Of a stretch of DNA of 36,163 nucleotides, positions 1 to 36,163 are shown piece after piece. The notes under the pieces were generated by a model, which worked only from the letters and a program-made list of their open reading frames with translations, had not been told where the DNA came from and made no database searches. A program made the translations under genes and the position numbers. How positions within the stretch are numbered: position 1 is the first letter of the stretch; the number at the start of each line of letters is the position of its first letter. The stretch covers positions 1-36,163 of the forward strand of contig JAFGPO010000129.1 in the NCBI GenBank assembly GCA_016936155.1, read 5' to 3'. The DNA comes from Caldifarciminota bacterium. GTDB lineage: Bacteria; Hydrothermota; Tepidihabitantia; SM23-42.

Positions 1-692
1 GCTATTCCTTCCATTGACGGTTCAATAGTAGTGCGGATAAGGTGTTCTTCAATGCCCCTGATAACAAGTACTTCCACATCGTGTCCAGGAACCTCTTCAA
101 TAAAGGTCCAGATATCTTCCCAGCTTGCAACGGCCTCGCCGTTGATACTTACGATACTGTCATTCGATTGAAAACCCATTGCGGCAAATGGGCTGTTTTC
201 TTCAAGTTGAATACGAGTATAGGGAGTAATGACCACACCATAGAATAGAAAAATTAAAAAGAAGACAAAGAACGCCGAGAGGATATTAAAAAATGGACCG
301 TTGAAAATCACGAGAATACGGGCGATTATGGGAGCATCGTAAAAGTTTGGTTTATTATCCTGGCAATCCGGAATACAAGGTATCTCAGGCTCATGGACCG
401 GTATTTCGTTTTTATCTTCAATCGTATGCAGGATCTCCTTCTTTTTCTGAATGATCTCGCCCTCATCTTCTCCGGTCATTTTGACATATCCACCCAAAGG
501 GAAGTATGCGATACGAAAATCAGTTTCTCCGATCTTTTTTCGTATGATCGGCGGACCGTACCCGATTGAGAATTTTTCCACGGGGATGTGGAATAGTTTT
601 GCCATAATGAAGTGACCGAACTCGTGGATCGTTATACAGAATCCAAGTATAAATAGAAACGGCAACAAAGAGTACAATAGAAAATTCAGCAT
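1..692 (-). CDS. rseP: RseP-type site-2 intramembrane metalloprotease, C-terminus cut by window edge
   Basis: Seen: an open frame from ATG at 692 runs off the left edge (230 codons). The N-terminal membrane segment carries HEFGHF at about residues 24-29, the zinc-binding HExxH of M50 proteases. The motif NGPFFNI follows before a second membrane segment. Next is a PDZ-like stretch (about residues 165-220, around NDSIVSINGE). Known: RseP cleaves transmembrane anti-sigma factors and remnant signal peptides in the inner membrane. The start overlaps the end of dxr by 7 bp, the usual dxr-rseP neighbourhood, so translation is probably coupled. The second metal-binding motif and the end of the PDZ region lie outside the window. 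Confidence 0.93.
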   Translation of the reverse strand, partial: MLNFLLYSLLPFLFILGFCITIHEFGHFIMAKLFHIPVEKFSIGYGPPIIRKKIGETDFRIAYFPLGGYVKMTGEDEGEIIQKKKEILHTIEDKNEIPVHEPEIPCIPDCQDNKPNFYDAPIIARILVIFNGPFFNILSAFFVFFLIFLFYGVVITPYTRIQLEENSPFAAMGFQSNDSIVSINGEAVASWEDIWTFIEEVPGHDVEVLVIRGIEEHLIRTTIEPSMEGI

Positions 693-1813
693 GTGATTCT
701 CCTGACGGTTTGTTTTGCCCAGGCTTCAGCTGCCCGGTAATCTTCAATCGTTCCTTTACAGGGGGAGTGAAGCGCCATGGTTTTGTATATAATCCTCGGT
801 ATCTCACGGAATGATATCCTGCCTTTAAGGAACATTTCAACACATGCTGCATTCGCGGCATTCAACACAGCGGGCATGCTCTTGCCAATCGTTAAAGCCT
901 CGTACGCGTATTGTAAACACGGGAATTTCTTCAGGTTGGGAGGGAAGAAGTGAAGGGACTTGATTGAACTAACGTTTAAATGCTTGATGCATGAGGAACG
1001 CCGCTGCGGTGCGGTCAGGGCATACTGGATCGGCAACCGCATATCCGGGTACGAAAACTGCGCGAGGATCGAGGCATCGATGAACTCGACCAGCGAATGG
1101 CAGAGCGCTTCGGGATGTATGACAACGCGGATCTTATCCGGGGGCATGTCGAACAAGTGATGGGCTTCAATAACCTCTAATCCTTTGTTCATCATGGTCG
1201 CAGAATCAACGGTTATTTTCTTGCCCATGTTCCATACCGGGTGCTTGAGCACATCCGCTTTTGTCACATTCTTCAATGATCGTTTGAAGAATGGCCCGCC
1301 CGAGGCGGTGAGGATGATAGCTTTCACGTGTTTTCGGTGACGGCCTTCAAGGCATTGAAAGATCGCGCTGTGTTCGCTGTCAATGGGGAAGAGCTGCGCT
1401 TTGTATTGTTTAACTTTTTTCATCAGGATATCACCAAAACTTACCAGAATCTCTTTTGTCGCGAGACAGATGCGCATGCGTTTTTCGATCCCCTTTATGA
1501 TACCGTGGATGCCAAGGGCGCTGGCAAATGCACAGATAAGAATATCCGCATCCAGCCGCTCGATCATTTCCCCGACCCCTTCTTCGCCCACGCATATCGG
1601 CACCCTGGTGCCGGCGGCTTTCAGCGCTTTATATTGATTTCTATCAATGATCCCGACCATGCGGGGTTTGATTTCCTTTATCTGATCGGCAAGCCGACGG
1701 TGTTGCTTAAATGCCGCGATGCCTACGATTTTCAGATGACCAAGGGATCGGATCACTTTGATCGCATTACATCCAATGGACCCTGTGGAACCGAGAATTA
1801 TGACTTTTTGCAT
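686..1813 (-). CDS. dxr: 1-deoxy-D-xylulose 5-phosphate reductoisomerase
   Basis: A 375-residue protein of normal length. It catalyses the NADPH-dependent conversion of DXP to 2-C-methyl-D-erythritol 4-phosphate in the MEP isoprenoid pathway. Seen: the N-terminal nucleotide-binding loop GSTGSIG, the metal/substrate residues in DSEHSAI, the TASGGPF loop, and the conserved block HPVWNMG...DSATMMNKGLEVIEAHHLF. The substrate flap reads IHPEALCHS where HPQSxxHS is more usual, a mild variation. The start overlaps the end of ispD by 16 bp and the stop overlaps rseP, so the three genes form one operon read from the ispD promoter. Confidence 0.96.
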   Translation of the reverse strand: MQKVIILGSTGSIGCNAIKVIRSLGHLKIVGIAAFKQHRRLADQIKEIKPRMVGIIDRNQYKALKAAGTRVPICVGEEGVGEMIERLDADILICAFASALGIHGIIKGIEKRMRICLATKEILVSFGDILMKKVKQYKAQLFPIDSEHSAIFQCLEGRHRKHVKAIILTASGGPFFKRSLKNVTKADVLKHPVWNMGKKITVDSATMMNKGLEVIEAHHLFDMPPDKIRVVIHPEALCHSLVEFIDASILAQFSYPDMRLPIQYALTAPQRRSSCIKHLNVSSIKSLHFFPPNLKKFPCLQYAYEALTIGKSMPAVLNAANAACVEMFLKGRISFREIPRIIYKTMALHSPCKGTIEDYRAAEAWAKQTVRRITC

Positions 1814-2475
1814 TGAAGTAATGTGAAAATCCGTTTGATGTCACGCCGGTGGGTTACTTTGATATTGGCGTCATCGCCCTTGAAAATGTGGACCGGTATG
1901 CCGGCTGCTTCTACGAGCGCGGCGTCATCAGTGTAATTGCCATTCCCGCCTGCCTTGTCGTACGCGAATCTAAGCGTTGCGAGATCGAAAAACTGCGGCG
2001 TTTGAACGGTATACAGATGTGTGCGCGGGAGCGTATGTTTTACGTGATTCTTCTGTACATATTTAACGGTATCACATACCGGCAGGCCGCAGATCACTGC
2101 TTTGTAACGCCGGCACAACTGCAAACCACGCGTAATGACCCGTTGGGATACGCAGGGCCGGGCTCCATCATGGATCACAACGATTCCGCGGCGCGCACGG
2201 ATAGCCTGCAATCCGCTATTGACTGAATCCTGGCGTCGTTTGCCGCCGGCAACGACCTGCTGGATCTTATGCATGTCCCATTCCCGGATGCACTTATTGA
2301 CCGTGTTCACAGTTTGCCTTGGCACGGCGACGGTAATGCTCGCAATATGTTTGTTTTTCTCAAATTGAACGATCGAGTAATACAGGAGTGGACGTCCATT
2401 GATCAGGTAAAATTGTTTCGCGCCGCCAAAGCGCTTTCCCTGGCCGGCAGCGACAACGATCACGTGTACAGGCAT
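1798..2475 (-). CDS. ispD: 2-C-methyl-D-erythritol 4-phosphate cytidylyltransferase
   Basis: A 225-residue cytidylyltransferase that makes CDP-methylerythritol in the MEP pathway. Seen: the N-terminal AAGQGKRFGG nucleotide-binding loop, HDGARP, TDDAALVE and the C-terminal VTHRRDI. A longer frame begins at TTG 2508. I chose ATG 2475 because the protein then begins directly with the family's MPVHVIVVAAG strand, and because the bases of the extended N-terminus spell a promoter (TTGACT at 2508-2503, TATTAT at 2486-2481). There is no Shine-Dalgarno before the ATG and only 5 bp separate it from the -10 box, so the mRNA is probably leaderless. First gene of ispD-dxr-rseP. Confidence 0.95.
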   Translation of the reverse strand: MPVHVIVVAAGQGKRFGGAKQFYLINGRPLLYYSIVQFEKNKHIASITVAVPRQTVNTVNKCIREWDMHKIQQVVAGGKRRQDSVNSGLQAIRARRGIVVIHDGARPCVSQRVITRGLQLCRRYKAVICGLPVCDTVKYVQKNHVKHTLPRTHLYTVQTPQFFDLATLRFAYDKAGGNGNYTDDAALVEAAGIPVHIFKGDDANIKVTHRRDIKRIFTLLQCKKS

Positions 2476-2480
2476 TGAAA

Positions 2481-2508
2481 ATAATAGCCAGATATCACGC
2501 AAAGTCAA
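2481..2508 (-). promoter_or_regulatory. Predicted leaderless promoter of ispD-dxr-rseP
   Basis: On the minus strand, TTGACT (2508-2503) and TATTAT (2486-2481) are separated by exactly 16 bp. The -10 box ends 5 bp before the ispD ATG, which puts the expected +1 on or next to the start codon. Confidence 0.75.
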
Positions 2509-2563
2509 GGGATTATGAGATTCTTCCGTCTTTTCGGCAGTGTTGGCCGGCGAAATATTGTGC

Positions 2564-2591
2564 TTGACATCGTCCGAATCCTGGATATCAT
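2564..2591 (+). promoter_or_regulatory. Predicted promoter of the coiled-coil lipoprotein and LysM genes
   Basis: TTGACA (2564-2569), 16-bp spacer, TATCAT (2586-2591). The expected start near 2598 leaves a leader of about 30 nt containing AAGGAGGTG, a strong ribosome binding site, 5 bases before the ATG at 2628. It is divergent from the ispD promoter within the same 152-bp gap. Confidence 0.75.
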
Positions 2592-2627
2592 TTATTATTA
2601 AATGAAACCATTTAAGGAGGTGGCATT

Positions 2628-2891
2628 ATGAAAAAGATGCTAGCGGTTCTTCTTCTTGCCATTGTCATCATTGGTTGCGGGCCGAAAATGGCAACACAAG
2701 AAACGTTAGACGCACTTAACGAAGCGAGAGCCGCATTGGAAGCAGCACAGGCAAAAATAGCGGAACTCGGAGGCGCGATCGATGAGCTCAATGCTCAAAA
2801 GGCTGCGCTGGAACAGGAAATCATCGACCTCGAAGAGGAAATCGGAACACTCCAGTCAAAGATCGACAAGAACTGCAAGAAGATGAAATAA
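2628..2891 (+). CDS. Small coiled-coil lipoprotein (Lpp/murein-lipoprotein-like in form)
   Basis: 87 residues. Seen: a signal peptide (MKKMLAVLLLAIVIIG) ending in a lipobox with cysteine at residue 17. The rest is a continuous alanine/leucine/glutamate-rich heptad region (about residues 25-80) ending KKMK. This is the general form of a periplasmic, lipid-anchored coiled-coil rod. The basic tail recalls the lysine-ended Lpp that is linked to peptidoglycan, but I see no sequence homology to support calling it Lpp. It has a strong Shine-Dalgarno and its own promoter, and the next gene follows 10 bp downstream with its own AGGAGG. The two products share the coiled-coil form, so they may act together in the envelope (inference). 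Confidence 0.85.
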   Translation: MKKMLAVLLLAIVIIGCGPKMATQETLDALNEARAALEAAQAKIAELGGAIDELNAQKAALEQEIIDLEEEIGTLQSKIDKNCKKMK

Positions 2892-2901
2892 GGAGGATGA
2901 C

Positions 2902-3495
2902 ATGAAAAGGATAATCTCACTCGTTTTTGTTTTTTGCCTGCTTATTCCTGTTGTGGCGAACGCCCAAGAAAAACTAACTGAAAAGGATGCTCAGGCAATG
3001 CTCGTGGCATTGCAAGAGCAGCTTGCCGAAGCCGAAGCACAACTCAGTGCGATCGAAGCCGAATATGAAGCCCTGAAGTCCGAAGTGACGGCGCTCCAAG
3101 GACGTCGGGACGATCTTGCGGGAAAACTGGCAGGACTCAAAGAAGAATGGAAAATGTGCCAGTACGGAAGGTATAAGGTCATCGAAGGTGACTGGCTTTC
3201 CAAGATCGCCAGTATGCGCAAGGTGTATCATAATGGCTCGAAATGGCCGATGATATACGAAGCCAATAAAGATAAGATCAAAAACCCGAACCTCATCTAT
3301 CCAGGCTGGGTGTTACTTGTCCCGACATTGGATCAGTATGAAGTCGTATCCGGCGATGCTTTGTATCTTATCGCTTCCTATCTCTCGATTTATTCGAGCG
3401 CCCGCAGGTGGCCCGAGATATACGAGGCGAACAAAGAGCATATCAAAGATCCCGATCTGATTTATCCAAAACAGGTATTCACAGTACCGCACTGA
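2902..3495 (+). CDS. Secreted coiled-coil protein with two LysM-like domains
   Basis: 197 residues. Seen: a cleavable signal peptide (MKRIISLVFVFCLLIPVVANAQ), a predicted coiled coil (about residues 25-85, rich in EAE/ALQ heptads), then two repeats of about 50 residues. Each repeat has a Y-x-V-x-x-G-D start, an IYEANK core and a (N/D)PxLIYPxxVxxVP end, which is the LysM pattern. LysM binds glycans such as peptidoglycan, so this is probably a periplasmic wall-binding protein. AGGAGG precedes the ATG. It is cotranscribed with the upstream lipoprotein. The arrangement resembles OMP/cell-wall tethers of the tol-pal region in spirit only; no direct relation is visible. Confidence 0.88.
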   Translation: MKRIISLVFVFCLLIPVVANAQEKLTEKDAQAMLVALQEQLAEAEAQLSAIEAEYEALKSEVTALQGRRDDLAGKLAGLKEEWKMCQYGRYKVIEGDWLSKIASMRKVYHNGSKWPMIYEANKDKIKNPNLIYPGWVLLVPTLDQYEVVSGDALYLIASYLSIYSSARRWPEIYEANKEHIKDPDLIYPKQVFTVPH

Positions 3496-3506
3496 AAAAA
3501 ACTATT

Positions 3507-3537
3507 GGGAGGGGCTCTGTTTTTCTATGCCCCTCCC
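3507..3537 (+). terminator. GC-rich hairpin between the LysM gene and phoH, possible weak terminator or attenuator
   Basis: A 9-bp perfect inverted repeat, GGGAGGGGC (3507-3515) with GCCCCTCCC (3529-3537), has a 13-nt loop containing TTTTT. Only a short TTAATT follows, so it is a poor canonical terminator on the plus strand. On the minus strand it is followed by a run of T (the A-tract at 3495-3500), but no minus gene ends here. It could limit read-through into phoH. Confidence 0.55.
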
Positions 3538-3543
3538 TTAATT

Positions 3544-4443
3544 GTGAAAGTATCAATACCCATATCCGGTCATGATCCAACGGTCATATTTGGCTGTAAT
3601 GACCGTATCCTTCAAGAACTGCAAAACAAGTATAACGTTATCATAACGATGCGTAATGACAACATTTATCTCAAAGGTGAAGATCGTGAAGTCCGGGAAG
3701 CCGTACAGGCGATCAAAAAACTGATGCGTAGTACCCATCAGGGGGATGATACTCACGCGAGTATCCAGCGACAGGAAGAAAAAGATGGATCGTGCGTCAC
3801 AACACCCAAACGGCTGATCAAAGCGAAAAGCCAGGGGCAGATCGAATATCTGGCTGCCGTCGACACGAACGATATCGTTATCAGTATCGGACCGGCCGGT
3901 ACCGGGAAAACATACCTGGGTGTGGCCAAGGCCGTATCCTATCTTATGGCGCGGAAGGTTGAGCGCATCATTCTGACCCGTCCCGCGGTCGAAGCCGGGG
4001 AATCTCTCGGTTTCCTCCCAGGCGATATAGAGGAAAAGGTCGATCCTTATCTCAGGCCCTTATATGACGCGCTCAACGATTTTCTGCCGTTTGACCGCAT
4101 AAAAAAGTACCTGAGCATGAAGACGATCGAAGTCGCTCCGCTCGCTTATATGCGGGGGAGGACGCTCAATGATTCATTCATCATTCTTGATGAGGCTCAA
4201 AATACAACCGATATGCAGATGAAGATGTTCCTGACCCGCATGGGGTGGCGTTCGAAGGTGGTCGTAACCGGAGATATCACCCAGGTCGATCTGCCGACGA
4301 ATGTTTTTTCAGGGCTGGTCGAGATACAACACCTTCTCAAGAACATCGAGGGTATCCAATTCATCTATCTAAACGAAAAAGATGTTGTGCGCCACCGTCT
4401 CGTACAACGGATAATCAAAGCATATGAAAATAAAACTTCGTAA
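3544..4443 (+). CDS. PhoH family ATPase (PhoH-like, YbeZ type)
   Basis: 299 residues from GTG 3544. Seen: an N-terminal KH-like region, Walker A GPAGTGKT (about 116-123), an ILTRPAVEAGE block, Walker B FIILDEAQN (about 212-220) and the VVTGDITQVDLP block. PhoH-like proteins are cytoplasmic ATPases thought to act in RNA metabolism with YbeY, which is encoded two genes downstream. A longer frame starts at TTG 3505, but that start lies in the hairpin and adds an unlikely hydrophobic stretch. From GTG 3544 the protein begins MKVSIPISGHD, in keeping with the family. No Shine-Dalgarno is visible. The stop overlaps the next gene by 20 bp. Confidence 0.92.
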   Translation: MKVSIPISGHDPTVIFGCNDRILQELQNKYNVIITMRNDNIYLKGEDREVREAVQAIKKLMRSTHQGDDTHASIQRQEEKDGSCVTTPKRLIKAKSQGQIEYLAAVDTNDIVISIGPAGTGKTYLGVAKAVSYLMARKVERIILTRPAVEAGESLGFLPGDIEEKVDPYLRPLYDALNDFLPFDRIKKYLSMKTIEVAPLAYMRGRTLNDSFIILDEAQNTTDMQMKMFLTRMGWRSKVVVTGDITQVDLPTNVFSGLVEIQHLLKNIEGIQFIYLNEKDVVRHRLVQRIIKAYENKTS

Positions 4444-6508
4444 AAATTACCTTATCATTATCGGTCTGGTAATAGCGCTCAATATAATCTTTCCGCCGCC
4501 TCGTATGGCACCGCGCACCTATACGTTCGAAAAAGGGGAGATCGCACCCTATAATGTCATCGCACCATATGATTTTTATATCCCGGTGTCTGAACAGGAA
4601 TTGTATGAAGAAAAACAAGAGATCGCAAAACGCATACCTCCCATATACCGAGTTGATACTACGATCCCCCAACTTGTCCAGAGGTCGATTAAAAATTTGA
4701 TCGGATACATAGATTCCCTTAAATCGGTCAATAATCTTTCCCGGGATTCGATGATCACCGTGATCCAGCGCACGTATGCGATCGACCGGGTCGCCATGCT
4801 GTACCTGCTTAACAACAGCTATGTACGTACCCTTGAACAGATCGGCAGTCGGATCCAGGATGTCTTTAAAAACGGTATCGTTGACAGTAAATTGCCGGGT
4901 GTGCGCATCATCACTATCATCAGCGGTGATAAGGAGATTATTGAAACGATCGACCGGATGTATTCGCTCACCGAAGCAGAGAGCCTGCTGACCGCACAGC
5001 AATCACCTGCATACAGGCGTTTGATCCAGTTTTTCCTCCGTCCCGATATCGTTTACGATCATGCGGCAACACAAGCGCGGATCGACGAGGTGTTCGCGAA
5101 CGTTCCAAGAACCAAGGGGAAGGTTCTTAAAGGCGAATTGATCATTGAAAAACACAAACGGCTTACCGAGGAATCGCTCGAGATACTCGCGGCTCTGGAG
5201 AGCACGTACATCTCCATTGGTACGTGGGAGATCGTTAAGACCCTCTTTTTCCGCAATGTTCTATACGTTGTCCTCGCCCTGTTCCTTTTTGCGATGGGAC
5301 GATTGTTGGATAAAGAGTTTTACAGGGGGAAAAATCTTTTCTTCGTTATTCTCCTCTCTGCTGCGTATATGATCATTGGAAAACTCGCCTACATGTTCAA
5401 CGTCATATACCTTGTTCCGATAGCCCTTTTTATCTATGTCATCGCACTCTATTTCAACACCCTCTGTGCGATCATATTCAGCGTTGTCTTTGCCGCGCTG
5501 TTCGGGATCGTGAACAATGATCTGTCGGTGTTTGTATTCCTTGCCACAAGCGGTTTTGTTGCGACCTTCTCGGTCCGGACGATCAGTACACGGATTTCCC
5601 TGTATCGACCGATGGCATTCGTCGCGGCGGCAAATGTCGCGGCGATCGTTTTCGCCGACATTTATCTGCTTAAAGGATCCTTATCGCTCATCCATATCAG
5701 CGCCGGAGTAGTCAATAGCATTATCAGTTCTTTCTTCTTCGTATTACTGCTCCCTTTATTTGAGCGGGTATTCGATTTTACCACGGATCTTACGCTCCTC
5801 GAACTTGGCAACTTGAACCTTCCCCTGTTCAAAGAAATGGCCATTGAAGCGCCGGGTACGTATCACCATTCCATTGTAACCGGGAGTCTTGCTGAAGCAG
5901 GTGCGCGGGTCATTGGCGCTGATCCGATACTGGCCCGGGTGGGTGCGTACTATCACGATATAGGAAAATTGAAAAAACCGGAATATTTCATCGAGAACCA
6001 GATCGGCATAAAGAATCCCCATGATTCGCTCAAACCCCAGATCAGTGTCCTTATCATTATGTCGCATGTGAAAGAAGGCATCGACATGGCGAGAAAAATG
6101 AAATTGCCGAGGTCGCTGATCAATATCATCGAACAGCACCATGGAACGACATCGATGGAGATCTTCTATAAAAAAGCCCTGAAACAAACGGATACTATCC
6201 AGGAAGATGCTTTCAGGTACCCCGGTCCTAAACCAAAGACCAAAGAAGCCGCGATAGTGATGCTTGCTGATAGTGTCGAAGCATCAGCGCGCAGCGACAA
6301 AAATATCACCGTCACCAAACTTCAAAGGGTCATCAAAGAAACGATCACCCGCAAATTCAATGACGGACAACTCGATGATTGTCCGGTCACACGGCAAGAT
6401 CTTGAACAGATCAAGACCGCTTTTCTATCGACCCTCACCGGTGTATATCATCCCCGGGTAGAATATACCGATGCAAAGGCTGGACAGGCGACACCGTCTG
6501 AAGGATGA
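4424..6508 (+). CDS. 7TM receptor-type HD phosphohydrolase, PgpH-like (probable c-di-AMP phosphodiesterase)
   Basis: 694 residues. Seen: an N-terminal membrane segment (YLIIIGLVIALNIIF), a long extracytoplasmic region to about residue 275 beginning with the family's YTFEKGEIAPYNVIAPYDF block, about seven membrane segments (280-470), then a cytosolic HD domain. The HD domain has HHSIV near 484, HDIGK near 510 and EQHHGTT further on. Known: PgpH of Listeria hydrolyses c-di-AMP. Whether this lineage uses c-di-AMP cannot be judged because no cyclase is in the window. The phoH - 7TM-HD - ybeY order is a widely conserved cluster. Confidence 0.92.
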   Translation: MKIKLRKNYLIIIGLVIALNIIFPPPRMAPRTYTFEKGEIAPYNVIAPYDFYIPVSEQELYEEKQEIAKRIPPIYRVDTTIPQLVQRSIKNLIGYIDSLKSVNNLSRDSMITVIQRTYAIDRVAMLYLLNNSYVRTLEQIGSRIQDVFKNGIVDSKLPGVRIITIISGDKEIIETIDRMYSLTEAESLLTAQQSPAYRRLIQFFLRPDIVYDHAATQARIDEVFANVPRTKGKVLKGELIIEKHKRLTEESLEILAALESTYISIGTWEIVKTLFFRNVLYVVLALFLFAMGRLLDKEFYRGKNLFFVILLSAAYMIIGKLAYMFNVIYLVPIALFIYVIALYFNTLCAIIFSVVFAALFGIVNNDLSVFVFLATSGFVATFSVRTISTRISLYRPMAFVAAANVAAIVFADIYLLKGSLSLIHISAGVVNSIISSFFFVLLLPLFERVFDFTTDLTLLELGNLNLPLFKEMAIEAPGTYHHSIVTGSLAEAGARVIGADPILARVGAYYHDIGKLKKPEYFIENQIGIKNPHDSLKPQISVLIIMSHVKEGIDMARKMKLPRSLINIIEQHHGTTSMEIFYKKALKQTDTIQEDAFRYPGPKPKTKEAAIVMLADSVEASARSDKNITVTKLQRVIKETITRKFNDGQLDDCPVTRQDLEQIKTAFLSTLTGVYHPRVEYTDAKAGQATPSEG

Positions 6509-6584
6509 GTCCCGAAGATCCAGATAGTACCCCGTTACCATTAACCGCTGCACGACGAGGCGTTTCTCCGGTCAAAGGAATAGC

Positions 6585-6974
6585 ATGATCATCAATGTTT
6601 ATGATTACTCAGAAAAAACGAGAGTCCGGGAATCATGTATCGAAAACCTCGTCGCGCATGTGATCGATACCGAAGGAGTAAAAGCACCTGCCCTGAATAT
6701 TATCATCACAAATGATGCCCATTTAAAAAACCTCAACAAACGTTTCCTGAAAAAAAACAAACCAACGAACGTGATCGCTTTTCCAATGGGGGAGGTGAAC
6801 GAAATATACGTATCGTATGATCAGGCGCGCACCGAGGGTGAATTATATTATTTTATCATACACGGTCTTCTCCACCTGCTCGGGTATGAGCATGATTCAA
6901 AGACTGACGAAAAAGCAATGGATAAACGGTGCAGGGAATACCTGAATACCGTTTTCCCTGATTGCAGAATCTAG
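6585..6974 (+). CDS. ybeY: rRNA maturation endoribonuclease YbeY
   Basis: 129 residues, slightly short for the family (about 150). Seen: the zinc motif HGLLHLLGYEHD with His93, His97 and His103, plus TNVIAFP upstream. YbeY is a metal-dependent RNase in 16S rRNA 3' maturation and ribosome quality control. AAAGGA stands 5-10 bases before the ATG. The 76-bp gap before it shows no separate promoter, so it is probably read with phoH and the 7TM-HD gene. Confidence 0.95.
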   Translation: MIINVYDYSEKTRVRESCIENLVAHVIDTEGVKAPALNIIITNDAHLKNLNKRFLKKNKPTNVIAFPMGEVNEIYVSYDQARTEGELYYFIIHGLLHLLGYEHDSKTDEKAMDKRCREYLNTVFPDCRI

Positions 6975-6978
6975 AGGC

Positions 6979-8250
6979 ATGTCCGTGAACATCCTTTTCT
7001 ACAGCATCCTTATGCTCATTTTTCTTGTGTGCAGTGCATTTTTCTCGGGCATGGAAGCGGCTTTGTTCTCCCTCTCGCGTTTCCGAGTCAAGGCATTGAT
7101 CTTTGAAGAACGACGCGGCGCCCGCGCACTTGAACGGGTGAAGAAAGAGCCAGGGAAGACGCTTGCCGCGATCCTTCTGGCGAATCTCTTGGTGAATATC
7201 GGAGCAACGTCGGTCGGTGCGATCATACTATTGCAGATCATCGCTCGACATAACATCAATACGATCTTTGCTTTTATCCTGCAGTTCATCGTCATGACGT
7301 CACTCCTCCTGCTGATTGGAGAGATCACCCCCAAGACCATCGCGATCTTCGATGCCGAGAAATATTCTCTGCGGTTTGCCGGCATCATTGCGTTCATAAG
7401 CAGGATCTTCAGTCCATTTTCTGGTGTGCTCGAACGACTGACGAGACGCATGATTAAAGAGCAGTCCATTAAGGAAAATGCCCTGGTTTCGGACAAAGAG
7501 ATAAAATTAATGCTCCGTGAGGCGATGGAGTACAGAGTATTGGATCAAGGGGAAGAACGGTTCGGCTATCAAATACTCAAGTTCAGTAAAGTACGGGTCA
7601 ATGAGATCATGACCCCCAGGCAGAAAGTCGTCGGCATCCTGAAGACGGCTTCGATCGAGCGCGTAAAGCGTCTTATCAAGGCCAAGAGACATTCACGGAT
7701 CTGTGTTTTCGATGAAGAGGAAAACGTGGTGGGAGTTCTGTACGCGAAAGATGTGTTCATGCACGAATCGGCAAAGGATACCCCTGTTGATCTATCCGAC
7801 ATAATGAGGGAACCGTATATCACTCCTGAAACAAAATCCGCCGAGAACCTTCTTGGTGAATTCAGAAAAAAAGGTATACATATCGCGATCGTTGTCGATG
7901 AATATGGTAATTTTGTCGGTATCGTAACCCTTGAAGATATCATCGAGTCCCTTTACGGAGAGATCATCGATGAATATGATGAACATGGGGAACTTTCCGA
8001 TATTCCCTACCAGCAGTTGGCTCCGGACACCTACCTTTTCGAAGGTGACATAAATGTCGGTGAAGTGGCACGGATCCTTGAAATAGAACCTTTCGCAGAG
8101 GAAGGTGAGCGTCTTTCCGGATATATTATGGAACAATTCACAAGGATTCCGCTCGAGGATGAACGTATAGTAAAAGACCACTTCGAGATGCGGGTTGAGG
8201 AAGTGAAAGGACGCCTTATCACGAAAGTCCGCGTAAAAAGGATTGTATGA
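6979..8250 (+). CDS. CNNM/HlyC-CorC family transporter-like protein with CBS pair
   Basis: 423 residues. Seen: an N-terminal DUF21/CNNM membrane domain (about 1-180, with CSAFFSGMEAALFSL and GEITPKTIA), a CBS pair (about 205-330: VNEIMTPRQKVVGI..., VVDEYGNFVGIVTLEDIIESLYGEIIDE), and a C-terminal CorC_HlyC domain (about 345-420). The family is linked to Mg2+/Co2+ efflux; 'hemolysin' is only a historical name. It starts 4 bp after ybeY stops and overlaps the next gene by 4 bp, so translation is coupled. Confidence 0.92.
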   Translation: MSVNILFYSILMLIFLVCSAFFSGMEAALFSLSRFRVKALIFEERRGARALERVKKEPGKTLAAILLANLLVNIGATSVGAIILLQIIARHNINTIFAFILQFIVMTSLLLLIGEITPKTIAIFDAEKYSLRFAGIIAFISRIFSPFSGVLERLTRRMIKEQSIKENALVSDKEIKLMLREAMEYRVLDQGEERFGYQILKFSKVRVNEIMTPRQKVVGILKTASIERVKRLIKAKRHSRICVFDEEENVVGVLYAKDVFMHESAKDTPVDLSDIMREPYITPETKSAENLLGEFRKKGIHIAIVVDEYGNFVGIVTLEDIIESLYGEIIDEYDEHGELSDIPYQQLAPDTYLFEGDINVGEVARILEIEPFAEEGERLSGYIMEQFTRIPLEDERIVKDHFEMRVEEVKGRLITKVRVKRIV

Positions 8251-9179
8251 GTTTATATTTGATCGTTATTCCGCTGTTGCTTATATTCATTGAAGGTATA
8301 TTCACCGCAAGCGAGACCGGATTAGTGAGTATCGAATACATCCGGATCAAACATGCAAAAAAGGAGAAACAATCGTGGGCGCACACATTGAGTCTTTTTC
8401 TCGCCCGGCCCGAGCGTTTTTTTTCCACGATCCTCGTTTCGGAGAATTTGATCCTGGTGGTCTCATCCACGCTGTTCGCGAAATACTTCATTGAGTGGCT
8501 GGGGAATAGCGGGGCGATCATCGCGACCATACTCCTCGCCGTCATATCCCTGGTCATCGGACAATTTATTCCCAAAATGATCGCCCTGTCACGGCCCGAG
8601 GGCACGATGCGTATTCTCGGTCGTATCGTCTATATCATCGAGATCATTATGTATCCCCTGGTATCGTTGTATGCCTGGGTCGCGAAAGGTCTTGCCCGGT
8701 TGTTCACGCACGGAACATCTTCTGACAGTATCCAGCGGCTTGATATCGTTTATGCGATGAGCGAGTACCAGGTAAAAGCAAGTCAACTGGCGGCTCGGCT
8801 GTTCGATTTTTCAAAACGGCAAGTCGTGGAAGTGATGATCCCGCTCGATCGTGTATTCATGTGCCAGCAGGGCATGGAGGAAACCGCGATCGCAAGGGGC
8901 GATGGACGGATATTCACACGAATTCCTGTTTATGAGTCGGAACGGGACAGGATCGTCGGGATTGTTAATATCAAAGACTATTTTTACAAGGGCAAGGTGA
9001 TCTTGCGCAAACCGCTTTATATAAATGGACGTGATCGCTGCATGACGATTTTCATGAACATGAAGCAAAAGGGGCAACATATGGCGATCATCCGTAATGA
9101 CCAGGAAAAAGTGATCGGGATCATCACGCTCGAGGATCTTATCGAAGAGTTGGTGGGGGAGATCAGGGATGAGCGGTAA
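8247..9179 (+). CDS. Second, shorter CNNM/CBS protein lacking the CorC_HlyC domain
   Basis: 310 residues. It has the same plan as the preceding gene: DUF21 membrane region (about 1-165, with GIFTASETGLVS and IGQFIPKMIALSRPEG) and a CBS pair (about 195-305, ending VIGIITLEDLIEELVGEIRDER). It stops there and lacks the C-terminal CorC_HlyC domain of its neighbour. The ATGA overlap with the upstream gene suggests stoichiometric production, and CNNM proteins form dimers, so a heteromer is possible (inference). Tandem long/short CNNM genes occur in other bacteria. Confidence 0.9.
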   Translation: MSLYLIVIPLLLIFIEGIFTASETGLVSIEYIRIKHAKKEKQSWAHTLSLFLARPERFFSTILVSENLILVVSSTLFAKYFIEWLGNSGAIIATILLAVISLVIGQFIPKMIALSRPEGTMRILGRIVYIIEIIMYPLVSLYAWVAKGLARLFTHGTSSDSIQRLDIVYAMSEYQVKASQLAARLFDFSKRQVVEVMIPLDRVFMCQQGMEETAIARGDGRIFTRIPVYESERDRIVGIVNIKDYFYKGKVILRKPLYINGRDRCMTIFMNMKQKGQHMAIIRNDQEKVIGIITLEDLIEELVGEIRDER

Positions 9180-9291
9180 TACCGCAAACAGTATGCACTA
9201 TGCCGTACATTGAGAGATCAGAAGAATTACAAGATTGTTTATCTTTATTTGTTTTCTCTGTCTACTGTCTGCTGCCTTTGGTTTGCGGTAT
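9179..9291. repeat. 11-bp perfect inverted repeat spanning the convergent gap
   Basis: ATACCGCAAAC (9179-9189) and GTTTGCGGTAT (9281-9291) are exact reverse complements bracketing 91 bp between two converging genes. The interior is low-information sequence with CTGTCTACTGTCTGCTG-like words. It may be a long-range stem serving as a bidirectional terminator, or a remnant of a small inserted element. Confidence 0.6.
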
Positions 9292-9292
9292 C

Positions 9293-9523
9293 TTATGAGT
9301 TTCTCTTGAGTTTTTCTTCGGCTTCCCCAACCGAGATCTTGCCCTTTTCAAGATCACGGATGATCCGGCTTTTCCGGCCGCGCCGGAGTGCGGATATGAT
9401 ACCCAATAACCCGATGATGATAAGGATCAAAGGCCAATCACGGCTGAGATTCAGGAACCCCAGGTTCCCGAACCAGATAAAGAAACCGATAAAGATGAAA
9501 ATAATGATGATAAGTATCGTCAT
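9293..9523 (-). CDS. Small membrane protein with LiaI/LiaF-like transmembrane region
   Basis: 76 residues. Seen: two hydrophobic segments (about 2-18 and 30-46) separated by a short loop with SRDWPLILI, the pattern of DUF5668/LiaI-LiaF-like small membrane proteins. A basic stretch and a short soluble helix, RDLEKGKISVGEAEEKLK, follow and resemble a SHOCT-type segment. No enzyme function is evident. The start overlaps the stop of the upstream 81-residue gene by 4 bp, which supports it as a real operon member. Confidence 0.75.
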   Translation of the reverse strand: MTILIIIIFIFIGFFIWFGNLGFLNLSRDWPLILIIIGLLGIISALRRGRKSRIIRDLEKGKISVGEAEEKLKRNS

Positions 9524-9765
9524 TGGCTCTCGATCAGTGTCTGTATCTTGTCTGATGCCTGTGACGTATCGATATCCATGGCGCGTAATTCATTGAGGAA
9601 AATTTGTTCCTTCGCATCGCTGGATAGGCGTTTGTTGATGATGAAATATGCTTGATTGCGAAGCCTGCAGTATCCACCCCGTCCAAAAAAACGATCATAT
9701 TTGATAATTATTGAAAGCCGTTTACAAAGATCCTCTAATTGTGTGAGTAGATTGGTTTTTTTCAA
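9520..9765 (-). CDS. Conserved hypothetical protein, 81 residues
   Basis: Soluble small protein with a central block KYDRFFGRGGYCRLRNQAYF followed by IINKRLSSDAKEQIFLNELRAM. I recognise similar small proteins (a GRGGxCRL...INKxLxxxEK pattern) as uncharacterised genes in FCB-type bacteria, from memory only. It lies 2 bp downstream of the dnaJ-TPR stop and overlaps the next gene by 4 bp, so the three genes are one transcript. Function unknown. Confidence 0.75.
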   Translation of the reverse strand: MKKTNLLTQLEDLCKRLSIIIKYDRFFGRGGYCRLRNQAYFIINKRLSSDAKEQIFLNELRAMDIDTSQASDKIQTLIESQ

Positions 9766-9767
9766 GT

Positions 9768-10403
9768 CTAACCCCCAAACAAACGGCTGAGGAATCCCTT
9801 TTTCTTCGTTTGCATACGTTCGACTCCCCGTAGCGCTGTTACATTCGTTTTATCCCAGTTCAAAGCCTCGAAGTATGCTTGGAGAGCCGCGGCCTTGTCA
9901 TCGCAGAATTCATACGCAAGACCAAGGTTTATGTGCATTGTAGGATTGAACATCATCTTGCTTATCGCAAGTTTCAGCTTTTCAAATCCCTCTTTCTGGT
10001 ATTGACGCGTATACACGAGGGCGAGCCCAAGATACGATATGTACATGGGCTGTGGATTGTAGCGGCATGCGATCCGGAGAAGATTGACCGCCCGCCAGGG
10101 ATCATTCTGTTTCATAAAGGCTATTGCGCGCTTAAATGCATTCTTGGCCTGGGTTTCCTTTGCTTCATCCTCTTTCGAAGTACCTTTACTAAGGGACCGA
10201 TCGTATTCCTGGCGCAGGTTCTCATCCGAAAGGATGCGATAACTCTCGGTTATCCGGGAGAACTTCTCGTGGGCTGTCTTCTTTTCCTCGGAATCTGTAT
10301 AACGGTCCGGATGGTATTTTTGAGCAAGCTTGAGATATGAGCGTTTTATTTCATCGGGCGTTGCAGTTGCCGAAACTTGCAGTATGGAGTAGTACGTTTC
10401 CAT
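9768..10403 (-). CDS. DnaJ-domain protein with C-terminal TPR region
   Basis: 211 residues. Seen: an N-terminal J domain (about 3-70) with the HPD motif in KYHPDRY, followed by a linker and about three TPR-like helical pairs (about 88-200: AIAFMKQNDPWRAVNLLRIA..., HINLGLAYEFCDDKAAALQAYFEAL). The J domain stimulates DnaK ATPase; the glycine/phenylalanine and zinc-finger regions of true DnaJ are absent, so this is a specialised co-chaperone. The ATG at 10403 sits 8 bp from a TATATT box and has no Shine-Dalgarno, so the mRNA is nearly leaderless. Confidence 0.88.
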   Translation of the reverse strand: METYYSILQVSATATPDEIKRSYLKLAQKYHPDRYTDSEEKKTAHEKFSRITESYRILSDENLRQEYDRSLSKGTSKEDEAKETQAKNAFKRAIAFMKQNDPWRAVNLLRIACRYNPQPMYISYLGLALVYTRQYQKEGFEKLKLAISKMMFNPTMHINLGLAYEFCDDKAAALQAYFEALNWDKTNVTALRGVERMQTKKKGFLSRLFGG

Positions 10404-10411
10404 TTTGTATA

Positions 10412-10439
10412 AATATACTCAGTATTCAGTATTTGTCAA
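10412..10439 (-). promoter_or_regulatory. Predicted near-leaderless promoter of the dnaJ-TPR operon
   Basis: TTGACA (10439-10434), 16-bp spacer, TATATT (10417-10412) on the minus strand. Eight bases separate the -10 box from the ATG at 10403, so the 5' leader would be 0-2 nt. The -35 box overlaps the last codons of the zinc-ribbon gene. Confidence 0.75.
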
Positions 10440-10596
10440 TATGACGATCACGTATTTTATGCGGGGCGCGCGCTGTCTCTTTTACACTCAAATTGCTGAA
10501 ACGCACTTTGCCGCATTCACAACACTGCCATTTCTTTTTTTTATGATGGGTTCCTTTTACTTCTTTCATGCGGGATCGGCAGCGCGGACAGTACAT
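10426..10596 (-). CDS. 56-residue zinc-ribbon protein
   Basis: Small frame read by hand from ATG 10596 to TGA 10426. Seen: CPRC at residues 3-6 and CCEC at 25-28 separated by a lysine-rich segment, giving a CxxC...CxxC zinc ribbon, then a basic tail ending DKY. An in-frame TAA lies just upstream of the ATG, so this is the longest ATG start; no Shine-Dalgarno is visible. It lies 29 bp after the TPR gene, with which it is probably cotranscribed. The paired cysteines and tidy placement argue that it is real. The likely role is nucleic-acid or protein binding (inference). Confidence 0.7.
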   Translation of the reverse strand: MYCPRCRSRMKEVKGTHHKKKKWQCCECGKVRFSNLSVKETARAPHKIRDRHIDKY

Positions 10597-10625
10597 CGCA
10601 GTTTACAAAACCAAGAGACAGGGAA

Positions 10626-10916
10626 TTATTTCTCCTTGGTTTCCTGGGGCGGTTGCAGCTTTTTCTGGACTTCGGTCAACCGTAAGATGGCATTGGAGAA
10701 GGTCTTATCCAGTTTCAGGGTTTTTTCATAAGCATCGACTGCATCCGTATATTTTTCAGCTCCCTCCAGTGCAAGGCCAAGGTAATAATACAGTTCTGGA
10801 TCGTGTGGATTGATCCTCAGTGCTTCGCTGAACTTTTTTATCGCGTTATCATATTCCTTATTGATGAGGTATGACTGGCCTACCTCCAATAAAACCTCGA
10901 TTTCTCCCTGTTCCAT
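10626..10916 (-). CDS. Small TPR protein
   Basis: 96 residues made almost entirely of two to three tetratricopeptide repeats, for example the segment YLINKEYDNAIKKFSEALRI followed by NPHDPELYYYLGLALEGAEK and a third helix pair. The tail is short and polar. TPRs mediate protein-protein contacts; no catalytic domain is present. GGAAAGGAG immediately precedes the ATG. A promoter lies within the 3' end of nadB, so it can be expressed apart from nadB. Confidence 0.88.
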   Translation of the reverse strand: MEQGEIEVLLEVGQSYLINKEYDNAIKKFSEALRINPHDPELYYYLGLALEGAEKYTDAVDAYEKTLKLDKTFSNAILRLTEVQKKLQPPQETKEK

Positions 10917-10949
10917 TCTCCTTTCCTTTATTACTTACTACGTTTTCAT

Positions 10950-10978
10950 ATATTATTCTAAAATTGAGGTTCTGTCAA
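10950..10978 (-). promoter_or_regulatory. Predicted promoter of the TPR gene inside the nadB 3' end
   Basis: TTGACA (10978-10973) and TAATAT (10955-10950), with a 17-bp spacer. This is the only one of the eleven that does not fit a 16-bp spacer well. The leader of about 27 nt ends in GGAAAGGAG before the ATG at 10916. Confidence 0.6.
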
Positions 10979-12488
10979 TAACCGTATCATGAGCATGTTC
11001 CGGATCTGTGCCCGGGTGATCTTCCATGTAATGAAGTCCGCGTGATTCCTGGCGGCGTAAAGCCGATTCGATGATCATGAGGGCGATATGGGTCATATTC
11101 AATGATTCAGCGTTCTTGTAGTGTATGCCATCCGCGATCTCAGCATACAGGCGGCGCACTTGATCGCGCGCCGCAATAAGTCCCTGTTTGTTCCTGATCA
11201 CACCGACATACCGCGACATGATCTCTTTAATCATCAACTTACGGTCTGGACATTTGTCCGGAGTCGCATTTATCGGCACATCCCGGGGGATCGCCAATCC
11301 AGCTATGTCTCCTGCGTGCTGAGCGGCACGGGTCGCGAACACGAGCGCTTCTAAAAGGGAATTCGATGCGAGACGATTACTTCCATGGACACCGGTACAT
11401 GCGCTCTCTCCCAAAGCATAGAGACGTTTTATCGATGTTTCACCTTGCGTGTTTACCTGTATTCCGCCACACGCGTAATGGGCGGCGGGTACGACCGGTA
11501 TCGGCTCCCGTGTAATATCAATACCCCAGCGCAAACATGTATCGTATATCGTTGGAAAACGATTCCGCAAAAAATCCGCGGGGAGGTGGGAGATATCGAG
11601 CAGAACATGTGTGGTTCCAAGGCGTTTCATCTCCGCAACACACGCCCGCGCGACGATATCGCGCGGTGCGAGATTACCCGCGGTGCTATATTTATCCATG
11701 AACGGTTCACCTTCTGTGGTCTTCAATATTCCACCCTCACCCCGAACTGCTTCTGAGATCAAGAACGAACGACCATCGACCTGGATCGTAAAGACCGCGG
11801 TTGGATGGAATTGCACGAATTCCATATTCGCGATACGCGTACCAGCGCGGAATGCCATTGCAATACCATCACCCGTCGCGATCGGCGGATTGGTCGTGTG
11901 CATGTAGACCTGCCCGGCACCGCCGGTGGCAAGTGCCGTTGCGTCCGCATAGAGGATATCGATCCGCCGCGTGTCTGCATCAAAATAGTACACGCCACAG
12001 CATTCGTCGTTGTCCACGACCAGATCGAGGGCTATTTCATTCTCACTGATAACAACCCCGCGTTGTTTCGCCCGCTCGAGGAGCACGCGTTCGATTTCGT
12101 AACCGGTGTAATCCTTGGCATGCACGATACGGCGTTTTGCATGCCCTCCTTCGCGACCAAGCAGGAATTTACCCTGGGCGTCTACTGAAAAACGGCAGCC
12201 CATGTCGTAGAGCTCCTGGACAAGCCGGGGTCCATTCGAAACCATGATCTCGACCGCGTCTTTATGGCAAATGCCGACACCTGCATTCAGCGTATCCTGG
12301 ATATGGCTATCAAAGGAATCTTCATTGCTGAATACGGATGCGATCCCCCCCTGGGCGTAGTTCGTATTGGTATCAGCTTTTCTTTTTTTGGTCAAAATCA
12401 GAATGTCCGCAGGCCTTGGGATCTTGGTGGCAAAGGTCAATCCGGCAATACCAGAGCCGATCACAAGAAAATCAACTTTTCTCGGCAT
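10953..12488 (-). CDS. nadB: L-aspartate oxidase
   Basis: 511 residues. A flavoprotein that oxidises L-aspartate to iminoaspartate, the first step of de novo NAD synthesis; nadA and nadC are not in this window. Seen: the FAD dinucleotide loop GSGIAGLTFA near the N-terminus, NYAQGGIA, the REGGHAKRRIVHAKD active-site block, and ACGGI...L..LYALGE near residue 360. Two ATGs stand in tandem (12491 and 12488). I prefer 12488 because 6 bp then separate it from the TAGAAT box, matching the leaderless spacing seen at ispD and ligA. Divergent from ligA. Confidence 0.95.
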   Translation of the reverse strand: MPRKVDFLVIGSGIAGLTFATKIPRPADILILTKKRKADTNTNYAQGGIASVFSNEDSFDSHIQDTLNAGVGICHKDAVEIMVSNGPRLVQELYDMGCRFSVDAQGKFLLGREGGHAKRRIVHAKDYTGYEIERVLLERAKQRGVVISENEIALDLVVDNDECCGVYYFDADTRRIDILYADATALATGGAGQVYMHTTNPPIATGDGIAMAFRAGTRIANMEFVQFHPTAVFTIQVDGRSFLISEAVRGEGGILKTTEGEPFMDKYSTAGNLAPRDIVARACVAEMKRLGTTHVLLDISHLPADFLRNRFPTIYDTCLRWGIDITREPIPVVPAAHYACGGIQVNTQGETSIKRLYALGESACTGVHGSNRLASNSLLEALVFATRAAQHAGDIAGLAIPRDVPINATPDKCPDRKLMIKEIMSRYVGVIRNKQGLIAARDQVRRLYAEIADGIHYKNAESLNMTHIALMIIESALRRQESRGLHYMEDHPGTDPEHAHDTVIDRTSILE

Positions 12489-12494
12489 CATTAC

Positions 12495-12522
12495 ATTCTA
12501 TGTATATCCTTTGACAAGTCAA
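12495..12522 (-). promoter_or_regulatory. Predicted leaderless promoter of nadB
   Basis: TTGACT (12522-12517), 16-bp spacer, TAGAAT (12500-12495) on the minus strand. The first ATG lies 3 bp after the -10 box and the second 6 bp after it. The -35 box is half of a palindrome TTGAC-AA-GTCAA (12511-12522), which could also be an operator. Confidence 0.72.
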
Positions 12523-12549
12523 TACTGACATCCCGGTGCACTGCTTATA

Positions 12550-14586
<2,037 letters not shown>

Positions 14587-14588
14587 CC

Positions 14589-14861
14589 ATGTCAGATATG
14601 CATTACCAGAACTATATCGAGAAAATAGTGAGGGATGAATTGAAAAAAGCATACGAACGGGATAAGGACCTGTGTACCTGCGACATATGTTTTCAGGATA
14701 TCATGACGCTCACGCTCAATCAATTACCGCCGATGTATGTGTCCAGCGACATAGGACACATTATGACCATGTACAATCTGACCAAAGATCAGTTGCAAGC
14801 CCAGGTAACAGTTGAATTGCAAAAAGCGATCGACCAGGTAAAAAAACATCCTAAACACTGA
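14589..14861 (+). CDS. ComFB family protein
   Basis: 90 residues from ATG 14589, preceded by GAGGGGG. Seen: the family core YIEKIVRDELKKAYE, then DLCTCDICFQDIMTLTLNQLPP with three closely placed cysteines, and a polar C-terminal helix. This matches the late-competence ComFB family, whose molecular role is not well defined; some members bind cyclic dinucleotides. Given the PgpH-like phosphodiesterase in this window, a nucleotide-second-messenger link is conceivable but speculative. Cotranscribed with ligA. Confidence 0.8.
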   Translation: MSDMHYQNYIEKIVRDELKKAYERDKDLCTCDICFQDIMTLTLNQLPPMYVSSDIGHIMTMYNLTKDQLQAQVTVELQKAIDQVKKHPKH

Positions 14862-14867
14862 AGACAC

Positions 14868-15010
14868 GCCTTTACGCTAAACGCTGTTTCGCTAAGCGTC
14901 AAAAAGAGAGTGAACACCAAGCACCCGGTATATTTTGCCGGTTATTTAGGATTTTGAATTTTTCATTTGTTTAGAAGTTAGGATTTCAATATTCGAATTT
15001 CGATAAGTAG
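14868..15010. repeat. Degenerate intergenic word repeats (CGCTAAA and TTTAGGATTTTGAATTT types)
   Basis: The 212-bp convergent gap holds CGCTAAACGCTGTTTCGCTAAGCG-like reiteration near 14875-14900, then T-rich words TTTAGGATTTTGAATTT and TTAGGATTTCAA (14946-14990). The latter recur near 20163 and 25768-25808. No gene is visible. CCGG-N9-CCGG at 14927-14943 could be a weak terminator stem for the ligA-comFB transcript. Confidence 0.5.
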
Positions 15011-15073
15011 CCTTCTTTGTCGTATAGAGCCTTGTTTCTGCTTTCTCGTGCAGAATGACCAATTCCCGGGGTT

Positions 15074-16576
15074 TTATGGGATGAAGGATGTTAATTCGTT
15101 GTTATCGATCAGGGTCTTGAGGTTCTCTATATGTTCAGTCAAGACGCTGTCTTTTTCTAAAAATGGAACGATCTTCCTGATCCGGCTATGTATTTTTTGC
15201 AAACGGGGAGAGGTTTTTAACGGTTTCAGCAATTCGATCGCCTGGCAGGCGCACAGCAACTCGATCGCGAGGACGTATTTCACATTATCGAGCACTTCAA
15301 TTGCCTTAAGACCGGCGTTCATGGACATGCTGACATGATCCTCTTGATTCGCGGATGTCGGAATGGAATCGACCGATGCAGGATGGCTCAAAATCTTGTT
15401 CTGCGAAACGAGAGCCGCTGCCGTCACCTGAGCCAGCATAAAACCGGAATTCAATCCCGGGTCTTTTGCCAGAAAAGGATTTAAACGACTAACACTCCCG
15501 TCCAGCAGTCTGAATATCCTTCGTTCTGATATGCCCGCAAGTTCTGATAACCCGATCGCCATAGTATCGAGGGCGAACGCGATCGGTTCCCCATGAAAAT
15601 TACCGTTGCTGATGATCCGGTCCTCTTTACACACTATGATCGGATTGTCTGTGACGGCATTAATTTCTATCGTAATGGTCTTGTGTGCCGCCTCGAGCAG
15701 ATCATATACAGCGCCGTGCACCTGGGGCATGCAGCGGAGTGAATAGGTATCCTGCACTTTAGAACAATCCCGGTGCGACTTCAGGATCGAACTGCCCCGC
15801 AACATGGTTCGTAAGCGACGCGCTGATTGTTCAGCCCCTGGATGCCGGCGGAGTTTAAAGATCAAAGGATCAAATGAGCGATCCGTCCCTTTGAGCGCTT
15901 CGAGTGAAAGCGCTCCGCATATATCAGCAATGGAACACAGGTTCATCGCTTCGCTATATACAAGACTGCAGATGCCGGTGGAGAATTGAGTGCCGTTGAT
16001 CAGGGCAAGCCCTTCCTTGGCTTTTAGTTTAATTGGTTTTATCTTAAAGCGTGCCAACGCCTGCTTTGCTTGATTGATATGGCCATCAACGAATACATTT
16101 CCTTTACCGAGTACCACGATGCCGATCGCTGCCATGGGGGCGAGATCCCCCGAAGCCCCGACCGATCCTTTTTGAGGGACGAGCGGAACGATATTCCGGT
16201 TCAGAATTTGCGTCAGCGTCTTCACAAGATCAATGGAAACACCGGAATATCCCTGGATGAGCGTGTTGATACGCAATAATAGCGCGGCGCGTACGAATTC
16301 CGGCGCAAAGAACGGCCCGATCCCCGCATTGTGGCTTAACAGTATATTCTCCTGAAGTTGTGCGAGATCGTGGGTGTTGATATGGACATGAGCGAGTGCC
16401 CCAAAGCCGGTATTAAAACCGTAGATCGATTGTCTGTCCGAAAGGTGTTTGGCGAGATAGCGCTCGCATGCTCGTACGCGGGAAAGAGCGGAACGCGCAA
16501 GGCGCACCGCCTCGTGCTGACAGGCGATACGCCATACCTGTTCGATGGTCAGCGATGAACCGTTGAGGGTCACCAT
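15074..16576 (-). CDS. hutH: Histidine ammonia-lyase
   Basis: 500 residues, normal length. Deaminates L-histidine to urocanate. Seen: YGFNTGFG near 52-59, the Ala141-Ser142-Gly143 triad in GSVGASGDLAPM that forms the MIO electrophile, the NGTQ and FHGEPIAFALD blocks, and SANQEDHVSM, which favours histidine over phenylalanine/tyrosine lyase. No hutU, hutI or hutG is nearby. It is the last gene of a valS-led cluster and overlaps the stop of the preceding gene by 7 bp. Its physiological role without an adjacent Hut pathway is unclear. Confidence 0.94.
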   Translation of the reverse strand: MVTLNGSSLTIEQVWRIACQHEAVRLARSALSRVRACERYLAKHLSDRQSIYGFNTGFGALAHVHINTHDLAQLQENILLSHNAGIGPFFAPEFVRAALLLRINTLIQGYSGVSIDLVKTLTQILNRNIVPLVPQKGSVGASGDLAPMAAIGIVVLGKGNVFVDGHINQAKQALARFKIKPIKLKAKEGLALINGTQFSTGICSLVYSEAMNLCSIADICGALSLEALKGTDRSFDPLIFKLRRHPGAEQSARRLRTMLRGSSILKSHRDCSKVQDTYSLRCMPQVHGAVYDLLEAAHKTITIEINAVTDNPIIVCKEDRIISNGNFHGEPIAFALDTMAIGLSELAGISERRIFRLLDGSVSRLNPFLAKDPGLNSGFMLAQVTAAALVSQNKILSHPASVDSIPTSANQEDHVSMSMNAGLKAIEVLDNVKYVLAIELLCACQAIELLKPLKTSPRLQKIHSRIRKIVPFLEKDSVLTEHIENLKTLIDNNELTSFIP

Positions 16577-16941
16577 AAAAACGTGTATGAAATGCTTACT
16601 TTATCAATATCAGTTTCGATATCGAATCCGTACATTTTAGCTCCGACATATGCATCCGCGAGCGAGAATCCGAACACAAAGAGCCCCCACCACAGCATGG
16701 AGTTGCGCTCATCATACTCGCCGTCCTGGTGGTATTTATACGCAAAATACCCGAGCGCAATTTCGGCTGACCCGATGGCAATACCGGGGATATACCGTTT
16801 TGTATAAAACTGCCCTCCTCCAGGAAGGGCACAAAGGAGCATTGCGGTTGATGTCTTTTTTGTTGATTCCGCACAAGCAGGATGTAGTGGAATCACTGTG
16901 GTCATGGTCAACACCAGGAAAAGAAGACAAGCACGCCGCAT
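16570..16941 (-). CDS. DUF5683-like small membrane protein with signal peptide
   Basis: 123 residues from ATG 16941. A longer frame exists but runs through the upstream gene. Seen: a signal peptide (MRRACLLFLVLTMTTVIPLHPACAES), then LCALPGGGQFYTKRYIPG, the typical start of DUF5683-like proteins, two hydrophobic segments (about 50-65 and 82-100), and a short tail. Function unknown; such proteins are common in FCB-group bacteria. It starts 10 bp after the stop of the 137-residue gene and overlaps hutH by 7 bp. Confidence 0.82.
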   Translation of the reverse strand: MRRACLLFLVLTMTTVIPLHPACAESTKKTSTAMLLCALPGGGQFYTKRYIPGIAIGSAEIALGYFAYKYHQDGEYDERNSMLWWGLFVFGFSLADAYVGAKMYGFDIETDIDKVSISYTFLW

Positions 16942-16951
16942 ATCTGTGGAA

Positions 16952-17365
16952 TTAATCGGACGTGAACCTATATTCGAAGCGTTCTGAAGAATCGATCTCT
17001 GCGAGGCACATGATGTTCTTGTAGAGAAGCCGTTGATCATGGAGGAACTGCATAACGCTCTGAGCACGCTGGAACGCATTAGGAGCAGAGATGTACATTT
17101 CAACGCATTTTTGTGTAAGATCGAATTTTCGCAGGATTTCGACTTCTCCATAGGATGTGAGTTTATCATTCTGGAAGAAACGCTCGGTCGCGAAACGATT
17201 ACGGTCGCCGCTCAAGCCTTTTTCGTTCTTCAGCATGTTCTCCCACATCGCGATCTCTTTCTGAAGTTCCGCAACATCGTTGCTCATCGGCCGATACTGC
17301 GTCGTGTACGCAATATAAAAACCAACGGCAAGGATAAGACTGATGATCCAACCTAAATATCTCAT
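16952..17365 (-). CDS. Membrane-anchored hypothetical protein
   Basis: 137 residues. Seen: one N-terminal membrane segment (YLGWIISLILAVGFYIAY), a short coiled coil (NDVAELQKEIAMWENMLKNE), then a mixed soluble domain rich in charged and aromatic residues with two cysteines (LTQKCVEMYIS, NIMCLAEI). No family recognised. The ATG overlaps the valS stop (ATGA), so expression is coupled to valS. A single-pass anchor with a periplasmic domain is the likely topology. Confidence 0.75.
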   Translation of the reverse strand: MRYLGWIISLILAVGFYIAYTTQYRPMSNDVAELQKEIAMWENMLKNEKGLSGDRNRFATERFFQNDKLTSYGEVEILRKFDLTQKCVEMYISAPNAFQRAQSVMQFLHDQRLLYKNIMCLAEIDSSERFEYRFTSD

Positions 17366-19959
17366 AGTTTTTCGATAGCCCTTTCAATTCCTTCTTTTTT
17401 CTTTATAAACCCGTCGAGACGATGCTGCTCGCGCAATTTCACCTCTTCGCCTGCTTTCTGGATGTATTTTGGGTTATTCAAACGGTATTTTATTTCCTCG
17501 ATCCTTCCTGAGAGCGCATCGATCTCTTTTGTAAGACGCTGTTTTTCCTTTTCGAGATCGATCCCGGATAAATGCAGGTAACACTCGCATGACGGAAGTA
17601 TAATGCTGGCAACATGACCTGATGGTCTGGAAAAGTCGATTGCTCCCAGTCCCGCGAGCGTCTTCAGCACATCGCCGGCATCTTCTACGTCTTTCTTGAT
17701 CGACGGGGAAGTCACCAGAAACGCATTGAGCCGTTCTTTCGGGTGGATATTGAACAATCCCCGTACATTCCTTATTTCTTCAATAAGCCTTTTGATCAAT
17801 GATACCGGAGTCGTCTGGGACGCGCGTTCCACCGGCTCTGGCCATGTTTCATTAAAGATGGAATTGGATGAAAATTCGAATCGCTGGTAGATCTCCTCAG
17901 TAATGAACGGGATGAACGGGTGTAAGATAATGAGGAGCTGTTTAAGCACATAGGTCGGCACGTTGCGGGCAGGCACGATCTTGATTATCTCCAGATACCA
18001 ATCGCAAAACGTATGCCATACGAAATCATACAGGCAGCGTGCGATCGCATTCAGCTCAAATTTTTCAAAATAATCCTGTATCGAGAGAAGCACGGTATTC
18101 AATTCACCGAGGATCCAAATATCATAGGAGGAAAGTAACGAAGGGAGGACTGGCTCTTCACCTGAATGATTCATGCGTATCAAACGCGAAGCGTTCCATA
18201 ATTTATTACAGAATTTCCTTCCAACATCGAGTGATTTCTCTGAGAACAGAACATCCTGCTCCCGGGGAGTAATGAGTTGTATGCCCAAGCGGAGTGCATC
18301 CGCACCATACCGGTCAATAAGATCCATGGGATCCGGAGAATTTCCCAGACTCTTGGACATTTTTCTGCCCTTCTCATCACGGATCATAGGGTGGAACAGA
18401 ACGTCGCTGAAGGGTTTTTTGCCCGTGAACTCGAAGCCGGCCATGATCATGCGTGCGACCCAGAGGTAGATAATATCCCACCCGGTCACCAGTGTCTGGG
18501 TAGGATAGAAATGTTTGAAATCCCTGCTCTTGTTCGGCCACCCAAGCGTGGCAAAAGGCCAGAGCCAGGACGAGAACCAGGTGTCAAGAACATCCGGATC
18601 CTGAACGATCTTCGTGCCCCCGCACCAGCGGCATTTTTGCGGCTTACGTGCCGAGACAACGATACCTTTCTTGGAACCAGGATCATCTGGATCGTAGCAT
18701 TTCGTGCAATAGTACACAGGGATCCGGTGTCCCCACCATAACTGCCGTGAGATACACCAATCCCGTACATTCTCCAGCCAGTGGTTATAAAGGTTGGTCC
18801 ACCGGCCCGGATGCAGTTTGACCGCACCTTCCGCGACCGTGCGCAAAGCCGGCTCTGACAGTTCCTTCATTTTAACGAACCATTGCCGGGATACGCGCGG
18901 CTCAATAGGCGTATGGCATCGCTCGCATGTGGCCAATGGTAAACGGTACTTTTCGGTCTTGTCCAGCAACCCGAGATCCTGTAATTCTTTGATCACCCGT
19001 TCGCGTGCCGCATACCGGTCCATCGTGTTGTAGGTTTTTGTATTTTCATTGAGCGTGGCATCAGGGTTCATGATGTTGATGAATTCAAGACCATGCTTTT
19101 TTGCGAGCGAAAAATCGAATTGATCGTGGGACGGTGTGACCTTGAGCGCTCCTGTACCGAATTCCGGGTCCACGTACTCATCCGCAATGATCGGTATTTC
19201 ACGGTCCATAATGGGGAGGTGCACGCTCGATCCGATGTATTTCTGGTAACGTTGATCATCCGGGTGCACGCATACCGCAGTATCCCCGAGCATGGTCTCG
19301 GGTCGGGTGGTTGCGATGGTGATAAAAGTATCCAGACCAGTGAGCGGATATTTGATATAATAAAGCCAGCCCGCGGTTTCCTCGGTCTCGACCTGTTCAT
19401 CAGACAGCGCGGAAAGGCACCGCGGGCACCAGTTGACGATATATTCACCGCGGTAGATCCAGCCTTTTTTATACAACGCAACGAAGACCTTGATGACTTT
19501 TTTCGAGTAATCATCGGAAAGCGTAAACTGTTCGCGTGACCAATCAAGGGCAAAACCCATTCTCTTCAATTGGGTGCGAATGATGTTTGCATGCTGTTCC
19601 TTCCATTTCCACACTTCCTGAACAAATTTTTCCCTGCCAAGATCCTCCTTTTTCATATTCTGCTCGAGCAAACGTCCCTCAACAACAACCTGAGTAGCGA
19701 TCCCCGCGTGATCCATACCCATCATCCACAAGGTTTCATACCCGGTCAGCCTCTTATATCGGATTAAAATATCCTGGATCGAGTTATTAAGGGCATGCCC
19801 CAGGGTCAAACGTCCGGTTACATTGGGGAGAGGGATCATGATCGTGTAGGGAGGTTTTTTGGACCGTGCATCAGGTGTAAACAGACCATGTTTGAGCCAG
19901 TAATCGTAGCATTGCTGTTCTATACCCTCTGGATCATAGGTGCTGGGAAATTCGTCCAT
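17362..19959 (-). CDS. valS: Valyl-tRNA synthetase
   Basis: 865 residues, normal length. Class I synthetase charging tRNA-Val, with an editing domain for threonine. Seen: N-terminal PSTYDPEGIEQQCYDYW, NVTGRLTLGHALNN in the HIGH position, the editing domain (TIATTRPETMLGDTAVCVHPDD), a CERCHTPIEPRVSRQWFVKM block, DVLDTWFSSWLWPFATLGWP, KMSKSLGNS and a C-terminal coiled-coil arm. The first His of HIGH is Thr here. Preceded by TTGACA-16-TATCAT with 9 bp between the -10 box and the ATG, so the leader is very short; no T-box is present. Confidence 0.96.
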   Translation of the reverse strand: MDEFPSTYDPEGIEQQCYDYWLKHGLFTPDARSKKPPYTIMIPLPNVTGRLTLGHALNNSIQDILIRYKRLTGYETLWMMGMDHAGIATQVVVEGRLLEQNMKKEDLGREKFVQEVWKWKEQHANIIRTQLKRMGFALDWSREQFTLSDDYSKKVIKVFVALYKKGWIYRGEYIVNWCPRCLSALSDEQVETEETAGWLYYIKYPLTGLDTFITIATTRPETMLGDTAVCVHPDDQRYQKYIGSSVHLPIMDREIPIIADEYVDPEFGTGALKVTPSHDQFDFSLAKKHGLEFINIMNPDATLNENTKTYNTMDRYAARERVIKELQDLGLLDKTEKYRLPLATCERCHTPIEPRVSRQWFVKMKELSEPALRTVAEGAVKLHPGRWTNLYNHWLENVRDWCISRQLWWGHRIPVYYCTKCYDPDDPGSKKGIVVSARKPQKCRWCGGTKIVQDPDVLDTWFSSWLWPFATLGWPNKSRDFKHFYPTQTLVTGWDIIYLWVARMIMAGFEFTGKKPFSDVLFHPMIRDEKGRKMSKSLGNSPDPMDLIDRYGADALRLGIQLITPREQDVLFSEKSLDVGRKFCNKLWNASRLIRMNHSGEEPVLPSLLSSYDIWILGELNTVLLSIQDYFEKFELNAIARCLYDFVWHTFCDWYLEIIKIVPARNVPTYVLKQLLIILHPFIPFITEEIYQRFEFSSNSIFNETWPEPVERASQTTPVSLIKRLIEEIRNVRGLFNIHPKERLNAFLVTSPSIKKDVEDAGDVLKTLAGLGAIDFSRPSGHVASIILPSCECYLHLSGIDLEKEKQRLTKEIDALSGRIEEIKYRLNNPKYIQKAGEEVKLREQHRLDGFIKKKEGIERAIEKL

Positions 19960-19968
19960 AACAGCAAT

Positions 19969-19996
19969 ATGATACCCAGAATAAAAGGCGTGTCAA
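19969..19996 (-). promoter_or_regulatory. Predicted promoter of the valS operon with a near-zero leader
   Basis: TTGACA (19996-19991), 16-bp spacer, TATCAT (19974-19969) on the minus strand. The ATG at 19959 begins 9 bp later, leaving a 2-3 nt leader and no Shine-Dalgarno. A second TTGACT lies 8 bp upstream of the first hexamer in tandem. Confidence 0.72.
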
Positions 19997-20039
19997 TCAG
20001 TCAAGGCAAAAGATGGAAAATGGTCAAAGGGTGTGGATG

Positions 20040-20181
20040 CTGGAATAGTATTTACCAGGAACTGAGAACTAGGAACTTTTTACATAAAGCGTCATGAGGA
20101 GGGCGCAAGGCGTGAAGAAGAAAAATTCCCCGATCACCTTATGTGAATTTGCTTGGAACATCAGAATTTTGAATTTAGAAA
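20040..20181. repeat. Intergenic degenerate words between mutM and valS
   Basis: Contains GGAACTGAGAACTAGGAAC (20056-20074), which resembles GAACTGGGAACTGG at 28154-28167, and AATTTTGAATTTAGAAAT (20163-20180), resembling words near 14950 and 25800. No gene or RNA feature is visible. Confidence 0.5.
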
Positions 20182-21009
20182 TCAGGATTTCTGGCATTTC
20201 GGACAGTAGCGGGTGCTGCGGTTACCGATCTTCATGGCTTTGATCTCAGTTCTGCAGATGCGGCATGGCAGGCCTTCACGCTGATAAACATACAAAAGAT
20301 CTTGAAAAGACCCGTTCGTTCCATCCGTGCGCACGTAATCCCCGACCGATGTACCGAATTTCCGCACTGCCTTTTTCAAAACATTTTTTAACGTTCTGAC
20401 AAGACGCCCGGTTTCACGGCGTGTAACGCGGAATGCACGGCGCGTTGGGCGTATCCCGGCATGGAATAGAGCTTCATCTGAATAGATATTCCCGACGCCG
20501 GCACAAATATGCTGATCAAGGAGTACTGCCTTGACAGGCGCTTTACGTTTTTTGAAATGATCGTGCAGATACTGAGTCGTGAATCCGGGCGCAATCGGTT
20601 CAATACCCAGGGAGAGTAGCCCTTTTGGCATTCCGGCCGTGCGGTTGTTCTCTATCAGATACGCCCGACCGAGCACGCGCGGTTCATTGAAAAAGAGTTC
20701 GTGGTTATCAAGGCTGAGCGCAATGCGGGTGAACCGCTCGGGTTTTGTGCCGCGAGGTCTGACAACGATCGTTCCTGAAAGCCGAAGATGAAATATGAGT
20801 TGTTTCCCGGAAACGAGAACGATGATTAAATATTTTGCTTTGCGTGTTACTTCACGGACAATGTCGTTTTTCAGACCACGACAAAATTTATCGGGCGTCG
20901 GATACGAAACTATATCCGGCCGCAGTACACGACACGTACGTATGCGCTGTCCAGATATACGGGGAGCGAGTTCGCGCCGGATCGTTTCAACTTCGGGGAG
21001 TTCAGGCAT
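20182..21009 (-). CDS. mutM: Formamidopyrimidine-DNA glycosylase
   Basis: 275 residues, normal length. Removes oxidised purines (8-oxoG, FapyG) and nicks the abasic site. Seen: the N-terminal MPELPEVETIRREL with catalytic Pro2/Glu3, the RKAKYLI block carrying the conserved lysine, the H2TH region (DQHICAGVGNIYSDEALF, where the asparagine is typical) and the C-terminal zinc finger CRIC...CPKC. The start is fixed because Pro2 must be the mature N-terminus. AAGGATG stands shortly before the ATG. It lies downstream of the AsmA gene with a gap of 98 bp. Confidence 0.96.
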   Translation of the reverse strand: MPELPEVETIRRELAPRISGQRIRTCRVLRPDIVSYPTPDKFCRGLKNDIVREVTRKAKYLIIVLVSGKQLIFHLRLSGTIVVRPRGTKPERFTRIALSLDNHELFFNEPRVLGRAYLIENNRTAGMPKGLLSLGIEPIAPGFTTQYLHDHFKKRKAPVKAVLLDQHICAGVGNIYSDEALFHAGIRPTRRAFRVTRRETGRLVRTLKNVLKKAVRKFGTSVGDYVRTDGTNGSFQDLLYVYQREGLPCRICRTEIKAMKIGNRSTRYCPKCQKS

Positions 21010-21107
21010 ATTTCATCCTTGATGAAATTGATGACACAGATACAAAAGAAAGACTACACCGATAAAGTATTGACGGTAAATCAAATAGGATGAATAAGAA
21101 CAATAGG

Positions 21108-23441
21108 TTATCTGGGGATCAGTCCTTTGATCTTTTTCTCCCATTTTTTCTTCTCTTCGTCAACCTTTTTCTCCCATTCCTTTTTCTGTTCGTCGATCTT
21201 CTTTTCGACATCCTTTTTCTTTTTGTCAAACTCATCCTTGACCTTACCCTGGATCCGTTTTTTTATCTTATCTTTATCAAGACTGAATTTCGGGGACGTG
21301 AATGTTCCGGTCACCTTGAGATCGATCACTGCCCGTCCCTGTTTATCGATAAAGAAGATCCAATCGCCATGGTGCTGCTTTACGATGTCGGAATACTTTT
21401 TTGCCAGTGTCGTCGTAAGGATAAGATTGAGAGACCCGTTCAAACCAAGAGAACCATTCCAGAGAAAATCTCCATACGAAGCAGAAAGCGCCCAGTCATT
21501 CACTCCGACCTTCCCGTTCTGTATGCTGTACGATGCACTGAGATCCTGGATGGGGACGTTCTTTTGGTCTTGCATTCCCAGCCATGCGAGAAGTTGCGTC
21601 AGCACTTCGAAATTATTGAACGCCCCTTTACTGAGACTGACGTTCCCTGAAGCGCTCATGTTGGCTATTACTTCTTTCGCATTGAGCCCTTTCCCGCTGA
21701 AATTCCCAATACCGCTGACTGTGCCTTCAATACTCTCGACTTTCAGGAACCGCTTAAATAGTTTCTGTGCGGAAACCGAGGTCATACGACTCGATATCTG
21801 ATACGGCTCCGGGCTGTTCGCATTATAGTGCATATCAAGGTTCACGTGACCATCAAATGCGTCCGCCGAACATTTACTGAGGTCAACCAGGCCTTTTCCG
21901 ATCGAGAAATACCCGCGTACGTTTTTGTACACCATATCCAGCCCGCTCAGGGTGTTGATCGTTATGTTCCCCTGTATCGTGATCGGAACACCTTCATTCT
22001 GCTGGGAGGCAGGCTCAGGGGGCATCAACTCGTCGAGGTCGATGATATTCGACTGGTTTGTAACTTCGACCAGGGGATCATTGAAACGGGATATGCTGCC
22101 GTGAAAGGAAAAATCCGACCGTCCGATATGTCCGCTGCATGCCTCGATGATGACGTTATCCTGTGCCAGCGTGCCATTCATATTGAAATCAGTGACCGGT
22201 TTTGATGTACCGATACCATCGATCTGGGCATTGGTGATCTTGTACGACCCGGCGAATGCAGGATCGTTGACAGGTCCTGAAACACGCACGTCGGCATTCA
22301 ACGGGCCCTTCATTTTGACATCTTCCATCTCCGGTATTAACACCTCAAAATCGTGCAGATCGCCATCGATCTTGACGGTAACTCCCAGCACGGGAGCGTT
22401 GAGACCGGTGATCGAGCCTGATATGTTCAATGAAGCGTTGCCTATTTCCCCTTGCATGATGATATTCCGTATCGCATCTTTGTCGAATGAAAGGCTGCCA
22501 TCAATGTTCTCAAGACCTCTGAGCATGCCGGCGGGTACGATTTTCACATGGTGCAGTTCGCATCGACCGTCAATCTTGGGATCCTTTACAGAACCGAGTA
22601 TCGATCCGTCCGCCTTCAAGGCGCCGGTCAATTCTGCCGGTCTGGACTGTACTGGAATGAATGATTTGATCTTGTCCAGATCACTTATCTTCAGTTCGGC
22701 ATTGAGACTGACAAGGTCCATCTTGTCGATCGAACCTGACACCTTCATGTTCATCGCGTCATGTTCAAGAATAGTTTTATCAATATGAAGGATTTGTTTC
22801 AGGGTATCATAAGATACCGCATTCTCAAGTTTTGCTGTTGTTTGAGGCAGTACCCCGTGCTTGAGGATATCGATCATACTGCGACCTTTGATATGGATAC
22901 GATGTCCACGGAAAGTAATGTCCTGTGCAAGACCACGTATTCGTATTTCTGCGTTGTCTTGCGCATCCTTGTAATTGACAATCCCGTCACGAATGCTGAT
23001 TTGGGAAAGGGAAAGCGCCCAATCCGAGCCTTTCTGTTCCTTGGGGATGAGTGCAGCAAAATTATACGTTCCAGCTCGATCTCGCTCGATGTTCACAGCG
23101 AGTCCATTGAAATCGAGCCCGCTGATGATGATTTTTCTCTGAAGAAGCGGAAGAAGTTTCAGATTCATTGTCGCGCGTTCGATCTCGACCACCGGTTCCG
23201 AGCTGAAACCTTTAGTATTCGCGATCGAAACATCATTGACCGTAATGCCGACCTTTAACCCGAAGCGCAGACCGACGGTTCCGATCTGGACAGGTCGTTG
23301 CAGGGCTTCTGCAGCCACTTTCTCGGCGATCGCCCGGATTCTCGCAGGATTTAGATAAGACCGGATCGCAATATACCCCGCAATGATAATGATGAGCAAT
23401 ATGCTGATCACGATCAGAAGTATCTTGAGATATTTTGTCAT
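21108..23441 (-). CDS. AsmA family protein
   Basis: 777 residues. Seen: one N-terminal membrane anchor (about 4-28), then the AsmA N-terminal block RPVQIGTVGLRFGLKVGITV with NVNIERDRAG-type continuation and beta-rich repeats (ALKADGSILGSVKDPKIDG, VSGPVNDPAFAGSYKI) that form the long periplasmic groove of AsmA-like lipid-bridge proteins. The last 65 residues are almost only K, E and D with a coiled-coil look, an unusual tail. AsmA-like proteins are implicated in phospholipid transport to the outer membrane, which fits a diderm. AGGAGG precedes the ATG. Confidence 0.88.
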   Translation of the reverse strand: MTKYLKILLIVISILLIIIIAGYIAIRSYLNPARIRAIAEKVAAEALQRPVQIGTVGLRFGLKVGITVNDVSIANTKGFSSEPVVEIERATMNLKLLPLLQRKIIISGLDFNGLAVNIERDRAGTYNFAALIPKEQKGSDWALSLSQISIRDGIVNYKDAQDNAEIRIRGLAQDITFRGHRIHIKGRSMIDILKHGVLPQTTAKLENAVSYDTLKQILHIDKTILEHDAMNMKVSGSIDKMDLVSLNAELKISDLDKIKSFIPVQSRPAELTGALKADGSILGSVKDPKIDGRCELHHVKIVPAGMLRGLENIDGSLSFDKDAIRNIIMQGEIGNASLNISGSITGLNAPVLGVTVKIDGDLHDFEVLIPEMEDVKMKGPLNADVRVSGPVNDPAFAGSYKITNAQIDGIGTSKPVTDFNMNGTLAQDNVIIEACSGHIGRSDFSFHGSISRFNDPLVEVTNQSNIIDLDELMPPEPASQQNEGVPITIQGNITINTLSGLDMVYKNVRGYFSIGKGLVDLSKCSADAFDGHVNLDMHYNANSPEPYQISSRMTSVSAQKLFKRFLKVESIEGTVSGIGNFSGKGLNAKEVIANMSASGNVSLSKGAFNNFEVLTQLLAWLGMQDQKNVPIQDLSASYSIQNGKVGVNDWALSASYGDFLWNGSLGLNGSLNLILTTTLAKKYSDIVKQHHGDWIFFIDKQGRAVIDLKVTGTFTSPKFSLDKDKIKKRIQGKVKDEFDKKKKDVEKKIDEQKKEWEKKVDEEKKKWEKKIKGLIPR

Positions 23442-23514
23442 AGATCCTCCTGAATATTTCTTTTATTCCAATGCATCATGATGAAGAATGTTGTTTGTTG
23501 AAGAATGTTCTGGA

Positions 23515-24150
23515 TCATAACAATGTTAAATGTCCGGCAAAGATCGTACCAAAGAACCGCACAAACGGGCCGATCCATCCCCAGAGGACCGGAATGCCGG
23601 TTAGATTGTTAATGAATATCAATCCGATCAACACAAAAAATCCATAGCGCGACAGCCACAGTTCGATATGCGCATAGCGCGCCGGGAGAAGTTCGAAGAG
23701 CACATGGGATCCATCGAGCGGCGGGATAGGAATAAGATTAAAGGCGCAGAAAATCAAATTGAATACAACGAATCCTTCGATCATGATATACAACGGATAC
23801 AGAGCTTCGATATGAGCAGGGAGGGCTCTGAGCAGCAATCCGAATGGGATCGCGATCAGAAAATTAGATAGTGGTCCGGCAATGGACGTCTGAATGATCC
23901 CGGTCCTCCTGTTTCGGAAATTGCTTACATTGATCGGGACCGGTTTTGCCCAACCAAAGCGGAAAAGTATGAACGCGATAAGTCCGAAGATGTCGATGTG
24001 TTTTATTGGATTAAAGGTCAATCGACCAGCAAATTGAGCGGTATGATCCCCGTTTCGGAGGGCAATATACCCGTGCGCGTATTCATGAATGGTGAGCGCC
24101 ATCAGGATCGGCGGGATAAAAAGCACGAAGGACACGAGACGATCCGCCAT
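23515..24150 (-). CDS. Site-2 protease family membrane metalloprotease (M50, YwhC-like)
   Basis: 211 residues with about six membrane segments. Seen: HEYAHG near residue 23 (HExxH zinc site), NPIKHIDIFG, IAGPLSNF and NLIPIPPLDGS near 147, the NPxPxLDG third zinc ligand. It lacks a PDZ domain, so it belongs to the small rhomboid-sized S2P group rather than RseP, which is also in this window. The substrate is unknown. The ATG overlaps the cca stop by one base (TAATG), implying coupled translation. Confidence 0.9.
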   Translation of the reverse strand: MADRLVSFVLFIPPILMALTIHEYAHGYIALRNGDHTAQFAGRLTFNPIKHIDIFGLIAFILFRFGWAKPVPINVSNFRNRRTGIIQTSIAGPLSNFLIAIPFGLLLRALPAHIEALYPLYIMIEGFVVFNLIFCAFNLIPIPPLDGSHVLFELLPARYAHIELWLSRYGFFVLIGLIFINNLTGIPVLWGWIGPFVRFFGTIFAGHLTLL

Positions 24151-25310
24151 TATTTCATCCTCTTCGCAAGGGCGAGCGCTTCTTTTTTATTTTTAATCTT
24201 ACCATCCAGTTGAAGATACCACGCCTGCGTCAGGATCTTTTTGAAAAGTTGCCCGTTTTTATATCCAAGGGCGTTAAGATCATCCCCGGTGATGAATCGT
24301 TTTTTCTTCTTCACGTTCAGGTACGCGGCGATCTTTGGTTTACAATTTACCCGGATCGATCCGATACACTCAATGATCTGCGGTGATAAAGGATCCAGGA
24401 TGCGAAAATATGCGCTCTTTTTTTGCGCTCTATCGAGATTACCAATGATCTTCCAGATCGATCGGAAATCATGAACGTATTTGTGCTCCCGCGCAGTGAG
24501 GGGAAGATGCGCCATATCGATCGCCGCCAGGTAGTAGTAGAATCCCATGGCCGGAAGTTTCACTATCGTATCATGATCTCTTTTCCGGATTCGGAAGATA
24601 CCGCATTCGGATACATCGCGCACAACGAGATCATATGCTGGTTCTTGAAAGATCAATCGTATCTCGTTGAGTAATCGCTGGCCGGATAATCGCTCGATAA
24701 GTTGTGTGCTTACTGCTTCCTGGAGCAGCTGGCGCGTCGTTTTTTCTAATTTGAAGCCGAATCGGTTTTTGTAACGCAATGCCCGGAAGATCCTGGTTGG
24801 ATCATCAATGAAGCTGTTCTTATGGAGGACCCTGATCGCGCCTCGTTTGATATCGCCAAGACCGTTAAAAGGATCGAAAATTTCACCGAAGTTCTCGCGT
24901 GATATGGACATAGCGATCGCATTGATCGTAAAGTCACGTCGATTCAGGTCTTCATTGATCGTGGAAGGATATACGTGCGGGAGTTTTGCGGGCTCTGGGT
25001 AGCGTTCGATCCGAGCACTCACCAGATCGATCCTTTGATCAGACACGAGAAGTGAGGCGGTCCTGAAGTCCCGGTATGTGGTAAGCTCGCCTTTAAGTAT
25101 CTTATTGAGGTCACGGCTGACCTTGATCGCATCACCCTCAACAACGATATCGATGTCAATCGGCTGGATACCAAGTGTTGTATCCCTTACATAACCGCCT
25201 ACCAGGTATGCGTGGTAGGGTGATCGTGTGAAGAAATCTATGGTCTTATTTAAAACCGATTTCTTTGTGTTCTTTGCCGAAGATCTTGATCTCGCCAAAA
25301 CGGTCCTCAT
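24150..25310 (-). CDS. cca: CCA tRNA nucleotidyltransferase / poly(A) polymerase family
   Basis: About 386 residues. Adds or repairs the 3' CCA of tRNAs; needed here since both tRNA genes in the window lack an encoded CCA. Seen: AYLVGGYVRD, the catalytic DxD in PIDIDIVVEGD, RRDFTINAIA, and DPTRIFRALRYKNRFGFKLE. No C-terminal HD domain is visible. The start is uncertain: ATGs at 25337 and 25310 and a TTG at 25298 are in frame, and all overlap the end of the DUF3467 gene by 50-90 bp; I give 25310. Confidence 0.9.
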   Translation of the reverse strand: MRTVLARSRSSAKNTKKSVLNKTIDFFTRSPYHAYLVGGYVRDTTLGIQPIDIDIVVEGDAIKVSRDLNKILKGELTTYRDFRTASLLVSDQRIDLVSARIERYPEPAKLPHVYPSTINEDLNRRDFTINAIAMSISRENFGEIFDPFNGLGDIKRGAIRVLHKNSFIDDPTRIFRALRYKNRFGFKLEKTTRQLLQEAVSTQLIERLSGQRLLNEIRLIFQEPAYDLVVRDVSECGIFRIRKRDHDTIVKLPAMGFYYYLAAIDMAHLPLTAREHKYVHDFRSIWKIIGNLDRAQKKSAYFRILDPLSPQIIECIGSIRVNCKPKIAAYLNVKKKKRFITGDDLNALGYKNGQLFKKILTQAWYLQLDGKIKNKKEALALAKRMK

Positions 25311-25533
25311 ATTTCTTGATATTCTCTTGAAGCGCACTTAAAAGGAGACTTGCATTTTGCGGGGTCATAATGATGCGTGCAAAAACTTTCGCTTTTTGCG
25401 CTCCCGGCAGGAATCTTACGAAATCCAATATGAATTCTGAAGGTGTAAGGTTTATCCCTACGCCATTTGCATATTGGCCGTCAGATTGCTCTGGGCTTAA
25501 TTCAATCTGTATCTGTTTTTGTTGTTGTTCCAT
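25246..25533 (-). CDS. DUF3467 family protein
   Basis: 95 residues. Seen: an IELSPEQSDGQYANGVGINL start, then TPSEFILDFVRFLPGAQKAK and ARIIMTPQNASLLLSALQEN, the characteristic pattern of DUF3467, a small conserved protein of unknown role found in many diderms. First gene of a minus-strand operon (DUF3467, cca, M50 protease, AsmA, mutM). It has a near-consensus promoter and AAAGGAG 9-10 bases before the ATG. Confidence 0.88.
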   Translation of the reverse strand: MEQQQKQIQIELSPEQSDGQYANGVGINLTPSEFILDFVRFLPGAQKAKVFARIIMTPQNASLLLSALQENIKKYEDRFGEIKIFGKEHKEIGFK

Positions 25534-25558
25534 AACTATTTCTCCTTTTGTCTTGGTA

Positions 25559-25586
25559 ATTATACTGATAAAAAATGGGCAGTCAA
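25559..25586 (-). promoter_or_regulatory. Predicted promoter of the DUF3467-cca operon
   Basis: TTGACT (25586-25581), 16-bp spacer, perfect TATAAT (25564-25559) on the minus strand, about 25 bp upstream of the ATG. The transcript has a leader with AAAGGAG, in contrast to the leaderless promoters with the same hexamers. Confidence 0.8.
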
Positions 25587-25855
25587 GGAATAGACAAGCC
25601 GCGAACCGAAGGCCGAGGGCAGGACGCCGAGAAATAAGATAGTAGGCTCAGAGTACCAGTAAGCAGATTATGAGAAGATCGGTCGATCAGCAAAAAATTT
25701 GGTATTCCGGATTGCTGATTCGCTGCCTGCTGATTTTCTGGTAACCTGATATACTTCGGTTTGGTGTTTAAGATTTAGGTTTTGGAATTTGTGTAGTATT
25801 TAGAATTTATTCTTCTTCTTCTGCCTTTTTTAGTCCTCTTATATCCTTCTCATGG
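25587..25855. repeat. Gene-free stretch with degenerate word repeats
   Basis: The whole gap (25534-25855, 322 bp) contains the DUF3467 promoter and otherwise no credible gene. It shows reiterated words: GCCGCGAACCGAAGGCCGAG with GGACGCCGAG (25600-25632), GATTGCTGATTCGCTGCCTGCTGATT (25710-25736), and TTTAGGTTTTGGAATTTG with TTTAGAATTT (25772-25809). The last family recurs in other gaps of the window. Confidence 0.5.
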
Positions 25856-27175
25856 TTACATCAGAAATATGTACCGCAGGATAAAAAGAACCGTGAAGAT
25901 AATGAGGATGGGGTGGACCTGTTTTATCTTTCCGGTCAGGAGCTTGAGCAGGGTAAAGAAAATGAAGCCGACGGCAATGCCTTCCGTGATCGAATACGCA
26001 TACGGCATGATCACGATCGTCAAGAACGCCGGTATCGCCTCAGTAATGTCATCCCATTCGATCTTCGTAACCCCGGACATCATGAGCGTGCCGACAATGA
26101 TCAAGGCCGGTGCCGTGATCGGATACAGGATAGATCCATTAAGTTTCATGCCGCCACCGATCATCTGAACAAGGGGGAAGAACAACAGGGCAATGAGGAA
26201 CAATAATCCGGTGATCACATTGGCAAAGCCGGTTCGGGCACCACTCGCGACCCCGGTTGAGCTCTCAATATAGCTTGTTACGGTCGATGTGCCGAGAAGG
26301 GTGCCGCAAATCGTTCCAATGGCATCCGCGAGCAGGGCCGGGCGAGCACGCGGAAGTTTTCCTTGTTGCAAAAATCCCGCTTGTTCACTGACGCCGATCA
26401 ATGTCCCGACCGTATCGAAAAGGTCGAGAAAGAACAGGATGAACACGGTGGGGAGCAAAGAGATGGTCATTGCGGTACCTATGCTGAGTTTGAAAAAGGT
26501 AGGCGCAAGCGATGGGGGAAGGCTGGCGATCCCATGGTACGGGACCATCCCCGCTACTGCACCGAGGATCGCCGTTGCAATGATGCCGATGACGATCGCT
26601 CCTTTTATTTTAAGGGTATAGAGGATCGTGATGACAAAGACGCCGAATATCGCAAGAAGCACGGCAGGACTGTGTAGATCTCCGAAACCGAGAATCGTGC
26701 CGGGCTTATACACGACGATCCCGGCCCATTGAAAACCGATGAGTGCGATAAAAAGACCGATGCCGACCGCGATCGCATGTTTCAGGGATGCTGGTATCGC
26801 ATTGATGAGCATTTCACGCAGACCGAACAGCGAAAGGACCACAAAAGCAGCGCCGGATATGAAATTTGCGCCGAGCGCGGTTTGCCAGGGAACACCCATT
26901 GCCAGACATATGGTATATACGAAAAAGAAATTGTGACCCATGGCAGGGGCAAGCGCGATAGGATAGTTTGCGAGGAACCCCATAAGAAAGGTTGCACAAG
27001 CGCTGGACACGCAGGTTGCCACCATGACCGACCCGAAATCCATGCCCGCGGCAGAGAGGACAGCCGGTTGAACAAAGATGATGTATGCCATGGTCATGAA
27101 CGTCGTCAACCCACCGATCGTTTCCTGGCTGATCGATGTGGTATGTTCTTTGAAATGAAATAATCTTTCAAGCAT
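25856..27175 (-). CDS. NCS2 family permease, AzgA-like (guanine/hypoxanthine or related purine)
   Basis: 439 residues with about 12-14 membrane segments. Seen: the family start LFHFKEHTTSISQETIGGLTTF then MTMAYIIFVQPAVLSAAGMD, ALAPAMGHNFFF in place of the more usual GMGLNAFF, DLFDTVGTLIGV and GTSTVTSYIESSTGVASGARTG. These place it in the AzgA/PbuG branch of proton-coupled nucleobase permeases in the inner membrane. GGGAGG precedes the ATG. No purine riboswitch is present in the 72-bp gap. Probably read from the SIMPL promoter. Confidence 0.93.
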   Translation of the reverse strand: MLERLFHFKEHTTSISQETIGGLTTFMTMAYIIFVQPAVLSAAGMDFGSVMVATCVSSACATFLMGFLANYPIALAPAMGHNFFFVYTICLAMGVPWQTALGANFISGAAFVVLSLFGLREMLINAIPASLKHAIAVGIGLFIALIGFQWAGIVVYKPGTILGFGDLHSPAVLLAIFGVFVITILYTLKIKGAIVIGIIATAILGAVAGMVPYHGIASLPPSLAPTFFKLSIGTAMTISLLPTVFILFFLDLFDTVGTLIGVSEQAGFLQQGKLPRARPALLADAIGTICGTLLGTSTVTSYIESSTGVASGARTGFANVITGLLFLIALLFFPLVQMIGGGMKLNGSILYPITAPALIIVGTLMMSGVTKIEWDDITEAIPAFLTIVIMPYAYSITEGIAVGFIFFTLLKLLTGKIKQVHPILIIFTVLFILRYIFLM

Positions 27176-27247
27176 CCTGCCTCCCTCTTATGACACTAGA
27201 CGAGCACAACCATAGTGCATACGCCTGCAGCAAAGTCCTCGGATCAA

Positions 27248-27895
27248 TTACTTTTTATACAGTATCTCATACACCATGGTCACGCCGACCGTAACGTCTG
27301 TTTGCTCGTATGTCTCGTACCCGGTATACGAGGGGTAGACGACATCTTCGGACACATAGAGGAGTTCACCAAGCAAGACACCAACCGCATCCGCCAGGTC
27401 TTTTGCCTCGGTCCTGGCTTGAGCAACCGCTTCAAGCCGGGCTTCCTTGACCGCCGGCGAGTAATCCGCCGATCCGCTGATTATCGGGGTGACCGATCCA
27501 ATGGACGCACCTTCGATCAACAGGAATTGCTCCTTTACTTGGTCGATATGGTCTATATTTGTGAGCGTAATTTGAATATCCTGTTCAATACGATAGTAGG
27601 GGTCACCTTCGATCGGTTCAAGGGAATTGAGGTTGGTCAGGACGACATCTGCTTCTTTGGCTCCGTATTTTTTTGCGACTTTGGTGATCTCGCTTTTCAT
27701 CATATCAGCTTTGTTTCGCGCCTCCGATTCTTTTTCATGATAGACATCCGCATAGAGGATAACCGTATAATCCGAGGTCTTCACATCACTTGCTGCCACG
27801 CCTTGTCCGACCACGGACAATACGGGTTTATCAAAAGTCTGGGTACACCCGCCACATGTCTGTGCGATCAATGTTGTTAAAAGTAATAATGTCAT
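27248..27895 (-). CDS. SIMPL domain (DUF541) secreted protein
   Basis: 215 residues. Seen: a short hydrophobic N-terminus (MTLLLLTTLIAQTCGGC) likely to act as a signal sequence with a possible lipobox-like cysteine, then the SIMPL pattern PVLSVVGQGVAA, the long periplasmic alpha/beta domain, and the conserved C-terminal KEARLEAVAQARTEAKDLAD and YVSEDVVYP blocks. Periplasmic or outer-membrane family of unclear role. The Shine-Dalgarno AAGGAGG is strong but can pair in a small hairpin. Confidence 0.88.
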   Translation of the reverse strand: MTLLLLTTLIAQTCGGCTQTFDKPVLSVVGQGVAASDVKTSDYTVILYADVYHEKESEARNKADMMKSEITKVAKKYGAKEADVVLTNLNSLEPIEGDPYYRIEQDIQITLTNIDHIDQVKEQFLLIEGASIGSVTPIISGSADYSPAVKEARLEAVAQARTEAKDLADAVGVLLGELLYVSEDVVYPSYTGYETYEQTDVTVGVTMVYEILYKK

Positions 27896-27913
27896 GCATT
27901 ACCTCCTTGCAGG

Positions 27914-27941
27914 AGTGTATCCATTCCGAATCATGAGTCAA
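27914..27941 (-). promoter_or_regulatory. Predicted promoter of the SIMPL-NCS2 pair
   Basis: TTGACT (27941-27936), 16-bp spacer, TACACT (27919-27914) on the minus strand. The leader contains CTCCT-GCA-AGGAG, whose right arm is the ribosome binding site. Confidence 0.65.
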
Positions 27942-28010
27942 TAACATAAACTGCGGACAGCAAGCCGCCGACACTGAGAACAAAGGAACCGCGTAACGCG
28001 TCCCTGTCTG

Positions 28011-28038
28011 TTGACTTTTGCGGGACGCTCTCTATAAT
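28011..28038 (+). promoter_or_regulatory. Predicted promoter of tRNA-Gly (and probably dtd-yicC-gmk)
   Basis: TTGACT (28011-28016), 16-bp spacer, perfect TATAAT (28033-28038), 18 bp before the tRNA. No strong terminator follows the tRNA, so it may also serve the downstream genes. Confidence 0.82.
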
Positions 28039-28056
28039 ACCATACTTATGCAGATC

Positions 28057-28128
28057 GCGGGGGTAGCTCAATGGTAGAGTTACGGCCTTCCAAGCCGTTG
28101 GTTGCGGGTTCAAATCCCGTCCCCCGCT
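28057..28128 (+). tRNA. tRNA-Gly (anticodon TCC)
   Basis: 72 nt cloverleaf. Acceptor GCGGGGG pairs perfectly with CCCCCGC (28121-28127), discriminator T. The D-arm region is GCTCAATGGTAGAGT, the anticodon loop CTTCCAA gives TCC, and the T-arm is GCGGG-TTCAAAT-CCCGT. CCA is not encoded. The sequence continues TTTTTGGG and the dtd start lies 55 bp downstream. Confidence 0.95.
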
Positions 28129-28183
28129 TTTTGGGAGTATGCACGAGGAAGTAAGAACTGGGAACTGGAGTTAAAATTAAACG

Positions 28184-28621
28184 ATGAAGGCGGTTTTGCA
28201 GAGAGTTTCACAAGCACGGATTACAGTTGAGGATACGCTTGTTTCTGAGATCGGTAATGGGCTGTTCGTTCTCTTGGGCGCGCAAAAAGGCGACACCGAT
28301 GAGCAGGCAGCGGTTTTAGCGGATAAATGCGTACACCTTCGTATATTCGAGGATGAACAGGACAAATTCAATCTTTCAATTAAGGATGTCGGGGGAGAGA
28401 TGCTTGTCGCATCGCAGTTCACGCTGTGTGCTGATACATCACGAGGACGCCGTCCATCGTTCGCCGGCGCGGAAGAACCTGAAAAAGCCAGGATTCTCTA
28501 CGAGCGTTTCATTCAAGCATGCCAGGAACGAGGCGTATCAACAAAGGGTGGCATATTCGGCGAGCGAATGGTCGTTTGCCTCGATAATCGCGGACCGGTG
28601 ACCATCATCATGGAGGTGTGA
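28184..28621 (+). CDS. dtd: D-aminoacyl-tRNA deacylase
   Basis: 145 residues, normal length. Hydrolyses D-aminoacyl-tRNAs and glycine misattached to tRNA-Ala. Seen: N-terminal MKAVLQRVSQARI, the SQFTLCAD motif near residue 86 (catalytic pocket), RRPSF and the GPVT cross-subunit motif near the C-terminus (NRGPVTIIMEV). The stop is directly followed by the GTG of yicC. Upstream lies tRNA-Gly with no clear terminator, so the two may share a transcript. Confidence 0.96.
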   Translation: MKAVLQRVSQARITVEDTLVSEIGNGLFVLLGAQKGDTDEQAAVLADKCVHLRIFEDEQDKFNLSIKDVGGEMLVASQFTLCADTSRGRRPSFAGAEEPEKARILYERFIQACQERGVSTKGGIFGERMVVCLDNRGPVTIIMEV

Positions 28622-29497
28622 GTGCCCTGCAGCATGACCGGAATGGGAAGAGCAAGCGGCACGATAAAGAAGCCGCCGATCAAATTCGATGTCGAAATAA
28701 AATCATACAACCACCGGTTCCTCGAAATATCGATTAAATGCCCGAACATCCTTCTGCCATACGAGGAAGCGCTGCGAAAAATCCTGCAGAAACGTCTCGT
28801 ACGGGGACATATCGTATGCGTGATCCAACAGGACCGGGAGGTCACTGACTGTAACGTTGAGATCGATAAAACCCTTCTCCACGCGTACCTGAATGTTGTA
28901 CAAGAGCTTCAGCGCACGCACAATATTAGCGGGACTGTCGACATCAATACACTCCTTTCGATTCAAGGATTGGTGAAACTCAGCCAGCCTTCCGTGAGCT
29001 CACAAACCGTGTTCAAGGAATTCAAACCGATCCTGGAACGGGCTCTTAATGCTCTGATGATCATGAAACAACATGAGGGCAAGAACATCGAACGGGAAAT
29101 AAAAAAGTCTATCCGTATCATCGAGCGCAATATCATCCGTATCGAACGTTTGATCCCGCAAAGGAACAATGATTATGAAAGCCGTCTGAAAGATCTTGCA
29201 AAACGTTTCAAGGAAGATTTTAATGAAGAACGGCTCTACCAGGAAGTGCTCTATACGGTCGACCGTACGGACGTAACCGAGGAATGCAAGCGATTGTACA
29301 GCCATCTCGAGTTGTTCAAGGACTCCCTGGTGAGCGATGGACACCCCGGGCGCAAACTTAATTTCCTGCTGCAGGAGATGCAACGCGAGGCGAATACCTG
29401 CACGGTCAAGGCCAATTTCCTCAAGATCAGTAAAACGGTCGTTCAGGTAAAGGAAGAGATAGAAAAAATACGAGAGCAGGTCCAGAATCTTGAATAA
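28622..29497 (+). CDS. YicC family endoribonuclease-like protein
   Basis: 291 residues, normal length. Seen: the family start SMTGMGRASG, EIKSYNHRFLEISIKCP, the PYEEALRKILQKRLVRGHI segment, and the C-terminal block GRKLNFLLQEMQREANTCT with KANFLKISKTVVQVKEEIEK, which carries the conserved acidic/basic residues. E. coli YicC takes part in RNA turnover. The start is GTG 28622 directly abutting the dtd stop; an internal ATG at 28634 is the alternative. It is followed closely by gmk, the usual neighbour, though remA and rpoZ are missing. Confidence 0.93.
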   Translation: MPCSMTGMGRASGTIKKPPIKFDVEIKSYNHRFLEISIKCPNILLPYEEALRKILQKRLVRGHIVCVIQQDREVTDCNVEIDKTLLHAYLNVVQELQRTHNISGTVDINTLLSIQGLVKLSQPSVSSQTVFKEFKPILERALNALMIMKQHEGKNIEREIKKSIRIIERNIIRIERLIPQRNNDYESRLKDLAKRFKEDFNEERLYQEVLYTVDRTDVTEECKRLYSHLELFKDSLVSDGHPGRKLNFLLQEMQREANTCTVKANFLKISKTVVQVKEEIEKIREQVQNLE

Positions 29498-29561
29498 GAT
29501 CGTGATTGCAAATGACCATGGAGATTATGTATTGTACTCTCCTACGGGCAGCGCCACGTGA
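29490..29561 (+). other. Possible 23-codon coupling ORF or rpiB remnant between yicC and gmk
   Basis: TTG 29490 to TGA 29561 encodes MNKIVIANDHGDYVLYSP and five more residues. It overlaps the end of yicC by 8 bp, and its stop overlaps the GTG of gmk as GTGA. KIVIANDHG resembles the first strand and loop of ribose-5-phosphate isomerase B (KIAIxSDHAG). It may be a degraded gene start, a translated coupling peptide, or chance. Confidence 0.3.
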
Positions 29562-30160
29562 CAGGTAGTCCGGTGCCGTTGATCCCGGGTAGACTCATCG
29601 TTCTCTCCGGCCCTTCCGGTGTTGGCAAGACCACGCTCTGCAGCCGCATCGTGAGCATGAGAGAGGATATCAAATACAGCATTTCTGCTACATCACGCCC
29701 CCGGCGGCAGGGAGAAAAAAACGGCCGCGAATATTTTTTTCTTTCCAAACGTGAATTCGCGAAATGGATCGAACAAAACCGTTTCATCGAATACGCGGAG
29801 GTCCATGGCCACCTCTACGGAACCCCCAGATGCTTCCTTGAACAGACAATGGAACAAGGATTGCATGTCATCATGGATGTCGATGTGCTTGGAGCGCGCA
29901 TCCTTATGCAGAGGTATCCATACCCTTTTGGTCTCTATTTCTTTATCATCCCTCCTGACATCGCGGAGCTGGAACGGCGTTTGCTCCTGCGCAATACCGA
30001 TGCGAACAGCGAGATCAAATACCGGCTTGCCAAAGCTCAGGAGGAATTACGCTATAAAGAGGACTACCAATTCATAATTGAGAACAAGGATCTTGAAAAA
30101 ACGCTCGAGCAGGTGCTTGCAATGATCGATCAAGAGACAGAGAAGGGTTCCCGGAGCTGA
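29558..30160 (+). CDS. gmk: Guanylate kinase
   Basis: 200 residues. Phosphorylates GMP to GDP. Seen: P-loop SGPSGVGKTTL, the segment SISATSRPRRQGEKNGREYF with the GMP-binding arginines and tyrosine, EYAEVHGHLYGTP, and DVDVLGARIL. Start uncertain: GTG 29558 is given; GTG 29573 and TTG 29579 are in frame and closer to the usual length. No ATG is available. The partner gene rpoZ is not next to it; tRNA-Ala follows with its own promoter. Confidence 0.95.
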   Translation: MTGSPVPLIPGRLIVLSGPSGVGKTTLCSRIVSMREDIKYSISATSRPRRQGEKNGREYFFLSKREFAKWIEQNRFIEYAEVHGHLYGTPRCFLEQTMEQGLHVIMDVDVLGARILMQRYPYPFGLYFFIIPPDIAELERRLLLRNTDANSEIKYRLAKAQEELRYKEDYQFIIENKDLEKTLEQVLAMIDQETEKGSRS

Positions 30161-30188
30161 ATCGTGGACACATTTCATGACCAGTGTA

Positions 30189-30216
30189 TTGACAGGCTGA
30201 TGGAATTTGCTATAAT
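30189..30216 (+). promoter_or_regulatory. Predicted promoter of tRNA-Ala and pyruvoyl arginine decarboxylase
   Basis: TTGACA (30189-30194), 16-bp spacer, perfect TATAAT (30211-30216). Only 8 bases separate the -10 box from the tRNA 5' end, so the primary transcript should carry a 5' leader of only 1-2 nt. Confidence 0.85.
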
Positions 30217-30224
30217 GCTGTCAC

Positions 30225-30297
30225 GGGGCAGTAGCTCAGTTGGGAGAGCGCCTCGTTCGCAACGAGGAGGTCGCCAGTTCGACTCTGGTCTGCTCCA
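30225..30297 (+). tRNA. tRNA-Ala (anticodon CGC)
   Basis: 73 nt cloverleaf. Acceptor GGGGCAG pairs with CTGCTCC (one G-T), discriminator A. D-stem GCTC/GAGC, anticodon stem CCTCG/CGAGG with loop TTCGCAA giving CGC, T-arm GCCAG-TTCGACT-CTGGT. CCA is not encoded. The decarboxylase ATG lies 18 nt downstream with no terminator between. Confidence 0.95.
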
Positions 30298-30315
30298 GAT
30301 CAAAGAGGAAAAAAA

Positions 30316-30861
30316 ATGACGATTCCAAAAAGATTGTTTCTTACAAAGGGTGTCGGGAAACACAAAGAGAAACTGGCAAGTTTTGAGGCCGCTTTGCGCA
30401 ATGCCGGGATCGCACCATTTAACCTGGTCCGGGTGTCCAGCATCCTGCCTCCCCAGGCAAAAATCCTTTCCCGCGTAAAAGGGCTGCAGTACCTTTCCCC
30501 GGGAGAACTCGTGTATACCGTCATGGCGCGCAATTCGACCAATGAACCCCACCGGCTGATCGCCGCCGCGATCGGTGTCGCGATACCAAAAGACAGGTCC
30601 CAGTACGGATACCTTTCAGAATACAGCTCGTTCGGAGAGACTGAAAGCAAAGTGGGTGACAAAACTGAAGATCTCGCCGCGCAGATGCTTGCGACGACAC
30701 TGGGGGTGCCTTTTGATCCTGACGTCAGCTATGACGAACGCAAGGAGCTCTGGAAGATCTCGACCAAGATCGTAAGAACAACCGCAACGACACAGACCGC
30801 AATCGGCGATAAATACGGGTTATGGACCACGGTCGTCGCCGCCGCAGTCTTCGTGCCATAA
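30316..30861 (+). CDS. pdaD: Pyruvoyl-dependent arginine decarboxylase
   Basis: 181 residues, normal length. Converts arginine to agmatine, the first step to polyamines. Seen: NLVRVSSILPP, with Ser41-Ser42 as the self-cleavage site that turns Ser42 into the pyruvoyl group; the GELVYTVMA block; the SSFGETE segment; and a C-terminal TTVVAAAVFVP beta strand. It starts 18 nt after tRNA-Ala with AAAGAGG as ribosome binding site and no separate promoter, so it depends on tRNA transcription. speB-like genes are not in the window. Confidence 0.93.
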   Translation: MTIPKRLFLTKGVGKHKEKLASFEAALRNAGIAPFNLVRVSSILPPQAKILSRVKGLQYLSPGELVYTVMARNSTNEPHRLIAAAIGVAIPKDRSQYGYLSEYSSFGETESKVGDKTEDLAAQMLATTLGVPFDPDVSYDERKELWKISTKIVRTTATTQTAIGDKYGLWTTVVAAAVFVP

Positions 30862-30887
30862 GAATGCTGTCGTAACACAACGATCAT

Positions 30888-31970
30888 ATGATGCTGCTTA
30901 TGATCGTTCACTTGACCCTTCCCGGGGTCATGAACCAGGGTGATCGTGTCCTCTGCCATGATGCTCGTTCATGTGCGCTGGGCAATGCAATGCTCGTGCT
31001 CGAGCACAGTCCTAATCCATCGGCAATGGGTCTTCTGGAGGATATGAGCGTATCGATCTCCGGGGCAATCATATCCGCCAATGAAAAACGAGGTCTCCGT
31101 GTCTACGATTCGTACGGCAATAATATCGGCATCTCGACGATTACGAACACAACCTTCACCAATGTATTACCCTGCGCATGCACGTTCGTTTTCCCCCTTC
31201 AGTTCATTCGCACCGGATTCCAATTCGCCCCGGTGCGGGATTACACGTACTCCTTTCATCGCGAGTACCGGGATGATTTCTATCAAGTAACCAAGGTCGT
31301 AGACCAGGAATACTCCGGGCGCACATACGCTATTTCGCCCATGATCGCGGTTACTCATTCCTGGCTGAACATCGGTGTTGCACAGCGGTTCATGTACGGA
31401 AGGCGTGAATTCCGGGAAATGATCATATTCCCGGATGCGCCGGACAGCGCGGTGACTGATGAGCATGATCTGAACGGGATGAATACCCGGTGCGGTGTGC
31501 TGATAGCGCCGGACATGCATTTCCGCGTATCGTACATGTATGCGTTCGCCTATGTCCTCGAATGCGACGATCCACTCCAGCACGACAGTTTCCCGGCCCA
31601 GCACAACCTTGGATTCATGTATCAGCCTCCAGGCCGTATCCCAACCAGATTCTTCGGAGAAGTAGCCTGTGAGACATATGACGATCCAGTGTTCGTTTAC
31701 AAAATCGGAGTAGAACATACGCTCCAGACCTCATATGCTCTCCGTTATGGGTTCTGCCTCTATCCGGATCATGTCCAGCCGGCAGTGTGGACGACCGTGC
31801 TGACCGTCGGATGCGGGATTCACCAACCGCATTTTAGCGCTGACATGGGGTACGCATATGGCAAAAGAGACTATACCAGTGCAAATTACAATGGCCTTGG
31901 GGAGACGGAAAACCTGGTGTTTGACGAATCGTTAAACACATTCCTGCTTTCATTCACTGTCCACTTGTAA
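30888..31970 (+). CDS. Outer-membrane beta-barrel-like protein of the PorV/FadL/UPF0164 type
   Basis: 360 residues. Seen: a short hydrophobic N-terminus, then DARSCALGNAMLVLEHSPNPSA in the place where PorV/UPF0164 proteins have SARxxALGGAxxALxDDPxAxxxNPA. Alternating aromatic beta strands follow through to a C-terminal strand ending in LLSFTVHL, typical of a barrel. There are many cysteines for an outer-membrane protein. The start is uncertain: ATG 30888, 30891 and 30900 are all close together and no Shine-Dalgarno is evident. First gene of a tightly packed four-gene envelope cluster, 26 bp after pdaD. Confidence 0.65.
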   Translation: MMLLMIVHLTLPGVMNQGDRVLCHDARSCALGNAMLVLEHSPNPSAMGLLEDMSVSISGAIISANEKRGLRVYDSYGNNIGISTITNTTFTNVLPCACTFVFPLQFIRTGFQFAPVRDYTYSFHREYRDDFYQVTKVVDQEYSGRTYAISPMIAVTHSWLNIGVAQRFMYGRREFREMIIFPDAPDSAVTDEHDLNGMNTRCGVLIAPDMHFRVSYMYAFAYVLECDDPLQHDSFPAQHNLGFMYQPPGRIPTRFFGEVACETYDDPVFVYKIGVEHTLQTSYALRYGFCLYPDHVQPAVWTTVLTVGCGIHQPHFSADMGYAYGKRDYTSANYNGLGETENLVFDESLNTFLLSFTVHL

Positions 31971-31973
31971 CCC

Positions 31974-33482
31974 TTGCTGCTGCTTCTTACAATAATCCTC
32001 ACGTGCGCATCCTCTGCGTACGACCACATTTACGTTTGCTATACGAATGATATCGAGGGAGGATTGTCACCGAGCCAGGCGTGGTGGATGAATCCATATT
32101 TCCCGCCCGTGATCGGCAACGCAGCCGCCGCCGCAACGTTCATCAAAGCGAAGAAACAGGAAGCGGACAGCCTCGGCTACGCATTTTTGCTCTTTGACAG
32201 CGGCGATATGTTCATGGGTTCTCCGATCGGAGAGTTTTCAAAGGGTACCGCAGTAGCGGATTTCATGAATTACTGCGGTTACGATGTTATCGCACCGGGA
32301 AATCACGATTATGATATGGGGGTGGAGGTGTTCAAGAATTTCGTCGCTGCCACGAACGCGGTGTTCCTTGGCAGCAATATAATCTACGAAGATACACGCG
32401 CCCCCGTCGATTACCTGGAACCGTATGTTATCCTGGAAAAGAACGATCTGAGGATCGGGATATTCAGCCTTTTGACCGAGTACATGGCAGGCATGACGAC
32501 ACCGGAGAAATTCGCTAATCACGACGTGCTTCCGGAACAGGAAACCGCCCAGCGCATGGTCGATACGCTCCTGGCAAAGGGTGCGGATGTGATCTTTGCC
32601 CTTACCGGCATCGGGCTCCGTCATGACAAGCGGATCGCGAGTGCGGTGCCTGGTATCGATGTGATCTTCGGGAGCCACAGTGCGAGCGCCCTCGAAATTC
32701 CGTATGAAGATTCGATTCACCACACGATCATCTGTCAATCCTACAGCCACCTCACCTGCGTGGGATTCCTGGATCTTCATATAGACACCCTTTTAAAAAG
32801 GATCGCGGGATACAAAGGCGAACTCGTCGACCTGCTCAGCGACGAGATCGAGAGCGATACGGCAATGGAACATATCATTGCACGATGGGAACAGGAGACC
32901 CAGAAAGGATTTGACGAGGTGATCGGGTACAGCAACGAAGAAATGACACGTAACGGCTTCGAGGAATCAACTATCGGCAATCTGATCACCGATGCGATGC
33001 GGGAGTATTTTGATGTTGATATTGCGGTCCATAATTCGGGCGGCATCAGGGCCAACCTGCCGCAAGGCGACATCACGTACCGCGCCTGCTATAATATCGA
33101 TGCGTTATCGAACACCGCGGTTATAATGACCATGACCGGCGCCCAGGTGCGCGACATGCTCGAGGTCGGGTTCAACGGGCATCATGCAATATTCCAGGTG
33201 TCCGGCATTGCGCTCGAATGGGATCCGCGGCAGGACACCGGTCAACGAATCCTCACAATAACCGATCATAATGGCATCCCGCTCGATCCGGTGAGAGACT
33301 ACAGGGTAGTGACGAATTCCTACCTCGCGGCAGGCGGGGGAGAGTATATCGTGTTTAAAGACGCGCGCGATATCCGGGAAACCTTTACCTATCTGCGGAA
33401 TATACTTGCTGATCACATCAAGAAGCACTCGCCGATTGGAAGTCGCATTCAGGGGCGGATCATCAACGTCGCCGATCGATAG
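31974..33482 (+). CDS. 5'-nucleotidase/UshA-family protein with degenerate metal site
   Basis: 502 residues. Seen: signal peptide MLLLLTIILTCASSA; N-terminal metallophosphoesterase domain with TNDIEGG (24-30), FDSGD (74-78), GNHDYD (109-114), LTGIG (210-214) and GSHSA (233-237); and a C-terminal 5'-nucleotidase domain with NSGGIRANLPQGDITY near 350-365 and the TMTGAQVRDMLE block. Against the UshA pattern, the first-motif His is Glu28, the His of LSHLG is Gly212, and the last Gln/His is Ala237. The start is TTG 31974, three bases after the preceding stop; no ATG fits. Catalysis is therefore in doubt. Confidence 0.85.
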   Translation: MLLLLTIILTCASSAYDHIYVCYTNDIEGGLSPSQAWWMNPYFPPVIGNAAAAATFIKAKKQEADSLGYAFLLFDSGDMFMGSPIGEFSKGTAVADFMNYCGYDVIAPGNHDYDMGVEVFKNFVAATNAVFLGSNIIYEDTRAPVDYLEPYVILEKNDLRIGIFSLLTEYMAGMTTPEKFANHDVLPEQETAQRMVDTLLAKGADVIFALTGIGLRHDKRIASAVPGIDVIFGSHSASALEIPYEDSIHHTIICQSYSHLTCVGFLDLHIDTLLKRIAGYKGELVDLLSDEIESDTAMEHIIARWEQETQKGFDEVIGYSNEEMTRNGFEESTIGNLITDAMREYFDVDIAVHNSGGIRANLPQGDITYRACYNIDALSNTAVIMTMTGAQVRDMLEVGFNGHHAIFQVSGIALEWDPRQDTGQRILTITDHNGIPLDPVRDYRVVTNSYLAAGGGEYIVFKDARDIRETFTYLRNILADHIKKHSPIGSRIQGRIINVADR

Positions 33483-33508
33483 CGCGCCGGGCGTGCCAAA
33501 TAAACAGT

Positions 33509-34735
33509 ATGCCGGATCCCCGTAACGAACACAGGATAAGGCACATCGCGGCCCTTATTCTCATCAATCTGTGCCTTCACGCGCAGAGCATACGGATCGC
33601 GACCTATAATGTGCTCAATTTTCCTGAAGCGATGGGCATGCAGCGCCTCGATGACCTTCGCACGGTGATCGATTATATGAACGCCGATATCCTCGTGGTC
33701 CAGGAAATGCAATCGCCGGCCGGTGTCACCCTGTTCCTTGATTCGATCATGAATTTCTACCAGGACGACTATGTCGCGGCTCCATTTCACGATGGTCCGG
33801 ATACTGATAATGCCCTGTTCTATCGGCGCGATAAAGCCGAATTGATCCGAAGCATATACCTGACCACTGCGAATCGGGATATAATGGAGTATTCGCTCTT
33901 GCTCTTGGACGCGCATGAAGAACTCATGGTCTATTCGGTCCATTTCAAGGCATCACAGGGCCCGGAGAACGAGGCGATACGTTTGCAAGAGGCGACCGTG
34001 CTGCGCAATCATCTGGATTCGCTCGATACTCGCGCTTCGTTTCTGGTCGCCGGCGACTTCAATATATACACGAGCAGTGAACCGGCCTATATCATGATGA
34101 CAGACAGCATAGCAAACGGGCAGTTGTTCGATCCGCTCCGGGCCCCGGGCGGGTGGCATGAGAACCATGATTTCGCCTACCTGCACACGCAATCGTCCCG
34201 CGTCAACCAACTCCCGGACAATGGCAGCAGCGGAGGACTCGATGATCGATTCGATATGATCCTCTGCTCATCCAGTTTGCTCGACAGTGCCGGGTTATTC
34301 ATTCCGGCCCAGACGTACACCGTATTCGGCAATGATGGAAATCATTTCAATAAAGCGGTCAATCACGGATACAATCAATCGGTTCCCGATCACGTTGCCG
34401 ACGGGCTGTACTTTGCGTCGGATCACCTTCCAATCAGCCTTGACATCGTGTACGGTCCTGCCAGTCCGCAGCAAAATGAAATTGTGAAGATCTATCCGAA
34501 TCCGATGCGGAATACCGCACACCTTCAGTTACCATGGATCGAAGATTTTCAGAGAGCCGAGATCGCGATCACCAATATCCTCGGCCAGCGCATATTCGCC
34601 TGTACCCACTACAGCCCGCAATCGATCGTTCTCCAGCGCGACGGCATGCCAATCGGCGTCTATTTCGTGCACGTGCGGATCCATACCATGTTCCGTGTCC
34701 TTTCCTACCAGACCAAACTGGCGGTGATCGAATGA
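33509..34735 (+). CDS. Secreted endonuclease/exonuclease/phosphatase family protein with T9SS C-terminal sorting domain
   Basis: 408 residues. Seen: signal sequence (HIAALILINLCLHAQ), EEP/DNase I-type domain (about 27-315) with ATYNVLNFP, VVQEMQS, YSVHFKAS, GDFNIYT, FDMILCS and SDHLPIS, so the acid/His/Asn catalytic set is intact. Residues 323-408 are a Por-type C-terminal domain (KIYPNPMRN, ITNILGQRIF, GMPIGVYFVHV), the export and anchoring signal of type IX secretion. Probably an outer-membrane-exported nuclease or phosphodiesterase. The stop overlaps the next ATG by 4 bp. Confidence 0.88.
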   Translation: MPDPRNEHRIRHIAALILINLCLHAQSIRIATYNVLNFPEAMGMQRLDDLRTVIDYMNADILVVQEMQSPAGVTLFLDSIMNFYQDDYVAAPFHDGPDTDNALFYRRDKAELIRSIYLTTANRDIMEYSLLLLDAHEELMVYSVHFKASQGPENEAIRLQEATVLRNHLDSLDTRASFLVAGDFNIYTSSEPAYIMMTDSIANGQLFDPLRAPGGWHENHDFAYLHTQSSRVNQLPDNGSSGGLDDRFDMILCSSSLLDSAGLFIPAQTYTVFGNDGNHFNKAVNHGYNQSVPDHVADGLYFASDHLPISLDIVYGPASPQQNEIVKIYPNPMRNTAHLQLPWIEDFQRAEIAITNILGQRIFACTHYSPQSIVLQRDGMPIGVYFVHVRIHTMFRVLSYQTKLAVIE

Positions 34736-35544
34736 ACGCACTTCTTCTTTTTTATATTGCGCTGAGTTCAGGATACTCCCTGAAAGTGACACCGGGATCG
34801 ATGTGCATCGGCCTGGGCAATGTAGGCACGGTGGTCGATGAAGGGTTTGCTGCTTTCCACAATCCAGCGTTGATTGACCGAAACGCGTGTGCTTTTTCCA
34901 TTGCGCGATATTTCTACGGGACGAATTTCCTGGCATGCAGCGGAACATACCGCAATACAATCATCGGTCTTCGGTACATGAATTACGGTTCGATCCAGGG
35001 TTATGACGAAGCAGGCTATCTGACGAACGCGTTCACACCGTATAGTATGGACCTGGTCCTGGCCCGCAAAGTCGGTCCCCTTGCTATCCTGGCCCGAGGG
35101 TTCATCGAAGAAATCGATACATACCACGCCTGGGGCATATGCGGCGGGCTGTCCTTGTTTTATCGCATACAAAGAGTCGCGCTTGGAATGAAAGTTGAGA
35201 ATATAGGTAAAGTTATGAATAAAACGATTGATATCCCGGTGAGTTTTTCTGTAGGCTCATGTATTACATTACCTTCGGATTTTAGTTTTTATTCTGAAGT
35301 TAAAGGTCTTCCCATGGAATACAGCGCTGGGCTTGCGTATCAGTATGATGCCCTTACAGTGCTCCTTGGATCGCGTTTTATCGATCCTGAAACGCATAGT
35401 GGTCTGGATATCAGCGCATCATCCCAAGATATCCATATTTCTGCCGGGATCAGGGTGGCTATCGAGGATTATACGATCGGGTATGGTTTTGTTTACAGCG
35501 AGTACTCAAAAGCCCATCATTTTACAATATCGCTCTGCCCGTAA
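34732..35544 (+). CDS. PorV-like outer-membrane protein
   Basis: 270 residues from ATG 34732, which overlaps the nuclease stop as ATGA; a longer frame upstream only shadows the nuclease gene. Seen: short signal (MNALLLFYIALSSGYS), LKVTPGSMCIGLGNVGTVVDEGFAA with FHNPALI, the PorV/PorQ-type start, and beta strands to the end (VYSEYSKAHHFTISL). PorV is the type IX secretion shuttle protein that carries cargo with C-terminal domains. Position next to such a cargo suggests a dedicated partner (inference). The 3' third has a visibly lower G+C than the 5' part. The last 28 bp overlap the convergent YhfC gene. Confidence 0.72.
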   Translation: MNALLLFYIALSSGYSLKVTPGSMCIGLGNVGTVVDEGFAAFHNPALIDRNACAFSIARYFYGTNFLACSGTYRNTIIGLRYMNYGSIQGYDEAGYLTNAFTPYSMDLVLARKVGPLAILARGFIEEIDTYHAWGICGGLSLFYRIQRVALGMKVENIGKVMNKTIDIPVSFSVGSCITLPSDFSFYSEVKGLPMEYSAGLAYQYDALTVLLGSRFIDPETHSGLDISASSQDIHISAGIRVAIEDYTIGYGFVYSEYSKAHHFTISLCP

Positions 35545-36163
35545 CTCCCTTCTTTGTGCTCTTGCCAGTGGCGTGAACACCATTGGATGATCGGAATACT
35601 TGCAAGCGCAAATGGGAGAAGGGCCAGTTCGATCCACCACATGCTGATGCGCTCAATAAGCCCGGCAAGATGCGCATATCCTGCGATCGCATCGATCCCG
35701 GTCATAATTAAAAATCCTGCCCAAAAATAGATGTATTTCCGGCGCATGACAGCATAGAGCGTGAGCACGCGGGAACTTGTGTGGCACAGGATCGCGATCG
35801 ATCGTTCCACGGGCGCGAGCATGAAGAATAGAGGGTTGAGGCTCATGGTGCGCACTAATGAACCGATGACTTCCGCACCTCCCTGGGCCTGGACCATCAG
35901 AAATACCATGTTGCCGATTTGCGAAAAAGCAATGAGGAGCGCTTCGATGATTCCAGCACCGAGGCCTATCCCGATGGCCCGGGATGCATGAGCATACATT
36001 TTTTTTATGAATACGGCAAAAAACAAGGTTATCCCGATCTCGAATATACCGGTTAACGAACCGATATAAAAACTCCCGATTATGCGGTACCCGGTCTGGC
36101 CAAAGAGACTGGTGATCCATCCTAATACCGCCGGGTTCGCAACCGCCGCAAACACGAATTTCA
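35517..36163 (-). CDS. YhfC-family intramembrane protein (putative CAAX-like/YhfC protease), partial
   Basis: At least 215 codons, open to the right edge. Five to six membrane segments, with GLGAGIIEALLIAFSQ (the conserved G-x-G-x-x-E-A of the YhfC family), SLNPLFFMLAPVERSIAILCHTSSRVL with Glu, His and Ser in the positions used by that family, and a terminal Trp-rich membrane segment. YhfC proteins are related to CAAX-type intramembrane proteases; function unproven. The N-terminus is outside the window. It ends inside the convergent PorV-like gene (28-bp overlap). Confidence 0.78.
   Translation of the reverse strand, partial: KFVFAAVANPAVLGWITSLFGQTGYRIIGSFYIGSLTGIFEIGITLFFAVFIKKMYAHASRAIGIGLGAGIIEALLIAFSQIGNMVFLMVQAQGGAEVIGSLVRTMSLNPLFFMLAPVERSIAILCHTSSRVLTLYAVMRRKYIYFWAGFLIMTGIDAIAGYAHLAGLIERISMWWIELALLPFALASIPIIQWCSRHWQEHKEGSYGQSDIVK

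Follow-up and report, generated by a model that had tools for sequence, protein, structure and literature searches.

Does a single cargo of the type IX secretion system (T9SS) have an outer-membrane barrel of its own? The question is raised by four adjacent genes, OMP1, NUC5, EEP and PORV, in a stretch of 36,163 nucleotides (the window) from a contig of Caldifarciminota bacterium. All four genes are on the forward strand, and open reading frame calls gave gaps of 3, 26 and -4 bp, in agreement with a preliminary description of this DNA, which had also noted that a nuclease with a T9SS tail overlaps a PorV-like gene. That observation holds as well, on the tail score and on the profile and fold matches of PORV given below. 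The reading argued here, to which a probability of roughly 0.5 can be assigned, is that the EEP nuclease is displayed at the cell surface and that PORV serves as its private outer-membrane mount. The features of the locus are:

30316-30861, forward strand: pyruvoyl-dependent arginine decarboxylase (PF01862, 2e-60), left boundary of the variable insert
30888-31970, forward strand: OMP1, 360 aa, FadL/BamG-like outer-membrane barrel, partner of NUC5
31974-33482, forward strand: NUC5, 502 aa with a TTG start, secreted UshA-type protein with an altered dinuclear metal site, without T9SS tail
33509-34735, forward strand: EEP, 408 aa, endonuclease/exonuclease/phosphatase-family enzyme with a T9SS type A C-terminal domain (CTD) at about residues 326-408
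34732-34735, forward strand: ATGA overlap of the EEP stop and the PORV start
34732-35544, forward strand: PORV, 270 aa, 14-strand barrel of the PorV/PorQ family and putative private mount of EEP
35517-36155, reverse strand: YhfC-type membrane protein (PF10086, 6.2e-10), right boundary of the insert

The mechanical open reading frame of PORV begins at 34534; its start was set at 34732, the ATGA overlap, which is conserved among relatives. The -4 bp overlap was identical in about half of the relatives, with spacings of -1 to +221 bp in the remainder, and it is likely to couple the translation of EEP and PORV. The YhfC-type gene overlaps the 3' end of PORV tail to tail, a position shared by several relatives, and the arginine decarboxylase was retained in all examined relatives whose contig extends that far, except L042, where it was not detected. 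The relatives, retrieved via NUC5, were MAGs, each of which belongs to candidate division WOR-3 or lies close to it, one of them labelled Stahlbacteria and one TA06. The window itself comes from an uncultured WOR-3 bacterium. Elsewhere in the window are an NCS2-type permease and, at 15077-16576 on the reverse strand, a clear and unremarkable aromatic amino acid lyase (PF00221, 631 bits).

In a profile search EEP matched PF03372 (6.8e-9), and its C-terminus matched the type A tail model TIGR04183 at 24.9 bits, above the 23-bit cut-off. The same model was matched by nine of the ten EEP orthologs at E ≤ 0.001. The match to CHU_C was below cut-off (E=0.17 only), so the tail does not class as a type B CTD. 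The catalytic residues N34, E66, H145, D183, N185, D249, D305 and H306 were invariant wherever they were covered in 19 aligned rows. EEP also matched NF033681 (ExeM/NucH extracellular nuclease) at 28.1 bits (E=9.2e-7), short of the cut-off of 300, and PDB sequence searches with EEP gave no matches. Judged from its CTD and from the translocon of its genome, EEP would be classed as a type A T9SS cargo.

The T9SS is general in this genome and is not bound to the four-gene cluster, because the genome also encodes the SprA translocon (TIGR04189 on contig C24, 362 bits in frame, cut-off 200), at least 90 type A tails above cut-off (approximately 96 type A tail matches), PorU-like sequence pieces on contigs C49 and C46, and a PorV candidate and a PorQ candidate side by side on contig C93. 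There were 25 peptidase C25 matches in addition. WOR-3 is missing from the T9SS phyla named in PMC11285876, and the literature searched yielded no paper that joins WOR-3 with "type IX secretion"; this lineage can now be credited with SprA and some 100 type A tails.

PORV matched the PorQ profile NF033711 at 49.9 bits (2.3e-13) and the PorV/PorQ profile NF033709 at 39.9 bits, far below the respective cut-offs of 220 and 90, and both profiles matched all ten PORV orthologs at E ≤ 0.001. There was no match of PORV to the PorV equivalog NF033710. NF052325, "putative type IX sorting system protein PorV2", which is a curated PorV paralogue family in NCBIfam, matched none of the ten PORV orthologs and was matched, below its cut-off, by other PorV-family barrels of these genomes; where "PorV2" occurred in the literature searched, it seems to be PorV followed by a reference number. 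As measured by profile score, PORV is nearer to PorQ than to PorV. It was ruled out as the PorQ of the genome, since a better PorQ match adjoins PorV on contig C93 (12690-13541; 113 bits to NF033711, also below the 220-bit cut-off). In a tree of 51 sequences PORV formed its own clade (100/100), apart from the PorV and PorQ sequences encoded in the same genomes, with a deeper placement that is unsure owing to long branches. PDB sequence searches with PORV and with the PorV of the genome gave no matches.

An AlphaFold2 model of PORV from 10 sequences was a 14-strand barrel (pLDDT 70.5, pTM 0.69; below 50 for the first 39 residues). Its best fold matches in the PDB were FadL, at the top, and then the Flavobacterium johnsoniae PorV in the translocon; the chain bound to the RemA CTD (8gl6_F) was matched with E=1.1e-7 and TMq 0.64. 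PORV is therefore predicted to be a 14-strand FadL-type barrel with a solved PorV among its nearest folds. The modest model and the profile scores far below the PorQ and PorV/PorQ cut-offs count against the proposal that PORV is a mount.

The order OMP1, NUC5, EEP, PORV was kept in 12 relatives, and because of this the four-gene arrangement is, on comparison of gene order, not a matter of chance. The preliminary description had proposed this search and had further taken the four genes to form one unit. A single indivisible unit was ruled out: OMP1 with NUC5 and EEP with PORV are inherited as separable pairs. EEP and PORV were retained without OMP1 and NUC5 in five other genomes, and at one locus (L043 in G002, 8074-8235) a 54-residue NUC5 remnant just upstream of EEP is the scar of OMP1 and NUC5 loss. 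In three other relatives all four genes are gone, the YhfC-type gene being the next after the decarboxylase, and at L058 there is a PORV remnant only. Of the genomes compared, 19 had both EEP and PORV and 6 lacked both, never with one of the two alone, and in 2 more the contig ended too early to tell; OMP1 and NUC5 were both present in 15, both absent from 11 and never found singly. The naive Fisher p for co-occurrence of EEP and PORV was 5.6e-6, a value that ignores relatedness, and their absences include at least four that are apparently independent. Genomes without the EEP and PORV pair kept SprA (G017 was outside that search).

It could be argued against the mount that the adjacency of EEP and PORV reflects co-regulation alone, with EEP using the general PorV and PORV serving an unrelated role. 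The tail of EEP is an ordinary-looking type A CTD, which the general PorV should take too, a good candidate for that PorV being present in the genome. However, neither gene was ever found without the other despite the apparently independent absences, and adjacency with the cargo first recurs in approximately ten barrel lineages, as described below. Co-regulation alone is accordingly regarded as quite unlikely.

The other two genes, OMP1 and NUC5, are a second, separable pair of a barrel and a secreted protein. The dinuclear metal ligands of UshA are D, H, D, N, H, H and H. In alignment to UshA relatives, E28, G212 and A/S237 of NUC5 replace three of the four metal-binding His residues in 13 of 13 orthologs, and D26, D78, N110, H111, D114 and H235 are retained. 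The 5'-nucleotidase C-terminal domain was clear (PF02872, 135 bits, 3.1e-39), the best solved relative was 3ivd (8.5e-45), and F407 and Y458, which stack on the base by family alignment, were invariant, as were R359 and N380; identity to orthologs was 63-68%, that is, NUC5 is well conserved. The match to Metallophos was 19.2, below the cut-off of 21.5. In other words, the aromatic base sandwich of the 5_nucleotid_C domain is present but the dinuclear-ligand set of UshA is not, and "nucleotidase relative", the name given in the preliminary description, fits the C-terminal domain and not the metal site. Phosphatase activity cannot be assumed because those His residues are lost throughout: NUC5 may still be an enzyme, with a metal site of another kind, or it may be a protein that binds nucleotides. 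It is probably periplasmic, since a signal peptide is present by inspection and a T9SS tail is absent. A genome scan placed the NUC5 family at 10 WOR-3 loci, each with OMP1 upstream.

The AlphaFold2 model of OMP1 (pLDDT 80.1, pTM 0.78) matched FadL (2r88, E=8e-14) and BamG (9n2d_B, TMq 0.73) in Foldseek searches, with PorV (8gl6_F) at rank 32, and at the profile level there was a weak PorV-family match only. The BamG profile NF053685 was matched by 7 of 11 OMP1 orthologs (best E=6.9e-11, below the 250-bit cut-off); OMP1 of the window did not match it, and none of the relatives exceeded the cut-off. OMP1 was ruled out as a PorV, its fold being nearer to FadL and BamG, and as the BamG of the genome, being below cut-off and missing from several genomes. 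In the profile and structure checks that had been suggested for both barrels and the tail, the EEP tail passed its cut-off, the PORV model matched FadL and a solved PorV, with PORV profile matches below cut-off, and OMP1 was nearer in fold to FadL and BamG than to PorV.

The preliminary description had interpreted the locus as nucleotide salvage, in which EEP would cut nucleic acid, OMP1 import the products, NUC5 dephosphorylate them and the NCS2 permease take up the base. The intact active site of EEP, the nucleoside-binding residues kept in NUC5 and the nearby permease are consistent with such a pathway, but the replaced metal ligands of NUC5 and the five genomes that keep EEP and PORV without OMP1 and NUC5 argue against it, and salvage is considered improbable.

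In 13 related sequences the partial Mantel correlation between EEP CTD and PORV distances, after removal of species distance taken from three neighbouring genes, was 0.664 (p=0.0002). The whole catalytic domain of EEP gave 0.268, four slices of it matched in size to the CTD gave -0.07 to 0.37, and a control neighbouring gene, dtd, gave 0.31. The contrast between the CTD and the catalytic domain is suggestive rather than proof, because values shifted when single sequences were left out (0.51 to 0.78 for the CTD, 0.13 to 0.66 for the catalytic domain). Nor is co-variation with PORV exclusive to the CTD, since in the subset of eight sequences with OMP1 and NUC5 also present, the NUC5-PORV value (0.772) was close to the CTD-PORV value (0.784). 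The equivalent test of OMP1 against NUC5 gave 0.12, in 8 sequences only. Fast evolution of both the EEP tail and PORV could yield a correlation without contact.

These values also bear on the idea that PORV takes up the products of the nuclease as a FadL-type channel, in which case its pairing with EEP would be metabolic and not secretory. FadL is the top fold match, the neighbour is a nuclease and an NCS2-type permease is in the window. Nevertheless, every PORV ortholog matched the PorQ and PorV/PorQ profiles, PORV co-varied more with the EEP tail than with the EEP catalytic domain, and PorV-family barrels adjoin unrelated cargos (an NHL propeller, FG-GAP, an M28 peptidase and a lamin-tail protein), so that an uptake channel is very unlikely.

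The layout of EEP and PORV is recurrent. In three genomes (that of the window, G018 and G005, which are mutually related, so that counts are not independent), a CTD-bearing gene was found directly upstream of 17 of the 31 PorV-family genes, always with the cargo first and with gaps of -58 to +32 bp. CTDs were detected with a model built from 20 tails of the genome of the window, which gave no matches on reversed or shuffled proteins. The count excludes OMP1-type genes, two other matches of 21-24 bits and one 107-aa fragment, and includes an M28 peptidase (L102) with a weak model score of 4.9 bits and a typical ending. The expectation by chance was approximately 4%, the share of CTD genes, and binomial P values per genome were 2e-6 to 2e-5, with a gene number of approximately 2,270 that is an estimate. 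By orthologous group there were approximately ten paired lineages, with unrelated cargos: FG-GAP proteins, NHL propellers, a lamin-tail protein and the M28 peptidase. Pairing is a recurrent layout, because the paired barrels formed no single clade in the tree. The earlier suggestion of a PorV-like protein dedicated to one cargo therefore survives, and extends to approximately ten pairs in WOR-3.

Some of the paired barrels carry OmpA or TPR extensions. Long PorV-family barrels lie directly downstream of large FG-GAP CTD proteins at L079, L080 and L099; the L079 barrel has a C-terminal OmpA domain, the other two share its clade, and barrels of this type resemble PorP and PorE within one protein. 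At L081 (4975-10679) a protein of 1250 aa combines bacterial Ig-like and FG-GAP repeats with a CTD resembling that seen in the T9SS M6-like inactivated metalloprotease family, and the gene of a PorV-family protein with TPR repeats comes 2 bp after it. A second weak ExeM/NucH cargo, with a lamin-tail domain, was found in G018 (L094, 2373-5749), overlapped by 4 bp by its own PorV-family gene.

Under the preferred reading, EEP and PORV would be made from one message, cargo first. EEP, which has a signal peptide for passage of the inner membrane, would then leave through the SprA translocon by its type A CTD, and PORV would accept this CTD as the general PorV of the genome does for other cargos. 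Where that PorV is recycled, PORV would retain the CTD, so that EEP, with a predicted nuclease activity, would be fixed at the surface in a 1:1 complex, comparable with PorQ holding PorZ and PorV holding PorU. A broader proposal, somewhat short of even odds, is that WOR-3 has a third route for type A cargos, in which private PorV/PorQ-family barrels hold cargos encoded upstream by an uncleaved CTD and some OmpA- or TPR-fused barrels tie the complex to the cell wall, EEP and PORV being one of approximately ten lineages.

Alternatively, PORV may be a recycled private shuttle that collects EEP from SprA and passes it to a PorU-type sortase, which cleaves the CTD and attaches the cargo. A shuttle was also the role named in the preliminary description. 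The fold of PORV matches a PorV bound to a cargo CTD, PorU-like pieces are present on C49 and C46, and for type B cargos, private shuttles of the PorP/SprF kind are encoded immediately after the cargo gene (PMC12618676). However, a recycled carrier for a single cargo seems wasteful beside a general PorV, PORV scores nearer to PorQ, the fixed holder of PorZ without known shuttling, and OmpA and TPR extensions on other paired barrels suit anchoring. A shuttle is therefore a possible but doubtful role.

The joint encoding and inheritance of EEP and PORV, and the approximately ten pairs of cargo and barrel in the same genomes, suggest that type IX cargos are individually provided with private mounts at the surface rather than with one shared general carrier. 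Type A cargos are reported to depend always on one general PorV (PMC12618676), and the pairs in WOR-3 bear on what marks a type A cargo for a private barrel or for the general PorV.

Several known systems resemble parts of this locus. NUC5 has the two-domain layout and nucleoside-binding C-terminal domain of the 5'-nucleotidases UshA and CD73, but differs from them throughout in three of the four metal-binding His residues. OMP1 resembles BamG, which acts with BamH in the Bacteroidota BAM complex (PMC12611786, PMC12578637), in its FadL fold, its weak BamG matches and its one secreted partner, but it is below the BamG cut-off and several genomes have lost it, although BamG itself seems to be essential, and NUC5, unlike BamH, is an UshA-type protein.

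Type B cargos bind PorP/SprF-like barrels that are often encoded alongside, and in pairs such as SprB-SprF and PG1035-PorP the cargo gene is often followed by its own 14-strand FadL-family barrel, which handles or anchors the cargo (PMC9143113, PMC12618676). The layout of EEP and PORV is similar, but the CTD of EEP is type A (TIGR04183) and PORV matches PorV/PorQ profiles, not PorP/SprF.

A close parallel is in Porphyromonas gingivalis, where PorV holds PorU and PorQ holds PorZ at the surface and the CTDs are kept (PMC5562754, PMC10202324). A review suggests that a CTD may escape cleavage when its cognate PorV-like barrel shields it (PMC10202324). The reason for which PorZ retains this domain is an open question, and a lineage with a general PorV and approximately ten pairs makes the CTD-protection idea testable. 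As proposed for PORV, which scores nearest to PorQ, a FadL-family barrel there holds one CTD protein by its uncleaved CTD. The partners in P. gingivalis are parts of the T9SS machine, whereas EEP is a cargo and an ordinary enzyme. PORV, for its part, is distinct from both the PorV and the PorQ of its genome, and its loss need not entail loss of the T9SS.
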